In this document: positions 1 to 64,000 of the stretch, one piece after another
How the letters are laid out: each line of letters starts with the position of its first letter
Numbering within the stretch: the first letter of the stretch is position 1
From: Pseudomonadota bacterium
GTDB taxonomy: Bacteria > Pseudomonadota > Gammaproteobacteria > Burkholderiales > REEB80
Direction: 5' to 3'
NCBI GenBank assembly: GCA_018971485.1
Contig: JAGXAQ010000003.1
Location: forward strand, 1 to 64,000
Length of the DNA stretch: 64,000 bases
Notes under the pieces: generated by a model
Told to the model about the DNA's origin: nothing
The model's input: only the letters and a program-made list of their open reading frames with translations
The model's database searches: none
Position numbers and translations under genes: made by a program

Positions 1-302
1 CCGCCGGTGCCGTGGTTAGGTTCGACGATGCTGCCGTTAACGGAGGTGGCGCCGGAATAGCTGGACCGGGAGATAGCTGCGCCGCCGTACCAGTGTGGGG
101 TAAAGGAGGCCATGACTGGAGCCGGGGCAGGGGTAGCCTGGGCTTCAGGAGCCGGGGCGGCTTCAGGAGCCGGAGCAGGTTGGGGGGTTGGCGCTGTGGC
201 AGCTGCAGGGGCTTCTTCTGGAGCTGGAGCCACAGTGCCTCCTGCATAAGCTGATGCAGAAACCAAACCAAGCAAACCAATCATCAGGGATGAAATACGC
301 AT
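1..302 (-). CDS. Outer-membrane-type protein with Pro/Ala-rich linker, 3' part outside window
   Basis: This frame runs off the left edge, so only about the first 100 residues are visible. It starts with a typical Sec signal peptide (MRISSLMIGLLGLVSASAYA). A low-complexity linker of alternating Ala-Pro-Glu follows, and then a stretch (HWYGGAAISRSSYSGATS) that resembles the first strand of an outer-membrane beta-barrel. The ATG at 302 has an AAAGGA ribosome site nine bases upstream. An in-frame ATG at 320 lacks one and is less likely. I infer a surface or porin-like protein with a periplasmic Pro/Ala spacer; the exact family is not recognisable. The roughly 290 bp between this gene and the next divergent gene hold both promoters, but no motif stands out. 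Confidence 0.7.
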   Translation of the reverse strand, partial: MRISSLMIGLLGLVSASAYAGGTVAPAPEEAPAAATAPTPQPAPAPEAAPAPEAQATPAPAPVMASFTPHWYGGAAISRSSYSGATSVNGSIVEPNHGTG

Positions 303-592
303 TAGAAAATTTCCTTTCATGTGAATCAACAAATCAAATCAAATTTACTGCAGGACTTACTTATTTATTTAATAATGTTTCTTAAACATACTTCAGTTCC
401 AACATCTGTTTATTTATCCTGACATCTTGCATCGAATATGACAGTGGATTTGCAGTTTAGTTCCGGTTTTGATTGCCAAGGATACTAAAAACGTGGCATA
501 TAGTGGTCAACAAGGCATGCCAAGATTGGCAACTTTGGACAGAGTTTGTGAAACAGAAGCATGTTTGTAATTTTAATTGAAACTGAGGAAAA

Positions 593-1570
593 ATGCAGAT
601 GTTTTTTTTGAAGTGTTCATTTTTGATAAAAAATAAATGGATATACCTGATTATTTGCGCTATGGCTTTCTTCTTGTGGGGGAGGGCTGCTTTTAGTGTT
701 TCAATGCGTTTTTATCCTCTTTCACACAGGTTAACTGGTGGCGATGTTCATTATACCGTAAAAAAAGGCGATACACTTGGCTTGATCGCAAGTCATTATG
801 GTCTTGAGCGAACTGATTTAGCGATTCAGACGCATACAAATCCTAGTTTTAAAGTGGCTCATATCTGGGTAGGTGAAGTCTTGAAATTCAGTAACCGCCA
901 TATTGTGCCTTATTCGATGTCGAATGGGCTGCTACTTAACGTGGCTCAGCGTATGCTATTTGATTTTAAAGATGGGCAGTTGCTTGAAGCCTACCCTTTT
1001 GCGGCAGGAGTGCCGACATGGCCAACACCTATTGGGATGTTTCATATAACTAGTAAGGTCGCTTTTCCTGTTTGGTATGTACCCAAGAACATTCAAGAAG
1101 AGGAAGCAAGCGAAGGGCGTGTGGTTCAAATAAAGGTTCTTCCGGGTCCGGATAACCCGTTAGGACAATATTGGCTTGGGTTAAGTGTTGGTGGAATAGG
1201 TATCCATGGAACGATAGAGCCACAAAATATCTATCGTTATGAGTCTCATGGTTGTGTCAGGCTATTTCCTTCAGACATTAAAAAACTGTTTGGACAATCG
1301 TATGTTGGTGAAAGTGGTGAGATTATTTATGAACCTGTCCTGTTAGCTAAATCCAGGGATGGAAAGATTTGGCTTGAGGTTGATGATGATGTTTATAACC
1401 TCTGGCCTTATCATGATTTAAATTATGTTAAGGCGCTAATTCGAAAAAATCATTTAGAACATGAAGTGAGTTGGAAAAAAGTGGATCAGGTGGTACGACA
1501 GAAACTGGCTGTAGCTGAAAATGTAACCAATCGATTACCTAAGGAAATAGTCGCCAATAAGAATCGTTAG
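593..1570 (+). CDS. L,D-transpeptidase (YkuD) with LysM domain
   Basis: This 325-residue enzyme of the ErfK/YbiS/YcfS type forms or remodels peptidoglycan cross-links or anchors proteins to it. An N-terminal membrane/signal segment lies at about residues 12-35. A LysM peptidoglycan-binding domain follows at about 52-103, containing VHYTVKKGDTLGLIASHYGL. The YkuD catalytic domain has an upstream HGT motif and the signature SHGCVR, with the nucleophile Cys at residue 221. Order and length match the family. An AGG-containing ribosome site lies five bases before the ATG. The gene is monocistronic, with about 100 bp before the next gene. Family membership is certain; whether it makes 3-3 cross-links or attaches a lipoprotein cannot be read from the sequence. 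Confidence 0.93.
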   Translation: MQMFFLKCSFLIKNKWIYLIICAMAFFLWGRAAFSVSMRFYPLSHRLTGGDVHYTVKKGDTLGLIASHYGLERTDLAIQTHTNPSFKVAHIWVGEVLKFSNRHIVPYSMSNGLLLNVAQRMLFDFKDGQLLEAYPFAAGVPTWPTPIGMFHITSKVAFPVWYVPKNIQEEEASEGRVVQIKVLPGPDNPLGQYWLGLSVGGIGIHGTIEPQNIYRYESHGCVRLFPSDIKKLFGQSYVGESGEIIYEPVLLAKSRDGKIWLEVDDDVYNLWPYHDLNYVKALIRKNHLEHEVSWKKVDQVVRQKLAVAENVTNRLPKEIVANKNR

Positions 1571-1667
1571 TGATGGGATAAAGACTTGTTTTCTGGTGTT
1601 GAGTCAATTGAGTCAATTAAGTTTCAGGATAAAATTTGGCGGTTAAACTTGTCAGGGTGTTTGCATT

Positions 1668-2027
1668 ATGAAAGAGGTTTTAGTGATTGAAATGGGGATG
1701 GGTGTAGATATGCATGGCCAGGATATTACAAAAGCGGCGGCTCGTGCCATTCAGGATGCCATTTACCATAACTCATTGCCGGGCTTGCGTGCAGCCATTA
1801 AAAAATATGGTGCTTCTGAAATGTCTGTTAATGTGCGCCTTGGCGTGCCCTGTAATCAGGATAAATTAGATTTTTCTTTGCTTGAGGCTATTTTTCCATA
1901 TGGGAATGTGACATTTGAAGTATGCCAAGGTGGGATGGTGAGCTCTAATGTTCTCATGCTTGCAGAGAAGGGAGACAAAACGGATGATATGTTGATAGTC
2001 AATGCAGTTATTGAAGTCGGATATTGA
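1668..2027 (+). CDS. Lin0512 family protein
   Basis: This is a 119-residue soluble protein. Its N-terminus (VLVIEMGMGVDMHGQDITKAAARAIQDAI) matches what I know of the Lin0512 family, small conserved bacterial proteins of unknown biochemical function. The alternating hydrophobic pattern suggests a compact alpha/beta fold. There are no signal peptide or membrane segments. It stands alone between the L,D-transpeptidase and the aldehyde dehydrogenase. The 313 bp that follow contain no gene I can support. A short T-rich stretch there gives no convincing terminator hairpin. Confidence 0.75.
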   Translation: MKEVLVIEMGMGVDMHGQDITKAAARAIQDAIYHNSLPGLRAAIKKYGASEMSVNVRLGVPCNQDKLDFSLLEAIFPYGNVTFEVCQGGMVSSNVLMLAEKGDKTDDMLIVNAVIEVGY

Positions 2028-2340
2028 AATATAAGGTGATCGTTTGATTGAAAGGATAAGAGAGAACGGTTCAGGTTTTGGCCTGTCATTTCTGGTGCTC
2101 TGCTATAGGGCATAGGTTGATTTTGTGTTGAATTCCTTGAAAAGATAAATGATTGTTAGGTATGTAGGGCAGAAGCCCAGGATTGTCTTGGCCCAGACTG
2201 GAAATGTTTAATTGGTTCTTTTAAACCATTTTCCTGGCTGTTGATTGCCATATTGCGGATTTGGCAAGCTCAGCCTGTCTTTTTGTATGGAATGTCTCAC
2301 AACCTTATAATTTACTTATGGTTTATTTTCTGGGGTCTTA

Positions 2341-3705
2341 ATGAGTTTTATTCGTGCTTTCACAAGTTGTAATCCGGGAACCGGTGAAATTTACTTTACC
2401 CGCCCATCATGGTCTGAAGCAGAACTTTTGGCGCGTATTGCATCCTTGAAACATTTTCAGAAGGGTTGGTCGGAATCGGGGATAGACGCTCGTTCTGATG
2501 CATTGAAAAGATTGGCATCGGCTTTGAGTGCTGCCAAGAATCAATTGGCTGGAAAAATAAGCCAAGAAGTTGGGCGACGAACACTTGAATGTAAAAGTGA
2601 AATTGATCGTTCCATTGATCTCTTACATTATTATGCTCGTTCAGCCCCCATGACACTGATGCCTAAAAAGGTGAAAACAGAAGCAACCCGTAGCGAGCTT
2701 TTTTTTGAGCCGTTGGGCTTGGTATTGGCTATTATGCCCTGGAACTACCCGGTATGGCAGGTTTTGCGTTTTGCCGTACCGGCTTTGGTTGCAGGAAATG
2801 CCTGTCTGGTCAAGCCAGCACCTTCTGTCCCACAATCGACTGCATTATTGTTGGATATAGTACATTCGACGGGAATTCAGGCCATGGATGTTGCATGGAT
2901 AAACGAGGAGCATGTTGAAGAAGCGATACGTGCTGCTGATGCTGTTGCATTTACAGGCTCGACTGATGTAGGTCGTATCGTTGCTGCAGCTGCGGGTAAA
3001 CACATTAAAAAAACAGTGTTAGAGCTTGGAGGAAGCAATCCTTTAGTTGTTCTAAAGGATGCTGATATCCATGTTGCGGCGAGAGATGCGTGTTACTCAC
3101 GTTTTCGTGATGCAGGACAATCCTGTAATGCAGTAAAAAGGATGATAGTTGTTCCAGAAATTGCTGAGGCATTTATTGCTGAACTTATAGCTGAGGCCTC
3201 GAAACTCAAGATGGGCATTCAGGATGATCCGAATGCCAGCCTTCCTCCCTTGGCGCGGGCTGATTTGAGAGAAACACTGCATGCTCAGGTGCTGGACGCC
3301 ACGACGCATGGCGCTAAACTTCTATTGGGAGGGTTTATGCCCGAAGGGCCAGGATTTTTTTATCCTGCAACCATACTCGATACGGTTACGCCAGCCTGTC
3401 GTGTCTATCATGAAGAAATATTTGGACCCGTAGCCAGTATTCTGAGGGCGGATAACGAGCAGGATGCCATTCGTATGGCCAATGATACGGTTTTTGGTTT
3501 AGGTGCGAGTATTTATACCCGTAATCGGGAGAAGGGGTGGGCTATTGCGAAACAAATTGACGCTGGCAGTGTCTTTATTAATCGACATCCAATCTCTGAT
3601 TTAAGATTGCCTTTTGGTGGAATCAAGGCTTCCGGTTATGGCAGAGAACTTTCAGAGTTTGGCTTACTTGAATTCGTTAACGTTAAGACGTTTTGGCAGA
3701 AATGA
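2341..3705 (+). CDS. NAD(P)-dependent succinate-semialdehyde dehydrogenase family protein
   Basis: This 454-residue aldehyde dehydrogenase oxidises an aldehyde to an acid. The closest family type I recognise is the Sad/GabD-like succinate-semialdehyde dehydrogenase. The general base Glu228 sits in LELGGSN and the catalytic Cys262 in DAGQSCNAVKR, 34 residues apart as in the family. The cofactor region PWNYPVWQVLRFAVPAL and the FGPV motif are also present. It is followed 56 bp later by a D-2-hydroxyglutarate-type dehydrogenase on the same strand, so the two are probably co-transcribed and act on related C4/C5 acids. That substrate link is inference; other medium-chain aldehydes remain possible. 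Confidence 0.85.
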   Translation: MSFIRAFTSCNPGTGEIYFTRPSWSEAELLARIASLKHFQKGWSESGIDARSDALKRLASALSAAKNQLAGKISQEVGRRTLECKSEIDRSIDLLHYYARSAPMTLMPKKVKTEATRSELFFEPLGLVLAIMPWNYPVWQVLRFAVPALVAGNACLVKPAPSVPQSTALLLDIVHSTGIQAMDVAWINEEHVEEAIRAADAVAFTGSTDVGRIVAAAAGKHIKKTVLELGGSNPLVVLKDADIHVAARDACYSRFRDAGQSCNAVKRMIVVPEIAEAFIAELIAEASKLKMGIQDDPNASLPPLARADLRETLHAQVLDATTHGAKLLLGGFMPEGPGFFYPATILDTVTPACRVYHEEIFGPVASILRADNEQDAIRMANDTVFGLGASIYTRNREKGWAIAKQIDAGSVFINRHPISDLRLPFGGIKASGYGRELSEFGLLEFVNVKTFWQK

Positions 3706-3761
3706 ATCGGGTTGTCTTTTTGTGATGATGATATATAAAAAATTGGAATCGGGGTATTGGT

Positions 3762-5150
3762 ATGGATAAAACCTTAGCTCGTATTGCCAGTATCATAGGT
3801 CCTGAAAACCTATTGAGATCCGAAGAAGATATGGCTCCATTTTGCTTGGACTGGCGCAAGAGATACCATGGTCGACCTTTGGCAGTAGCTTGCCCGGGTA
3901 GTACGGATGAAGCGGCCCGGCTCGTTTCTTTTTGCCATGAAAAAGATATTCCTGTTGTCCCTCAAGGAGGAAATACTGGTTTAGTGGGTGGGGCAACACC
4001 TGACTCTAGTGGAACTGAGCTTATTGTTTCACTGAGAAGAATGAATCGGCTAAGACAGATTGATACTGCAAACAACACGATGATAGTTGAAGCAGGAATG
4101 ACCCTTGCCGATGCGCAGATTTGTGCGGAACGTGTGAACCGATTATTTCCTTTATCTCTTGCTTCTGAAGGCACTTGCCAGATTGGGGGGGCTCTTTCGA
4201 CTAATGCAGGCGGGTTATGTGTTTTACGTTATGGCACAATGCGTGAACTCACGCTTGGCCTTGAGGTGGTTTTAGCTCATGGTCGCGTATTTTGTGGTTT
4301 GAGCGGTTTGAGAAAGGATACATCCGGTTTTGATGTGAAACAGCTTTTTATGGGCGCAGAAGGTACATTAGGATTGATTACTGCGGCCAGTTTAAAGCTT
4401 TTTTCGAGACCGGCTGAAATAGTTACATTATTTATTGGGTTGAATAGCCCGGAAGAAGTCATAGAGTGTCTTACCAAAATCAGGACATCTTTTAGTGCCT
4501 ATTTGAGCACTTTTGAGATGATTGGGAAAAACTGTTTGGACCTGGTTGATTTACATATCCCCCATGCCCGGCGACCTTTTGTTGCTCCATGGACTGTTTT
4601 GGTTGAATTAACTCATCAAGGAGAAATATCCCGTTTCCAGGAAGAAGTGGAAGACTGGTTTATGACTGAGATTGGTCATGAAGTTGTGATTGCTCAAAGT
4701 ACTCAAGATCGCAAGGATTTGTGGCTTCTTCGTGAATCCATATCTGAGGCTCAGGCGAAGGATGGTATTAGTATAAAACATGATATTGGTGTTCCGACAA
4801 GTGCTATTCCACAGTTTCTGGCAGATGCAGAAAAAAGGCTTCGCCACGAATTTCCAGAATGTCGTATTATCGTTTTTGGACATGTTGGGGATGGGAACCT
4901 GCATTATAATATTTCCTGGACTCGTCCTGGAAATATCGATTTATTTGAAGATGAGTACAGGGTTAATCAGATAGTCTATGATTTAGTCTATCTATACGGT
5001 GGAACCTTGGCAGCAGAACATGGTATTGGACAGCTTAAAATGGATTGGCTGGCTACCTATAAGGATTCTGTGGCCTTGTCTATCATGAAATCAATTAAAC
5101 AGGCTTTAGATCCAAAAAACTTGATGAACCCACATAAAATCTTGCGTTAG
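3762..5150 (+). CDS. FAD-linked D-2-hydroxyacid dehydrogenase (D-2-hydroxyglutarate / D-lactate type)
   Basis: This is a 462-residue flavoprotein of the FAD_binding_4 / FAD-oxidase C superfamily. The FAD site carries the signature PQGGNTGLVGG at about residues 67-77, which is typical of D-2-hydroxyglutarate and glycolate/lactate dehydrogenases. The C-terminal substrate and metal motifs FGHVGDGNLHYN and AAEHGIGQLK are intact. Such enzymes oxidise D-2-hydroxyacids and pass electrons to a quinone or electron-transfer flavoprotein. No membrane segment is seen. It lies 56 bp after the aldehyde dehydrogenase and is likely in one operon with it. D-2-hydroxyglutarate is the best guess for substrate, but D-lactate cannot be excluded. 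Confidence 0.85.
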   Translation: MDKTLARIASIIGPENLLRSEEDMAPFCLDWRKRYHGRPLAVACPGSTDEAARLVSFCHEKDIPVVPQGGNTGLVGGATPDSSGTELIVSLRRMNRLRQIDTANNTMIVEAGMTLADAQICAERVNRLFPLSLASEGTCQIGGALSTNAGGLCVLRYGTMRELTLGLEVVLAHGRVFCGLSGLRKDTSGFDVKQLFMGAEGTLGLITAASLKLFSRPAEIVTLFIGLNSPEEVIECLTKIRTSFSAYLSTFEMIGKNCLDLVDLHIPHARRPFVAPWTVLVELTHQGEISRFQEEVEDWFMTEIGHEVVIAQSTQDRKDLWLLRESISEAQAKDGISIKHDIGVPTSAIPQFLADAEKRLRHEFPECRIIVFGHVGDGNLHYNISWTRPGNIDLFEDEYRVNQIVYDLVYLYGGTLAAEHGIGQLKMDWLATYKDSVALSIMKSIKQALDPKNLMNPHKILR

Positions 5151-5333
5151 CTGTCTGTAATTGGATTTGTGGCATATTGACCGTATTTCTAGTTTTCTTC
5201 AGCGAATTTTGTTCCGGTTAGACTGCCAGAGATAGGCTTGTTGATTTTCTTGACTGGATCGTCTAGGAATCAGGCAAGAATAAGAACTGGTTTGGTTTGT
5301 TGATTTGCCTAAGCTGGAGTAGATGATACCCAT

Positions 5334-5373
5334 ACTAAGATGAAAGCCTGAATTGCCGGACTTTCATCTTAGT
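5334..5373. terminator. Perfect 13-bp inverted repeat between convergent genes
   Basis: ACTAAGATGAAAG at 5334-5346 is matched exactly by CTTTCATCTTAGT at 5361-5373, with a 14-base loop. It lies between the convergent dehydrogenase and peroxiredoxin genes, where a bidirectional terminator is expected. Neither side has a T-tract, so intrinsic termination is uncertain. It may instead be an RNA-stabilising hairpin. Confidence 0.5.
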
Positions 5374-5384
5374 GGGCGGGAAGT

Positions 5385-6035
5385 CTATTTTTTCTTAAGA
5401 TTGGGTTGGGGAGTCATGCGCAGATAGGGTTTGAGTTGGCGATAACCTTGCGGGAACTTGGTTTGAATTTCTTCTGGATCTTTAATTGAGGGAACAATAA
5501 CGCATTCATCGCCCTGTTGCCAGTCAGCTGGGGTTGCAACCTGATAGTTGTCGGTTAACTGTAGAGAATCAATTACGCGTAATATTTCAGCAAAGTTTCT
5601 CCCAGTAGAGGCAGGGTAGGTAATCTGGGCGCGGAGTTTCTTGTTTGGGTCAATAAAATAGACTGAACGAACGGTTTGTGTTGCAAGTGCATTTGGATGA
5701 ATCATGTCATAAAGCTCAGCAACTTTTCGTTCAGGATCGGCAATAATGGGAAATTGTACATTTGCGTTCTGTGTTTCATTGATATCATTAATCCATTTTT
5801 TATGGGAGTCCAATGGGTCGACTGAAATGGCCAGGCATTTGACATTTCGTTTTTTAAATTCTTCGTTTAGATTGGCAACACGACCCAGTTCAGTTGTACA
5901 AACTGGGGTAAAATCTGCAGGGTGAGAAAAAAGCAAACCCCAAGAAGAACCAAGCCAATCATGAAACCTGATTGTTCCAGATGTCGTTTCGGTTTCGAAA
6001 TCTGGAACTATATCACCAAGATGTAAGGTTGCCAT
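5385..6035 (-). CDS. 1-Cys peroxiredoxin (Prx6 family)
   Basis: This 216-residue thiol peroxidase reduces hydrogen peroxide and organic hydroperoxides in the cytoplasm. The peroxidatic cysteine is Cys46 in DFTPVCTTELGR, the Prx6 signature. The long C-terminal arm (GDECVIVPSIKDPEE...RQLKPYLRMT) and total length fit the 1-Cys/AhpC-TSA Prx6 subfamily, not the shorter 2-Cys enzymes. A near-perfect AAGGAGG ribosome site precedes the ATG. It is monocistronic and faces the D-2-hydroxyacid dehydrogenase gene. No OxyR-type site could be assigned by eye. Confidence 0.93.
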   Translation of the reverse strand: MATLHLGDIVPDFETETTSGTIRFHDWLGSSWGLLFSHPADFTPVCTTELGRVANLNEEFKKRNVKCLAISVDPLDSHKKWINDINETQNANVQFPIIADPERKVAELYDMIHPNALATQTVRSVYFIDPNKKLRAQITYPASTGRNFAEILRVIDSLQLTDNYQVATPADWQQGDECVIVPSIKDPEEIQTKFPQGYRQLKPYLRMTPQPNLKKK

Positions 6036-6259
6036 ATGTTTCCTCCTTATTGCTGTTTGTTTACAATAAATCCGGTCATCCTAGAATATAACAGTGAATA
6101 TCTATAATTATAAAGAATAATATTGAAATAATTTATACCTTATTCATATAACCAGTATAAATGAGCGTGTTTTTTTATTGATAGCCAGTGTTGTTTTTGC
6201 AGAGAAGCATAACAAGAAACCATGGGATTAAGTTAATGTAGCTCTATTTCTTTATGGCC

Positions 6260-6799
6260 TTAATTTATTTCCCTTTGAACGACTTTGTAAGTGTTGTTAA
6301 TTATATCAAATACTTTTGTTGATGTTTCAGAATCACTGTTTAACTCTATAAAAGGAATGTGTTCGTCTTGTAAGTAGTTATATAATCTGTTTTCTATTGT
6401 CATAGATTCAACCTCAGTGTGAATACGGCCTTTTTCCTGGTAAGGATAGGTGCGTTTGAGAAAAATGTTGAGGTTGTCGTAACGGTCAAATATGTCTCGT
6501 ACAAATGGTGGAAAAGAAGGAGGGTAGTTTTCGGGCATGTATAGTGAGGAAAGAATTAAGGGAGAGTCACTAATTGCATAGTCGATTTCCCCATCCAAGG
6601 TGTGAAGCCTGTCATTTTGCTTGGCAAAAATATAGAGCTGATCATCAAGTGATTTGTATCGTTTTGCCCAAACCAAATGTTTTGCAATTTCTTGAATAAG
6701 CTCGACATTATAACCTGAATCCTTCATTAGTGTGAAAAGTGCAGCTGCGTTGCGACTTTTGCCGCTACAAGGTGCACCAAAAAAATTAATGACTTTCAA
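6260..6799 (-). CDS. Small P-loop ATPase/kinase (AAA_28/NadR-like)
   Basis: This is a 179-residue protein with a clear Walker A, GAPCSGKS, at residues 8-15. It also has a DSPLILSSLYMP segment resembling the nucleotide-binding and acceptor region of phage-type or NadR-like small kinases. The phosphorylated substrate is unknown. I chose the TTG at 6799 because there is no upstream in-frame start and a GAGGT ribosome site lies just before it. It sits 56 bp downstream of ppk1 on the same strand and could be read through from it. Members of this family are frequent in phages, so it may be a domesticated phage gene. Confidence 0.65.
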   Translation of the reverse strand: MKVINFFGAPCSGKSRNAAALFTLMKDSGYNVELIQEIAKHLVWAKRYKSLDDQLYIFAKQNDRLHTLDGEIDYAISDSPLILSSLYMPENYPPSFPPFVRDIFDRYDNLNIFLKRTYPYQEKGRIHTEVESMTIENRLYNYLQDEHIPFIELNSDSETSTKVFDIINNTYKVVQREIN

Positions 6800-6855
6800 A
6801 GCTACCTCTACTTGTAAAAAGTATTATAAAAAATTAGGTAAGATTAATGTGGTTC

Positions 6856-8970
6856 TTAAATAATCGTAGCGGGATTTTCTTTTTTCAGTAATTCAATGAG
6901 GCTTGCCTGGGCATGATGAGGTTTGCCCCTTTTTTTACGATGTCGATAAGTACCGGATGAATCCATTTCCCATGCATCGTGGTTATCATTGAAATAATAT
7001 TTTAGTCCTTCACGTAGAATACGTTTTTTAAGCTTTGGATCAAGTATTGGGAAAGCGAGCTCAATTCGACGATAAAAATTACGTTCCATCCAATCCGCGC
7101 TGGACAGTAGAACTTCTTCACGATGATCATTATAAAAATAGAAGATACGGCTATGTTCTAGAAATCGGCCCACAATTGAGCGAACCTGTATATGCTCAGA
7201 TAGTCCGGCAACACCTGGTTTTAATGCACACATGCCGCGCACGATAAGATCAATTTTTACTCCTGCCTGTGATGCCTCATATAGCCCTGAGATTACTTCC
7301 GGATCTAGCAGGGCATTCATTTTCGCAATAATTTTTGCAGGCCGGTTCGCTCGAGCAATGCTGGTTTCTCGCTGAATCGCTTCAAGTATTCTTTTATGCA
7401 GAGTAAAAGGAGCTTGCCAGAGATAATTCAGGTTTCCCTGGCGACCTAAGCCGGTTAATTGGATAAATACATTATTCACGTCCTCACATATTGCCTGATT
7501 TGCAGTCAAAAGCCCAAAATCGGTATAACGTGTTGCAGTATGTGAATGGTAGTTCCCTGTTCCAAGATGGGCATACCGATTAAGTACACCATTCTCCCGT
7601 CGAACTACCATAGCCATTTTGGCATGGGTCTTGTAACCTACTACTCCGTACACTACATGAGCGCCAACTGTTTCGAGTTTAGTTGACCATTTTAGGTTCG
7701 CTTCTTCATCAAACCTTGCCATAAGTTCGAGGACAACTGTGACTTCCTTTCCATTACGTGCTGCAAGGATTAAGGCTTCCATTAAATCAGAATCTAGCCC
7801 AGTGCGGTAAATGGTTTGCTTGATAGCCACTACTTCAGGATCAGTGGCAGCCGTTTCGATAAATTGAATAATTGGTTTGAATGATTGATAGGGGTGATGC
7901 AAAAGAATATCGTTTTTACGGATAGCTTTAAAAATATCGTTAAACTTAGCTAATGGCGCAGGTATTCCGGGTACAAAAGGAGGAAATTTGAGCAGGGGTT
8001 GGTTAATGAGATCAACAATATCTTGTAATCTTGCCAGGTTAACGGGTCCATTGACACGATATAGATCCGCTTCATTTAGTTCAAACTGCTTAAGCAGAAA
8101 ATCTGCCATTTCATTTGAACAGTTGTCAGCAACTTCGAGCCGTACTGCATCGCCAAAATGGCGTTGAGGTAATTCCCCTTGTAAAGCGAGGCGAAGATTT
8201 TTAACCTCCTCTTCGTCAACAAAGAGATCGCTGTTGCGCGTAACGCGAAATTGGTAGCACCCTTCTACGTTCATGCCTGGAAAGAGTGTGTGTACCCATG
8301 CATGTAAAATGGTAGATAAGAAAATAAAATCCCAGGGATTTTCTGTTAGGTTTTGAGGAAGTTGTATATAACGGGGTAAAAGTCGTGGGGCCTGAACAAT
8401 GGCAATACCTGAGCTACGCCCAAAAGCATCTTTGCCGCTTAAGGCTATGGCAAAATTTAGGCTTTTGTTGAGCAAGCGGGGGAAGGGATGGGCCGGATCT
8501 AACCCGATCGGTGTTAATAAGGGTAAGATTTCCTCACTGAAATAGTGGGCAATCCATTGCTGTTGTGAAGGTGTCCACTCGTCAGATTGTAAAAAATGGA
8601 TGCCGTGCTGTGCAAGTTCAGGCAGTAGGTTGTTATTGAGTAAGTGATACTGCGTTTTAACAATTTCGTGTGCTCTCGTACTGACGTGGTGATAGGTTTC
8701 GGTGGATGACCATCCATCTGGGCTTTTACCAGGCACATTAAGCTTTATCTGCTCTTTTAGGCCCGCAACGCGAATTTCAAAGAACTCATCCAGATTGTTT
8801 GAGACAATGCATAAATAACGAAGTCGTTCGAGTAAAGGTATATCGTGATTGGCAGCATTGGCCAATACACGCCGGTCAAATTCAAGTGCAGCGATTTCAC
8901 GGTTTAGATACAAACTGGAAAGGTTACGCTGATTCTGCATTTCGCCTTGAAACATGGTATTTTTAGCCAT
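6856..8970 (-). CDS. ppk1: Polyphosphate kinase 1
   Basis: This 704-residue PPK1 reversibly polymerises the terminal phosphate of ATP into polyphosphate. All four domains can be followed: the N-terminal helical part with LNREIAALEFDRRVLANA, the head domain, and two phospholipase-D-like catalytic domains. The phosphorylated histidine is about His468, in the conserved RYAHLGTGNYH. VGYKTHAKM and a C-terminal SADWMERNFYRRIE motif are also present. It is divergent from ppx, with about 120 bp between them, so synthesis and breakdown of polyphosphate may share a control region. The ATG at 8970 has no good ribosome site; an internal Met nearby could be the real start. Confidence 0.95.
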   Translation of the reverse strand: MAKNTMFQGEMQNQRNLSSLYLNREIAALEFDRRVLANAANHDIPLLERLRYLCIVSNNLDEFFEIRVAGLKEQIKLNVPGKSPDGWSSTETYHHVSTRAHEIVKTQYHLLNNNLLPELAQHGIHFLQSDEWTPSQQQWIAHYFSEEILPLLTPIGLDPAHPFPRLLNKSLNFAIALSGKDAFGRSSGIAIVQAPRLLPRYIQLPQNLTENPWDFIFLSTILHAWVHTLFPGMNVEGCYQFRVTRNSDLFVDEEEVKNLRLALQGELPQRHFGDAVRLEVADNCSNEMADFLLKQFELNEADLYRVNGPVNLARLQDIVDLINQPLLKFPPFVPGIPAPLAKFNDIFKAIRKNDILLHHPYQSFKPIIQFIETAATDPEVVAIKQTIYRTGLDSDLMEALILAARNGKEVTVVLELMARFDEEANLKWSTKLETVGAHVVYGVVGYKTHAKMAMVVRRENGVLNRYAHLGTGNYHSHTATRYTDFGLLTANQAICEDVNNVFIQLTGLGRQGNLNYLWQAPFTLHKRILEAIQRETSIARANRPAKIIAKMNALLDPEVISGLYEASQAGVKIDLIVRGMCALKPGVAGLSEHIQVRSIVGRFLEHSRIFYFYNDHREEVLLSSADWMERNFYRRIELAFPILDPKLKKRILREGLKYYFNDNHDAWEMDSSGTYRHRKKRGKPHHAQASLIELLKKENPATII

Positions 8971-9090
8971 ATTTGTTTTTTTAACTTTAACATGGTTAGG
9001 TTACAGATTTATGTGCACCCTGAAAAGTTATGTTGACCTCCTTCTGGGCTATAATCCATGTTGACCGATGTTTTTTTGGATACCTTTTGA

Positions 9091-10590
9091 TTGAAAACGA
9101 TTAAAGAAATTGAATTTGAGCAACTCGCTGCTGTTGATCTTGGTTCAAATAGCTTCAGGCTGCAGATTGCCAGGGTTGTGGATGATATATTTTATCCTCT
9201 TGACTCATATCGTGAAACAGTACGCCTTGCTGCAGGTTTAACAGTTGATCGAATGCTTGATTCTGCTTCAAGACAAAGAGCTTTAGTGGCTCTTTCGCGT
9301 TTTGGCGAGCGATTAAGGGGTTTTCCACGTGATGCCGTTAGGGCTGTAGGAACGAATGCATTACGTGCAGCTAAGAATGCCCGCGAATTTATTCTTGAAG
9401 CTCAATCGGTACTGGGTTATCCCATCGAAGTTATTGCTGGGCGAGAAGAGGCCCGTTTAATTTATCAAGGAGTCACGCAACTTCTTTCTGCTTCCAGTGC
9501 AAGGCGTTTAGTCATTGATATCGGTGGCGGGTCAACAGAGTTTATCATTGGAAATGGTACAAGACCTCATCTTATGGAAAGTCTCTACATGGGGTGTGTA
9601 AGTTATAGCATGCGGTTTTTCCCGGATGGGGTGTTAACAGAGCAACGTTTTTTAGATGCCAAGATTGCGGCTTTAGCTGAGCTTGAAAGTATCACGGCTA
9701 TTTATCGTCAAACGGGATGGGATGAAGTTTATGGTTCTTCAGGAACCGCGCGTGCTATTTCTTCAATCCTCGAGTTAAATGGTATTACGAGGGGAAGCCT
9801 TACTCTGTCTGCTTTATGTAAATTAAGGCAAATGTTTATTGAAGCTGGCCATGTTGCTAATATTGCCCTGGCAGGGCTTAAGACAGACAGGTTAATGGTT
9901 CTGCCAGGCGGGTTTGTTATTATGGATGCCATTATTGAAGCGTTTGGAATTGAGCAGTTGTTCTTTGCTGAAGGCGCTTTGCGTGAAGGGGTGCTTTTTG
10001 ATTTGGCTGGCCGCCATCATCATGCAGACATGCGCGAACAAACTGTACGACAGATGATGCGTCGTTATCATGTGGATCATCAGCAGGCAAGAAGAGTCGC
10101 ACAACTCGCTGTAGCTTTATATACAGGCCATTTACCACCAATGGATGATGAATCCACTTTGTGTAGAAAACAATTAGAATGGGCAGGATTATTGCATGAA
10201 GTAGGAATTGATATTGCTCATTCTGGATATCATAAACATTCTGCATATATAGTTGAGAAGGCTGATATGCCTGGTTTTTCACGTATTGAGCAAATCTTGA
10301 TGGCACAAATTATTCTGGCACATCGAGGTAGGCTTACAAAGGTACGAGAAGGACTAAGTTCAAAAACTGATCGCTTGATGGCGGTTTGTTTGCGGTTTGC
10401 AGCATTGATATGCCGAAACCGGACTGGTTCCTTACCAATGTGTTGTTCTTTAGAGGAGGAATCTGGTGTCTTGGTATTGAAGCTGGATAGTACATGGCTG
10501 GAAGCGCATCCCCTTACTTTGGCTACTCTTGATCAAGAATTGAATGAATGGAAAGAAGCCGGATGGTTTTTTCGAGTCAGACGGGTTTAA
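9091..10590 (+). CDS. ppx: Exopolyphosphatase (Ppx/GppA)
   Basis: This is a 499-residue member of the ASKHA Ppx/GppA family, which hydrolyses polyphosphate (or pppGpp) from the end. The phosphate-1 loop AAVDLGSNSFRLQIARV is at residues 13-30 and the second signature VIDIGGGSTEFIIG near residue 142. The long C-terminal HD-like domain (LLHEVGIDIAHSGYHKHSAYI) makes it the full-length Ppx form. The frame opens with TTG at 9091, since no ATG or GTG gives the conserved N-terminus. The ribosome site is weak. It lies divergent from ppk1 and overlaps the 3' end of sixA by 14 bp. Confidence 0.92.
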   Translation: MKTIKEIEFEQLAAVDLGSNSFRLQIARVVDDIFYPLDSYRETVRLAAGLTVDRMLDSASRQRALVALSRFGERLRGFPRDAVRAVGTNALRAAKNAREFILEAQSVLGYPIEVIAGREEARLIYQGVTQLLSASSARRLVIDIGGGSTEFIIGNGTRPHLMESLYMGCVSYSMRFFPDGVLTEQRFLDAKIAALAELESITAIYRQTGWDEVYGSSGTARAISSILELNGITRGSLTLSALCKLRQMFIEAGHVANIALAGLKTDRLMVLPGGFVIMDAIIEAFGIEQLFFAEGALREGVLFDLAGRHHHADMREQTVRQMMRRYHVDHQQARRVAQLAVALYTGHLPPMDDESTLCRKQLEWAGLLHEVGIDIAHSGYHKHSAYIVEKADMPGFSRIEQILMAQIILAHRGRLTKVREGLSSKTDRLMAVCLRFAALICRNRTGSLPMCCSLEEESGVLVLKLDSTWLEAHPLTLATLDQELNEWKEAGWFFRVRRV

Positions 10591-11020
10591 GCTTGCCAGG
10601 ATAGACGTTCTGAATGATTGCGGGAGAAGAATAGTTTGAGCTAATCCACCAAATACTGTTTTTTTTGACTTCAATGTTGGCTTGTTGAGTGAGTCGCAAG
10701 ATAATCTGACCTAGTGTAGGCTGGTGTCCAACTATCAATGTTTGCCCTGGTTCATCTGGCCACCCGGTAAGTTGAATGATTTTTTCAGGATGTTGCTTAA
10801 AGTAAAGATCGTCGATGATCTGATAGGAAAGGTTTAGTGTATCTGCAGTCTGTTGTGTTCTTAGGGAGGGGCTAACCCAAAGTCGGGCTGTGGGGTCTAA
10901 TTGCGGTAAAAGCCAAGTTGCTGCTTCTGAAGCCTGCTGTTTTCCTTTGCCACTTAAGGGACGATAAAAATCCGGGATACCATCATGGGCATCAGCATGA
11001 CGCCAAAGGATTAGTTCCAT
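10577..11020 (-). CDS. sixA: Phosphohistidine phosphatase SixA
   Basis: This 147-residue histidine-phosphatase superfamily protein has the N-terminal LILWRHADAHDG motif (RHA form) and the later VGHQPTLG motif that supplies the second catalytic histidine. SixA enzymes dephosphorylate phosphohistidine on HPt or phosphotransfer domains such as those of the ArcB or nitrogen-PTS systems. An AGGGGA ribosome site precedes the ATG. The last 14 bp overlap the end of ppx on the opposite strand. Its target in this organism cannot be deduced here. About 480 bp upstream are nearly empty. Confidence 0.85.
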   Translation of the reverse strand: MELILWRHADAHDGIPDFYRPLSGKGKQQASEAATWLLPQLDPTARLWVSPSLRTQQTADTLNLSYQIIDDLYFKQHPEKIIQLTGWPDEPGQTLIVGHQPTLGQIILRLTQQANIEVKKNSIWWISSNYSSPAIIQNVYPGKLKPV

Positions 11021-11367
11021 GGTTTTCCCCTGATATTGTTTATAGCTAGGCAGAAGTTAGTTATACAGGTGAGATAGCTTTAGTTCTAAATATAACGCTT
11101 GAATATTGAATCAGCTATCAGGGTAATAAAAAAAGACTGCAATCTTGCTTTCCCAAGTATTAGTTTTACAGAATTTGAACTTTATATCAATTTGATTTGT
11201 TCGGGGAATGTGCCGTGTTGTATATGAGATCATTCTGGAAAGTGAATAAATTTATGTAAATACGGCTAGTAGCATGAAATTGCTGGTTCTGATTGGGTTT
11301 ATTCTGTTAGAAATAAAGATTAATTTGAATTGATCTGGTCTCCCATCATAAATATAAGGAGTTTTGC

Positions 11368-11448
11368 ATGATTAAATTTATATTGTTTAGAGCTTACGAA
11401 AGCTGTTTTGTTTATTATTTCAATAAGCAAAGTACTGTTATTGGATAG
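11368..11448 (+). CDS. Possible 26-residue small protein
   Basis: In the otherwise empty 11021-11504 region, an ATG at 11368 is preceded by a strong AAGGAG ribosome site seven bases away. It opens a 26-codon frame (MIKFILFRAYESCFVYYFNK...). The product is hydrophobic and aromatic and matches nothing I know. The ribosome site is the only real support, so this may be chance. Confidence 0.25.
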   Translation: MIKFILFRAYESCFVYYFNKQSTVIG

Positions 11449-11504
11449 AACTGTTCTGGGTTCATTATTAAGAATTAGGTGAATAGGTCAAAAGTAGAGA
11501 TAAG

Positions 11505-11972
11505 TTATTTGGCTTTTCTTATTCTTGTTTGTTCCATTTTGCCAAATATTTTTTTTAAATTTTGTTGGGTTAAAGTTTCGAGCGCATATAGACCTGCTCT
11601 GAGTATCTCGTTTTTTTTTGCTTTTATTCCCAAAGAGAGAAGCGTTTCCTTGAGAAGGGATATTTTGTGGCGATCTTCATCAGGGATGCTAAAATTAGCA
11701 TACATCAATTTATTTTTACCATGTTTATTTATTTTCCCCTTAATGGAATCCATTAGGTTTTTTTGTGATTCTTTTTTTGATTTTTTGTTTGTTTTTGATG
11801 GGCTTTTTGTTTGCTTATTTAGGATGACGAGACTGGCTGGATTTTCAGCTTCGATATTTGTCAGGGCTGGGCTATTTTGGTTAGCCGAGGCATTTTTTGA
11901 GCCACCAGAATTACCATCATGAGGTAAAGCAGGATTTTCTATTGCTATTGTTTTTTTCCCCTTCCCACTCAT
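11505..11972 (-). CDS. Hypothetical protein with basic disordered N-terminus and RHH-like C-terminus
   Basis: This is a 155-residue protein. Residues 1-85 are low-complexity and rich in Lys, Asn, Ser and Ala. The C-terminal 70 residues (LMYANFSIPDEDRHKISLLKETL...KKNEILRAGLYALETL) have the strand-helix-helix pattern of ribbon-helix-helix-type DNA-binding domains. GAAGGGG lies just before the ATG and supports this strand. The opposite strand is also open over the same span, but its translation is a Phe-rich shadow. I infer a nucleic-acid-binding protein; no family can be named with confidence. It may pair functionally with the small gene at 12193-12474. Confidence 0.6.
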   Translation of the reverse strand: MSGKGKKTIAIENPALPHDGNSGGSKNASANQNSPALTNIEAENPASLVILNKQTKSPSKTNKKSKKESQKNLMDSIKGKINKHGKNKLMYANFSIPDEDRHKISLLKETLLSLGIKAKKNEILRAGLYALETLTQQNLKKIFGKMEQTRIRKAK

Positions 11973-12192
11973 TTTTTCCCCTTCATTTAACTTAGCAGGT
12001 TGACACTGATAGCCATCGAGGAATATTCAGTATATATGAACCATTGATAAGAATATATAGTTACATGCTTATCATGCTATCTGGAAACAGATATTAAAAA
12101 GAGGGAAAGTAAGGGGTTATTGTTAGGAAGGCAAGAGGGCATCTGCACGTTTATTTGCAGAACATATGCCCCCTATAGCATGAATCCAGGAA

Positions 12193-12474
12193 TCAGTTTG
12201 TTTTGCCTTGATTAAGGATTGCCTCTGCCATATCAAGTAACTGGGTTTCTTCGTTAATAATTCCACCCTTGGCCTGTTCTTTCATAATGATATGAATTAA
12301 CCGGTTAAGCTTGGAACTTTTCATGTTCAGTTCCAACGCTACAGATGAAATATCTTCTTTTATGGCTTCCTGATCAAGACTAATACGAATACGGTTCTCA
12401 ATAATTGCCTTGATTTTATCCATTTGTTGGGTGCTTAGATTTAGGTACGTTTTTTCATTAATCTGTTGTTCCAT
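12193..12474 (-). CDS. Hypothetical small helical protein
   Basis: This is a 93-residue, mostly helical, charged protein. The middle (EDISSVALELNMKSSKLNRLIHIIMKEQAKGG) looks like a helix-turn-helix or compact DNA-binding bundle. It vaguely recalls small phage dsDNA-binding proteins, but I would not assign a family. It lies 220 bp upstream of the basic protein on the same strand, and both are isolated from housekeeping neighbours. Confidence 0.5.
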   Translation of the reverse strand: MEQQINEKTYLNLSTQQMDKIKAIIENRIRISLDQEAIKEDISSVALELNMKSSKLNRLIHIIMKEQAKGGIINEETQLLDMAEAILNQGKTN

Positions 12475-12638
12475 AAATTTTATCCACTTAAATATAAAAT
12501 TGAGAAGATTATTGCTGGCTTTGTTTTTTGGAATGGCAGTATATCAAATAAGGCTATATAGCGTGATTTGAAGTACGAATGGTTTTTTTTGATATACAGT
12601 CCTGTTAAACTTGAGACAGATTAAGCTCTGAGGACATT

Positions 12639-13235
12639 ATGAAAGAAAAATTGTTTAATCCAGAAAATGCTGCTCGGCTGGATGATCCGGTACGGTTGGG
12701 TTTTCTCCCGTTTGCAGATGTTCTTGACGAGATGGAAATTTTGCCTGGTATGACTGTTATAGATATTGGGGTTGGAACGGGTTATTTTGCCATACCCATA
12801 GCCAGAATGGTTGGAGAAACCGGGACAGTTTATGCAGTCGATGTACAGACGGCTATGTTGGAGTATCTGGAAAAAAAAATTGTTCATGAATCTTTGTCTT
12901 CGATTTTCGAAATTATTGAAGCTCCTGCTGAAGATACCTCTCTACCTGGAGAATGTGCTCATATTATACTTATGGCAAATTTATGGCATGAAATTGATGA
13001 CCATATGGCAACGCTAGAAGAAGCCGGTCGATTGTTAAAGCCTAATGGCCGATTGTTTATTCTGGATTGGCGACCTGATGTTGAACGACCACCAGGACCA
13101 GCCATTGAACATAGAATTAGCGCTAATCAGGTTGTAGCCTTTCTTGCTGCAAATGGTTGGCAAATTGGTCTGAACAAAAATATTGGTACATACAGCTATT
13201 TACTGTCTGCTTTCCCAGATATCCAATCTATTTGA
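12639..13235 (+). CDS. SAM-dependent methyltransferase (class I)
   Basis: This 198-residue Rossmann-fold methyltransferase has motif I VIDIGVGTGYFAIPIA at about residues 40-55. An acidic post-I strand VYAVDVQ follows, and then a motif with NLWHEIDDH and LKPNGRLFILDW, all typical of the Methyltransf_11/25 group. The substrate is unknown. A GAGGA ribosome site lies before the ATG. It is 16 bp upstream of the dipeptidase gene, so 12639-15086 may be one transcription unit (methyltransferase, DdpX, MsrB, MurI). Confidence 0.85.
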   Translation: MKEKLFNPENAARLDDPVRLGFLPFADVLDEMEILPGMTVIDIGVGTGYFAIPIARMVGETGTVYAVDVQTAMLEYLEKKIVHESLSSIFEIIEAPAEDTSLPGECAHIILMANLWHEIDDHMATLEEAGRLLKPNGRLFILDWRPDVERPPGPAIEHRISANQVVAFLAANGWQIGLNKNIGTYSYLLSAFPDIQSI

Positions 13236-13251
13236 TGTTTGAATTAGTTAA

Positions 13252-13824
13252 ATGAGTAAATTAAAGCAACTAGGCCTGGTCAATGTTTTAGATATTGCCC
13301 CCAGACTGATATTGGATATTCGTTATGCCACTTCTTATAATTTTTACAATCAGTCTGTTTATTCCAGCCCTGTGGCTTACCTTCGAGAACCTGTTGCCTT
13401 GGCTCTCGGGCGTGTTCAAAATTTTCTTGAGCAACAAGGCTTTGGTCTTAAGATATTTGATGCCTATCGGCCTTTTAGTGTTCAGGAGTTATTTTTCAAG
13501 TTTGCTCCTAATCCCGTATTTATTAAGCAGCCGATTCGGGTAAATGGCAAACCTGTTGATGGATCAAATCATAACAGAGGAGCTGCTGTTGATTTGACTT
13601 TGGTAGATCAAAAAGGGATTGAACTTGAATTACCTACCCCTTTTGATGAATTTTCCGAGCGAGCGTGGAGTAATTTTCAAGGCGGGAGTAACACGTCACG
13701 AAAAAACAGGGATTACCTTAGATACGTTATGATGGCTGAAGGTTTTTTACCGTTAGAAAGTGAATGGTGGCATTTTGATGGGCCAGATAGCCAGAATTAT
13801 GGATTACTGGATATTCCTATTTAA
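13252..13824 (+). CDS. ddpX: D-alanyl-D-alanine dipeptidase (VanX/DdpX, M15D)
   Basis: This is a 190-residue zinc peptidase. The SNHNRGAAVDLT motif supplies metal ligands His107 and Asp114, and the ESEWWHF motif supplies the catalytic Glu171 and ligand His174. FDAYRP near residue 69 also fits the M15D family. There is no signal peptide, so it is cytoplasmic. There it would hydrolyse D-Ala-D-Ala during peptidoglycan recycling; no vanHA genes are nearby, so glycopeptide resistance is not implied. It lies in a run with msrB and the D-glutamate-producing racemase gene murI. Confidence 0.9.
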   Translation: MSKLKQLGLVNVLDIAPRLILDIRYATSYNFYNQSVYSSPVAYLREPVALALGRVQNFLEQQGFGLKIFDAYRPFSVQELFFKFAPNPVFIKQPIRVNGKPVDGSNHNRGAAVDLTLVDQKGIELELPTPFDEFSERAWSNFQGGSNTSRKNRDYLRYVMMAEGFLPLESEWWHFDGPDSQNYGLLDIPI

Positions 13825-13886
13825 TTATTTTTACCATGCTTAAAAAGAGCGGGCGGTGGGTTTTGTTAACCGGAAGGACAAGTCAT

Positions 13887-14279
13887 ATGGACCAATCTGA
13901 TAAAGATGATACTTACTGGAAACAGAAACTAACACCAGAACAATATGAAATATGTCGTAACAGGGGCACCGAAAAACCCTTTACTGGCTTGTATTGGAAT
14001 TGCTTTGAGAAAGGGATTTATCGATGTGTGGGGTGTAATACACCTCTTTTTTCTTCGGAAACAAAATTTGATGCAGGTTGTGGATGGCCGAGTTTTTATA
14101 ACTTAATTGATTCTAAGAATATTTCCTTGTCTGAAGATTTTTCATATGGCATGAATCGTATTGAGGTGACTTGCAGTCATTGTGGCTCACATCTTGGGCA
14201 TGTTTTCCCAGATGGACCGGCACCCACCCATGAGCGTTACTGTATGAATTCTGCAAGTCTTATTCTGGAAAAAAATTGA
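13887..14279 (+). CDS. msrB: Peptide-methionine (R)-S-oxide reductase
   Basis: This 130-residue enzyme reduces methionine-R-sulfoxide in proteins. Zinc-binding cysteines are Cys47/Cys50 and Cys96/Cys99. The catalytic Cys119 is in RYCMNSASL, and Cys65 in DAGCGWPSF is the likely resolving residue. I prefer the ATG at 13887 because a GGAAGG ribosome site lies eight bases upstream. An upstream in-frame ATG at 13836 has none and adds a non-conserved leader. The stop codon is directly followed by the murI ATG, showing translational coupling. Confidence 0.93.
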   Translation: MDQSDKDDTYWKQKLTPEQYEICRNRGTEKPFTGLYWNCFEKGIYRCVGCNTPLFSSETKFDAGCGWPSFYNLIDSKNISLSEDFSYGMNRIEVTCSHCGSHLGHVFPDGPAPTHERYCMNSASLILEKN

Positions 14280-15086
14280 ATGCGAGTTATATCAGAAAAT
14301 CCAATTGGTGTTTTTGATTCAGGTATAGGAGGGCTTACGGTTGTAAGGGCGCTTATGGAGCGGTTACCGTTTGAGGATATTATTTATTTTGGTGACACAG
14401 CAAGAGTGCCATATGGAGTTAAGTCGGTATCGACTATCTCCTCATTCGCGACACAAATAACTGAATTCCTTTTGCAACACCAGGTAAAAATGCTAATTAT
14501 TGCCTGTAACACTATCGCTGCAGTGGCTTCACAAGTCGTTCAGGATTTATCTTCTGTGCCGGTTTTGAATGTAATTAATGCAGGAGCTCAAACTGCAGCC
14601 AAAATTACCAGAAATAAACAGGTAGGAATACTCGGTACTCCTGCAACAATTAACAGCAATGCCTATGTTCGGGCAATTCATGAAGCAGACAATCACATTC
14701 ATGTCACTACACAGGCCTGCCCACTATTTGTTCCCCTGGTTGAAGAAGGGTGGCTGGATCACCCTGTAACTCGCCTTACGGCGCAAGAATATCTTAAGCC
14801 GGTATTGGCAGAAAAAATTGATACGCTTGTGCTGGGCTGCACTCACTATCCCTTATTGAAACCCATTTTAAGTGAAATAGCAGGTGAATCCATTCGTTTG
14901 GTTGATTCTGCAATTACGGTGGCTCATGAAACTGCTGATTTGCTACTGGCCAATGGAATGGCTCAACTAAGCAGCAGGGAACCCAATTATTTGTATTTTG
15001 TGACAGATGTCCCATTACGTTTCCAATCTGTTGGCGAACGTTTCTTAGGTCGAAGTCTTGAAAATGTGAAAGTAGTCAACTGGTGA
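14280..15086 (+). CDS. murI: Glutamate racemase
   Basis: This 268-residue enzyme interconverts L- and D-glutamate for peptidoglycan synthesis. The Asp of VFDSGIGGLT and the two catalytic cysteines, Cys76 in ACNTIAAV and Cys187 in GCTHYPLL, are all present. Length and motif order are standard. Its ATG abuts the msrB stop codon (TGAATG), so it is almost surely co-translated from the upstream gene's mRNA. Confidence 0.96.
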   Translation: MRVISENPIGVFDSGIGGLTVVRALMERLPFEDIIYFGDTARVPYGVKSVSTISSFATQITEFLLQHQVKMLIIACNTIAAVASQVVQDLSSVPVLNVINAGAQTAAKITRNKQVGILGTPATINSNAYVRAIHEADNHIHVTTQACPLFVPLVEEGWLDHPVTRLTAQEYLKPVLAEKIDTLVLGCTHYPLLKPILSEIAGESIRLVDSAITVAHETADLLLANGMAQLSSREPNYLYFVTDVPLRFQSVGERFLGRSLENVKVVNW

Positions 15087-15227
15087 TGTTGTTATAAGGT
15101 TTAAACATTGGAGGATACGTTTTTATATTTAAGTTAGAACGGGATGCATTTTAAAGCGGGATTGGTATTCTAAATTTAAAGTTATTCCCTGATTATTTGT
15201 CCGTTTAATTACATAAGTGAAGCCTGG

Positions 15228-16037
15228 CTATTGAAACCGGTTTAATTCTGGATCATGATTAACCTGTTTGGGTAAACCGGTGATGGCTGGAAGATCAGAT
15301 AAGGAGGGCATGCCTGAAAGGGCCTGAATATGCCCTTTTTTATCCTGCCAGACCAGTGTTGGAGTTCCATTCCCTCCAAATGCGTTCATTAATTCATTAT
15401 TTGAGGCCATCATTGATTTAAATTGTGTGGATACATGAGTTGAAGGGGCAATGCCGCCTGAATCATGGGCATATTTTGTTTCATTTTGTCTAAAGGCTAA
15501 TAGAGGATTATGTGCCGTCATAATGGCATCAGCCCGACCAAAAGAACTTTGCTTTAAAAATGCAACAGGCACCCATCGAACTTGCAGTCCAATTTTTTCG
15601 TATGGTTGAAGTGCTTTCCACAAGAGATGACAGAAAACACAGTTGGGATCAAAAAACACAAATAAGGTTTTTTTAGGATGAATATTGTCACCTTCATTGA
15701 TTGTTTTAGTCTGTTTCAAATGTAAAAACTGCTGGTTTAGACTGGAATTTGGCAGGTATTGTTTGGCATAGCTAATATTAAGGTCATTACCGTTGGCATC
15801 AATCAGTTCCCCTGTTAACAGGGATTGTTGGTCAGGCGTAACATATACAATGAGATACTGGCCGTTATGTTTAAGAATGTAGCCTGTTAGATTAGATTTT
15901 GCAGGGAAGGAACGGATAGATGAAAATCCACTTTTTAATAGCAGTGCAATAGGTTTTGGATAAACAGGAACAGCTGAAGCTGGAAGAAAAGTCACTGCAA
16001 ATAAAAAAATACCCCAAATAAAACGCATAAACAACAT
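15228..16037 (-). CDS. dsbG: Thiol:disulfide interchange protein DsbC/DsbG-like
   Basis: This is a 269-residue periplasmic protein with a signal peptide (ends ...LPASAVP). An N-terminal dimerisation-like part is followed by a thioredoxin domain. The redox motif is Cys-Val-Phe-Cys in FFDPNCVFCHLLW, and the cis-proline loop is GTPTLV. The fold order fits DsbC/DsbG isomerase/sulfenic-acid reductases. The CVFC dipeptide differs from CGYC (DsbC) and CPYC (DsbG), so the redox potential may differ. A GGGGAT ribosome site precedes the ATG. No DsbD is visible in the window. Confidence 0.85.
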   Translation of the reverse strand: MLFMRFIWGIFLFAVTFLPASAVPVYPKPIALLLKSGFSSIRSFPAKSNLTGYILKHNGQYLIVYVTPDQQSLLTGELIDANGNDLNISYAKQYLPNSSLNQQFLHLKQTKTINEGDNIHPKKTLFVFFDPNCVFCHLLWKALQPYEKIGLQVRWVPVAFLKQSSFGRADAIMTAHNPLLAFRQNETKYAHDSGGIAPSTHVSTQFKSMMASNNELMNAFGGNGTPTLVWQDKKGHIQALSGMPSLSDLPAITGLPKQVNHDPELNRFQ

Positions 16038-16214
16038 GGAACGATCCCCGTTTTTTTAGATAGCGTGTTTCATTATATGGTTAAATAGAAGTGAAGGACA
16101 GCGGCGGATTCCTCTTCTGAGGTAATTAATCAACCCTTAAAAAAACTTGAATTTTATTGATATAAGCGCAAAATTGTCTGGTAGGCGATGAATGTTTTCA
16201 CAAAGGAGAGCAAA

Positions 16215-16526
16215 ATGTCGCAAATGAAACATCCTGTGCCAAATTCTGATCATGACAAGTCATTGCGTGAATTGAAGCATGAACTGGCTGAGGCCAGAAA
16301 GAAAATTCGTTGCTTGCAAAGCGAAAAAAAACAGCTTGAAGACCAGCTTTCTCATGATAATTATTTTTGGACCAGTATGATTGGACAATTATTATTAACA
16401 GATGCCACGTTATATTCTTCGTTAAAGGATCACGATAGTGAACGCATCTATTTAAATGGTTCTAATTATTATTATTCGCTTGCTGATCAATATAAGGATC
16501 ATATGCGTCACTCACGCCATCACTAG
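16215..16526 (+). CDS. Hypothetical coiled-coil protein
   Basis: This is a 103-residue protein. Residues 10-50 (SDHDKSLRELKHELAEARKKIRCLQSEKKQLEDQL) form a heptad-rich coiled coil. The rest is aromatic and His/Tyr-rich, ending in HSRHH. I chose the ATG at 16215 because AAGGAG lies seven bases upstream; the frame could extend to 16188 but without a ribosome site. A strong terminator follows. Function unknown. Confidence 0.6.
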   Translation: MSQMKHPVPNSDHDKSLRELKHELAEARKKIRCLQSEKKQLEDQLSHDNYFWTSMIGQLLLTDATLYSSLKDHDSERIYLNGSNYYYSLADQYKDHMRHSRHH

Positions 16527-16579
16527 TAAATGAGAATGTCTTTAGACAAAATATATTAGCGAGTAAATGTTGCTTAAGA

Positions 16580-16607
16580 AGCTCCCTGCTATCAGGGGGC
16601 TTTTTTT
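16580..16607 (+). terminator. Rho-independent terminator
   Basis: AGCTCCCTG pairs with CAGGGGGCT (one G-T wobble) around a four-base CTAT loop, followed by seven T. It ends the coiled-coil gene transcript. Confidence 0.85.
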
Positions 16608-16806
16608 AACCCTGTTTAAAGTATGCCATAGTTCTAATGTAGTACTGCCTTAGTTATTTCATTTTCTTAAATCAAATATTAGTGAATCTGCTTTCATCTC
16701 CTTTTTTGGGAGGATGGGCAATTCTTTGTGATTTGTTTCTGTAGTTAAGATTTCATTAATATTCGTCAGATAAAATAAGCAGCATTTTTGATGGAAGTGA
16801 AATGTT

Positions 16807-17376
16807 ATGTATAGTCGCCCAATTCGTATTTTACATGCATTAGTTGCTCTGGGGGTGCTGTATCAACTGATTGTTAGTTTATTAATGCGTGCACCACAAC
16901 GAGATCATCCAGTATCCCAAAGTGCCTTATTTTTATTTTCTTCTCATAAGTGGGTCGGGTTATTTGTTGTAATAGTTTTATTCGTGAGCTGGGCATATCG
17001 TTTGATCTACTGGAAGCGTGAAAATCAAGGTCGCCTTTTTCCTTGGCTGTCAGGATCAGGAATAAATAGCTTGAAAGCTGAAGGGCTTAATTTTTTAAGG
17101 TTCCGCTGGAAACAAATTCCAGAGGATGGGGTTTTAGCGGGAACTATACATGGCCTGGGCTTGTTAGCAGCAACGGCTATGGCGTTGACAGGAAGTATTT
17201 TATTTGTAGAGCTTTATCCTAACCAGCCAATTTTTTCTGCGACTCATTTTATCCTTCATCTGCATTCATTTATTGCTAATTTTATGTGGGTATATCTTTA
17301 TGGGCATGGCCTAATGGCAATTTGGCATGAATTGACAGGCGATAAGTCAATTTCAAAGATGTTTCATTTAAAATAA
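16807..17376 (+). CDS. Cytochrome b561 family protein
   Basis: This 189-residue, four-helix integral membrane cytochrome of the prokaryotic b561 (CybB) type probably passes electrons between quinol and periplasmic or membrane partners. Candidate haem ligands lie in RILHALVALG, SSHKWVGLF, IHGLGLLA and LHLHSFIANF. The gene is preceded by the terminator above and is monocistronic. Its physiological partner (superoxide, YceI-like protein, etc.) cannot be told from context. Confidence 0.85.
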   Translation: MYSRPIRILHALVALGVLYQLIVSLLMRAPQRDHPVSQSALFLFSSHKWVGLFVVIVLFVSWAYRLIYWKRENQGRLFPWLSGSGINSLKAEGLNFLRFRWKQIPEDGVLAGTIHGLGLLAATAMALTGSILFVELYPNQPIFSATHFILHLHSFIANFMWVYLYGHGLMAIWHELTGDKSISKMFHLK

Positions 17377-17485
17377 CCATGATTTATGAGTTTATGTTAC
17401 AGCTTCTATCTGGGCCTTATTATAGAATCAATTTTTAAGTTGATGAAATTTTGAAATTAAGCCAATGAAATTATATAAGAAAAAG

Positions 17486-17635
17486 TTAATTTTTTTGGGA
17501 ATTCTTAATTGAATTAGATTGTGTGTCTGTAGTAGAGTGGGTTTTGGGGGGTGTTTTGTTAAAAGTGGTATATCCTGAATAAACAATCACAGCCAGGCAA
17601 AGAATCGTAATGATAACGCGCAGAATTTGATTCAA
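17486..17635 (-). CDS. Putative 49-residue single-span membrane protein (TTG start)
   Basis: A 49-codon frame begins with TTG at 17635, eight bases after an AAGGA ribosome site. It encodes one hydrophobic helix (ILRVIITILCLAVIVYSGY) followed by a Thr/Ser/Asn/Lys-rich hydrophilic tail. It fills most of the 17377-17800 space between the b561 and amino-acid permease genes. The layout is that of many small inner-membrane proteins. The family is unknown. Confidence 0.45.
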   Translation of the reverse strand: MNQILRVIITILCLAVIVYSGYTTFNKTPPKTHSTTDTQSNSIKNSQKN

Positions 17636-17800
17636 AATAAAGATCCTTTATGAGTTACTATCTTATAATATGATGTTAGCCTTGAATCAACAAGAAAGCT
17701 TATGTGTCACTATTTCCGAAGCTTTCCCTTGTTTTGTATAAATACCTACCTGAATCAATAAGGTTCTGATGAATCATGCTCAAGTGGCTTGATGGCCCAC

Positions 17801-19393
17801 TTATTCTATTTTAGCTTGCTCAGGCTTCATCTGAATTATATCAAGTTCTGTTAAAGACTGACTAATTTCCAGTTCATTGGATGAACAGTAGATAGCCAGT
17901 ATGAGTATGGCGAGACTTAAGATAGAAATATAGACCAGATCCAGCGGGAATTTAACCATATGTACTTTATTGGCGTAACTTATTCCCCACAGGCCTGAGA
18001 AATAGGGAAATATCCATAGACTTTCTTTCCATGAAAGGCTTCGGAAAGATTGATGCTTAATTGCAATAAAATGAAGTAGGTATATGAAGAAAAATAATGC
18101 AATAAGCCCTAACAGGATAGTTAAAGTGTGGTATCCCGCCCAATAGATAATAAAATTAGAAATAATAAAACTTAATGATGAGCTAACTCGAAAAAGTGGT
18201 AGTCGGAAAGGACGCTCAAGATGGGGCATTTTTTTGCGTAAAGTTAGCAGGGTGATGGGACCAATGGCATAAGCTAATAGTGCTATGGATGAAATGGCTT
18301 CAACCATTTTTTGCCATGATGGAAATGGAAATAAAAAAATGATTCCTGCCAAGAAACTGATTAAGGTAGCTAGCCATGGTGTTCCTGCCTTGTTAATTTT
18401 TTGAACAAATCGGGGAAGCCATCCGGCATCAGCCATGGCTAAAGTTACTCGTGCCGAAGTGGTCAGATAGATATAGCTGGTTCCTCCAGGAGATATGATG
18501 GCGTCTATGTAGAGTAATTTGACTAGCCAGCTTAATCCTGCGATGGCTGCAAGCCCTGCAAATGGACCAGCCATGCCGGAAAATTTCAGTTCTGTCCAGC
18601 CGTTTGATAAGGAGGATGGGGGGATACTGATTAAAAAGGCAAATTGTAGCCCGAGATATAAAATAAGTCCTATACCAACTGAGCCAATGATACTTAACGG
18701 TAGGGAGCGAGAAGGATTTTGGCTTTCGCCACTTAGTTCAACGGCTTGGCGGAACCCCAGAAAGCTGAAAATGATCCCGGAATCTGCAATGGCATGCAGA
18801 ATTCTTGGCCAGCTTTTTTTGATTGGTTGGTGATCGATGAATAAATTGCTGGTATGTCCAGACCAAAGTGTAAGCGTAATAATTGTGATTATGGGAATAG
18901 CCAGTTTCCACCAAATTGACCAGTTGTTAATTCTTAATACCCAACGGATTGAGAGGAAATTAAGCGAGGTAAAAGCAGCTAGTAAGATAATGGCACAAGC
19001 CAGTCCTTTAGGTGTAAGCAGGCCTGAACTAGTGGTTAATCCAGGCCAGAAATTATTGGAATAAGCTAGAATAGCTATGGTTTCGACGGGCGCAATGCAA
19101 ACGTAGCCGAGAAAGTTAATCCAGCCGTAAATTCGGGCTGTTAGTTCGCCATGGCTGATTCGTGGAAAGTGAATTACAGCCCCACTTAAGGGCATAATTG
19201 TTGATAATTCGGCATATACCATGGCAAGGAGTGATATTGCAAGCGCTCCAATAACCCATGCAATAAGGCTATAAGGGCCAGCTATCTGAGCTGCATGAAA
19301 GGGACCAAATAACCATCCTGAACCAACAATGCTTCCCAGGCATGCTGAGATGAGGGCAGAGATTCCTGCATCTTTTTTAAGGGGTTGGCGCAT
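17801..19393 (-). CDS. APC-superfamily amino acid permease
   Basis: This is a 530-residue transporter with about 12-14 predicted membrane helices. The N-terminal GSIVGSGWLFGPFHAAQIAGP is the first unwound helix of the APC (amino acid-polyamine-organocation) fold, and the family's PLSGAVIHFPRISHGE segment is also present. It imports or exchanges an amino acid or amine. The ligand is not predictable. It is transcribed alone, with a long upstream region before the divergent permease gene. Confidence 0.85.
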   Translation of the reverse strand: MRQPLKKDAGISALISACLGSIVGSGWLFGPFHAAQIAGPYSLIAWVIGALAISLLAMVYAELSTIMPLSGAVIHFPRISHGELTARIYGWINFLGYVCIAPVETIAILAYSNNFWPGLTTSSGLLTPKGLACAIILLAAFTSLNFLSIRWVLRINNWSIWWKLAIPIITIITLTLWSGHTSNLFIDHQPIKKSWPRILHAIADSGIIFSFLGFRQAVELSGESQNPSRSLPLSIIGSVGIGLILYLGLQFAFLISIPPSSLSNGWTELKFSGMAGPFAGLAAIAGLSWLVKLLYIDAIISPGGTSYIYLTTSARVTLAMADAGWLPRFVQKINKAGTPWLATLISFLAGIIFLFPFPSWQKMVEAISSIALLAYAIGPITLLTLRKKMPHLERPFRLPLFRVSSSLSFIISNFIIYWAGYHTLTILLGLIALFFFIYLLHFIAIKHQSFRSLSWKESLWIFPYFSGLWGISYANKVHMVKFPLDLVYISILSLAILILAIYCSSNELEISQSLTELDIIQMKPEQAKIE

Positions 19394-19730
19394 GGAAGCT
19401 TACATTTTGAATATGATTAATCTTTTGCTTTCAGATAGAATTACTTGAAATTTAAAGATTAAAGTGGCCAGGTTTTGTTTATTTACCGATATGCTGAAAC
19501 TAGATTTTACCTGATATTCTAGGTTATGTTTGTTTTAAATGAAATATGGGCATTTTATTGTTTGAATTGTTTAAAATAATACGATTAACGCAAATTATCA
19601 TAACAGATTAAGCTGGTTAAATTGGCTTATAGTGAATTTTGGATTTCACTGGTTGCGATGTATTAAGTTAATGCAAGTATCTATAGAGATTAGCTGATAG
19701 CCTTATATTTGAAGTCGCAAGGGTTATTTC

Positions 19731-20789
19731 ATGATGGAAGATAAAAATCATACAAAATCTTACTCCTCTATTTTGTGGATGGGGATTTTTGCGGTATTGA
19801 TAGTTGTTGGTTTGTATTATGTAAAGTGGATGCCTTATTTTGAAAAAATATTTTTTGCTAAAAATAACCATACAATTGGCACCTCTTTTTTATTTGGGCA
19901 ATCAGGTGTAATACCTCATGCGTCAATTAGTTCGGCGTTCCAGTATGTTTTTAATTATGTGAAGTCAATATGGCAGGCCTTGATACTGGGCCTGATAGCT
20001 GGTTCTGGTATTAAGGCAGTTATACCCGACCGCCTGGTTATTGATAAATTACAGAAACCAGGCTTGAAAAATATACTCTTGGGAAGTGTTTTTTCTTTGC
20101 CATGCATGATGTGTACCTGTTGTTCAACTCCTGTAGCAATAGGTATGCGCCAAAAACGAGCTTCTGTTGGTAGCGTTGTTTCATGGTGGCTTGCAAATCC
20201 TGTGTTAAATCCTGCAACTTTAGTTCTAATTGGATTTGTTCTTGGATGGAAGTGGTTATTTTTCAGGTTAATCTTAGGTAGCCTAATGGTGGTTTCTGTA
20301 GCTTTTATGGCTGAAAAATGGCCACCTTCTAAAAAATACACCGCAAGGATCTCGCTTCCATACGAAGATAGGAGTGAGACAGGAATACTCGCGAAATGGT
20401 GGCATGAATTTAAGACTCTAGCGTTAGGGCTTATCCCGGAATATCTGGTTATCGTGCTTCTGTTAGGAATAAGTCGTTCTTGGTTGTTTCCGGTTCAAAG
20501 TGTACATGACGGTATCTTTTGGATAGTTATGATGGCTCTGGCAGGAACGATTTTTGTTGTGCCAACGGCAGGAGAAATACCCATACTCCAGACAATGCTT
20601 AGTTTCGGTTTGGGTGTAGGGCCTGCTGTTGCCTTGCTTTTGACTTTGCCTGCTGTAAGCTTACCTTCGTTGGTAATGATGCGAAAAGTATTTTCCTTGA
20701 GATTACGTTTGCTGATTGCAGGAAGTATTTTATTGGCTGGAATTATTGCAGGTTTGATTGCATCTGTATTTCTGGGTTTTTTTTCATGA
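19731..20789 (+). CDS. DUF318/ArsP-type permease
   Basis: This 352-residue membrane protein of the predicted-permease family (DUF318, YraQ/ArsP_1) has about eight helices. The conserved Cys cluster CMMCTCCSTPVAIGMR and the WWLANPVLNPATLVLIGF motif of the first repeat are seen. The second repeat contains VPTAGEIPILQTMLSFGLGVGPA. Relatives export methylated or organic arsenicals or metal-like solutes, and many have no known substrate. No ars genes are nearby. Start at ATG 19731 or the adjacent ATG 19734. Confidence 0.8.
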   Translation: MMEDKNHTKSYSSILWMGIFAVLIVVGLYYVKWMPYFEKIFFAKNNHTIGTSFLFGQSGVIPHASISSAFQYVFNYVKSIWQALILGLIAGSGIKAVIPDRLVIDKLQKPGLKNILLGSVFSLPCMMCTCCSTPVAIGMRQKRASVGSVVSWWLANPVLNPATLVLIGFVLGWKWLFFRLILGSLMVVSVAFMAEKWPPSKKYTARISLPYEDRSETGILAKWWHEFKTLALGLIPEYLVIVLLLGISRSWLFPVQSVHDGIFWIVMMALAGTIFVVPTAGEIPILQTMLSFGLGVGPAVALLLTLPAVSLPSLVMMRKVFSLRLRLLIAGSILLAGIIAGLIASVFLGFFS

Positions 20790-20945
20790 TGATTGAATCT
20801 GATTCTTGTTGTTGCTCATATAATTAAAGAGGACCCGGGTTAAATCGGGTAAGGACAGTGGTTTTATTTTCTTGAATTATGAGTACTCTGCTAATTTCAA
20901 TCGTACGGCTATTTATTTTCAGTTTTGAGCTTATTTTCTCGTTTT

Positions 20946-21437
20946 TTGTACTCTTGGTAAAAATTTTATATATAATATTTTCAATATGTTAAGCATGTAT
21001 CTCTATTGTAATCCTGTGAACGGGGCTTGCGTCTTAAGACATATTAGAAGTTGATAAGCTTTTATTGTGGCACTTGCGTGTTCAAGGTTGAGGAGTCGCG
21101 AAGTTTTTGGCAAGACTGTAGTGTTCGGTCTGCTTAACTGTAAAGCAAGTTTTTATAAATTGTGCCTGAGTACCCCGGATGCACGTTACAAATCATTATC
21201 TGGAGATATGTGAAACGGTATCCCACAGTGAATGCCAGGAGGTTATGATGGGTTGGTAGACATTGGGTTTGATACTTCTTTTTGTGTTTACATCATTCCG
21301 GGGATGAAGTAGGCGCATTTCGATTTAATCAGCGCCGTGATTCCTTTATTAAATATGTTGTAGTCAAGCTTTCATGAAGTCACTCGCTTCAGCTTCCTAA
21401 GGCTCTTATTTTTAATAAAAATGCGCAGAAATACAAT
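20946..21437 (+). other. Long non-coding stretch with promoter-like sequence; possible small RNA
   Basis: Nearly 650 bp between the permease gene and the PEBP gene have no credible frame on either strand. TTGTAC at 20946 and TATAAT at 20971 (19-base spacing) form a promoter-like pair. Several short self-complementary stretches follow, for example GTCTTAAGAC at about 21031. No match to 6S RNA, tmRNA or RNase P RNA was recognised. A small RNA or a long 5' leader for the PEBP gene is possible. Confidence 0.25.
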
Positions 21438-21977
21438 ATGATAAAAGTTTTGATTATATTGATTTTATTTATGCTTTCTGGCCCTGCTTATTCATTAGAT
21501 TTTTTTAGCCCTGGCATTCCTTCAGGTACAAAGATTAGGAAAGATTACGTCATGAATCATGACGGCTGTAAAGGAAAAAATCTTTCTCCTGAGCTTCGAT
21601 GGAATACTCCTCCGGCTGGAGTAAAAAGTTATGCAGTTTCAGTTTATGATCTTGATGCACCAGGTGGATGGTGGCATTGGTTGATTTATGATATCCCGGC
21701 AAATGTTACACGGCTTCCTGTAAATTCTGGTTACTCAGAGAATGGAATTGGACCATTTGGTACACATGAGGGTATCAATGATTATGGAACATATGGCTGG
21801 GGTGGTCCTTGTCCCCCAGCTGGTGATCTACCTCATCACTATCTTTTTACATTGTATGCACTGGGTATTAAAAAGCTACCTTTACCTTCTGAATCTAAAA
21901 TAGAAGATATTATTCCTCTTATAAAAAAGGATAGTATTGATTCAATTAGTTTTACTGCTTACTATGGACGTAAATGA
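21438..21977 (+). CDS. YbhB/YbcL family (PEBP, Raf-kinase-inhibitor-like) protein
   Basis: This 179-residue exported protein has a signal peptide (MIKVLIILILFMLSGPAYS) and a phosphatidylethanolamine-binding-protein fold. The conserved motifs LSPELRWNTPPAGVKSYAVSVYDLDAP and WWHWLIYDIPA are present, along with the later YGGPCPP-like GWGGPCPPAGDLPHHY. Bacterial members are periplasmic and of unclear function. The stop codon lies directly against the stop of the HD-GYP gene on the other strand. Confidence 0.88.
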   Translation: MIKVLIILILFMLSGPAYSLDFFSPGIPSGTKIRKDYVMNHDGCKGKNLSPELRWNTPPAGVKSYAVSVYDLDAPGGWWHWLIYDIPANVTRLPVNSGYSENGIGPFGTHEGINDYGTYGWGGPCPPAGDLPHHYLFTLYALGIKKLPLPSESKIEDIIPLIKKDSIDSISFTAYYGRK

Positions 21978-22925
21978 CTACCATAAGCTACGCGGGTCAA
22001 AGTCAAAATTGATATGAAAGGCCGGATGCATCTTTACAGATTTCATGTCAACTTCAATATTGCTGGACTCAGGCTTTCCTTTCAGGATTCGGCGAGCTAT
22101 AGGTCGGTATAAGTTGTTTGACTGTCGAATGATGATGGCATCTTCTCCACTATTGAGTTCGACACTGGTTCCAGGAGGGAAAAGACCAATTTGTTTGATG
22201 AGATGGTCTACAGCCAGTTCATCCAATGTTTTTCCTCGTTCTTGGTACAGTTCGCGGAGAACTTCTGTTGGGCTTCTGTTTCCCCTGTCCCCTCTTGGGC
22301 ATACTCGAGAGCAATAACTATCGGCTACTGCAAGGATTTTGGCTCCCAGATCAATTTTATTGGCTTCAAGCCTGGATGGGTAGCCAGTCGCATTTAAATT
22401 TTCATGATGATTCGCAACTGCTTCAAGCCAGACTGAGTCAGTGATTTTCGCTTGCTCAAGCTGAATCCGCCCCGCTTTAGGATGATTAAGGATGATTTGT
22501 TGTTCTTCACGCATTAGTGAACCTAGTTTTTCCTGAACTGAATCTTGAAGATTCATCATTGCGATATTCATGGTGAGTGCAGCAGCAATGATGCTCCGTT
22601 TAGCTTGCGGGTTTATTTCAATAGCGTGAAGGATTATAGCTGTAATGGAGGCAGTATCGATCATATGCTTGATCGAATAGGGCACGGGCGGAACCAGTAA
22701 AATACTTCCTACAATCGCATCTTTATCTTTAATACACAAGGTTTGGATAAGATCCGCAATATTATATATATTATTCTCTGTATTTTCCTCGTAAATTTTA
22801 TTTGTTATATTCTTAAGCTGTTGTAGTAGAATATTTTTTAACTGAATTATTGCATCGATAGGGTGGTTTGAACTTAAATCAGAAATAGGGGAGGCAAGTG
22901 AATCTGGATTTGTTTCATATGTCAT
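21978..22925 (-). CDS. Degenerate HD-GYP domain protein
   Basis: This 315-residue cytoplasmic protein carries a C-terminal HD-GYP domain. The GYP half is well kept: NHHENLNATGYPSRLEANK at about residues 172-190, including HHE and GYP, followed by LGAKILAVADSYCSR. The position of the metal-binding His-Asp pair, however, reads Met-Asn (ALTMNIAM, residues 117-124), and the usual lysine is also missing. Active HD-GYP proteins hydrolyse cyclic di-GMP. This one has most likely lost catalysis and may only bind a partner or the nucleotide. It is convergent with, and directly abuts, the PEBP gene. Confidence 0.8.
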   Translation of the reverse strand: MTYETNPDSLASPISDLSSNHPIDAIIQLKNILLQQLKNITNKIYEENTENNIYNIADLIQTLCIKDKDAIVGSILLVPPVPYSIKHMIDTASITAIILHAIEINPQAKRSIIAAALTMNIAMMNLQDSVQEKLGSLMREEQQIILNHPKAGRIQLEQAKITDSVWLEAVANHHENLNATGYPSRLEANKIDLGAKILAVADSYCSRVCPRGDRGNRSPTEVLRELYQERGKTLDELAVDHLIKQIGLFPPGTSVELNSGEDAIIIRQSNNLYRPIARRILKGKPESSNIEVDMKSVKMHPAFHINFDFDPRSLW

Positions 22926-23041
22926 GTTTTAGCCACTTCGGTAATAGTTTAATTTGAGTATCTTATTATGATGACATTTTTGTCAAATAGCCTGTGGGAT
23001 TAATGTTATCCTAAAATTAACTCATTCAGTTTGATATTTTA

Positions 23042-24178
23042 ATGATGAAAAATTTTCGTGATAAAAAAAGATTGTTATTGAATTTGCAAAATGAAATCAA
23101 TAGTGCAGCGCTGTACCGCACGCTAGCAGAAATTGAGAAACAGTCCAAGCTTGCCGAGATCTTTTCCCGTTTAGCTAAAAGTGAAGAGCATCATGCTGCA
23201 TTCTGGCGTAAAAAACTGGAACATTCAGGTATTCAATTTAAGCAGGTTCAGCCAGATTGGCGCTCTAAAATATTGCAGTTTTTGGCTAGGCGCTTTGGTA
23301 GAAATTTTATTTTGCCGACAATGGTGTCTTTAGAAGAGCAAGATCAGTTTTTGTATGATAGCCAGCCCGATGCAGTTGCAGCTGAGCTACCATCAGCTGA
23401 ACGTTCACATGCTCGTATTTTAGGTTTGATACAAGATAAAAATCATACTGGAATGGCAGGCGGGCTTCTTGCACAACTTGAAGGAAGGCATCAAGGGGTA
23501 GGGGTGGGCAATGCATTGCGGGCTGCTGTTTTAGGAACAAATGATGGATTGGTTTCAAATTTAAGCCTAATTATGGGTGTGGCAGGAGCTTCTCAATCCA
23601 GACACGCAATTCTTTTGGCTGGTGTGGCAGGTCTTATGGCTGGATCGTGTTCAATGGCTATCGGTGAGTGGGTGTCCGTAAAAAGTGCACGTGAACTTCA
23701 AGAAAGGCAGCTGGCAATTGAGGAGCAGGAATTAACGGAGGCCCCAGAAGAAGAAATGAAAGAGTTGGAGTTGATTTATGAGGCCAAAGGGTTGCCGCCA
23801 GACAAGGCACATATTTTGGCAAACCAGGTTTTATCTGATAAAAATAGCGCTTTGGATACGCTAGCTCGAGAAGAGCTGGGAATCAACCCAGAAAATTTGG
23901 GTGGATCCCCTTGGAGCGCTGCAGCTTCTTCATTTTTATTGTTTATAGTTGGTGCTATTATCCCTTTGATTCCTTTTATTTTTACACAAGGCATGCAAGC
24001 TGTAAGCTGGAGTATAATAGTCAGTGGCTTGGCCCTTTTTATAATCGGTGCTTTAATTACCCTCTTTACAGGTCGTCATGTTTTATTTTCTGGCCTTAGA
24101 CAATTGTGTTTGGGTTTTATTGCTGCACTTATTACCTTCGGCATTGGCCATTTTATTGGTGTAGTAATTGGGAGTTAA
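23042..24178 (+). CDS. Ferritin-like/VIT1 fusion protein (MbfA-type)
   Basis: This is a 378-residue fusion. The N-terminal half is a rubrerythrin/ferritin-like di-iron domain with Glu and ExxH ligands (ALYRTLAEIEKQ, KSEEHHAAFW, LEEQDQFLY, ERSHARI). The C-terminal half is a VIT1/CCC1-type transporter (about residues 155-378) with ALRAAVLGTNDGLVSNLSLIMG and GEWVSVKSARELQ. Known members (MbfA of alphaproteobacteria) export iron and protect against peroxide. No Shine-Dalgarno is visible before the tandem ATGs. A Fur-like site lies just downstream, in front of the DUF190 gene. Confidence 0.9.
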   Translation: MMKNFRDKKRLLLNLQNEINSAALYRTLAEIEKQSKLAEIFSRLAKSEEHHAAFWRKKLEHSGIQFKQVQPDWRSKILQFLARRFGRNFILPTMVSLEEQDQFLYDSQPDAVAAELPSAERSHARILGLIQDKNHTGMAGGLLAQLEGRHQGVGVGNALRAAVLGTNDGLVSNLSLIMGVAGASQSRHAILLAGVAGLMAGSCSMAIGEWVSVKSARELQERQLAIEEQELTEAPEEEMKELELIYEAKGLPPDKAHILANQVLSDKNSALDTLAREELGINPENLGGSPWSAAASSFLLFIVGAIIPLIPFIFTQGMQAVSWSIIVSGLALFIIGALITLFTGRHVLFSGLRQLCLGFIAALITFGIGHFIGVVIGS

Positions 24179-24270
24179 TATTAAATTAATTTGGTAAATT
24201 ATTTTAATGCAATAATGTTATTGTTATTTTGTGATGTTCTTAACATGTTTTTAATTTAAATATGGCGAAA

Positions 24271-24296
24271 ATAATTTGCTATCATTATCATTAATA
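24271..24296 (+). promoter_or_regulatory. Fur-box-like sequence
   Basis: Read on the minus strand, the site contains GATAATGATA, matching the first ten bases of the 19-bp Fur consensus, followed by a looser AT-rich half ending in TTAT. It lies about 110 bp upstream of the DUF190 ATG and just after the iron-exporter-like gene. Control of DUF190 by iron is inferred; the match is partial. Confidence 0.4.
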
Positions 24297-24405
24297 TAAA
24301 AATGAGGTAGGGTAATTAAGTAGCAATGACGATGCTTTACTCAACATTATATTTGGATATGTTGAGCGGATAAAAAATATTTAATTATAAAAATTTGGAG
24401 GAGAT

Positions 24406-24726
24406 ATGAAAGGTGTTTGTTTGGAAGTGTATATGTCTGAATTTTCAACTCGCAAGGATAGTAGCCAGTATCAGTGGCTCCTTGAGACTGTAGGACGCAT
24501 GGGCTTGAAGGGTGGTACAGCATTTAAAACCCTTGCTGGTTTTGGACGGGATCATGTACAACGAAAAATTTTCCACGAATTGACCTCCAATATCTCAGTA
24601 GTTGTTCAGTTTGTTGGTACTGAATTAGAAATTCAGCGGATTGTGAAACTTCTGGTTGATGAAAAACTAAATGTTTTTTATACCAAGTCACCCATTGAAT
24701 ATGAAGCTTTAGAGGGCGCTTTTTGA
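24406..24726 (+). CDS. DUF190 family protein
   Basis: This is a 106-residue protein. MKGVCLEVYMSEFSTRKDSSQYQWL and the GLKGGTAFKTLAGFGRDHVQ segment match DUF190, a PII-like ferredoxin-fold family often found beside ion exporters such as CrcB. AGGAG lies just before the ATG. It is expressed alone, with an unusually AT-rich upstream region containing a Fur-like site and followed by a good terminator. Function unknown; regulation or sensing is the usual guess. Confidence 0.8.
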   Translation: MKGVCLEVYMSEFSTRKDSSQYQWLLETVGRMGLKGGTAFKTLAGFGRDHVQRKIFHELTSNISVVVQFVGTELEIQRIVKLLVDEKLNVFYTKSPIEYEALEGAF

Positions 24727-24742
24727 TTTTTTGCCTGACTAG

Positions 24743-24776
24743 AAAGCCCGGTTTTTAGCAAGACCGGGCTTTTTTA
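24743..24776 (+). terminator. Rho-independent terminator after DUF190 gene
   Basis: AAGCCCGGT and ACCGGGCTT form a nine-base-pair perfect stem around a 10-base loop, followed by six T. It also lies at the end of znuB on the opposite strand and may stop both transcripts. Confidence 0.9.
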
Positions 24777-25586
24777 TTTATGATTTAAAAAGTATTTTGT
24801 TGTTAATGAGATAAGATAAACACTTCCACTAAGAGTTGCAATCCAGAAGCTAGAAGGCCAGTTTGTCAAGTAAGATAAAGCTAACCCTCCCCAAGTCTCA
24901 CTTAGGGCGAACAAAACGGCCAAACTGATCCCGGATAAGAGTCGTGTGCTTATTTGTTGGGCTGCTGCGGCAGGGCCAATCATCAGTGTAAAAACGAATA
25001 ATACACCTACGATTTGAATACAGCCTGAAGTTGCAAAAGCAACTATAGTTAAAAAAATAATTCCCATAAATTTTGAAGAAACTCCTTTTGCTTCAGCCAG
25101 TTCTGGCTGAAGGCTTACAAAAATTAAGGGGCGAGAGACTATGGATAGTAGTGTTAAACTAATAATTGCAAGACTTGCAAGCGTCCATAGCATGGAGTAA
25201 CTCACTCCTAGTATGTTGCCGAATAATAGCGTATTGATTTGAGTGGCGTAGGCTGTATAAAAATGTAGAAAAAGAATGCCAAATCCTAGTGCAATAGATA
25301 AAACCATACCAATTGCCACATCTCTTCCGCTGACTTTTTCGCCCAGGGCTCCTATAGTAGCTCCGCCACAGAGTGTAATGAGGATCATGCCACTCATGGG
25401 AGAAGCACCTAGTAATACTGATCCGGTTGCTCCAGCAAATCCAATATGGGATAAGGCATGCCCTGCAAATGTCTGTTCTCTCATGACGAGAAAAAAGCCA
25501 ACTATAGCTGCCATAACTGCAACAATCCCTCCAGCGATAAATGCATTGATCATGAAATCGTAGGCAAACAAGTCAGGCTTCCCCAT
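24774..25586 (-). CDS. znuB: Zinc ABC transporter permease
   Basis: This 270-residue integral membrane permease of the ABC-3 (metal) family has about eight helices. The N-terminus MINAFIAGGIVAVMAAIVGFFLVMREQTFAGHALSHIGFAG is classical. The frame could start much further upstream at 25757, but that extra 57-residue stretch lies inside znuC and is non-conserved. The ATG at 25586 overlaps the znuC stop by 14 bp and gives the expected N-terminus. It is the last gene of the znuACB run (minus strand), so it works with ZnuA and ZnuC. Confidence 0.9.
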   Translation of the reverse strand: MGKPDLFAYDFMINAFIAGGIVAVMAAIVGFFLVMREQTFAGHALSHIGFAGATGSVLLGASPMSGMILITLCGGATIGALGEKVSGRDVAIGMVLSIALGFGILFLHFYTAYATQINTLLFGNILGVSYSMLWTLASLAIISLTLLSIVSRPLIFVSLQPELAEAKGVSSKFMGIIFLTIVAFATSGCIQIVGVLFVFTLMIGPAAAAQQISTRLLSGISLAVLFALSETWGGLALSYLTNWPSSFWIATLSGSVYLISLTTKYFLNHK

Positions 25587-26370
25587 GCTGATGAGCGTTA
25601 TGCTCAATATTGATGTTCTCAGACATGACAAATATCTGGTTATTAACTTGCACAACTTCAATTTTTGAACCGTACAATTTGGATAATATGGCTGAATTGA
25701 TAACTTCGTTAACTTGTCCCAAAACAGCCTGGCCATGACCCAGATATAGGACTTCATCCATTACTGGAAGTAAAGGATTTAATTCATGGGCGCTTAAAAG
25801 AACTGTAATTCCCAGTTCTTGCTGGATTTCTCGGATTAAGCTAATCATGGATTGCTGGTTACCTGGATCAAGATTGGTTAATGGTTCATCAAGTAAAAGT
25901 AAAGACGGTTTTCCAATTAAGGCCTGTGCAAGTAGGAGTCGTTGTCTTTCACCGCCAGATAAGCTGGAAAGAGGGCGATGCGCCAGATTAGTTGCCTGCA
26001 CAAGATTAATAAAATGGGCGATTTCTTGATGAGTGATCGCATTAATTAGAGGCAAGCCAAATTTATGCCCATTGACGGCACTTGCTATGTAATCCCAACC
26101 ACATAGCCTTAGGTTATAGGCTGTTGTACGGAATTGCGGAATATATCCTATTATTGGATTTCCCTTTTTGGCAGGTAAGCCAAAAATCGAGACGGTTCCG
26201 GTATCTGGTGTTACTAAACCCAATATAGTTTTAAATAATGTGGTTTTCCCGGATCCATTAGGGCCTAGCAATCCAATAAATCTGTTTTCTTTAATATCGA
26301 ACGAAAGTCGGGAGAGGATAGGCCTCTTAGATAGAGTAATGTTTACATCATTAAATGAGATGACATCCAT
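25573..26370 (-). CDS. znuC: Zinc ABC transporter ATP-binding protein
   Basis: This 265-residue ABC ATPase has Walker A GPNGSGKTT at about residues 36-44, the ABC signature LSGGERQR, and Walker B LLLLDEPLTNLD. It powers the uptake system formed with the permease (overlapping downstream) and the binding protein (5 bp upstream). The C-terminus ends in a short His-containing tail (HNAHQHGEA), a common feature of metal transport ATPases that could bind zinc. Confidence 0.92.
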   Translation of the reverse strand: MDVISFNDVNITLSKRPILSRLSFDIKENRFIGLLGPNGSGKTTLFKTILGLVTPDTGTVSIFGLPAKKGNPIIGYIPQFRTTAYNLRLCGWDYIASAVNGHKFGLPLINAITHQEIAHFINLVQATNLAHRPLSSLSGGERQRLLLAQALIGKPSLLLLDEPLTNLDPGNQQSMISLIREIQQELGITVLLSAHELNPLLPVMDEVLYLGHGQAVLGQVNEVINSAILSKLYGSKIEVVQVNNQIFVMSENINIEHNAHQHGEA

Positions 26371-26375
26371 AATTT

Positions 26376-27236
26376 TTAATTATGCAGAGCCTTTTTGATC
26401 ATATTGATTTGGGTTAGCATCCAGTTCTGGTAAGTTTCTCCAGCGGGTTCCGTTTCAGTTACGCCTATTACTGGAATGCCATATTTCTTTGCTGTGTGCA
26501 TCATTTCTTGTGCGATAGGGCTTGAAGCTTGTTTGTTGTAAAGCAGGATTTTTACCCGGTGTTTTTGAAGATTTTCATGAAATTGGGCAACTGCAGAAAA
26601 TGATGGTTCAGTATTGTTCATGATGGCTAACTGAAAATCTAGATCGTGTATTTTAAAACCAATAAGCTGACATAGGTCATTTGCAACTGGTTCAGTAGCG
26701 CTAACAGGGGTATTCTGATATTGGTTACGAATCTGGACAATTGTTTTGTTAAGAGAGGCCATGGAATTAATAAATTTGGAAAGGTTTTTCTGATATAGCT
26801 GCTTGTTATCAGGAGCAATGTTTGAAAACACCTTATCAAGTTTCATTGCTAGCAAGGACATGGTTGCAGGGTTGTACCAGATATGAGGGTTCGCATTGTT
26901 TTTTTTGTGGAGTAACTGGCTTACCTGGATTGTGACTCTATAAGGATTGTCTGTAACTGATAGAATTCTTTGTATCCATGGGTCATAGTTTATTCCGTTA
27001 AAGATCACGACCTGGGCATGATTTAAAGCAATTGCCGTAGAGGGGTCGGTTTCAAATAAATGGGGATCTTGATCCGGGTTAGATAGGACACTGGTTACTT
27101 GAACAGTATGCCCGCCAATTTGCTGGGCGATATCCCCATAAAAATTTTCGGCTGCAATAACGTTAATTTTCGCTGCATAGGCTGATAGTGGCAGTAAAAG
27201 ACAACCTATGGAAAAACTGATTAGCAATTTCTTCAT
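26376..27236 (-). CDS. znuA: Zinc ABC transporter substrate-binding protein
   Basis: This 286-residue periplasmic cluster A-I binding protein has a cleavable signal peptide (MKKLLISFSIGCLLLPLSAYA). Metal-ligand histidines are in DQDPHLFE and NANPHIWYN. The His-rich loop that many ZnuA proteins carry between them is missing, so a Mn-binding role cannot be excluded from this protein alone. A Zur box in the divergent promoter and an adjacent zur gene argue for zinc. Confidence 0.9.
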   Translation of the reverse strand: MKKLLISFSIGCLLLPLSAYAAKINVIAAENFYGDIAQQIGGHTVQVTSVLSNPDQDPHLFETDPSTAIALNHAQVVIFNGINYDPWIQRILSVTDNPYRVTIQVSQLLHKKNNANPHIWYNPATMSLLAMKLDKVFSNIAPDNKQLYQKNLSKFINSMASLNKTIVQIRNQYQNTPVSATEPVANDLCQLIGFKIHDLDFQLAIMNNTEPSFSAVAQFHENLQKHRVKILLYNKQASSPIAQEMMHTAKKYGIPVIGVTETEPAGETYQNWMLTQINMIKKALHN

Positions 27237-27269
27237 ATTGGTATTGTTGAGTTGGGTGGGGCAATCCTT

Positions 27270-27294
27270 GAAATGTTATAATATTACATTATAG
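27270..27294. promoter_or_regulatory. Zur operator
   Basis: GAAATGTTATAATATTACAT and the bases just after it form a near-palindrome, ATGTTATAAT-ATTACAT. This is the classic proteobacterial Zur box. It sits 34 bp upstream of znuA and about 110 bp from zur, so it should repress znuACB and probably zur when zinc is sufficient. Confidence 0.85.
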
Positions 27295-27404
27295 AATGCA
27301 AACAATGTGTCTTAAAGAAGCTTAAAATTGGTACTGGGTAAAATAAAAATGCCATGTAAAAAAGAAATGATACCCAGATTGTTGAATTAAGAAAGAGCCT
27401 ATTT

Positions 27405-27854
27405 ATGAAGTTGACTCTTGAGGAGAGGCTGGCTTTAGCTGAAGATCACTGCCGTAAGCGGGGCAGCCGACTAACCCCTTTACGCAAAGAGGTTCTTACA
27501 TTGCTAATGAGCCATGATGGTTGTGTTAAAGCCTATGATCTTTTAGAAGAAATTAGCCGAAAAAATGGTGGGACTGCACCACCAACGGTTTATCGTGCAC
27601 TTGATTTCTTATTGGCTGAGGGGTTGGCTCACCGTATTGATTCTTTGAATACTTTTGCCGCTTGCCATGATTTTAAAGATCATCAACATAGTCTTTTAGT
27701 GGTTTGTTCGTCATGCAATAGTTTTACTGAGATTGATGATGAGGAGGTTAGTCAAATTCTTATGGATAGACTCCATGGAAAAGGCTTTTCTTTCAATGGG
27801 AAGGAAGTTGAAATTAAAGCTTTATGTAATGCTTGTCATAGTAAGGTTGTTTAG
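27405..27854 (+). CDS. zur: Zinc uptake regulator Zur (Fur family)
   Basis: This is a 149-residue Fur-family repressor with a winged-helix N-terminus (RLTPLRKEVLTLLMSHDGCVKAYDLL) and recognition helix (APPTVYRALDFLLAEGLAHR). Two CxxC pairs, VCSSCNSF and LCNACHSK, form the structural zinc site. Its sequence (TPPTVYRALDFL type) and position, divergent from znuACB over a Zur box, identify it as Zur, not Fur. Confidence 0.92.
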   Translation: MKLTLEERLALAEDHCRKRGSRLTPLRKEVLTLLMSHDGCVKAYDLLEEISRKNGGTAPPTVYRALDFLLAEGLAHRIDSLNTFAACHDFKDHQHSLLVVCSSCNSFTEIDDEEVSQILMDRLHGKGFSFNGKEVEIKALCNACHSKVV

Positions 27855-27874
27855 AGTAATAGATTTTATTCCCA

Positions 27875-28282
27875 TTATTTTAGCTGGCTAACGCTTTTGA
27901 GGCCTTCTGCTATTCTGGAAAGCTTTTTATCAATCTCTGTAGCAATCTTAGCGATTGTATCAGATTGAACCAGCTTCATAAGCTCATGTATATTTTGAAA
28001 TGAAACGGCAGTTATATTAAATTCAATTTCCCTCACTAAAATGTTGCAGGGCAATAAAAGGCCGACATTAGGTTCAGAGTCAATTGCCATGCTGGCTAGA
28101 GTAGGGTTGCATGCACCAAAAATTTGATACGCAGGCATGGTCTTTTCAATTTTTTCTTTTAATATTGCTTGTATGTCAAGTAAGGATACAATTCCAAAAC
28201 CCTCTGAAATCAAGGCTTCTCGAACTTTTATGCAGGCTTCTTTAAAGGGTATATTGAGTTCAATAGAAGTAAAATAAGACAT
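27875..28282 (-). CDS. DUF302 family protein
   Basis: This is a 135-residue soluble protein with the DUF302 pattern. FKEACIKVREALISEGFGIVSLLDIQAILKEK is at the start, followed by YQIFGACNPTLASMAI and a hydrophobic core GLLLPCNILVREI. Its biochemical role is unknown. It faces zur, but the genes only converge, so no functional link follows. Confidence 0.85.
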   Translation of the reverse strand: MSYFTSIELNIPFKEACIKVREALISEGFGIVSLLDIQAILKEKIEKTMPAYQIFGACNPTLASMAIDSEPNVGLLLPCNILVREIEFNITAVSFQNIHELMKLVQSDTIAKIATEIDKKLSRIAEGLKSVSQLK

Positions 28283-28412
28283 GATTGATTTACTTTATTT
28301 TGGTACTGTTTATCATAGCCTAAAGAAAATTTTTTCGCTAATCTGTATTGAATGTGCTCAACGTGATAGCTTATATGCGCTAACTCATAGTCTTTTCTGA
28401 AAGGGGCAAAAA

Positions 28413-28529
28413 ATGAGTAAAAATCATGACGCAAAAAAAAGCAGCAAAAAGGAACCTACCAAGACATTAAAGGAAAAACGGGTTGCAAAACATGAGAAAA
28501 AAGAAGAACGAAAGAAAAATATAATTTAA
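28413..28529 (+). CDS. Small highly basic protein (38 residues)
   Basis: This 38-codon frame encodes MSKNHDAKKSSKKEPTKTL followed by KEKRVAKHEKKEERKKNII; about half the residues are Lys, Arg or His. It has an AAGGGG ribosome site before the ATG. Tiny Lys-rich proteins opening SK-HDAKK...KKEP-KT are common in Proteobacteria, from what I recall. They may bind nucleic acid, but the role is unknown. A poor hairpin (28541-28577) follows. Confidence 0.65.
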   Translation: MSKNHDAKKSSKKEPTKTLKEKRVAKHEKKEERKKNII

Positions 28530-28701
28530 TGCCGTTATCCAGGGGATACTGCTGTTAATTAAGCAGTAGTATCCTTTGAATGTTTATTAAGTTTTGGTAA
28601 GGCCATAATTATTTAGGTATTATTTATTTTAGTATTCGCTAAATGTATATTATGTTAAATAAATAATTTACAGCCTATAACTAGGATTACTTGCATCGTC
28701 C

Positions 28702-28959
28702 CTATAAATTTAATAGGCGTTTAACTTCAATTTCTGCTATCAGCCAGTCTTCGTTCTGATCCCCGCCTACAAACCCTCGTTTTTCCGCACGATAGTAAGC
28801 TGCTTCAGAGACCATTTTTTTAAATTCTTTTTGGCCCATTGGTGATTTTTTTTGTTCTGATGAAGTTTTAGCGGATACCCTTTTAGGGTTGGATGTGACT
28901 GCCGGTTTTTTCGTTACTGTTTTGCGAGTGGTTTTTGGTTTTAATTGTTTCTCAGCCAT
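28702..28959 (-). CDS. DUF2934 family protein
   Basis: This is an 85-residue protein. Residues 1-45 are a Lys/Thr/Pro-rich basic tail. The C-terminus (VSEAAYYRAEKRGFVGGDQNEDWLIAEIEVKRLL) matches DUF2934, a short helical domain of unknown function found in many proteobacteria, often on plasmids and in stress loci. AGGAGGT lies just before the ATG. Isolated, no operon. Confidence 0.8.
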   Translation of the reverse strand: MAEKQLKPKTTRKTVTKKPAVTSNPKRVSAKTSSEQKKSPMGQKEFKKMVSEAAYYRAEKRGFVGGDQNEDWLIAEIEVKRLLNL

Positions 28960-29073
28960 GTTGACCTCCTACTATTATTTTAACCCACCTAGCAATACCT
29001 AGCAGTTTATTATAGCCTGATGGTTAATTTATTGATCAAAAATAATTTATTATTTTGTTTTTTTTTGATTAAG

Positions 29074-29226
29074 TTATAGGTTCCAACCGATTTTTAAACC
29101 AACTCGATGTATTCTCCCGGTTGGCCGGTGGCTGACTTTTAGCTCAATGGCACCAAACCGGTGTGGGTAGATTTCAGGTTTTTCTGGTAGTTGCAATTGG
29201 GGTTTAGTGCACGATCTTCTCTGGTT
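29074..29226 (-). pseudogene. Possible C-terminal remnant of an outer-membrane protein
   Basis: In the 370-bp space before the diguanylate cyclase gene, the minus strand has a 50-codon open frame with no start. It ends RFGAIELKVSHRPTGRIHRVGLKIGWNL. The alternating polar/aromatic ending looks like the last beta-strands of a surface barrel. The 5' part is missing, so I read it as a decayed gene. This is a weak call. Confidence 0.3.
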
Positions 29227-29347
29227 TTAAGGGGGGGTCTCCCCTATCCCATTATTTTTTTAACTTTTTACTTTAGTAAGCAAAGGTTTTGGCTATATTA
29301 AAATAGAATTTAGAAAAATTTATGTTTAGATTTATAGGGATCTGTTT

Positions 29348-30514
29348 TTAGTTGGTAATGCATACCTGATTTCGCCCATTGGTTTTGGCTTGGTACAATG
29401 CTTTATCTGCTGCATGCATCATAGCTTCCAAGTTGTTTTGAGTTGCTGAGCAGGTAACTATCCCGATGCTTATAGTTAAAGTTATATATCCATTTGGAGT
29501 TGAAACTTTCATTTCAGAAATGGCTTTTCTTAAGCGTTCAGCGATTCTCTTAGCTTCAATTTCATTTGCCCCTGGTAAGAAAACACTGAATTCCTCTCCG
29601 CCATATCGGGCAAAGATATCGGTTTCTCTTAGGCAGGACTGGATGGCTTTTGTTGAGCATAGTAAAACTTCATCCCCCTTTTCGTGACCAAATTGATCAT
29701 TGATTGTTTTAAAGTAGTCCAGGTCAAGTGCTAGCAAAGAGTTTTGCTGTTTGTTCTTGAGTAGGCGTAATAAAATTTTACGGGTGAGCTCATGAAACGC
29801 GCGGCGGTTATATATTCCTGTTAAAGAATCATGGCTTGCAAGTTTGGAGATTTCTACAATAAATTCGTCGCCTGCTATGAGAACAAACAATAAAGGTACG
29901 ACTGACGTGCCTAAAAACTCTCCAACAAATAAGAATGCCTGCGGCGTATTATTTGAAATAGGTAGGACGATTGGATTATTAGTAAATAAAACTTCAACTA
30001 CCATATAAATAATAGAAGCCATAATTAGGGAAGTAATTGCAACAACTATCCATGAAATAAGTCTTCTAGATAAACTTTTTGAAGTTATAAAGCATTTACT
30101 AATCATGAAAATCATGGTGATACTTGTAATGGCCAAGACAAGAAAACGCATATTAGTATTGTTATCTACATAGTAGAAATAACAAAAAGCCAATATCTGA
30201 AAAAGGGTTAATATGACAGGCAAGGTCTTGTGTGCAATTTCCTGTCTCAATTCTTTTATTGCAAAATAATATAGGCTGAGTGTAATTATGATTAATGTGT
30301 TTGCAACAATGACAATCAAAAAACCGGGAAGGTTTTCTCGATAAAGAAGCAGGAGGTGGTTTATCCCGGATAATCCGAGTCCGATTCCCCATAGTTTGAA
30401 AGCGTGGCCGACATACCCTGGAAATCTATGTGCAACTGCCAGCATGGCCATTGAAATAGCCAAGGCGCTGATAGTCGAAAGAAACAAAACAGTCTTGATG
30501 TCTAATAATGTCAT
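29348..30514 (-). CDS. Membrane-bound diguanylate cyclase (GGDEF)
   Basis: This 388-residue protein has about seven N-terminal membrane helices (residues 8-225) as a probable sensor. A GGDEF domain follows (about 225-388) with the active motif GGEEF at residue 305. An inhibitory I-site RETD (residues 296-299) lies five residues upstream, so product feedback control is expected. It makes cyclic di-GMP. The ligand or signal sensed by the membrane part is unknown. No ribosome site is visible at the ATG. No intact phosphodiesterase is seen in this window. Confidence 0.93.
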   Translation of the reverse strand: MTLLDIKTVLFLSTISALAISMAMLAVAHRFPGYVGHAFKLWGIGLGLSGINHLLLLYRENLPGFLIVIVANTLIIITLSLYYFAIKELRQEIAHKTLPVILTLFQILAFCYFYYVDNNTNMRFLVLAITSITMIFMISKCFITSKSLSRRLISWIVVAITSLIMASIIYMVVEVLFTNNPIVLPISNNTPQAFLFVGEFLGTSVVPLLFVLIAGDEFIVEISKLASHDSLTGIYNRRAFHELTRKILLRLLKNKQQNSLLALDLDYFKTINDQFGHEKGDEVLLCSTKAIQSCLRETDIFARYGGEEFSVFLPGANEIEAKRIAERLRKAISEMKVSTPNGYITLTISIGIVTCSATQNNLEAMMHAADKALYQAKTNGRNQVCITN

Positions 30515-30714
30515 TGTTTTTTGTTTGCATTACATAGAGTTAGACTTATTTTGAGTTTAAAGCTTATAGTTAAAATAACAAAACGAGTAATTTTACAGTA
30601 ACTTTTTTTGAAAAGATAGAAGTTTTATTTTAAATCTAATTGATTTTACTTGTTTTATTAGAAGTACAGGGTGCTCTTTGAAAGAGTTCTGTCTAAGTGC
30701 TTTCGGAGGATGAT

Positions 30715-31182
30715 ATGAAAAATCAGGTTCTCGGCCTATTGGTTCTAGGAATGCTTATTACCCCTTTACCCGGAAAAGCCACCCAGAATATAAAAAATAA
30801 TAAAGAGGGTTCAACTCATGAAAAAATTCAAAATAAGGATAAATTTATTTATACCTTATTTAGAGATATTAATGAATTTCGTCGTACGCATGGGTTGAAG
30901 CCTTTATATTACAGTAGGCTCTATACTGAGATTGCCGAAGATCACAGCCAGGATATGGCCCTGCGACATTCTTTGGATCATAAAGGATTTAAAAGAAGGT
31001 TTGTTTTGGCCCAGAGTTATCATTGTGTGGAAAATATAGCCTGGAATTACCCTACACCTGCTCAACTTTTATCTGGATGGAAACATTCACCTCTGCACAG
31101 AAAGAATATGCTTGATTCTAACTTATCGGCTGCGGGGATAGGAATGAGCTCTGCATATGTCACCTTCTTCGCATGTAAATAA
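30715..31182 (+). CDS. CAP-domain (SCP/PR1-like) secreted protein
   Basis: This 155-residue exported protein starts at ATG 30715, where GGAGG lies five bases upstream; a GTG further upstream is less likely. The signal peptide ends ...PLPGKA. The CAP domain has the cavity residues His (EDHSQDMA), His (SLDHKGF), Glu (CVENIAW) and His (HSPLHRKNML) expected of CAP proteins. Bacterial CAP proteins are extracellular or periplasmic and poorly understood. Length is typical for a single-domain form. Confidence 0.85.
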   Translation: MKNQVLGLLVLGMLITPLPGKATQNIKNNKEGSTHEKIQNKDKFIYTLFRDINEFRRTHGLKPLYYSRLYTEIAEDHSQDMALRHSLDHKGFKRRFVLAQSYHCVENIAWNYPTPAQLLSGWKHSPLHRKNMLDSNLSAAGIGMSSAYVTFFACK

Positions 31183-31795
31183 ACTTCCAAAAAAATATAA
31201 AAAAACCTGCAATTTTTTAAACAGACATTAATAGGATTGTGCTAAACTATTTCCGGTTTATTAGGCAGAAATTTAGTGTGCCATATTGATTGCAGAAGAC
31301 TGCAAGTTTTTAGGGTATGAACGGTTACTGTCTACGAAGATAATGTAGTATTTGCCAATTGATTTTGAAGAATTGCGTGCATGAGCAAGGGTCTTGTGAA
31401 GTGTGGGAAGGTAGTGTTGGTATCGTATCTTGGAATTTGTTGTATCCTCGCAAATCGTTAGTAATAAAGCGCGGCACATCCAGATTTACGTAGCGATTGC
31501 TGTTATTTTCTTATGTAACAGATCGCCTATTTTCACAGCGAATTCACACAGAATAGATTTCATGCACAGTTTTTTTGCTGTTGGTTTTTTTATGATAAAG
31601 CAAAAACAGGCGTTTTATCATTTTGCTGGCGATTTGGTAATAAATATTGTAGCTTGCTTTCAGCCGTCTATTCATGAAGCTCTTTTTATATTATTAGGCT
31701 TGTGGATGCTTTGATTGTTTTTATTATTTTTTTTATCCTTCACTGTATAATACGTCGATTTTATACAAGACTGCAGACAATGATGGGGGTGTGTA
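31183..31795. other. Gene-free stretch upstream of cyo operon
   Basis: These 613 bp hold no gene I can support. A 94-codon open frame at 31430-31714 starts with TTG, lacks a ribosome site and has no recognisable motif. A TATAAT at 31746 near the right end could be the cyo -10 box, though no good -35 lies at normal spacing. The length fits a regulated promoter. Confidence 0.4.
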
Positions 31796-32731
31796 GTGCA
31801 GCAAAAGAATTTTTTGAAATTTATAGGGCGGGCTTCACTTTCACTATTTATACTGTTTGGTGGTTGCAGTATGCAAAAAATGCCCCTGCTTGATCCAAGT
31901 GGGCCAATTGGGATGAGCGAAAGAAGCCTTATTATTACTGCATTCTTGATTATGCTTATCCCGGCTATACCTGTTTTTATCATGACTGTTTGGTTTGCCT
32001 GGCATTACCGATCCACTAATAAAAAAGCGACATATGCTCCTAAATGGGGGCACTCTAATAAGATTGAATTTGTGGTCTGGTCCGTGCCTGCGATTATTAT
32101 ACTTGTCTTAGGGATTTTAACATGGGTAACAACCCACGAACTTAACCCCTATAAGCCGATTGCGTCGACACATAAAGCAATTCGTATTGAAGCTGTCGCT
32201 TTAAATTGGAAGTGGCTTTTTATATACCCCGATCAACATATCGCTACGATTAACCAGTTGGTTCTACCAGTTAATGTACCTGTCAGCTTTCGGATTACTT
32301 CAGATACTGTGATGACCTCTTTCTTTATCCCCCGGCTTGGAAGCCAGATATACGCCATGGCTGGAATGAACACACATTTGAATCTAATGGCAAGCAAGCC
32401 TGGAACTTACGAAGGTATGAATTCACAGTTCAGTGGAAATGGTTTTGCCGGGATGCATTTTAAAGTTATTGCAACATCCAGAAAAAAATATGATCAGTGG
32501 TTAACAAAAGTAAAAAATGCTCCTGCCAAGCTGGACGAGGCAACATTTACTGCATTGGAAAAGCCTAGTTCCAATACCCCTGTGACTTATTACTCTTCAG
32601 TTAACCCTGAAAATATGTTTACTGATGTGCTTGATAAATATAGGCAAGGCATGAAAATGGCTAATAGCAGCAATGTAGCTGGCGGCAGTACTATGGCTAG
32701 CAGTGGCATGACTGAAATGAATGCACATTAA
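31796..32731 (+). CDS. cyoA: Cytochrome bo quinol oxidase subunit II
   Basis: This is a 311-residue subunit. The N-terminal lipoprotein signal ends in FGGC (Cys24), so the mature protein is lipid-anchored with two membrane helices after it. The CuA ligand set of cytochrome c oxidase is not seen, as expected for a quinol oxidase. LNWKWLFIYPDQHIATINQL and FRITSDTVMTSFFIPRLG are CyoA-like. It begins with GTG preceded by GGGGGTG. Four genes follow in standard order (cyoABCD). No cyoE or ctaA is in the window. Confidence 0.93.
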   Translation: MQQKNFLKFIGRASLSLFILFGGCSMQKMPLLDPSGPIGMSERSLIITAFLIMLIPAIPVFIMTVWFAWHYRSTNKKATYAPKWGHSNKIEFVVWSVPAIIILVLGILTWVTTHELNPYKPIASTHKAIRIEAVALNWKWLFIYPDQHIATINQLVLPVNVPVSFRITSDTVMTSFFIPRLGSQIYAMAGMNTHLNLMASKPGTYEGMNSQFSGNGFAGMHFKVIATSRKKYDQWLTKVKNAPAKLDEATFTALEKPSSNTPVTYYSSVNPENMFTDVLDKYRQGMKMANSSNVAGGSTMASSGMTEMNAH

Positions 32732-32806
32732 ATAACAGTCAGTATTTTTTATTAATTAGTTAATGATAACTGGTTATTCTATCCAGTGAGTGAGGAGAAA
32801 TAAGGC

Positions 32807-34843
32807 ATGTTCGGGAAATTGACGCTGTCGGATATCCCCTATCATGTGCCTATTATCATGGGTGCAGTTGGGTTTACTTTGTTGGGCGCCTTGATCGTCC
32901 TGGGATTGATTACCTATTATGGTAAATGGACTTATTTGTGGAAAGAGTGGCTTACTAGCGTTGATCACAAGAAAATTGGCGTCATGTACATTATTCTTGC
33001 CTTGATCATGTTATTAAGAGGTTTCTCAGACGCAATTCTCATGCGGTCGCAGCAAGCAGTTGCATTTGGATCAAACCATGGTTTTTTGCCTCCTGAACAT
33101 TACGATCAAATATTTAGTGCTCACGGAACAATTATGGTTTTCTTCATGGCCATGCCATTTCTTACTGGCTTGATGAATGTTGTGGTCCCTTTGCAAATTG
33201 GCGCACGTGATGTTGCTTTCCCTTTCATGAATTCGGTTAGCTTATGGTTGACAATAATTAGTGCCGGCTTAGTGATGGTATCTTTGGGCGTAGGTGATTT
33301 TTCTCGTGCTGGCTGGACAGGCTATCCTCCATTGAGTGGTCTGACTTATAGCCCGGATAGCGGGGTGGACTACTGGATCTGGAGTATCCAGTTAAGCGGT
33401 ATTGGAACCTTGATGACAGGGATCAATTTTCTTGTAACGATTCTGAAAATGCGTGCTCCCGGCATGAGTCTTATGCGTATGCCGGTTTTTACTTGGGCTA
33501 CGCTTTGCACTAATGCGCTTATGATTCTTGCTTTTCCTGCCCTGACCGCAACATTGGCCCTTTTAACGCTTGATCGTTATTTGGGGACCCACTTCTTCAC
33601 GAATGGCTTTGGCGGAAACATGATGATGTACCCCAATCTTTTCTGGATTTGGGGACACCCTGAAGTTTACATTCTTGTCCTTCCTGCGTTTGGTGTATTT
33701 TCTGAGGTTGTGCCAACATTATGTGGCAAACGTCTATTCGGTTATACATCAATGGTTTGGGCTACTTTGGCCATTACTGTATTGTCATTTACAGTCTGGC
33801 TACATCATTTTTTTACAATGGGTGCTAGCTCTGATGTTAATGCCTTTTTTGGCATTGCGACAATGATTATTGCTGTGCCTACAGGCGTTAAAATTTTTAA
33901 CTGGCTGTTTACCATGTACAGAGGACGTGTTCGCTTTGATACCCCCATGTTGTGGACCATAGGGTTTATCATCACGTTTGTTATTGGCGGTATGTCGGGC
34001 GTTATGCTAGCCATTCCTGGTGCAGATTATGTTTTACATAATACTGAATTTCTCGTTGCACATTTCCATAATGTACTTTTACCTGGCGCGCTATTTGGGT
34101 ATTTTGCCGGTTATAGCTATTGGTTTCCTAAAGCCTTTGGGTTTCCACTTAATGAGAAGTGGGGCAAACGAGCATTTTGGTTCTGGTTTTTTGGTTTTTA
34201 TCTGGCTTTTATACCTCTTTATGTGCTTGGTTTTCTAGGTATGCCAAGGCGCTTGGATTATTACACTAACCCAGCTTGGCATCCATGGCTTGAAATCGCT
34301 GCAGTTGGTGCCGCTTTTGTGCTTTTCGGTATTATATGCCAGGGAATACAGCTAGTCGTAAGTATCCGGGATCGCGAAAAGAATCGTGATTTGACTGGTG
34401 ATTATTGGAGTAATGGTCGCACCATGGAGTGGTCAACCTCTTCGCCAGCCCCTTTTTATAATTTTGCCCAAATTCCTGAGGTGCATGAACGTGATAGTTT
34501 TGATCACATGAAAGAACAGGGTACTGCTTATCAGCGCCCTGCTCATTATCAAGACATTCACATGCCAAAGAATACTTCAGCAGGGTTTATCATTGGCATG
34601 TTTGCGTTTATTTTTGGTTTTGCGATGATTTGGCATATCTGGTGGATGGCAGCTTTTGGGGCTCTAGGGATACTTGTTACACTTATTTTACGGTCTGCAA
34701 ATGATCATACGGATTATTATGTTCAATCTGAGGAAGTTAAACATGTTGAAAGCTTGCGTTTTGAACAGCTTGCTAATTCAGAACGTTCTGGGAGTATAAA
34801 TGCGAGCCCGGATACTGTGACTCCCCTTTCCCACCAGGTGTAA
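32807..34843 (+). CDS. cyoB: Cytochrome bo quinol oxidase subunit I
   Basis: This is the 678-residue catalytic subunit of the haem-copper oxidase, with 14-15 helices. The CuB-His and cross-linked Tyr are in [17 protein letters not shown], the two further CuB histidines in WLHHFFTMG, and the haem ligands in [12 protein letters not shown]. It reduces O2 to water while pumping protons. It is the longest gene of the operon, 2 bp upstream of cyoC. Confidence 0.97.
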
Positions 34844-34845
34844 TC

Positions 34846-35472
34846 ATGACAACTATGACAACAGATGTAGCAGCAAATAGGAATAAACACATATTATCTG
34901 AGCATGGCCATTCTGACAGCGTGTCGAATGCAGTCTATGGTTTCTGGATTTATATTATGAGTGACTGCGTTTTGTTTGCATGTGTGTTCGCAACATTCGC
35001 TGTCATGAGCCATAACTACGCAGGCGGGCCAACAGGGAAAGATTTGTTTGATTTACCCTATGTATTTGGTGAGACCATGCTTTTGTTGTGTAGTAGCGTG
35101 ACATATGGATTTTCCGTGCTTGCTATGAATGCCAATAGCCGAAAAATGGTTTTAACTTGGCTTGCTATTACTTTTTTACTGGGCCTTGGTTTTATCATAA
35201 TGGAGGTTAATGAGTTTCATCATTTGATTCTTGCTGGGCATGGGCCGGATCGAAGTGGTTTCCTGTCTGCGTTCTTTACACTTGTTGGCACCCATGGAAC
35301 CCATGTTTCTTTTGGTTTGATTTGGATGCTAGTCATGATGTACCAGGTTGCTCGTAAAGGATTAAGTGTTCCTGTTCGTTCTCGTTTGATTCGGTTAAGT
35401 ATGTTTTGGCACTTTCTTGATATTGTGTGGATTGGTGTCTTTACTGTTGTTTATCTGATGGGGGTCATGTAA
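34846..35472 (+). CDS. cyoC: Cytochrome bo quinol oxidase subunit III
   Basis: This is a 208-residue, five-helix subunit [26 protein letters not shown] and the later [15 protein letters not shown] and [22 protein letters not shown] motifs are typical. It lies 2 bp after cyoB and 2 bp before cyoD, so the operon is tightly coupled. Confidence 0.95.
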
Positions 35473-35474
35473 TT

Positions 35475-35807
35475 ATGAAAAATGACATGATTAATATTCC
35501 TGGGATCAGTCATGCAAATTTCAGGGCATATCTGATTGGGTTTATTTTATCCATTGTGTTGACCATTATACCGTTTGGTCTGGTTTACTATGGGCATGGT
35601 TCTTTGTCTGAATATGATATTCTTGTCAGTATTGCTATAGCTGCTGTTATTCAGGTTTTTGTGCAACTGCATTATTTTTTACATCTAGATCGTTCATCTG
35701 ATCAAAGCTGGAATGTGCTAGCTCTATTATTTACCCTCTTGATTATTGCAATTATTTTAGCAGGAGCACTTTGGATCATGATTGATCTTCATTCGCGCAT
35801 GATGTAA
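35475..35807 (+). CDS. cyoD: Cytochrome bo quinol oxidase subunit IV
   Basis: This is a 110-residue, three-helix subunit with the HYFLHLDRSSDQSWN segment typical of CyoD. The open frame extends upstream, but the ATG at 35475, just after the cyoC stop, gives the standard length. It is followed by a strong terminator about 80 bp downstream. Confidence 0.93.
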   Translation: MKNDMINIPGISHANFRAYLIGFILSIVLTIIPFGLVYYGHGSLSEYDILVSIAIAAVIQVFVQLHYFLHLDRSSDQSWNVLALLFTLLIIAIILAGALWIMIDLHSRMM

Positions 35808-35888
35808 GTATTGAAATGTGTACAGTACGCTATATAGAGTAGCCAGTTAGTTTTTGGTACGGTTAGAAAATAAAAGTTATGGTTATGG

Positions 35889-35929
35889 AAAAGCGCGGGG
35901 CTAAATTATTTAGTCTCGCGCTTTTTTTA
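35889..35929 (+). terminator. Rho-independent terminator of cyo operon
   Basis: AAAGCGCGGGGCTAAA and TTTAGTCTCGCGCTTT make a long stem with small mismatches and a short AT loop, followed by seven T. It closes the cyoABCD transcript. Confidence 0.9.
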
Positions 35930-36359
35930 GGGTGCGGTTTAGTAAAAATATGTCACCATATAGCGACACTAATACTAGCAACAACAAATAATAGATTGAA
36001 ACCTATAGAAAAATTATAGTCGCTAATTGGCGACCCAATGCGGCCCTGATTTTATTAAGTTTAACCCCATGTTTTATTTAACTTAATTATTAGAATAGTT
36101 AATCTAGGTTTCTATGGCTTTAATAAAAGTGGGTTAAATAACTGTGATACTGGGTGCTGTTAAGATTTATATGAAGGATTTTTTATAACATAGAAAATAA
36201 AATAATATATAAAAATCAAATTATTAACTATTTTATCGCCCTATTTGTATCTGGTATGGCACAGATTATGCTTTTATATGGTAACGGAAGAACTTTTATA
36301 AGTTTAGATATATTTTTCTTTCTTTCGTTTTTATTCTGATAACACATTTAGGTGACAAC
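35930..36359. other. Gene-free stretch upstream of AraC-type gene
   Basis: These 430 AT-rich bp between the cyo terminator and the AraC-type gene carry no supportable frame. A TTTAACCC at 36060 is repeated inverted as GGGTTAAA at 36131, about 70 bp apart, which might be paired operator halves. No other motif was recognised. Confidence 0.3.
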
Positions 36360-36716
36360 ATGAATAACCATAATCTTCCTTCTATTGCTCCTTACTATGT
36401 GAAACGTGCAGAAGAGTTTATTCGAAGCAATGCACATCTTCCTCTAACGATTGGCACTATTGCTAAAGAAATAGGTATTAGCGTTCGTTCATTACAACGT
36501 TCATTTCGCGATTTCCGTGAAATTACACCGATGCAATACCTAAAACATACCCGCTTAAATTATGTTCATGATGAACTGACCCACATGCAAACCAGAAAGA
36601 TTTCGATTGGTGAAATTGCTCTACGTTGGGGGTTTCATCATCTAGGACATTTCGCCAATCATTATAAAAGAGTGTTTGGAGAAACTCCTGTGCAGACGTT
36701 GAGAAAGAGCAATTAA
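36360..36716 (+). CDS. Stand-alone AraC-type DNA-binding protein
   Basis: This is a 118-residue protein made up almost entirely of the two helix-turn-helix units of AraC regulators: LTIGTIAKEIGISVRSLQRSF and ISIGEIALRWGFHHLGHFANHYKRVFGETP. The usual N-terminal ligand domain is missing. Such short SoxS/MarA-like proteins act as ligand-free activators whose level is set by transcription or proteolysis. Target genes are unknown. Confidence 0.9.
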   Translation: MNNHNLPSIAPYYVKRAEEFIRSNAHLPLTIGTIAKEIGISVRSLQRSFRDFREITPMQYLKHTRLNYVHDELTHMQTRKISIGEIALRWGFHHLGHFANHYKRVFGETPVQTLRKSN

Positions 36717-36770
36717 GTTTTTAGCTCCACCATTCAACAAGGGCATATTACTATAGTAAGCCAATTAAAT

Positions 36771-37016
36771 ATGGCCTCTTTAATGCAAGATAAAAAAACT
36801 GTGGCATGGGTTATCCGGGATCCGCAAGGTAATCTAGATATATCCTTGTGGCGGACGCGTATATGGGCTGCTCGCTGGGCCAGGGTTATTGGTGGTCGGT
36901 ATTGGCATAAACAGGGCTACCAATTAATCCGGATTGATGTAAAAAAGCCTCAATATCTAAATCTAGTATTACCATCTAGTCTTGATGAGATAGAGCAACA
37001 TAACAAACCACATTGA
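36771..37016 (+). CDS. Hypothetical protein (81 residues)
   Basis: This is an 81-residue basic, Trp-rich soluble protein (WVIRDPQGNLDISLWRTRIWAARWARVIGGRYW). It has no recognised family. It lies 54 bp after the AraC-type gene and may be co-transcribed. Neither ATG 36771 nor ATG 36783 has a good ribosome site, so the call rests mainly on frame length and composition. Confidence 0.45.
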   Translation: MASLMQDKKTVAWVIRDPQGNLDISLWRTRIWAARWARVIGGRYWHKQGYQLIRIDVKKPQYLNLVLPSSLDEIEQHNKPH

Positions 37017-37089
37017 AATCGTGAATAATATTTATCCAAAATATTACAAACAATTCAATATACTAGACATAATCTGATATTATACAGGC

Positions 37090-37788
37090 ATGAGAACGCC
37101 TGTCCTGATCATTCAACATGAAGATAATGTTGGCCCCGGAATTATCACTTCAATTCTAGAAGAACGTTCGATTCCATGGAAACTTATCCAGAATGATTCA
37201 AAGGGAACTCTACCTAAAACGATACTACCCTATTCAGGCTTGATTTCTCTGGGCGGTTCTATGAGCGTCAATGATAATTTGCCTTTTCTTGCTCGGGAAA
37301 TCTCTCTTATTGAAGATGCAATTTATTGGCAACGACCAGTTATTGGTCATTGCTTGGGAGGGCAGTTATTGGCATGTGCATTAGGAGCAACAGTCACTAA
37401 TAATCCTGTTTGGGAGATTGGGTGGTCTGAAATTAGAGCTAAAAATAACAGTCTTGCTCATTTATGGCTAAGAAATATTCAAACAGTTCAAGTATTTCAA
37501 TGGCATTATCAGACGTTTTCCATTCCGGAAGGGGCCACCCCTATATTGTGGGGTGAGTATTGCCAGAATCAAGCTTTTGTACATGGGCTTAATCTTGCCA
37601 TGCAATTTCATGTAGAAATTAACGAGGAGATGATTCTGCAGTGGATTCATGAAACATTGAAATGGCCTAATCTTGGTGCAAGTGTTCAGTCTGCTGATAT
37701 TATTCTTAACCAAATAAAACATTATCTTCCATTGCAAACAATGCTTGCACAAAATCTTTATGAACAATGGTTAACCGGGTTTAATTAA
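37090..37788 (+). CDS. Class I glutamine amidotransferase-like protein (GMP-synthase-like)
   Basis: This is a 232-residue stand-alone amidotransferase. The nucleophile Cys88 lies in GHCLGGQLLA, and the catalytic His174 and Glu176 in QFHVEINEE. GLISLGGSMSVND forms the oxyanion-loop region. The relatives (YfeJ/GuaA-like class) hydrolyse glutamine or gamma-glutamyl compounds; the true substrate is unknown. No synthetase partner is adjacent. Confidence 0.85.
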   Translation: MRTPVLIIQHEDNVGPGIITSILEERSIPWKLIQNDSKGTLPKTILPYSGLISLGGSMSVNDNLPFLAREISLIEDAIYWQRPVIGHCLGGQLLACALGATVTNNPVWEIGWSEIRAKNNSLAHLWLRNIQTVQVFQWHYQTFSIPEGATPILWGEYCQNQAFVHGLNLAMQFHVEINEEMILQWIHETLKWPNLGASVQSADIILNQIKHYLPLQTMLAQNLYEQWLTGFN

Positions 37789-37945
37789 TAATTAAGAGGT
37801 TAATCGAACCTATGTGTATTATTGTAACGTATCAAGTAAGGAAAAATTTTAGCTACCAGTTTGAATCTGGTTATTCCTTATAAAGAGATTAAATTAATTA
37901 AAATAAGTTAATCACTAAAAAATTTATGTGCTTCTGGAGTATTTT

Positions 37946-38713
37946 ATGCTTTGGGCGGGGCACCCGACTTCATGGCTAGCTTTTTTAATCTTGACTCTGC
38001 TAGAGATTATATTAGGTGTAGATAATATAATTTTTATATCAATTCTCGTTGGCGGCTTGCCAACTGGACAGCGAGATTTAGCACGAAGGCTTGGACTCCT
38101 GGCCGCTATGGTGACACGTCTTTTATTGCTTTTAGTTCTATTCGAGCTATTGAATGTTTCATTTGTAATAGGGGTAATTTTTGATTACCCTGTCACAATT
38201 CGCTGTGCGATATTGATGTTTGGAGGCTTGTTTTTACTCTATAAAGCTACCCAGGAAATTCATATTGGACTGGAAGGAAAGATTACCCCAGAAAGACATT
38301 CTTTAGCTGAAGCAACTTTTAAAACTGTTATTATTCAAATTGCCTTGTTAGATATTGTTTTTTCCTTAGATTCCGTCATTACCGCTTTTGGAGTCGTCAA
38401 TGATATTCTTATTATGGCATGTGCAATTATTGCTTCAGTAGTTGTGATGCTTAAAGCAGCCAAATCGATTGGTGAATTTGTTGATCAACATCCTACTATT
38501 AGAATGTTAGCTTTGGCATTTTTAATTGTGATTGGTTTAACGCTTATTTTGGAGTCTATCGGAATAAATGTGCCAAAGGGATATATCTATTTCGCCATAT
38601 TTTTCTCATTGGGGGTTGAAATGCTTAATATTCGCATGCAACGCAACCGCCAAAAATCGCTCAGGCTTTATAAACGAATAAACAAGAAAATTAGCTATAA
38701 GCATAAAAATTAA
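37946..38713 (+). CDS. TerC family integral membrane protein
   Basis: This is a 255-residue protein with about seven helices. The acidic motifs LEIILGVDNIIFISILV in helix 1 and DIVFSLDSVITAFG in the second repeat are the TerC signature. I chose ATG 37946, with GGAG seven bases upstream; the frame could also start at GTG 37928. TerC relatives export Mn or help metalate secreted proteins and are linked to tellurite resistance. Its 3' end overlaps the MFS gene by 4 bp on the opposite strand. Confidence 0.9.
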   Translation: MLWAGHPTSWLAFLILTLLEIILGVDNIIFISILVGGLPTGQRDLARRLGLLAAMVTRLLLLLVLFELLNVSFVIGVIFDYPVTIRCAILMFGGLFLLYKATQEIHIGLEGKITPERHSLAEATFKTVIIQIALLDIVFSLDSVITAFGVVNDILIMACAIIASVVVMLKAAKSIGEFVDQHPTIRMLALAFLIVIGLTLILESIGINVPKGYIYFAIFFSLGVEMLNIRMQRNRQKSLRLYKRINKKISYKHKN

Positions 38714-40176
38714 AGCAAATCAGCTTTATCGTGATGGTCTACTGGCATTGATTTTACTGAGTCACGTTCAAAAGAGAGAAAAGCTGCAATCAATGCCAGA
38801 ACCATACAAATTACCATGGTCATTTTTATTCCGACAAGTGTATTGTGACGACCAGTCACTGTATTCATTCCATTGCTACCATTAAGCATCAGAATAAGAC
38901 TGACAAGTGCTACCCCAAGGCTTCCACCTAGACCTCGCATCATATTTAGTAAACCACCTGCTAAGCCTAAGTGAGTAGTTGGCGCAAGACCCATAACACT
39001 AGCGTTATTGGCTGGTATGAAAAGCCCCATGCCTGCTCCAAGCCCAATGAGGCCGGCAATTAGAACTGGCATGTTATGATTTGCGCCTAAATAAAGTACC
39101 AATGTACCAACAGCAGAAATTAGCATTCCAGTGACAGTAGGGAATTTAGGCCCAGTTCGATCTGTAAGCCATCCGCCTAACTGGGCAATTAATGTCAGGC
39201 AAACGGGAATAAGCGTTAACAACAGTCCAGCTTTAGCGGGGTGAATTAAGAATACTCGTTCTAATAAGATAGGGATGGCAAAAAGACCTGAGAAAAGAAC
39301 ACTATAAGATAACAAACCTGCTGTAATTCCTGGTTTGAACCCTTTTATGGATAGTAGAGTTGGGCCTAAAAGAGGTTTTTCGGCTTTTTTTTCGCTTCGC
39401 CAGAAAAGATAAAGTGAAAGAAAAAAAGCTGGTAAATAATAGATAACCAGATGTAACCAGGATAAGGCCATGAGTAGGCTTGCAATCGCAATTGTTAACC
39501 AAATCGCACCCGGGATATTTAAACTGGCAGATCCCTCTTGATGATGTGTTTGAGGTAAAGTAAATCGTGCTAATAAAGCGCCGGCGAGGCCAATTGGTAA
39601 ATTTAATAAGAAAACCCATCGCCAGCCTAATATCTCGATTAATAATCCGCCCAAGCTTGGCCCAATTGCCAAACCTAGTGCCTGAGCCGTTGCTTGAACA
39701 CCAATAGCCCGGCCCAATGCCTTTTTGGGTGAGGCTGCAGTAATAATTGCAACACTATTTGCCTGCAGCATAGCGGCCCCTATTCCCTGTAAAGCTCTCG
39801 CAATAATCAGAATATCAAGGTTCGGTGCCAAACCACATAATCCAGAACCAACAATGAATACAATAAACCCATTGACATAAAGAGATTTTCTTCCAAATTT
39901 GTCAGCAATGCGTCCCAAAGGTGTAATGAGGCTGGTTAGGACCAGTAAATACAAAATGGCAACCCATTGCACTTGGGAAAAAGGAACATGAAAAGTGTCC
40001 TGCAAGGTTGGGAGAACAAGGCTGACAATACTTGCATCTAGTTGTCCCAGAAAAGCACCAATACATACAGTTGCTACAATAATCCAATGCCATGAAGGTT
40101 TTTCAGAAAAGAATCTAAGCGGGGGAGATTCGAGCATTAAACGCTGTAACATGCTCGTTTTTGGTGATATTTCCAT
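38710..40176 (-). CDS. DHA2-type MFS drug exporter
   Basis: This 488-residue, 14-helix major facilitator of the EmrB/QacA (DHA2) class has motif D1-like GQLDASIVSLVLPTLQDTF in helix 1 and motif A LGRIADKFGRKSLYVNG. Motif C-type repeats are in GWRWVFLLNLPIGLAGA. It probably exports hydrophobic drugs or metabolites using protons. No partner membrane-fusion gene lies nearby, so an EmrA-type tripartite pump is not shown. Confidence 0.9.
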   Translation of the reverse strand: MEISPKTSMLQRLMLESPPLRFFSEKPSWHWIIVATVCIGAFLGQLDASIVSLVLPTLQDTFHVPFSQVQWVAILYLLVLTSLITPLGRIADKFGRKSLYVNGFIVFIVGSGLCGLAPNLDILIIARALQGIGAAMLQANSVAIITAASPKKALGRAIGVQATAQALGLAIGPSLGGLLIEILGWRWVFLLNLPIGLAGALLARFTLPQTHHQEGSASLNIPGAIWLTIAIASLLMALSWLHLVIYYLPAFFLSLYLFWRSEKKAEKPLLGPTLLSIKGFKPGITAGLLSYSVLFSGLFAIPILLERVFLIHPAKAGLLLTLIPVCLTLIAQLGGWLTDRTGPKFPTVTGMLISAVGTLVLYLGANHNMPVLIAGLIGLGAGMGLFIPANNASVMGLAPTTHLGLAGGLLNMMRGLGGSLGVALVSLILMLNGSNGMNTVTGRHNTLVGIKMTMVICMVLALIAAFLSFERDSVKSMPVDHHDKADLL

Positions 40177-40445
40177 GTTCTACAATCTAAATCTATTTTA
40201 AAGTGAATAAGCTTATTTGATTTTGAAATAAGCAAAATAACATTATAGTCTGACTATAGCTTCATTTAAAGCTCGGAGTTTTTTCTCTTTTGAGTTTCAA
40301 GAGTTGCGAAAAATTAACAAAAAACATACCTGCCCTATTTTCTTGTTATGAATAAGTTAAGATGATTATTTAACGTCTTAGATCTCAATAATGACTTAAT
40401 ATGATGCAATTCGCATGTTGCAAAGGGTAATTTATTAGATTTTAC

Positions 40446-41276
40446 CTAACTTTGGCCTGCAAGACGTAAGCATTTATCAAGTATGCTTGTTGGTAGGATA
40501 TGTCGTAAAAACGAAAATATATAAGTTGGGAATGTAACATAATACCGTGTTTTGGGCGTAGAAGCTTCTAGAGCATGTATGGTTTTTTTTAAAACTGAAT
40601 TTGGAGAAAGGGTAAACGGTTGGCTAGCGCCCTTTTTTTTAAGTCGTTCAAGCATTATTTGATATTTATTCCGATGAAAAGAATGAGTGGCATTAATATT
40701 AGCTTCAAAAGCCAACAAGGAATTGGAACGAAAATTAGACAGGATTGGTCCTGGTTCAATCAGTGAAACTTCAATCCCCGTCCCGGCCAACTCCATTCTT
40801 AATGTATCAGACCATGCTTCTATGGCGAACTTGCTTGCATTGTAGGCGCCTCGATAAGGCATGGCTACAAGACCTAATATTGAACTTATGTTAATAATTC
40901 TTCCTTGTCCTTGCTGGCGCATATATGGAAGAATATGATTTGTAAGAGAGAAAGGTCCAAAAAAATTGGTTTCAAATTGTTGTTGAAGACATTTTCTACT
41001 CAAGTCCTCAATCGCTCCTGGCTGTCCATACCCCGCGTTATTAACTAACGCATCAATTCGACCGTCAGTGATATGTAAAATATTATCCAGAGCGGTCTTA
41101 ATTGATGTTTCTTGGCTGACATCCAGTTTTACACTATAGAGTCCTAAAGCAGTAAGCTGTTCTACATCTTCTTGTTGGCGAGCTGTTGCAATAACAACCC
41201 AACCTCTTGCAAATAATCCCTGGGCAAGACAAAGGCCAATGCCACTGGAACAACCTGTTATAATGACGCTAGGCAT
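40446..41276 (-). CDS. Short-chain dehydrogenase/reductase
   Basis: This is a 276-residue classical SDR. NAD(P)-binding TGCSSGIG is at residues 7-14, then LVNNAGYG. The catalytic Ser is in INISSILG and the YxxxK pair in YNASKFA. The substrate is unknown. It is isolated, with no operon partners, and the long C-terminal part is variable. Confidence 0.9.
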   Translation of the reverse strand: MPSVIITGCSSGIGLCLAQGLFARGWVVIATARQQEDVEQLTALGLYSVKLDVSQETSIKTALDNILHITDGRIDALVNNAGYGQPGAIEDLSRKCLQQQFETNFFGPFSLTNHILPYMRQQGQGRIINISSILGLVAMPYRGAYNASKFAIEAWSDTLRMELAGTGIEVSLIEPGPILSNFRSNSLLAFEANINATHSFHRNKYQIMLERLKKKGASQPFTLSPNSVLKKTIHALEASTPKTRYYVTFPTYIFSFLRHILPTSILDKCLRLAGQS

Positions 41277-41385
41277 ATCCCGCTTTTATCCTCTGCTTTG
41301 TATTTTTGAATGATAAAATATAGATTGATTATATTGAATTCATCTTTTAAAAGTTGAAACAAATTCCAATATTTTTGAGTATTGG

Positions 41386-41700
41386 TCATGGTGAAAGTTG
41401 ATGTGATTTACCCAGAACCCGAACAACAGTTTTTTGTAAAAAGAAATAAGCTATGAATCCGATTAGTATTGAAAGAAACAGCAGGCTGATATCAATGGTC
41501 AAAATGACGGAAAAAAACTTGTCATGAAAAAATACAGTCAGGGCAGCAACTGGAACAAGAGCAGCGAAAGTAAGCTTGCACAGTAAAGAACCCATGACCA
41601 TCGATAAGTATCCCCAACGCAGTTGATTAGCGCCAGTTTGTTGGTAAAGTGATCCAACATTTGCTAAAAAAACTTTGAGATTACTTTCTTGTGCATTCAT
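41386..41700 (-). CDS. Hypothetical two-helix membrane protein
   Basis: This is a 104-residue protein with two hydrophobic segments (about residues 40-60 and 70-90). The N-terminal 35 residues are hydrophilic and the C-terminus basic. No family recognised. It is followed (on the + side) by a gap holding a strong dyad at 41818-41841, which lies upstream of its start and could be its operator. Confidence 0.5.
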   Translation of the reverse strand: MNAQESNLKVFLANVGSLYQQTGANQLRWGYLSMVMGSLLCKLTFAALVPVAALTVFFHDKFFSVILTIDISLLFLSILIGFIAYFFLQKTVVRVLGKSHQLSP

Positions 41701-41817
41701 TTTCGATTAATCCAGAACTGCTGTTTGAATCCGAATAATTAAGACTAGCGTCAAATTTTTGATTTATGATTATGATATAAAATCTTAAAAAACCAACACA
41801 AGCCATGATCGCAACCA

Positions 41818-41841
41818 GGGTCATAGTTGTCAACTTGACCC
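41818..41841. promoter_or_regulatory. Operator-like dyad upstream of membrane protein gene
   Basis: GGGTCA-T-AGTTG is followed, after one base, by CAACTTGACCC. The two arms pair over 11 bases with one bulge and almost no loop. Such tight dyads are usually protein-binding sites, not terminators. It lies 118 bp upstream of the minus-strand start at 41700 and in the 41701-42099 gap, which otherwise shows nothing. Confidence 0.35.
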
Positions 41842-42099
41842 GATTGCTTAAGTTATATCAACCTGATACTTGTTAAAGTTAGAACTATTGCTATTTTTTT
41901 GTTTATAATTTTTATATACGAGAAAATTCAATATATTATTAATGGGTTATATGATATATGAGATAATTTTCCACAATTAATGCGTTTCTTTTTTTAAATT
42001 AGGAGTTATGGACCATTATTTTTCCAGGTTGAGTTAGCCGCTAAATTTGGCGCAATTCTGCTAAAATAAAAATTTGACTGACAAAAGGAGAAACCTTTC

Positions 42100-42291
42100 A
42101 TGAATTTAAATGCCCAAACCCGCTTAGTTGAATTACAGCCCTTACTTTCAAGTAAATTTGGTAATTATGCCGAGTGTGCCCAATGGATGCAGACACCCAA
42201 CCCCTTAATCGATGACCTGCCGCCATTATCTTTATTAAAATCCAAAAATGGATTTGACAAGGTCAAAGAAATTCTAAAAAGCCTTTCATAA
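42100..42291 (+). CDS. Orphan MbcA/ParS/Xre antitoxin C-terminal-like protein
   Basis: This 63-residue protein opens with AAGGAG nine bases before the ATG. LSSKFGNYAECAQWMQTPNPLIDDLPPLSLLKSKNGFDKVKEIL follows the pattern of the DUF2384/MbcA toxin-binding domain (FG..E.A..W...PNP.L....PL.LL....G...V...L). The DNA-binding half is missing, and the usual RES-type toxin partner is not next to it; the next gene is a peptidase. It may be a remnant or a free antitoxin. Confidence 0.55.
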   Translation: MNLNAQTRLVELQPLLSSKFGNYAECAQWMQTPNPLIDDLPPLSLLKSKNGFDKVKEILKSLS

Positions 42292-42389
42292 TCTATTGTA
42301 TTGTCTCCTTGAGTTGCAAAAGGGTGTTTCTGGTTTTTTTAATCAGGGCTAATGTCTTTTAAGCGCAGCTGGATAATCTTGGTTCTTTT

Positions 42390-44153
42390 ATGCCCCTTAT
42401 TACCTATGTTATAGAGCCTTTTGATCCAAAGGCCCATATCTTTCAGATATCAATGAGATTGGAACACCCTAGTCCCCAACAAGCTTTTTTTCTTCCGGCC
42501 TGGGTTCCTGGAAGCTATATGATTCGTGATTTTTCACGTCATATTTTATCAATCCAGTGCACAAGTGAAGGTTTGCCCATTCCATTGGCTAAGTTGGACA
42601 AACAAGCCTGGATGGTAACTGAGCCGGTATCGGGTTCTTTGGTTGTCTCTTACAGGATTTATGCTTGCGATCTTTCAGTAAGGGGAAGCTATCTTGATGA
42701 TAAATCAGGATTTTTTAATGGAGCATCTGTATTTTTGTGCCCGGTAGGCCATGAATCAGCTCCTGTTGAGATTAAGATTCACAACTCTTTACCAGCCTGC
42801 AGCACCTGGAAGGTTGGCACTACTTTACGATCAATCAAAGTAAATTCGGCAGGGCTTGGTAATTATGGCGCTGACAATTACGATGAGTTAATTGACCATC
42901 CGGTACAATGGGGAGAATTTCAACGCTTTAGTTTTGAAGTCTTAAAAGTGCCTCATGAGGTCATATTAACAGGCCAGCATCGCTGTGATACGGCAAGATT
43001 TACCAAAGATATTATTCGGATTTGCCAATATCATATGCAATTTTTTGGGATGCCTATTCCTATTGATCGCTACGTATTTCTTATGCAAGTGACTGGAAAT
43101 GGATATGGGGGACTTGAGCATCGAAATTCAGCTGCCTTATACATTTCTAGGGAAGCACTTCCCGTTATCGGTGAAGAGCAAGCCAAAGAAGATTATGTAA
43201 ATTTATTGGGGCTTATCAGCCATGAATATTTTCATACTTGGAATGTGAAGCGAATTAAACCTGCGGTTTTTTCACCTTATGAGCTTCGTCGAGAAAACTA
43301 TACCCGAGAACTTTGGCTGTATGAAGGTGTGACCAGTTATTATGATGATTTGGCATTGTTACGTTGTAAACTAATATCACTTAAGACATGGTGTGACATC
43401 GTTTCCAAGACAATTAACCGTGTGTTATCCGGACCAGGTCGTTTAATTCAAAGTGTTAGTGAAGCTAGTTTTGATGCCTGGATCAAGTTCTATAGGCAAG
43501 ATGAAAATGCCGTTAATTCACAAGTCAGTTATTATGCAAAAGGGGCTCTAGTTGCATTTGCGCTGGATATGGTTTTACGTCATGAAACGCAGGGTGAAAA
43601 GAGTCTCGATCATCTTATGAGACAATTATGGCAGCAATATGGTTCAATAAACCGGCCTTTAATTGAAGGGGAAGTTGAAGTTCTGGCGTCAGGTTTATGT
43701 GGTAAGGATTTGTCTTATTTCTTTAATCAGTATATTCGAGGTACTGAAGATTTGCCTTTGGGAGATTTTGTTACCCAATTTGGACTAATGCTAAAGGAAG
43801 ATCTCCCCAAGAAATCGGCTTTGGGGGTGCGCTTTGAGAACAATAGCCTTAAAATTGCTTCGGTTCTAACTGGAAGCTGTGCACATGAAAGTGGTTTGTC
43901 TGCTGGAGATGAAATTGTGAGTATTAATCAGCTTCGTATCCCTGTTAATTATTTTTCCAGGCATATAGAAAGCTATTTACCTGATAGCGTTATTACCGTT
44001 CATGCCTTTCGTAATGATGAATTAAGAGTGTTTGAGGTAAAACTTAAGCCTCTACCCTATTCTAACTGGAGTTTATTGATTGATGAATCAGTTATCGACG
44101 AAAAGGTTATAAGCCAGCGTAAAGCCTGGATGGAAGGTATTCCCCCGAACTGA
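42390..44153 (+). CDS. M61 family glycyl aminopeptidase with PDZ domain
   Basis: This is a 587-residue metallopeptidase. The N-terminal domain carries WVPGSYMIRDFSRHI. The zinc motif HEYFH (His278, Glu279, His282) sits in LISHEYFHTWNVKRIKP, with the third ligand Glu in LWLYEGVTSYY about 30 residues later. A C-terminal PDZ domain (about residues 470-555) follows. No signal peptide is seen. The family removes N-terminal glycine/alanine residues. The ATG at 42390 has no clear ribosome site. Confidence 0.92.
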   Translation: MPLITYVIEPFDPKAHIFQISMRLEHPSPQQAFFLPAWVPGSYMIRDFSRHILSIQCTSEGLPIPLAKLDKQAWMVTEPVSGSLVVSYRIYACDLSVRGSYLDDKSGFFNGASVFLCPVGHESAPVEIKIHNSLPACSTWKVGTTLRSIKVNSAGLGNYGADNYDELIDHPVQWGEFQRFSFEVLKVPHEVILTGQHRCDTARFTKDIIRICQYHMQFFGMPIPIDRYVFLMQVTGNGYGGLEHRNSAALYISREALPVIGEEQAKEDYVNLLGLISHEYFHTWNVKRIKPAVFSPYELRRENYTRELWLYEGVTSYYDDLALLRCKLISLKTWCDIVSKTINRVLSGPGRLIQSVSEASFDAWIKFYRQDENAVNSQVSYYAKGALVAFALDMVLRHETQGEKSLDHLMRQLWQQYGSINRPLIEGEVEVLASGLCGKDLSYFFNQYIRGTEDLPLGDFVTQFGLMLKEDLPKKSALGVRFENNSLKIASVLTGSCAHESGLSAGDEIVSINQLRIPVNYFSRHIESYLPDSVITVHAFRNDELRVFEVKLKPLPYSNWSLLIDESVIDEKVISQRKAWMEGIPPN

Positions 44154-44178
44154 AAGTAAACATGGTTTTTAAATGCAA

Positions 44179-44406
44179 TTAAGTCTTAAAGGACTTGGAA
44201 TTGACTGATTCGTCAATGATGTGCCCAAATATAAACATATCAAAATCTTTTTTGACGTAAGGGTTTTTGAAACCATTTAGAAGGTACAGGTAATGGATTC
44301 TTCCACCGGTTCGCATTGATTTTAAGTAATCCTGAATTATTTTTTCAAGGGCTTCTTCGGACAGATTGTCTAGCCAAGACTCAATACGTTGATGGTATTG
44401 GTTCAT
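44179..44406 (-). CDS. Hypothetical protein (75 residues), coupled to xseB
   Basis: This is a 75-residue, acidic-to-neutral soluble protein (MNQYHQRIESWLDNLSEEALEKIIQDYLKS...). It has no recognised family. Its ATG overlaps the xseB stop (ATGA), so it is translated with the exonuclease VII subunits and could be an accessory subunit or regulator. That is inference from gene order only. Confidence 0.55.
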   Translation of the reverse strand: MNQYHQRIESWLDNLSEEALEKIIQDYLKSMRTGGRIHYLYLLNGFKNPYVKKDFDMFIFGHIIDESVNSKSFKT

Positions 44407-44618
44407 GTTTTTTGTACTGTGCTGTCTTGTCCGAGCATGTCATCAATGAGTTTTGAAACTGCGTCAAGGCGCTCGGAACAGATTCTGTACGCCTGGGTCG
44501 CATCCGAAACCTGTTTTACTAGACCGTCAATATCTGGTTCGCGCTGATTTTTCATTGCCTCAGCAATTTCTCTTAATTTTGCATAATTTTCATTGAACAG
44601 TAACGTTTTTTCGTTCAT
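44403..44618 (-). CDS. xseB: Exodeoxyribonuclease VII small subunit-like
   Basis: This is a 71-residue helical protein. The pattern NYAKLREIAEAMKNQREPDIDGLVKQVSDATQAYRICSERLDAV fits the two-helix XseB fold, in which a long helix ends with a Cys/Leu-rich segment. XseB proteins form oligomers that arm the large subunit. It is 3 bp downstream of xseA. The sequence is divergent, so the assignment rests partly on the neighbour. Confidence 0.7.
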   Translation of the reverse strand: MNEKTLLFNENYAKLREIAEAMKNQREPDIDGLVKQVSDATQAYRICSERLDAVSKLIDDMLGQDSTVQKT

Positions 44619-44621
44619 ATG

Positions 44622-46181
44622 TCATTTCTCCATAATGTGCAAAGCATGCACTCGTCCATCAGAAAATTCAAGGGTGAGCGCGCCATGTTTTAAGGCTTCA
44701 CTGGCGCGGGTTACCACAGTATTATCTTTCCAGGCCAAAACATAGCCTCGTTTAAGAGTTTCTTGTGGCCCAAGGCCAAGTATTATCTCAATGTAATTTT
44801 GAATCTGGTGCCGTATAACATCAATGTTATTATAGGTTTGTTGCTCAATAGTGTTTAAAAATGCCTGGATATGAGACTGGATTATGGTAATTGAATGCCG
44901 GGATAAATTTCCAATAGTCTGCTTATAAACATATAATTCATGATAAAGGGAATTTGTTTTTTCCTGTGACAGTGATAATACAGTCCTATAGGAAGTCGTA
45001 TAAGAATTTTTAGCCATGTAAACTTGATTTTCAGCTCCCATTCGTAGTGTTGAGGATGATGTAGCAAGCGTTGTCTTTGCAAGATGCAGGTTATCTCGAA
45101 CCTTGGAGTTGATTATGGATAAATCAGCCTGGATTGATATGCTGGCCAAATGAACTTGATTTCGCATTTTACTGCTAAGCCAATCACAGGCAGTTTGAAG
45201 GCGTTGTTCAGTTTCGGTAAGAGATTGACGCGATAAAAGATTGATGGTTTCCCAGTTGTGCCGGGCTAATAGGGCTGATTCCCTAATCTGGTTGCTAATA
45301 TACCCAATAACTTTGGAAGGTGTATCAAATCGGGTATGAGCGACTTCATCAAGAATGGTATTGTCCTGTTGATGGCCAATACCTGTAAAAACAGGTAAAT
45401 TCAAGGTACAGATTGAGGCTGCTAACACGTAATCGTTAAGCCACGCCAAATCAGTTGCAGCTCCCCCTCCCCTAATAATGACGAGTGCGTCATACCCTCC
45501 ATCTAGGGCCATATTCTGCCTGGAATCAATTTCGTTAAGGCAGGCAAGAATGAATTGGGGCGCATTAATGCCTTGAAATACTGCCGTAAAATAATCAAAC
45601 GTGCATAGTTTGGCAGTTTCAAGCTTGCTGGCCAAAATGGAGAAATCCCCTAATCCTGCCGCCCCTTCAGGAGATAGCACTGCTACACGTGTAAAATCGA
45701 TTGGGTTTGGCAAGGCCTGATTGTTCCAGTATAGATTTTCTTGTTGCAGGCGGGCCCGGATTTCAGCCAGCTTAAGTTCCATGCCTCCAAGGGTATAGGT
45801 CGGATCGATGTCAAGGATTGTTAAAGCAAATCCATACTGCGGATGAAAGGATGCCTCTACGCGTATCAGAATCTGGATTCCAGCCTCTAAAGTTGACCCG
45901 GCCCCCATATGAAATTTATCTAAAATGAGCTGTTTTCTACCTTGCCAGATTCGGGCTGAACATTTGGCAATTTCCTGACCTTCGATATTGTGCTCAACTA
46001 ATTCCAAATAGATATGTCTGCGCTCCTGAATTCGTGAGATTTCCACTCGGATCCATTCCGGCTTGGTTGTTTGTTGAATAAGACTGGAAATGTCACTGAG
46101 AAAAGATGAAAGGGTGACACTGCCTGGCTTTTGCAGGTTATTCACTCTGTTTGGATTAGGTTGTGTATTGAGATTTTCCAT
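44622..46181 (-). CDS. xseA: Exodeoxyribonuclease VII large subunit, divergent long form
   Basis: This 519-residue protein is longer than the usual ~450. An OB-fold lies at about residues 20-120. The catalytic core has VAVLSPEGAAGLGDF, IIRGGGAATDLAWLNDY, TGIGHQQDNTILDEVAHTRFDTPSKV and the late GYVLAWKDN. The long helical middle (residues 290-470) is poorly conserved. The RGGGAATDLAWLND version differs from the textbook RGGGS..DLW.FND. Exonuclease VII degrades single-stranded DNA from both ends in repair. A divergent form with its own small gene may come from a plasmid or element. Confidence 0.85.
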   Translation of the reverse strand: MENLNTQPNPNRVNNLQKPGSVTLSSFLSDISSLIQQTTKPEWIRVEISRIQERRHIYLELVEHNIEGQEIAKCSARIWQGRKQLILDKFHMGAGSTLEAGIQILIRVEASFHPQYGFALTILDIDPTYTLGGMELKLAEIRARLQQENLYWNNQALPNPIDFTRVAVLSPEGAAGLGDFSILASKLETAKLCTFDYFTAVFQGINAPQFILACLNEIDSRQNMALDGGYDALVIIRGGGAATDLAWLNDYVLAASICTLNLPVFTGIGHQQDNTILDEVAHTRFDTPSKVIGYISNQIRESALLARHNWETINLLSRQSLTETEQRLQTACDWLSSKMRNQVHLASISIQADLSIINSKVRDNLHLAKTTLATSSSTLRMGAENQVYMAKNSYTTSYRTVLSLSQEKTNSLYHELYVYKQTIGNLSRHSITIIQSHIQAFLNTIEQQTYNNIDVIRHQIQNYIEIILGLGPQETLKRGYVLAWKDNTVVTRASEALKHGALTLEFSDGRVHALHIMEK

Positions 46182-46350
46182 GACTTATTGTGGATCCGAG
46201 TGATTGCCTGAAAGTGAACTATTCTTTTATTTTTGCAAATTTTAGGGAGAATTGAAAAGAAAAAAACCTTGATTGAGTCTGGGCAGGTGCTGAATAATAG
46301 AATGCACATTTATTTACTTCCCTGTTAACGCCTGTTTAAAGGTAGAGCTT

Positions 46351-47559
46351 ATGGTACTGGAAAATGTTTTACTGGAGCAATTTGAACAAACTTTGCAGAA
46401 ATTACATTTACCAATTGTGGTTGAATTATGGAACGGGAAAAAATTAAATACTGCAATGGCGCCAAGTGTCACTGTAAAAGTACTTACCTTAACTGCACTT
46501 AAGGCATTAATCAACCCAAGCCTTGGGGAATTGGCGCGGAAATATGTCAGGCAGGAGATTGATTTAAATGGAAAAAGTCAAGATATTCTTACATTAGGTG
46601 CCACCTTATGTCAGGCTGAAAAAAATATTAATCGGACTGGAAGGTTCAAATGGGGCCGTTTTTTACATACACGTTCAAGTGATAAACGTGATATCCAGTA
46701 TCATTATGATGTCTCCAATACTTTTTATGGGTTATGGCTAGATACAAACAGGGTCTATTCCTGTGCATATTTCAAAACTGAACACGATACTTTAGACCAG
46801 GCACAGGAAAACAAGTTAGATCATATCTGTAAAAAATTACTTTTGAAGCCTGAAGATCGATTCTTGGATATTGGATGCGGTTGGGGTGGGCTCATTATGT
46901 GGGCTGCGGAACATTATGGAGTGGATGCAACTGGTATTACTCTTAGCCAGAATCAATTTGATTATGTAAGCCAACAAATCGAGCACAGAGGTTTAGCTGG
47001 AAAAGTGACAGTTAAGCTTATGGATTACCGTGATTTACCAGAAAATGAGCCTTTTGACAAAATTGCCTCTGTTGGTATGTTTGAGCATGTAGGTAGAAAA
47101 AATTTGCCAATCTATTTCAAGAAAATATATAACCTTCTTGTTCCGGGTGGGCTGGTTATGAATCATGGCATTACGACAACTGATACCAAGCGTAAGGGTT
47201 TAGGCAGCGATATTTCTGATTTTGTTGATGAGTATGTTTTTCCTAATGGCGAGTTAGTGCATATTTCACATGTGATTGAAGTCATGAGTAATCACGGTCT
47301 TGAGTGTCGTGATATTGAAAGTTTACGACCTCATTATGCGAAGACCTTATGGAATTGGGTTGAGCGATTGGAGGCGAATAAAGACGAAGCGGTTCGCCTT
47401 GTAAATGAGGAACGTTATAGAATTTGGAGAATCTATATGGCGGGATCTGCTTTTTCCTTTGAGCAGAATTGGATTTCTTTATTCCAGGTTGTAGCAGGAC
47501 GACCTTTTGATAATGGCGAACTGCCTTACCCCTTAACCCGGGCACATTTATATCAATAA
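46351..47559 (+). CDS. cfa: Cyclopropane-fatty-acyl-phospholipid synthase
   Basis: This 402-residue SAM-dependent enzyme adds a methylene across the double bond of membrane phospholipid acyl chains. The SAM site is FLDIGCGWGGLIMWAA at about residues 170-185. QYHYDVSNTFYGLWLD and YSCAYFKTEHDTLDQAQENKLDHI are Cfa signatures. The AGAG-containing ribosome site precedes ATG 46351. It likely alters the membrane on entry to stationary phase or acid stress. Confidence 0.95.
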   Translation: MVLENVLLEQFEQTLQKLHLPIVVELWNGKKLNTAMAPSVTVKVLTLTALKALINPSLGELARKYVRQEIDLNGKSQDILTLGATLCQAEKNINRTGRFKWGRFLHTRSSDKRDIQYHYDVSNTFYGLWLDTNRVYSCAYFKTEHDTLDQAQENKLDHICKKLLLKPEDRFLDIGCGWGGLIMWAAEHYGVDATGITLSQNQFDYVSQQIEHRGLAGKVTVKLMDYRDLPENEPFDKIASVGMFEHVGRKNLPIYFKKIYNLLVPGGLVMNHGITTTDTKRKGLGSDISDFVDEYVFPNGELVHISHVIEVMSNHGLECRDIESLRPHYAKTLWNWVERLEANKDEAVRLVNEERYRIWRIYMAGSAFSFEQNWISLFQVVAGRPFDNGELPYPLTRAHLYQ

Positions 47560-47589
47560 GGATTTTTGTGCGGCCTTAATTTTCTGGAT

Positions 47590-47883
47590 TTATGGTGTAT
47601 CGACATGACGGGATTCACCATCAATGGTTCGCCCGTCTTGATGAGTATTATAGTTTGCACCATTTTCATAAATGGGCGATTGCATGGCATCCATTTGGTT
47701 TTTTGCCATTCGTAGGGTTCGACCCATGAGATAGATGGCAACAAGGGCAGGAGCAAGACGCACTCCAAGATAGGCAAAAAAGGGCAGGAATAAAATCACC
47801 CAGGAAATATGTGCCAAAAATCCAATTTTACTGATTTTGGCGATAATTAATACAAACCAGATAATTTTTAGCCAATAAAACAT
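47590..47883 (-). CDS. Hypothetical membrane protein
   Basis: This 97-residue protein has two or three hydrophobic stretches (WLKIIWFVLIIA, WVILFLPFFAYLGVRLAPALVAIYLMG) and a polar C-terminal tail. I start it at ATG 47883, where GAAGAG lies just upstream; an ATG at 47898 lacks a ribosome site. No family recognised. It is isolated between cfa and the DUF488 gene. Confidence 0.5.
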   Translation of the reverse strand: MFYWLKIIWFVLIIAKISKIGFLAHISWVILFLPFFAYLGVRLAPALVAIYLMGRTLRMAKNQMDAMQSPIYENGANYNTHQDGRTIDGESRHVDTP

Positions 47884-47985
47884 GATTAGACTCTTCATAA
47901 AACAGGCTTTTATTATAACATACTCAATTTGGCGCTTATATAAATGACCTAGACCCCATATTTTATTTGGTTGATAAGAATATTC

Positions 47986-48327
47986 ATGTCCATTGCCACT
48001 GAACGAATCTATGATGAATCTACCGAACAGGGTTTTCGTGTACTGGTTGATCGGTTATGGCCGCGTGGTATTAAGAAAGGTACTGCAAAGATCGATTTAT
48101 GGCTTCGAGATATTGCGCCCAGTAATGAGTTAAGGCGATGGTTTGCCCATAATCCGGAACGCTTTGAAGTTTTTAGGTTAAAATATGAACAGGAAATATT
48201 GAGTAATCCTGTTCTAGAGCAAATTAAAGTCATGATGGCCGAAAAAGAGCTGATTCTTGTCTATGCGGCGCGAGATAAGCAACATAATAATGCAGTTGTT
48301 CTTGCTCAATTGCTATCTAAGATTTAG
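47986..48327 (+). CDS. DUF488 family protein
   Basis: This is a 113-residue small protein matching DUF488: ERIYDESTEQGFRVLVDRLWPRGIKK, then LWLRDIAPSNELRRWFAHNPERF and LVYAARDKQHNNA. The family is widespread and uncharacterised. I start at ATG 47986 instead of the TTG at 47971. Its last bases overlap the 184-residue gene on the opposite strand. Confidence 0.85.
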   Translation: MSIATERIYDESTEQGFRVLVDRLWPRGIKKGTAKIDLWLRDIAPSNELRRWFAHNPERFEVFRLKYEQEILSNPVLEQIKVMMAEKELILVYAARDKQHNNAVVLAQLLSKI

Positions 48328-48878
48328 ATATACTCTTCAAGTATATGGTATACCACATCACTTTTTCTGCTGTCATATTCAAACCAGGACAGTTCTCTTT
48401 CCTCTCGGTAATGCATCTCCCTAAAACGCCATGGATAAACATTGATAGGAAATAGTTCATAACCCAATATTCCATACTGGATGGCCATTGATTCGCGATT
48501 TGAATCGGATTTAAATAACCATTCTTGCATCAAGTAATAAACCATCTTCTCATATTCTTCTGCCAGATTAGCTTCCATGTCGACAGGTATATCAATATCA
48601 GGCTGAATATTTAATAGGTTCTGGGTGAATCCTTCCCATGGGTTAGCTGAGTCAGTGGAGAATAGGCTTAAAGGCTCAAAATCTTCATCAACATTGAGCA
48701 GGAAAAGTCGATGATACTCCCCATTATTTAGGATGCAATAACCCATATACGTGGTTTCGTTTACAGGTTTATAGATAAGTGCAATGGCAAGCCCTGCTAC
48801 GCATGGATCAAATTCTATATAAATTTCTATATTATGTTGATGTGATAATTCAATTATATCTGATTGATTAATTTGCAT
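48324..48878 (-). CDS. Hypothetical protein (184 residues)
   Basis: This is an acidic soluble protein, rich in Glu, Asp and aromatic residues, without signal peptide or membrane helix (MQINQSDIIELSHQHNIEIY...). No motif or family recognised. It lies next to the intron-bearing tRNA gene and overlaps the DUF488 gene end by 4 bp. Its unusual composition may mark horizontal origin, but this is only an impression. Confidence 0.55.
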   Translation of the reverse strand: MQINQSDIIELSHQHNIEIYIEFDPCVAGLAIALIYKPVNETTYMGYCILNNGEYHRLFLLNVDEDFEPLSLFSTDSANPWEGFTQNLLNIQPDIDIPVDMEANLAEEYEKMVYYLMQEWLFKSDSNRESMAIQYGILGYELFPINVYPWRFREMHYREERELSWFEYDSRKSDVVYHILEEYI

Positions 48879-48954
48879 AGCATTTTCTATGGTCAGGCTG
48901 ATACGAGGAGTCGATGCATCAGAAAATAAATAAGTGCGTTTTTTATGAGGCTGG

Positions 48955-49267
48955 TGGTGCCCCGAGCCGGAGTCGAACCGGCACGACCGTTAGGTCGAGG
49001 GATTTTCTTACCCGCTACGGTTTTCACCGCCCTGAAAACAGGTTTGGAGTCTGGAGCACGCCTTGACCTTAGTCATGTGACCTTAGGCCCTCGCCGTCTG
49101 CTCTCTACACCTGTCCAAATGTTTTAAATTTGGCCTTGGCTCGGCGTTGTCTCGCCAGTTAATCTGGCAGGGAGTTCGCCGAATTTGACGAGATTCGCAC
49201 CCAGCGTTTCCGATTGGGGCGCTCAAAATTTTAAGTCCCTTGTGTCTACCTATTCCACCATCGGGGC
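48955..49267 (-). tRNA. tRNA-Leu(UAA), split by an intron in the anticodon loop
   Basis: The mature ends are canonical. The 5' exon (35 nt, 49233-49267) begins GCCCCGATGGTGGAATAGGT; its first seven bases pair with TCGGGGC near the 3' end, and the encoded terminus is ACCA at 48955-48958. The D-loop region GGTAGACACAAGGG and T-arm GCCGGTTCGACTCCGGC are standard for tRNA-Leu. After removing 226 nt, the anticodon arm reads AGGGA-CTTAAAA-TCCCT, giving anticodon UAA (reads UUA/UUG). The intron lies directly after U34. The gene is single and on the minus strand, with CCA encoded. Confidence 0.93.
49007..49232 (-). ncRNA. Putative group I self-splicing intron in tRNA-Leu(UAA)
   Basis: The insertion after U34 starts AAAATTTTGAG and ends in G (omega-G, 49007), as group I introns do. 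GAG can pair with the exon's CTT (U-G wobble at the splice site) to form P1. On the minus strand, GGTGTAGAGAGCAGACGGC (49093-49111) and CTAAGGTCAAGGCGTGCTCC resemble the P7/P3 core segments I remember from cyanobacterial tRNA-Leu introns. It has no reading frame of homing-endonuclease size. At 226 nt it is among the shorter group I introns. Self-splicing is predicted, not shown. Confidence 0.85.
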
Positions 49268-49513
49268 TTTATGCCTCAAAATTATTTGGCCTGACTCACT
49301 TAACTTTAATGGTAAAATTCGCACAGCATCATGCTAGTGTATCAACGTGGTCTTGATGCTGGGCAAATTCCTGGCCAGACTAACTTAGCTTACGTCAAAC
49401 CCGGATCAGGAATGCCGGATTGTACAATATTTCAGGTAAATATGGCGAAAGAAAATCATCTCATTAAAAAATATCTTCTCTAAATGAGAACAGATCCTTT
49501 TTGTCTTAATTAT

Positions 49514-49542
49514 TTGACAAATATAAAAAGGCTGTGTGGATA
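49514..49542 (+). promoter_or_regulatory. Probable promoter of cydDC
   Basis: TTGACA at 49514-49519 is followed after 17 bp by TGGATA at 49537-49542, about 20 bp before the cydD start codon at 49565. The -35 is perfect and the -10 is weak. The 49268-49564 space holds nothing else I can assign. Confidence 0.45.
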
Positions 49543-49564
49543 AAACATCCCTGACTCGATTAGT

Positions 49565-51310
49565 ATGCAACCCTATAAGATGACCGCCAAATCCTGGTTA
49601 CGAAATATCAGTTCTTCTGTCACTACCCTGGTGTGGATAACAATAGTATTAGGCCTATCCAGCGGGGTGTTGCTTATTGGACAGGCCTGGCTATTAGCAT
49701 GGGTAATTAATGGCGCCATATTCAGTCATAAACCATTTGCTCTATTTGTACCCGCGTTTGAGGGCATGCTTGTAATATTGATGATTCGCGCAGGATTAGC
49801 TTGGTTTAGTGAGAAAGTGGCTTTTCGTGCTGCGTCCCAGGTTAAATTAAATGTTCGCAAGCAATTAATGGAGCAACTTTTAAAACTTGGGCCAGTACAA
49901 TTAGTAGGAGAGCACAGTGGTGAGTTGGCTAATATTCTGACTGATGGAGTAGAAGCGTTAGAGGGCTATTTCTCTCAATACCTCCCGCAGACGGCTCTTG
50001 CCGCCCTCCTACCCTTAACCATTTTAGCGATAGTTTTCCCTGTTGACTGGATGTCTGGGCTAGTGTTGTTGTTTACTGCACCTATTATTCCGTTCATGAT
50101 GATTTTTATCGGAAAAAATGCAGAATTGCTAAACCAGAAACAATGGCATCGACTAGCGCGCCTGAGTGCTCATTTTCTAGACGTAATTCAAGGAATTACA
50201 ACCCTTAAATTATTTAATGCCAGCCGTGCTGAGTCTAAGGTTATTGCCCGTATGTCCGATGAATATCGTCTAACCACCATGTCAGTACTTCGAATTGCAT
50301 TTTTGTCTTCTTTGGTGCTTGAATTTTTGGCAACGGTAAGTATTGCACTGGTTGCTGTGTTAATTGGATTCAGGCTGTTATGGGGGGATCTTCATTTTGA
50401 ATCTGGATTTCTAGTTTTGTTGCTTGCCCCAGAATTTTATTTGCCGCTACGTTCTATGGGTACGCATTATCATACCCGAATGAATGCAATTGGAGCTGCA
50501 GAGCGTATTATCGAATTGCTTGAGATGGAAAGTATGCCTATTGTTATTAATCCACATAGAATAAATAAAACTAGGGCGTTATCCATTCAACTGGAAAATG
50601 TGACTTATGCTTATGAGCCAGGACGGATTGTTCTGGATAAAGTGTCGCTTAAAATTATCCCGGGCGAACGTATGGCAATTGTTGGCCCATCCGGGGCAGG
50701 TAAAAGCACAATTTTTAACCTGCTTTTGAAGTTTATTCACCCACAAAATGGTCAAATTAAGGTAAATGGCATAAATTTGCTTGATTACGATCGGGAGGAC
50801 TGGCTGCAGCAAGTCAGTTGGGTTCCTCAGCATCCCCATATCTTTTCAGGGAGTATTATAGAAAATATTGCCGTGGGCCAGCAATCTGGTGTTGATCTGG
50901 AACAGATAAGGCATGCCGCTCACCAAGCTATGGCAGATGAATTCATTGAACATCTTCCCTCTGGCTATGATACGTATGTTGGCGATGGCGGACATGGTTT
51001 GTCAGGGGGGCAGATTCAGCGAATTGCACTAGCCCGTGCATTTTTTAAGAATGCCCCCTTGTTACTCATGGATGAACCTACAGCCAACCTGGATCTGGAA
51101 AATGAGCAGAAATTGATTCTGGCCTTTAATCGCTTAACCTGTCAGCGTACTACGCTTGTTATTGCTCACAGGCTTCATACTGTTCAACATGCCGATCGCA
51201 TTCTCGTGATAAACAGGGGGCATATTGTTGAAGTTGGTTCCCATAAGCAGCTTATCGAACAGCAAGGTATGTATTATAGTTTCGTTCAGGATTATCAGGA
51301 GGCCAGATGA
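49565..51310 (+). CDS. cydD: Cysteine/glutathione ABC exporter subunit CydD
   Basis: This is a 581-residue half-transporter: six membrane helices (to about residue 310), then an ABC domain with Walker A GPSGAGKS, signature LSGGQIQR and Walker B LLLMDEPTANLD. With CydC it exports thiols to the periplasm, which is needed to assemble cytochrome bd. The stop overlaps the cydC ATG by 4 bp. The cydABX genes face it at 53 kb. Confidence 0.95.
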   Translation: MQPYKMTAKSWLRNISSSVTTLVWITIVLGLSSGVLLIGQAWLLAWVINGAIFSHKPFALFVPAFEGMLVILMIRAGLAWFSEKVAFRAASQVKLNVRKQLMEQLLKLGPVQLVGEHSGELANILTDGVEALEGYFSQYLPQTALAALLPLTILAIVFPVDWMSGLVLLFTAPIIPFMMIFIGKNAELLNQKQWHRLARLSAHFLDVIQGITTLKLFNASRAESKVIARMSDEYRLTTMSVLRIAFLSSLVLEFLATVSIALVAVLIGFRLLWGDLHFESGFLVLLLAPEFYLPLRSMGTHYHTRMNAIGAAERIIELLEMESMPIVINPHRINKTRALSIQLENVTYAYEPGRIVLDKVSLKIIPGERMAIVGPSGAGKSTIFNLLLKFIHPQNGQIKVNGINLLDYDREDWLQQVSWVPQHPHIFSGSIIENIAVGQQSGVDLEQIRHAAHQAMADEFIEHLPSGYDTYVGDGGHGLSGGQIQRIALARAFFKNAPLLLMDEPTANLDLENEQKLILAFNRLTCQRTTLVIAHRLHTVQHADRILVINRGHIVEVGSHKQLIEQQGMYYSFVQDYQEAR

Positions 51311-53046
51311 ACCCCTTTGTTCGTCTTGTTCGCTTGGCTAAATCCTATTGGCTATGGATGAGTTTGGGGGCATTCATTTCATTGCTGGTGGTTTTGTCAA
51401 ACATGGCCCTTTTAGGTACTGCAGGCTGGTTTCTTGCTTCCATGGCTGTGGCTGGCAGCGCAGGGGCAAGCATGAATTATTTTTTACCGGCTGCTGCTAT
51501 ACGAGGATTTGCAATCATACGAACAGCTGGGCGTTATTTTGAACGCTTGGTTACTCATGAAGCTACTTTAAGGTTTCTTTCCGGTCTGCGCGTTTGGTTT
51601 TACGATCATCTGGAACCATTGGCTCCTGCTGGCATGCAGCCTTACAGGGGGGCAGATTTATTTAGCCGGATTGGGGCTGATATTGATGCTTTGGATAATT
51701 TTTATTTACAAATCCTGGTCCCGATATTTGTGGCATTTGTTGCTATGCTGGTAGCTTTCTTTTTTCTGGATAAATATAGTTTGCACATTGCACTAGTTGA
51801 TACCTTTTCCCTCATTCTAGTCGGAGCCGCTATCCCCGTTCTTACCCAGTATCTTGCAAGAAAACCCGGAAGACATATGCTGACTTGTTCATCCCAATTA
51901 AGAACATCGGTTATTGATGGGACTCAGGGTATGTCTGATCTCATGGTTTATGGTGCTTCTTCCTGGCATATAAAGCAGTTTCAGAAGCTTAGCCAGAATT
52001 TGATTCACTCACAAACTGATATGAGTTCCATAAGCGGATTTTCCGGTGCGGTGGCAACCTTTCTCACTTATTGCACTACTCTTTTAGTTACAGGAATAGG
52101 TATTATCCTGATTGGTGAAAAAAGGTTGGCTCCAGTTGATCTGCCCATGATTACTTTGGTTGTTATGGGCAGTTTTGAAGCAGTTAACAAATTACCCAAG
52201 GCTTATCAGTATTTGGGCCATACTTTGATGGCAGCCCGACGTATTTTCGAGATAATAGATACACCAATAACACTTCATGAACCAGATTTATCTCCAATTA
52301 TTCAAGATAACAGCCTTGAATTCAGGAGTCTTAGCTTTCGTTATAGTGATGCTGGTCCCTGGATTTTAAAACATCTTGATTTAAAATTATCTCAAGGACA
52401 ACACGTAGCTTTAATTGGACCCACAGGAAGTGGTAAAAGCACTTTTATCAATTTATTGACGCGTCTTTGGGAATACCAGGATGGGGATATACTTCTGGGG
52501 GGGCACAGTCTTCGAACTTTTAGGTTTGAGGATCTCAGGCGAAAAATCAGTGTTGTGCCTCAAAAATTACATCTGTTTAATGCATCTGTGCGCGACAATC
52601 TTCTTCTGGGTAACCCTGAGGCTGACGAGTTCAAACTTGAAGAAGTTTTGTGCCTGGTGTGCCTGGAACAGGATATTCGTCTTTTGCCAGATGGCTATGA
52701 TAGTTATGTAGGAGAAGGTGGGCTGAAACTTTCAGGAGGACAAATCAAGCGTTTGATGATAGCTCGAGCGCTCCTGAAAAATTCACCTATCTTAATTTTG
52801 GATGAACCAAGCGAGGGGCTGGATCCTGAGCTAGAGTCGCGGGTAATTAAGAATATTTTTGAGGCCTATAAAAATCGTAGCATCTTGCTTATTACACATA
52901 AATTTACTGGATTACAGCAGATGGACAGCATTCTTATGCTAGAAGCGGGTTCAATCATTGAGCAAGGATCACCGGAATTATTGATGTCTACCGATAGTCG
53001 CTTTCGTGAAATGCATACAATGTTCCGTACACTTTTATCTGTCTAG
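51307..53046 (+). CDS. cydC: Cysteine/glutathione ABC exporter subunit CydC
   Basis: This is the 579-residue partner of CydD. The membrane domain opens with LLGTAGWFLASMAVAGSAG, a CydC mark. The ABC domain has GPTGSGKS, LSGGQIKR and LILDEPSEGLD. Coupled by a 4-bp overlap to cydD. The end of the gene sits in a 14-bp tandem repeat (see below). Confidence 0.95.
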   Translation: MNPFVRLVRLAKSYWLWMSLGAFISLLVVLSNMALLGTAGWFLASMAVAGSAGASMNYFLPAAAIRGFAIIRTAGRYFERLVTHEATLRFLSGLRVWFYDHLEPLAPAGMQPYRGADLFSRIGADIDALDNFYLQILVPIFVAFVAMLVAFFFLDKYSLHIALVDTFSLILVGAAIPVLTQYLARKPGRHMLTCSSQLRTSVIDGTQGMSDLMVYGASSWHIKQFQKLSQNLIHSQTDMSSISGFSGAVATFLTYCTTLLVTGIGIILIGEKRLAPVDLPMITLVVMGSFEAVNKLPKAYQYLGHTLMAARRIFEIIDTPITLHEPDLSPIIQDNSLEFRSLSFRYSDAGPWILKHLDLKLSQGQHVALIGPTGSGKSTFINLLTRLWEYQDGDILLGGHSLRTFRFEDLRRKISVVPQKLHLFNASVRDNLLLGNPEADEFKLEEVLCLVCLEQDIRLLPDGYDSYVGEGGLKLSGGQIKRLMIARALLKNSPILILDEPSEGLDPELESRVIKNIFEAYKNRSILLITHKFTGLQQMDSILMLEAGSIIEQGSPELLMSTDSRFREMHTMFRTLLSV

Positions 53047-53066
53047 ACTCATCTGTCTAGACTCAT
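53039..53066. repeat. 14-bp tandem repeat at the end of cydC
   Basis: CTGTCTAGACTCAT occurs twice in a row (53039-53052 and 53053-53066). The first copy holds the cydC stop codon TAG. It is a simple duplication, perhaps a slippage event. Confidence 0.8.
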
Positions 53067-53092
53067 TTATTAATCCCGTATATCAATAAAAA

Positions 53093-53281
53093 CTAACTTA
53101 AAGTTTTATTATGCTCTTCTTGGGCATCAAGAAGTACACCCCCTGAAGCGGAAATCAATACTATCATGACAGTCCCTAGCACCCATGCAAAATACCAAGC
53201 GCCCTCTTGTCCAAGAAGTATGGCCAAAAAAAGCATGATAAGGGATAAGATAAAATAAAACAGTAAACGTAAGATAATCAT
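53093..53281 (-). CDS. cydX: CydX-like small subunit of cytochrome bd, N-terminally extended
   Basis: This is a 62-residue protein. Residues 28-36 (AWYFAWVLG) are the hallmark of the CydX/YbgT peptide of cytochrome bd, which stabilises the haem site. Known CydX is 30-40 residues and starts near that tryptophan. Here 26 residues come first, and they form another hydrophobic helix (LLFYFILSLIMLFLAILLG), giving two helices. It is the last gene of cydABX, 12 bp after cydB. A shorter start inside could give a normal CydX, but no better ribosome site was seen. Confidence 0.75.
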   Translation of the reverse strand: MIILRLLFYFILSLIMLFLAILLGQEGAWYFAWVLGTVMIVLISASGGVLLDAQEEHNKTLS

Positions 53282-53293
53282 GTTAGGCCTTTT

Positions 53294-54427
53294 TTAATAA
53301 GCATGGTCATCGTTCTCAACTTGTAATGGCGTGACCTTGCCACGCATAACCCAGAAAGCCCAGCTAGTGTAGGTAATAACGATTGGCATAAATACGATGG
53401 TCCAGCCGAGCATCCATAGTAGCGTGGTCTTGCTAGAGGAGGCGTCCCATACTGTCAGGCTTTGGGAGGGATCAATGCTGGAAGGCATCATGAACGGGAA
53501 CATGGCTACGCCAACTGTGCTGATTGTTGCAATCCAGCTGAGCGCGCCTAGCCACCATGAAAGAGTGGCCCTACCCCGACGCATTGCCCGGATTCCAAGA
53601 AAAAGTGCAATATAGGTTGAAATAGGAATAAGCCATAAAACCGGGTGAGCATGGAAATTATGCATCCATGCCCCTGTCATTTGAATGACAGTTTTATGTA
53701 AGGGCATGGCTGGGCCAGCCGGTGCGTCTCCGGCTGTTACAACATAACCTTGAATACGGGTTACCCAGTAACCGCCTATTGTAAAAAGGATTAAAGCAAG
53801 ACTACCTGCCCAAGAACCCATTTTACGAGCACGTTCCCATATTTCCCCTTCGCTGCGTGTCAGAACCATCGCAGAGCCCTGATAAATAGCTAAGGATAAG
53901 GACATCATCCCACACAAAATGGCAAACGGATTAAAAAGAGAGATAAAACTTCCTGTATACCAGGATTGAAGATCCCAGCTAAAATAAAAAGGAACACCTA
54001 AAAGCATATTGCCTATTGCAGCGCCAAAAATAATCATTGGGAAAAAACCACTGACAAACAATCCCCAGTCCCATATATTGCGCCAAGTTTGTGATAAAAG
54101 TTTACTTCGGTATTCAAAGCCTAACGGCCTAATAATCATACTCCAGAGTAAAAAAAGCATGACAATATATAACCCTGAAAAGGCTGTAGCATAAATTGTT
54201 GGCCATGCCGCAAATATGGCTCCACCACCAAGGACGAACCAGACTTGATTGCCATCCCAATGAGGCCCTATCATATTTAATACAGCTCTGCGCTCTCCGT
54301 CAGTTCGCCCAAAATAGCGAAGCACTGCACCAATTCCCATGTCCATTCCCACCATGATCCCAAGGCCAGACAGTAGTACGCCCAGAATAAGCCACCAGGT
54401 TAATTTTAGAATTGCGTACAGTTCCAT
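53294..54427 (-). CDS. cydB: Cytochrome bd quinol oxidase subunit II
   Basis: This is a 377-residue, eight-helix subunit II. It begins LTWWLILGVLLSGLGIMVGMDMGIGA, and GPHWDGNQVWFVLGGGAIFAAWP is the CydB signature. It pairs with CydA and lies 3 bp after it. It completes the high-affinity, cyanide-resistant oxidase. Confidence 0.95.
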   Translation of the reverse strand: MELYAILKLTWWLILGVLLSGLGIMVGMDMGIGAVLRYFGRTDGERRAVLNMIGPHWDGNQVWFVLGGGAIFAAWPTIYATAFSGLYIVMLFLLWSMIIRPLGFEYRSKLLSQTWRNIWDWGLFVSGFFPMIIFGAAIGNMLLGVPFYFSWDLQSWYTGSFISLFNPFAILCGMMSLSLAIYQGSAMVLTRSEGEIWERARKMGSWAGSLALILFTIGGYWVTRIQGYVVTAGDAPAGPAMPLHKTVIQMTGAWMHNFHAHPVLWLIPISTYIALFLGIRAMRRGRATLSWWLGALSWIATISTVGVAMFPFMMPSSIDPSQSLTVWDASSSKTTLLWMLGWTIVFMPIVITYTSWAFWVMRGKVTPLQVENDDHAY

Positions 54428-54430
54428 ATC

Positions 54431-55996
54431 TTATTTCTCCGGGGTGAGGGGCGAAGGAATATGGTGCCCCATATGGCCAGTTGTGGGACCTTGACGGATG
54501 AATCTCAGCATTAAATACATTTCGACAATGATAAAAATCGTGTAAAGCAATATAAACCCACCCAGAGAAAATATCATGTAGCCTAGGCTGTGATTAGAAG
54601 CGGACATCCAAGTGGGCAGTATTCCGTATACAGTCCATGGTTGGCGCCCAACCTCAGCAACAATCCAGCCTGTTTCACACGCAACATAGGGAACTGGAAT
54701 AAACCAGACAGCGAGTTTTAAAAGCCATTTTTTATCCTGGATATGATTGTTTAATGAGAAAAAGGTTGCGACTCCCAGATACACCAACATGGCAAATCCG
54801 GTTAGTACCATAATCCTAAAGGCCCAGAATATGATAGGTACGTCAGGAATGACATCTCGTGCTGCTTTTTGGAAATCAGCAGGCGTAGCATGGCTAAGAT
54901 GAGGGGCATACTTTTGAAGTAAAAAGGCATACCCCAATGACTGTTCATGTGCCTTGAATTGTTTCATGGCAGCCTGGTTTGTTGGATCTGTTGCCAGCGT
55001 CTTAAGTGCTTCAACAGCCGGAATCCCTTCTTTCATTCTGGTTATGGCTTGATTTTCAATCTCATCGGCACCTGGAATAGGTTGTGTTAAGGTATGAGTA
55101 ACTAAAGGTGTAAGCAGCATAGGTATTTGAATCTTGAACAGGTTTCGCTGTTCCTTCTGGGATGGAAAGGCAATCAGGTTAAACCCTGCCGGTGGAGTTT
55201 CTGTTTTCCACTGAGCTTCCATGGCTACGATTTTTGCAGGTTCTGTCGAGCCATCAATAAAACCCAGGGCATCACCAAGGCTAATGACGCCAATGCTTGC
55301 AAACACTCCATAAAGCACAGCCATGCGAAAGGAACGCTTGGCTAATTCCATATGGCGATTATGTAACATGTACCAGCCACTGATACCTGCTACAAATACT
55401 GCCGCAGTTACATAACCAGCAATGCTGGTATGAACGAATTTTGCCTGTGCATCATGGTTAAAGATTAGCTGGGTAAAACTGGTAAGCTCCAATCGCATGG
55501 TCAAGGGGTTAAAAGTGGCGCCATGAGGAGACTGCATAAAACCATTGGCAATTAGAATCCATAAAGCTGACAGGTTGGATCCAAGCGCTACCATGTAAGT
55601 AACAAGCAGATGTTTGCCCCGGGACATGCGATCCCAACCAAATAACATCAATCCAACAAATGTGGATTCTAGAAAGAAAGCGATTATGCCTTCCAGGGCA
55701 AGGGGTGCTCCAAATACATCGCCAACAAAGCGGGAATATTCAGACCAATTAGTTCCAAATTCAAATTCCATGGTCAATCCTGTTGCTACTCCTAAAGCAA
55801 AATTGATAGCAAACAGCTTGCTCCAGAATAAGACCATATCCTTATAGATCTGTTTACCTGTTGTGACATAGGCAGTTTCCATGGCAGCAAGTAAAAAGCT
55901 TAATCCCAAAGTAAGGGGAACAAATAAAAAGTGATATAGCGCAGTAGTTGCAAATTGCCAACGGGACAGATCGATTACGGCCAATGAATTATGCAA
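54431..55996 (-). CDS. cydA: Cytochrome bd quinol oxidase subunit I
   Basis: This is a 521-residue subunit I with haem b595/d ligands His22 (ALYHFLF) and the b558 ligands His in FVHTSIAGYV and Met in FWAFRIMVLTG. The GRQPW motif and a long Q-loop (quinol-binding, residues ~250-380) show a bd-I long-loop type. First gene of cydABX. An FNR-like box lies 218-231 bp upstream. Confidence 0.96.
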   Translation of the reverse strand: MHNSLAVIDLSRWQFATTALYHFLFVPLTLGLSFLLAAMETAYVTTGKQIYKDMVLFWSKLFAINFALGVATGLTMEFEFGTNWSEYSRFVGDVFGAPLALEGIIAFFLESTFVGLMLFGWDRMSRGKHLLVTYMVALGSNLSALWILIANGFMQSPHGATFNPLTMRLELTSFTQLIFNHDAQAKFVHTSIAGYVTAAVFVAGISGWYMLHNRHMELAKRSFRMAVLYGVFASIGVISLGDALGFIDGSTEPAKIVAMEAQWKTETPPAGFNLIAFPSQKEQRNLFKIQIPMLLTPLVTHTLTQPIPGADEIENQAITRMKEGIPAVEALKTLATDPTNQAAMKQFKAHEQSLGYAFLLQKYAPHLSHATPADFQKAARDVIPDVPIIFWAFRIMVLTGFAMLVYLGVATFFSLNNHIQDKKWLLKLAVWFIPVPYVACETGWIVAEVGRQPWTVYGILPTWMSASNHSLGYMIFSLGGFILLYTIFIIVEMYLMLRFIRQGPTTGHMGHHIPSPLTPEK

Positions 55997-56213
55997 GACA
56001 TTTCCCTCAACAATATAATGGCCCCAGGGAGTTACCCTGTCGGGGTAGGCTTACTTAATGTGGGTTATGGTAAATAACTTTTTGATTAAAGAACATTTAA
56101 TACTTAAATTTCTGGCAGCTTAATAGTTTTAAAACCAGTGAAGAGATTCAGCTATGCTATTTCGATAACATAAAAACCTGTGCTCTATGATGCCATAATT
56201 GGCTCAATTTTAT

Positions 56214-56227
56214 TTGACCTGGATCAA
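56214..56227. promoter_or_regulatory. FNR/ANR-like box upstream of cydABX
   Basis: TTGACCTGGATCAA differs at one base from the consensus TTGAT-N4-ATCAA. It is in the 378-bp space between cydA and the sulfotransferase gene. An oxygen-responsive FNR/ANR regulator is expected to act here, as cyd genes usually are controlled that way. Confidence 0.7.
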
Positions 56228-56304
56228 AATGTTTCTGGAATCCTGTTTCCTTGCTTACTTTTTAGCTAAAAAGCCGCTGTGTTCTGGTTTAATTGATGGC
56301 AGCT

Positions 56305-56321
56305 GACCCTCAAGGAGGGTC
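56305..56321. other. Short perfect hairpin
   Basis: GACCCTC-AAG-GAGGGTC forms a seven-base-pair stem with a three-base loop downstream of the sulfotransferase gene. There is no T-tract on either strand, so it may stabilise or pause RNA without terminating. Confidence 0.4.
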
Positions 56322-56374
56322 CATAATTGAATTAGCACCCTATTTTTAAATAAAGGCAGTTAAATCAGAACTGG

Positions 56375-57517
56375 TTAGCGAACCTGCTGTGTAGAAGTTG
56401 CTTGGCTTAGTTCTTGAATTTTCTTTTCTCGCGCCAGAATTTCTTGTTCAAGCCGTTTTTGTTGGGCCGCGCTAGCTTCCAGGGACTGCTCCAAAGTTGT
56501 TACGATATTTAATGCTGTGCTACAAAGCCGATTGCTCTCATTGATGGAATGTTCCATGGAAGCCAATTTTTCAAGTGCCTGGTTATAGGATAGCCGCGCT
56601 TCCATAAGAGAGCATTCTAATATACTAATCTTATCAAGACTTGCTGTACGTGCTTCAGCAATACGTGTATGACGGGCCCGGATTTTTTTAATGGCTTGGA
56701 TAGCCAACTCAAACTGAAACCCGGAAATTCCGGTTTGACTTGCAGGCATATTCAGATCATATCCGAAAGTTTTAAAATCATCATAATAAAGCTCGCGTAT
56801 TAACTCGTCTGCCCTAGGGGTAATTAATTCCGGGAAATAAGGAATAAGGCTTTCATTGGTTTTACGCTTTGTTAAAGGATGCGGAAAAGCAGATCCAAGT
56901 CGATTGGCAAGAATTTTATCTAGTTGATGACTATTCTCAATTTGTACCAGTTGAGTGTAATCCACTAAATCAGGACGTAATAAAGTAGTTTGGGGTGTCC
57001 AGTGCACATCCCAAAAAGAAGGTGATTCATGGCTGATTAAGTGTTCAAGAAACGCCTCAAAGATCAAGGCGATGTCACTAGGGGTATTAAGGGGAAGATG
57101 AAAAAAGCTATACGTCAGATAGGGTGCGGTTTGTAATGGCTCCTGTAGTAATAACTTTGACTGCCATGCTGAAAAAATACGCTTATAGGGATTACGTACA
57201 ATGGCAAAACGAAAATAGTCATCTGAAGTCAGGACTTCACAAAGTTCATTCGGTTCAAGTCCTGTAACCTGCGGTGCAATCTTATGAAAGGTATCATGGA
57301 TTGTCAGGTCAGGATCGGTTTCAGCGCTTTCATTAGTTTGATGTAAAGCTTCTTCAAAACCTTCCAGCTGTGCGAACCACCATTTAATTGAGGTGCAGGC
57401 TACTTTAGGTGTGGCCACGTAAAATAACTTGTGCTGTTTTGAACGATAGCTATTGAATATGAGGTATCGAAACAGTTGATCTCTATCTTCGGCTGACCAA
57501 TTATTGATGGGACTCAC
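56375..57517 (-). CDS. Sulfotransferase family protein with C-terminal coiled coil
   Basis: This is a 380-residue protein. The 5'-phosphosulfate loop TPKVACTSIKWW (residues 36-47) and the 3'-phosphate motif RNPYKRIFSAW (108-118) identify the carbohydrate sulfotransferase 2 family, which uses PAPS. Residues about 270-375 form a long coiled coil. It starts with GTG, supported by a GGAG ribosome site. No PAPS synthesis or glycan genes lie nearby, so the acceptor is unknown; surface glycan or a small molecule is possible. Confidence 0.85.
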   Translation of the reverse strand: MSPINNWSAEDRDQLFRYLIFNSYRSKQHKLFYVATPKVACTSIKWWFAQLEGFEEALHQTNESAETDPDLTIHDTFHKIAPQVTGLEPNELCEVLTSDDYFRFAIVRNPYKRIFSAWQSKLLLQEPLQTAPYLTYSFFHLPLNTPSDIALIFEAFLEHLISHESPSFWDVHWTPQTTLLRPDLVDYTQLVQIENSHQLDKILANRLGSAFPHPLTKRKTNESLIPYFPELITPRADELIRELYYDDFKTFGYDLNMPASQTGISGFQFELAIQAIKKIRARHTRIAEARTASLDKISILECSLMEARLSYNQALEKLASMEHSINESNRLCSTALNIVTTLEQSLEASAAQQKRLEQEILAREKKIQELSQATSTQQVR

Positions 57518-57610
57518 AGCTTTCTCCAGGGAGCGAAATAGTGTATTTAAGCCAATATAATAGAGGATGATTTGTACCCTCTCAATTATTTATTCTCTTT
57601 ATTCATATCG

Positions 57611-57652
57611 ATAAGCTGGAAATACAATTTAATAAGCTGGAAATACAACTTA
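57611..57652. repeat. 21-bp tandem duplication
   Basis: ATAAGCTGGAAATACAATTT plus A (57611-57631) is repeated at 57632-57652 with one change (TTTA to CTTA). It lies in the 537-bp region upstream of the oxalyl-CoA decarboxylase gene. Confidence 0.9.
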
Positions 57653-57837
57653 TCTAAATATTCTTTTAGGTTAAATAACCAGTTTTTTTCTAGTATGAAT
57701 TTTAGAGTAAAAAAGATAATGTCTTCTTAAAATTATGATTATTCTTCAATGGTTATCTTCAAAAACCGCAGTTGCTTGCCAGAATTTTCCAAAATATCGT
57801 AAATACATTCAAATTTGTTTACAGAAACAATAAATAA

Positions 57838-57851
57838 TTGACCAAGGTCAA
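57838..57851. promoter_or_regulatory. FNR/ANR-like dyad upstream of oxc
   Basis: TTGACCAAGGTCAA is a perfect dyad (TTGACC and GGTCAA around AA) in the shape of the FNR/ANR/DNR site TTGAY-N4-RTCAA. It lies about 204 bp before the oxc start. Anaerobic or nitric-oxide control is inferred. Confidence 0.55.
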
Positions 57852-58054
57852 GGAACTATGTCTTAAACGGCACTGATAATTACATGAATTGTTCCTAAAT
57901 TGGAACAGGATGTAAACAATCCCGGGACAGTATTGTGCGGAGCATGCCTAAAGGAAAGCTTATTATTCCATGGGCAGATTATAGAAGATGATGCAGCACT
58001 CCGGATTGATTATTTTTTTATTGATGGATTGCCTAATTGAACGGGAGAGTCAGC

Positions 58055-59794
58055 ATGGGTTCCATGTCAAATAACCAGGTGGGTGCAGCAGTAGAAGAGC
58101 TTCAGGGTCGGGCAACGGAACTAACCGACGGTTTCCACCTTCTAATGGATGCGTTGGAGCTAAACGGCATCAAAAATATATATGGGCTGCTGGGTATTCC
58201 GGTCACAGAAGTGGGGCGTATGTGGCAAGCCAGAGGTAACAACTTTTTTAGCTTTCGTAATGAACAAAATGCTGGTTATGCCGCCTCAGTTGCAGGGTAT
58301 CTAACTAAAAAGCCTGGTGTCTGCCTGACTGTATCTGCACCTGGATTTTTGAATGGCCTGACTGCGCTTTCCAATGCTACTACAAATTGTTTTCCGATGA
58401 TTCTTATAAGCGGTTCAAGTGAACGTGAGATTGTTGATCTACAGCAAGGTGATTATGAAGAAATGGATCAACTCAATATCGCCCGCCCATTCTGTAAAGC
58501 CTCCTTCCGAATTAACCGACCTGAAGATATTGGCGTTGCTGTTGCCCGCGCTGTACGGACAGCTGTCTCGGGGCGCCCTGGTGGTGTTTATTTGGATATT
58601 CCTGCAAGATTATTTGCTCAAACCTTTTCAGCGGAAGAAGGCCGGAAATCTGTTTTTGCACCTATTGATCCTGCTCCGGCTCAGATCCCTGCGGCTGAGG
58701 CTGTAAAGCGTGCCGTTGATCTAATAAAGGGTGCAAAGAAGCCTTTGATCCTCTTAGGAAAAGGCGCCGCTTATGCTCAATGTGATAATGATATAAAGGC
58801 TCTTATTGAAGAAACCGGAATCCCCTTTACGCCAATGTCTATGGCCAAGGGCCTGGTTTCCGATACACATCCACAATGTGGGGCGGCTGCTCGTTCTATG
58901 GTGCTGCAGGAATCTGATGTTGTGGTTCTAGTTGGAGCGCGTCTAAATTGGCTGTTGGCTCACGGCAAGGGTAAAACCTGGGGCAATACCCTGAAAAAAT
59001 TTGTGCAAATTGACATTCAGGCGAATGAGATGGATAGCAATGTGCCTATCGCTGCCCCTCTTGTCGGTGATATCCAATCCTGCGTAAATGCGTTACGCGC
59101 TGGTCTTAAAGGCATGACAAAGCCTGTTGAATGGCTAAAAGCAGTAAGTGAAAAAGCATCTGCCAGCCGAGCCAAGCTTGCCATTAAGTTGAAAACCCCT
59201 ACTCCTGCAATGAATTACTTCAATTCATTAGGAGCTATTCGTGAAGTTCTGCAGACTCATCCCAATACGATGTTGGTTAACGAAGGGGCTAATGCACTAG
59301 ATAACGCAAGGATGATTATTGATCAATATCTACCTCGTCATCGTGTCGATACAGGAACTTGGGGTGTTATGGGTGTTGGTATGGGATCAGCAGTTGCTGC
59401 TGCAGTAGAAACAGGCGAACGTGTTGTAGCTATTAGTGGTGACAGTGCATTTGGTTTTAGCGGCATGGAAATTGAAACTATTACACGTTACAACCTGCCC
59501 GTAACAGTCATTATTATGAATAATGGTGGTGTTTATCGTGGTGATGAACCTAGTCCGAAGCATCAGATTTCTTGTATGCAGTTTAATCCTAACACGCGAT
59601 ATGATTTATTGATGCAGGCAGTAGGAGGCTATGGCGTTCGCGTTACCACTCCAGAAGAATTGACTAAAGCACTTGAAGAATCTTTAGCCTCTGGGCGCCC
59701 TACTCTGATTGATGCTATTATTGATCCTGCAGCTGGCGTTGAATCTGGCCGTATTGGTAACCTTAATGTAGTCAGCCAAATCGGTAAAAAATGA
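58055..59794 (+). CDS. oxc: Oxalyl-CoA decarboxylase
   Basis: This is a 579-residue thiamine-diphosphate enzyme. The N-terminal [15 protein letters not shown] and catalytic Glu in [11 protein letters not shown] match oxalyl-CoA decarboxylases. The ThDP motif [31 protein letters not shown] is intact. It converts oxalyl-CoA to formyl-CoA. I start at ATG 58055, with GGAG upstream; the frame extends to TTG 58037. No formyl-CoA transferase (frc) or oxalate transporter is in the window, so the pathway is incomplete here. A strong terminator follows. Confidence 0.9.
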
Positions 59795-59857
59795 CCAGAT
59801 GTAATTAACCTACCTTTTATCTTTAATTAATTTTTTGATAGGCAGATTAATAAAGCT

Positions 59858-59887
59858 AAAGGGGGCAACTCTGTTGCCCCCTTTTAT
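59858..59887 (+). terminator. Rho-independent terminator of oxc
   Basis: AGGGGGCAAC-TCT-GTTGCCCCCTTTT: an eight- to nine-base-pair stem with T-tract right after oxc. Confidence 0.9.
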
Positions 59888-60112
59888 ATAATAAAACTGT
59901 TTTTTAAAAGATAAAGGTTAAAACCGAAAAGGTATCCACGACTTCAGGTGACTTAAGATACTCAATATCTGTAGCCATGCCAGGAATAGCCTGGTTTACT
60001 ACAAGATGCTCCCACTCCTATCAAACAGCCAATAGATATTCTTTTTCCATCTGAAAAGGCAGTTTGATGCTATTTTAATTAAATTTTGCATTCAATTCCG
60101 GCCAGTCTTTCT

Positions 60113-60628
60113 TTAATAACGTTCCTTTCCTGCGGCCATGCTATTTTGAAGCAGACATAATTCCCGGCGAGTTTCTTTCAGAGCCTTATCAAGCCCTGAA
60201 ATTTCATTTATAAGCTGCTGGATTACTTTTTTTGCTTCCCCATACTCATAAGATAATTTCAATTTTTCCTCATTTGACAATTTTAATCGAAGCATGGCTT
60301 CTTGTATCTGATCCTGTAATTCAGAAATATCATCCAATGCTGCTTGTCTGATTTGCTCAACTTGTTTTTTGGCTTCTTCAGAAGCAAGATTCCATATTTC
60401 TTTAATCAGGCTGGATGCCCTGGATTCAAGGGCTTGAGAAATTGGGGGCAAATCTGATTCTAATTTCCATTTGAGCTCTTTCCACTCTGAAAGATGCCGG
60501 TTAATCGTTGTAAAACTACCTTTGCCTAATCCATTGCGTACTACTTGTGATGTAGGAGAAATTCCACTATTGGATAGTCGATCTGCAATTTCAAAAACCT
60601 GTTCTCTTGTTATCCCAGTTCTTGGCAT
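60113..60628 (-). CDS. KfrA-type DNA-binding protein
   Basis: This is a 171-residue protein. GITREQVFEIADRLSNSGISPTSQVVRNGLGKGSFTTINRHLSEWK matches the KfrA N-terminal helix-turn-helix domain, known from plasmid regulators. The rest (about residues 65-165) is a long coiled coil, in keeping with KfrA's rod shape. GGGGA lies before the ATG. KfrA proteins repress their own gene and help plasmid maintenance; a chromosomal copy may be a relic of an element. It is divergent from hyfB. Confidence 0.85.
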   Translation of the reverse strand: MPRTGITREQVFEIADRLSNSGISPTSQVVRNGLGKGSFTTINRHLSEWKELKWKLESDLPPISQALESRASSLIKEIWNLASEEAKKQVEQIRQAALDDISELQDQIQEAMLRLKLSNEEKLKLSYEYGEAKKVIQQLINEISGLDKALKETRRELCLLQNSMAAGKERY

Positions 60629-60826
60629 TTATTTTTCCCCGCGCGTGAGCCCCATTTCATTTATTATGTTATATTACATTTTATTAATATAAATAATCTC
60701 AATTACTGCCGGTTCTGATTACTATTCCTTTAAAAAATTAAGTATCAAAATTAGGGTGTTATATGGTGGAGATTGTGCCCATAGCCATTACTTTTAATTT
60801 AGCCCTTCTCCGATCTGCTTGCATCA

Positions 60827-62863
60827 ATGAGCTTATTTAATTCCAGCATACAAGGCCTACCGCTATCAATTATTCTTGATATCCTAGTTTATTGGCTTGT
60901 AATAGGCTTCTCTGGTTTAATCTTTATCCATAACCGTAAAATTGTAAGCCAGATACTTTTCCCTCTGGGGGCATCAGGTGGAATCGTAATGATAATCATA
61001 ACCGCTGCCAGCATTGCCCATTCTCCCTCGTCGGCAATACTTTCTCTTGGTCTCCCAGATCTCCCATTTCATATCAGGCTTGATGCACTTTCTGCTTTTT
61101 TTCTGTTCTTACTTGGCATCTCATCAACTGGGATCTGTTTTTTCTCTTCAGGTTATTTTAGCCGAGATGGAAATTTTTCCCCAGGGCTTGTATGTTTGCA
61201 ATTTCACCTATTTTTAGTCAGCATGGCATTCGTATTTTTGGCCGATGATGCCTATTTGTTCATGATTGCATGGGAAACAATGGCCCTGTCGTCCTATTTC
61301 CTCGTTGTTACGGATCATAAAGTGCCTGAGATCCGCAAGGCAGGGTACATTTACCTCTTGATGGCCCATATCAGTGCAACAGCAGTTCTGCTCTGTTTCG
61401 GAGTGCTGCAGAAAGCTGGCCCTCAGGGCATTGGTGGAAGCTATACGTTTGAAATGATGCGTCATCTGAACCCGGATAGTTTCTGGGCAACCGCTGCGTT
61501 CCTGCTTGCATTATTCGGCTTCGGGGCAAAAGGAGGCCTGCTCCCAGTACATGTATGGTTGCCCGAAGCCCATCCAGCCGCTCCATCACCAGTATCTGCC
61601 CTGATGAGCGGTGTAATGCTAAAAACAGCCATATATGGACTCTTGCGCGTTACCTTCGATCTTTTACATTTGCAAATATGGTGGTGGGGTATTCTAGTCC
61701 TTACCCTCGGATTGGTCACTGCCTTCTTTGGAGTCATTTTTTCTGCAGTGCAGAACGATATGAAGCGTTTGCTTGCTTATTCATCAATTGAAAACATCGG
61801 CATCATCCTGTCAGGTGTAGGTTTAACAATTACTTTCCAGTCCTATCATATGCAGACCCTCGCAGCACTGGCGCTAATTGCAACCCTTTATCACTGCCTG
61901 AATCATGCCTGTTTCAAAAGCTTGCTCTTTCTTTCAACAGGTTCAGTGCTTCATGCCACAGAAGAAAGAAATCTCGGGAAACTCGGGGGATTAATACACC
62001 GGATGCCCTGGGTAGCGTTTCTTGCGCTTATTGGCACTCTGGCCATTGCCGGGCTTCCTCCTTTAAATGGATTTGTTTCTGAATGGCTGTTACTGCAGAC
62101 ATTTCTGCTTACTACCGGTTTTCCCCAACCATATCTTAATATGCTGATACCAGTTGCCGCTGCAGGATTAGTACTCGTGGCGGCGGTTGCCGCTTATGTC
62201 ATGGTCAAGTTCTATGCCCTAATTTTTCTTGGCCAGCCCCGTGAAGTAAGGCAACATGAGGCAAAGGATGCAAATTACTGGGAACGCCTGGGCTTGTCCT
62301 GGCTGGCTAGTTGCTGTGTACTTCTAGGGCTGTTCCCGGTAGAAGTCATCAAGCTCCTAAATACAGTACCGGGCTTATTGCTAGGACAGGCAACTAAAAA
62401 AGTAGCCAGCCAGGCAAACTGGCTTTTCCTTACACCCCTTTCTCCTGACAGGGCAAGTTACAGCCCCATGCTTTTCTTTGGCGCTGCAGCCATAATCATC
62501 CTGATTACTTTCCTTGGAGTCAGGCTGGTCTATCACGGGCGAGTCCGGCGGAGTTCACCCTGGGACTGTGGTTATCCAATGCAAACCTCCAGAATGCAAG
62601 AGACTGCGGAAAGTTTTGGTCAACCAATACGCACCATATTTTCACCCTTTTTCCGTATGCACAGTGAACTGCCTTCCCCATCAGATCTTGAACCACATTA
62701 TCGCAACATCACTGAGGATCGGTTCTGGTATCTGCTTTATTTTCCGATTGGAAGATTTTTTCATTTCCTGTCCAATCTCTTCGGTCGCCTTCAGCAGGGA
62801 CGTATTGCCATTTATTTACTTTACAGTTTTCTAACGCTGATTTTGTTACTGCTATTAATATGA
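60827..62863 (+). CDS. hyfB: Hydrogenase-4/formate-hydrogenlyase-type membrane subunit HyfB
   Basis: This is a 678-residue, roughly 15-helix proton-conducting subunit of the NuoL/MrpA/HyfB family. MIAWETMALSSYFLVVTDH, LPVHVWLPEAHPAAPSPVSALMSGVMLKTAIYGLLR and LLAYSSIENIGIILSG are the conserved antiporter motifs. It is the first gene of a run with hyfC and hyfE (4-bp overlaps). The C+G content looks higher than in neighbours. It may belong to a group 4 hydrogenase-like or formate-dependent complex; no hydrogenase large subunit is visible in the window. Confidence 0.9.
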   Translation: MSLFNSSIQGLPLSIILDILVYWLVIGFSGLIFIHNRKIVSQILFPLGASGGIVMIIITAASIAHSPSSAILSLGLPDLPFHIRLDALSAFFLFLLGISSTGICFFSSGYFSRDGNFSPGLVCLQFHLFLVSMAFVFLADDAYLFMIAWETMALSSYFLVVTDHKVPEIRKAGYIYLLMAHISATAVLLCFGVLQKAGPQGIGGSYTFEMMRHLNPDSFWATAAFLLALFGFGAKGGLLPVHVWLPEAHPAAPSPVSALMSGVMLKTAIYGLLRVTFDLLHLQIWWWGILVLTLGLVTAFFGVIFSAVQNDMKRLLAYSSIENIGIILSGVGLTITFQSYHMQTLAALALIATLYHCLNHACFKSLLFLSTGSVLHATEERNLGKLGGLIHRMPWVAFLALIGTLAIAGLPPLNGFVSEWLLLQTFLLTTGFPQPYLNMLIPVAAAGLVLVAAVAAYVMVKFYALIFLGQPREVRQHEAKDANYWERLGLSWLASCCVLLGLFPVEVIKLLNTVPGLLLGQATKKVASQANWLFLTPLSPDRASYSPMLFFGAAAIIILITFLGVRLVYHGRVRRSSPWDCGYPMQTSRMQETAESFGQPIRTIFSPFFRMHSELPSPSDLEPHYRNITEDRFWYLLYFPIGRFFHFLSNLFGRLQQGRIAIYLLYSFLTLILLLLLI

Positions 62864-63810
62864 CAATTCCATATGGCTTTATTTTTCAGTTTATCCAGCT
62901 TATTATGGCGCTGGTTTTGAGCCCGATGTTTCTTGGTTGGATTAACCAGTGCCGCTGCTGGCTCCAGAACCGGAAGGGCCCGGGAGTTTTCCAGCCCTAT
63001 CGGCAACTTGTTAAGCTTTTTTACAAAGATGCGGTTCTCGCTGAGAATGCTTCGCCTTTGTTCCGAATGACACCCTATTTCCTGTTTGCATGCATGTGTC
63101 TTGCAGGAACAATTGTCCCGGTGCTCGCAACCAACCTTCCATTTGCTTCTGTAGCTGATGTAATCGTTTTGGTGGGGATTTTTGCTCTAGCGAGGGTATT
63201 TCTTGCATTGGCGGCCATGGATATTGGAACCGCTTTTGGTAATCTGGGTGCGCGACGTGAAATGATGATAGGGTTCCTTGCCGAACCTGCATTATTGATG
63301 GTGCTATTTACCCTTGCTTTTATAAGCCACTCAACAAATCTGACCACCATTGTGGACACCCTCTCCCATACCAGATTTATCATTTATCCCAGCATGGCAT
63401 TTGCCATGGCAGCCTATCTCATGGTCCTTCTAGCTGAAAATTCACGTATTCCCGTAGATAATCCTTCGACCCATTTAGAACTGACCATGATCCATGAAGC
63501 CATGATGCTCGAATACTCTGCAAGACATCTTGCGCTGCTTGAATGGGCTAGCAGTATCAAACTTTATGACTATTTCGTGATCGGTTTCGCTCTTTTTGTT
63601 CCATGGGGGATCGCCTCTGGAAGCCACTTAAGCAGCATGCTCCTCGCATTTCTTGCCCTTTTCATAAAACTTGCAGTTGCAGGATTCGGGCTGGCCTTAA
63701 TTGAAGCCCTTTCTGCGAAAATGCGAATATTCCGTGTTCCCGAATTTCTAGGTACTGCATTCATGCTGGCTGTACTGGGTACACTAACCCACTTTCTCCT
63801 AGAGGCATGA
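62860..63810 (+). CDS. hyfC: HyfC/HycD-type membrane subunit (NuoH-like)
   Basis: This is a 316-residue, eight-helix subunit. QNRKGPGVFQPYRQLVKLFYKDAVL and the later NSRIPVDNPSTHLELTMIHEAMMLEYS loop are typical of HyfC/HycD. These bind at the interface between the membrane arm and the hydrophilic catalytic part. ATG overlaps the hyfB stop (ATGA). Confidence 0.93.
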   Translation: MTIPYGFIFQFIQLIMALVLSPMFLGWINQCRCWLQNRKGPGVFQPYRQLVKLFYKDAVLAENASPLFRMTPYFLFACMCLAGTIVPVLATNLPFASVADVIVLVGIFALARVFLALAAMDIGTAFGNLGARREMMIGFLAEPALLMVLFTLAFISHSTNLTTIVDTLSHTRFIIYPSMAFAMAAYLMVLLAENSRIPVDNPSTHLELTMIHEAMMLEYSARHLALLEWASSIKLYDYFVIGFALFVPWGIASGSHLSSMLLAFLALFIKLAVAGFGLALIEALSAKMRIFRVPEFLGTAFMLAVLGTLTHFLLEA

Positions 63811-64000
63811 CCATGATCCCTTTGTCAAGTCAACTGCTCAACCTTCTTGCAGCATTGTTTCTACTCATTTCCTTTGCAATGCTTGCTCAAAGGCGGATAC
63901 TAAGCCTGATACACTTATATGCCTGTCAGGGGCTGGTGCTCAGTTTAAGCGCACTTATTGTTGCCTATTCAACCTCTCAATCTCACCTGTACTACTCAAT
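63807..64000 (+). CDS. hyfE: HyfE-type membrane subunit, truncated by window end
   Basis: Sixty-four codons are visible before the edge. MIPLSSQLLNLLAALFLLIS and LIHLYACQGLVLSLSALIVAYST match the N-terminal part of HyfE (NuoK-like). ATG 63807 overlaps the hyfC stop by 4 bp. The continuation would be needed to tell whether a hydrogenase or other catalytic module follows. Confidence 0.8.
   Translation, partial: MTMIPLSSQLLNLLAALFLLISFAMLAQRRILSLIHLYACQGLVLSLSALIVAYSTSQSHLYYS

Follow-up and report, generated by a model that had tools for sequence, protein, structure and literature searches.

A group I intron of the IC3 type in the tRNA-Leu(UAA) gene of a Burkholderiales genome

The window analysed here, a stretch of 64,000 nucleotides from a genome of the order Burkholderiales, contains on its minus strand at 49267-48955 a tRNA-Leu(UAA) gene, the halves of which are split after U34 by an insert of 226 nt. 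It is almost certain that this is a tRNA-Leu(UAA) gene with an ORF-less self-splicing IC3 intron, which belongs to a proteobacterial lineage, has been passed on vertically since the genus arose and is patchily distributed in the order. The 5' exon (49233-49267, 35 nt) ends with C32, U33 and U34, followed by the intron (49007-49232) and by the 3' exon (48955-49006, 52 nt), which starts with A35 and A36 and encodes the CCA end. The 5' end of the intron is AAAAUUUUGAG and its 3' end is a G. Joined on paper, the exons are read by ARAGORN as an 87-nt tRNA-Leu(taa) with all arms and the encoded CCA, having an acceptor stem of 7 bp, anticodon and T stems of 5 bp each and a long variable arm. In its intron mode, ARAGORN places an identical 226-nt intron at 35-36, between U34 and A35 as is characteristic of the tRNA-Leu(UAA) intron family; in the default mode without introns it misses the gene. 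A sequence-only reading had described exactly this arrangement, a compact group I intron without an ORF in a proteobacterial genome, with the same two intron ends and an insertion directly after U34, and was correct to the base; the ends apply to the minus strand, and an 87-nt spliced tRNA and a 226-nt intron are likewise predicted by ARAGORN. Promoter and terminator scans around the gene gave scores no better than those of shuffled sequences. Between the tRNA gene and a divergent ABC transporter gene at 49565 lies a strong inverted repeat (49309-49377), whose match to a microRNA model is due to chance, as are the matches to tRNA-Sec, mir-3931 and other weak Rfam matches near the gene.

Among group I introns, the insert belongs to the Azoarcus/cyanobacterial tRNA type (IC3), a subgroup name that is reportedly the published one for the Azoarcus and Synechococcus introns. 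The Rfam model Intron_gpI (RF00028), which had been proposed as a check, aligned with the greater part of the insert and scored 27.7 bits (E 5e-5), but this is below the gathering score of 50 bits, at which no Rfam match was obtained in the window. The gathering score is a detection threshold and not a defining feature, and an Azoarcus-type intron from the same order reaches 49.1 bits with Intron_gpI, which is also just under the cut-off. Therefore, the low score reflects the model. Since the cut-off was missed, the fold was tested directly, and all 64 pairs of the P2-P9 fold written for the insert are standard pairs, so that the expectation of a foldable conserved structure was borne out. For covariation we used an alignment of 65 introns sharing one insertion site, in which 87.0% of the cells are paired, compared to 33.8-40.9% when the partners are slid by 1-3 columns. 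Double-sided changes occur in 46 of the 64 proposed pairs, and 673 cells are changed on both sides vs 212 in shuffles, with none of 500 shuffles reaching 673. Together with the full-length homologs described below, these changes place the intron well outside what chance would produce.

Following the intron on the minus strand, the internal guide GAG of P1 (49222-49224), as read from the sequence, pairs with CUU of the exon and forms a U34.G pair at the 5' splice site; the guide region UGAGC is invariant across the 65 relatives. The adjacent UUUU (49225-49228) is a candidate for P10 with AAAA of the 3' exon. The P2 stem-loop with a GAAA loop (49196-49221) is 89% paired, with double-sided changes in six of its seven outer pairs. 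P3, formed by CUCGUC (49187-49192) and GGCGAG (49090-49095), is 100% paired and four of its six pairs covary. The P4-P5 domain (49140-49183), with P4 99.3% paired, and the P6 domain (49110-49139) follow, as well as the guanosine-binding helix P7 with the strands GAGCA (49099-49103) and UGCUC (49054-49058), which is 99.7% paired and shows G-C/C-G and C-G/U-A exchanges. The P7/P3-like segments suspected earlier are supported by these data. The P8 stem-loop is located at 49065-49089, and the P6, P8 and 3' P3 and P7 elements were all assigned from fold and covariation. The P9 domain (49010-49050) comprises two hairpins, 96-100% paired and with a GAAA loop in the second, while its closing helix P9.0 is 28.5% paired in the 65-intron alignment, in which this helix is misaligned. 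The terminal G (omega-G, 49007) is evident from the sequence and the alignment of relatives. The minimum-energy fold (z = -2.3) recovers P2, P4, P5, P6a, P8 and P9; P3 and P7 are not obtained jointly, as a pseudoknot-free program cannot give both. Altogether the insert has the conserved P3-P8 core with the P4-P6 and P3-P7 helices, the U.G pair in P1 and the terminal G of group I introns, and it is homologous over its whole length to introns in the anticodon loops of bacterial tRNAs.

A full-length homolog of the intron with 88% identity is present in a sister species of the same genus (MAG REEB109), and in both species the intron-bearing tRNA adjoins the same gene of 184 aa. Due to this conserved neighborhood, the intron is vertically inherited at least since the genus arose. 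Outside the genus the identity is about 76% or less, with full-length homologs of 74% and 70% in other Burkholderiales families, while two further families gave partial matches. The Lautropia MAG (L064, genome G009) is another genome of this order. An intronless tRNA-Leu(UAA) with adjacent halves was found in at least 23 of 60 relatives. Using the covariance model R1, tRNA introns of this type, whichever tRNA they reside in, were detected in only 46 of 300 genomes from the Burkholderiales; the corresponding figures were 27 of 299 for Pseudomonadota and 39 of 59 for a cyanobacterial class. In the genome of the window the model found a single copy with 207.8 bits, a sequence that is itself part of the model. 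The patchy presence in the order came about through loss and/or transfer.

The intron is a further example of a known thing, as the same intron is found in the same tRNA of many other bacteria. A pattern scan of named genomes, with a search pattern that itself fixed the 5' flank GGACUU, yielded at least 118 contigs; both exon halves are readable in at least 115 loci, including six relatives from elsewhere, and in each of these GGACUU from the 5' half immediately precedes the insert and AAAAUC from the 3' half follows it. In all, homologs inserted at this point are present in more than 100 genomes. Among the hosts of the matches listed are Azonexus, Rhodoferax, Cupriavidus, Achromobacter, Bordetella, Stutzerimonas, Pseudomonas, Rhodanobacter, Dyella, Ectothiorhodospira, Thiomargarita, Acidobacteriota, Clostridia/Oscillospiraceae and some cyanobacteria. 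Matching tRNA-Leu(UAA) introns also occur in Rhodanobacteraceae and Beggiatoa. Two gammaproteobacteria, 'Ca. Thiomargarita nelsonii' (here L106) and the orange Guaymas Beggiatoa, have been described as having a putative group I intron in tRNA-Leu-TAA (PMC4853749), and Acidovorax and Burkholderia are reported to have introns in tRNA-Ile (PMC8450103), whereas in a review cyanobacteria and a few alpha- and betaproteobacteria are the only hosts named (PMC4033280). The sequence-only reading went astray here in two respects: it regarded a non-cyanobacterial host as a surprise, although many Proteobacteria, Acidobacteriota and Clostridia share the intron and the Thiomargarita case was already published, and it held that tRNA introns outside cyanobacteria reside mainly in tRNA-Arg or tRNA-Ile, although Proteobacteria and other phyla frequently carry them in tRNA-Leu(UAA). 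Two MAGs labelled Rhizobiaceae (L149) and Chloroflexi (L071) have tRNA-Leu introns that closely match gamma- or betaproteobacterial ones, and these contigs may be mis-binned.

In a tree of 93 introns the window intron groups with that of the sister species (100/100 support), and the pair sits inside the tRNA-Leu introns of Burkholderiales and Gammaproteobacteria. The main cyanobacterial tRNA-Leu introns form a clade of their own (100/99). A second tree with viral copies added gave the same placement, with a bootstrap that had not settled. By these trees, the window intron belongs to a proteobacterial tRNA-Leu lineage. Relatives of the same clade share the gene, the insertion after U34, the guide GAG and the fold, but differ in the P5, P6 and P9 loops. 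The Thiotrichaceae/Beggiatoa introns L044 and L117 are on a different branch, which they share with Acidobacteriota and a small number of cyanobacteria. A constraint uniting all tRNA-Leu introns was strongly rejected (5e-8). In the trees, introns of Beta- and Gammaproteobacteria are interleaved, and the deeper branches are short with low support. This interleaving and the patchiness fit transfer, loss or both.

Somewhat favored for the history of the intron is that it was gained at the base of the genus by transfer among Proteobacteria, via cells or phages, and not by unbroken descent from the ancestor of the Burkholderiales, a history that leaves the above identification of the intron unaffected. 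The numerous intronless tRNA-Leu(UAA) genes of relatives, the small share of genomes of the order that have any such tRNA intron, the interleaved beta- and gammaproteobacterial introns and the occurrence of such introns on phage contigs all speak for this. However, a short, fast-evolving intron leads to weak deep branches, repeated loss from an intron-bearing ancestor gives an equal patchiness, and a donor was not identified. Of the two origins suggested earlier, vertical survival or transfer, the first holds within the genus by synteny, while the order presents the patchy and interleaved picture described above. That the intron, alone or with the whole tRNA gene, was recently acquired horizontally from a cyanobacterium is very improbable. 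Gene, insertion point, size class and fold are indeed the same as in the classic cyanobacterial tRNA-Leu(UAA) introns, but these have their separate main clade, the intron and its sister are nested among those of Burkholderiales and Gammaproteobacteria, and the neighborhood is common to the sister species. Moreover, a tree in which the window intron joins the main cyanobacterial clade is worse by 62 log-likelihood units and is rejected (p-AU 0.02). The earlier claim of a close relationship to the cyanobacterial intron is thus not supported.

Catalysis, guanosine dependence and splicing in vivo can be assumed by analogy with the intron family. In the transcribed intron, the guide GAG would pair with CUU, with which the 5' exon ends, a free guanosine held in P7 would attack after U34, and the released U34 would then attack after the terminal G, joining the exons to the 87-nt tRNA. 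A second tRNA-Leu(UAA) was not found in the 1.93-Mb draft genome, which consists of 35 contigs, so that an intronless copy could be missing from it; the other leucine anticodons present are CAA, CAG, UAG and GAG. In ten neighboring ORFs, leucine is most often encoded by UUA (165 of 584). As the only tRNA-Leu(UAA) found serves the commonest leucine codon of these ORFs, splicing should be essential, and judging from gene content the spliced tRNA-Leu(UAA) is probably essential to the cell. That the locus is instead a tRNA pseudogene holding a degenerate, unspliced intron, to which only the weak Rfam score would point, is extremely unlikely given that the conserved pairs and both splice-site signals are all intact and that this sole tRNA-Leu(UAA) found faces a heavy use of UUA.

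Introns of this type are also present in other tRNAs of Burkholderiales, namely in tRNA-Ile(CAU), tRNA-Arg(CCU), tRNA-Ser(UGA) after U34 and tRNA-Leu(CAA) after C34. As the order combines several host tRNA genes with numerous intronless neighbors, it is a good test bed for intron movement. The Azoarcus-type tRNA-Ile(CAU) and the proteobacterial tRNA-Arg(CCU) IC3 introns, both of which occur in this order (L208, L213), have core motifs and fold in common with the window intron, but are inserted after the third anticodon base and have a different guide sequence. Copies also exist on viral contigs: 48 stretches of IMG/VR contigs have introns of this type, several of them in tRNA-Leu(UAA) on contigs of 113-379 kb and mostly beside other tRNA genes (L307 8756-8975, L304 9650-9868, L323 2519-2737, L328 3747-3966, L296 1305-1530, L321 12017-12418). 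On other viral contigs the host tRNAs are read as Ile(CAU), Gln, Ser and others, and one viral intron flank encodes an endolysin. According to a review of 2014, the phage introns then known were all in protein genes (PMC3984707). A search of annotated phages for the intron gave no match, and plasmid matches covered the short core only, exclusively in Mycetohabitans megaplasmids. The smaller viral contigs L312, L325 and L335 have host-like intron copies and may include host flanks. Speculatively, the IC3 introns of tRNA anticodon loops could be one mobile family that circulates in bacteria and large phages; the tRNA arrays of phages would re-seed tRNA-Leu(UAA) and enable hops to the neighboring sites in tRNA-Ser(UGA) and tRNA-Leu(CAA), and the window intron would be a settled copy; we consider this scenario possible but rather unlikely.

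Regarding these neighboring sites, two Burkholderiales genomes (L194 1371-1595 in G206, L285 1501-1773 in G097) have the intron in tRNA-Ser(UGA) after U34 with the CUU/GAG guide pairing, as if the site had shifted from tRNA-Leu(UAA). In tRNA-Leu(CAA) (L277 1501-1730, L283 1501-1744) the intron follows C34, and therefore the 5' splice site would have a C-G pair and not the usual U.G. For L197, the ARAGORN designation tRNA-Pro(CGG) was rejected, since the loop CUCAUAA is that of tRNA-Ile(CAU), with which the tree concurs. One intron-like match (L214 1398-1596, G179:C30) has flanks that do not add up to a complete tRNA and seems to be a truncated remnant. In a member of the Pyrinomonadaceae (L226 1501-1717) the intron is located elsewhere in the anticodon loop, and the tRNA, misnamed tRNA-Arg(TCG) by ARAGORN, looks like tRNA-Lys(CUU).
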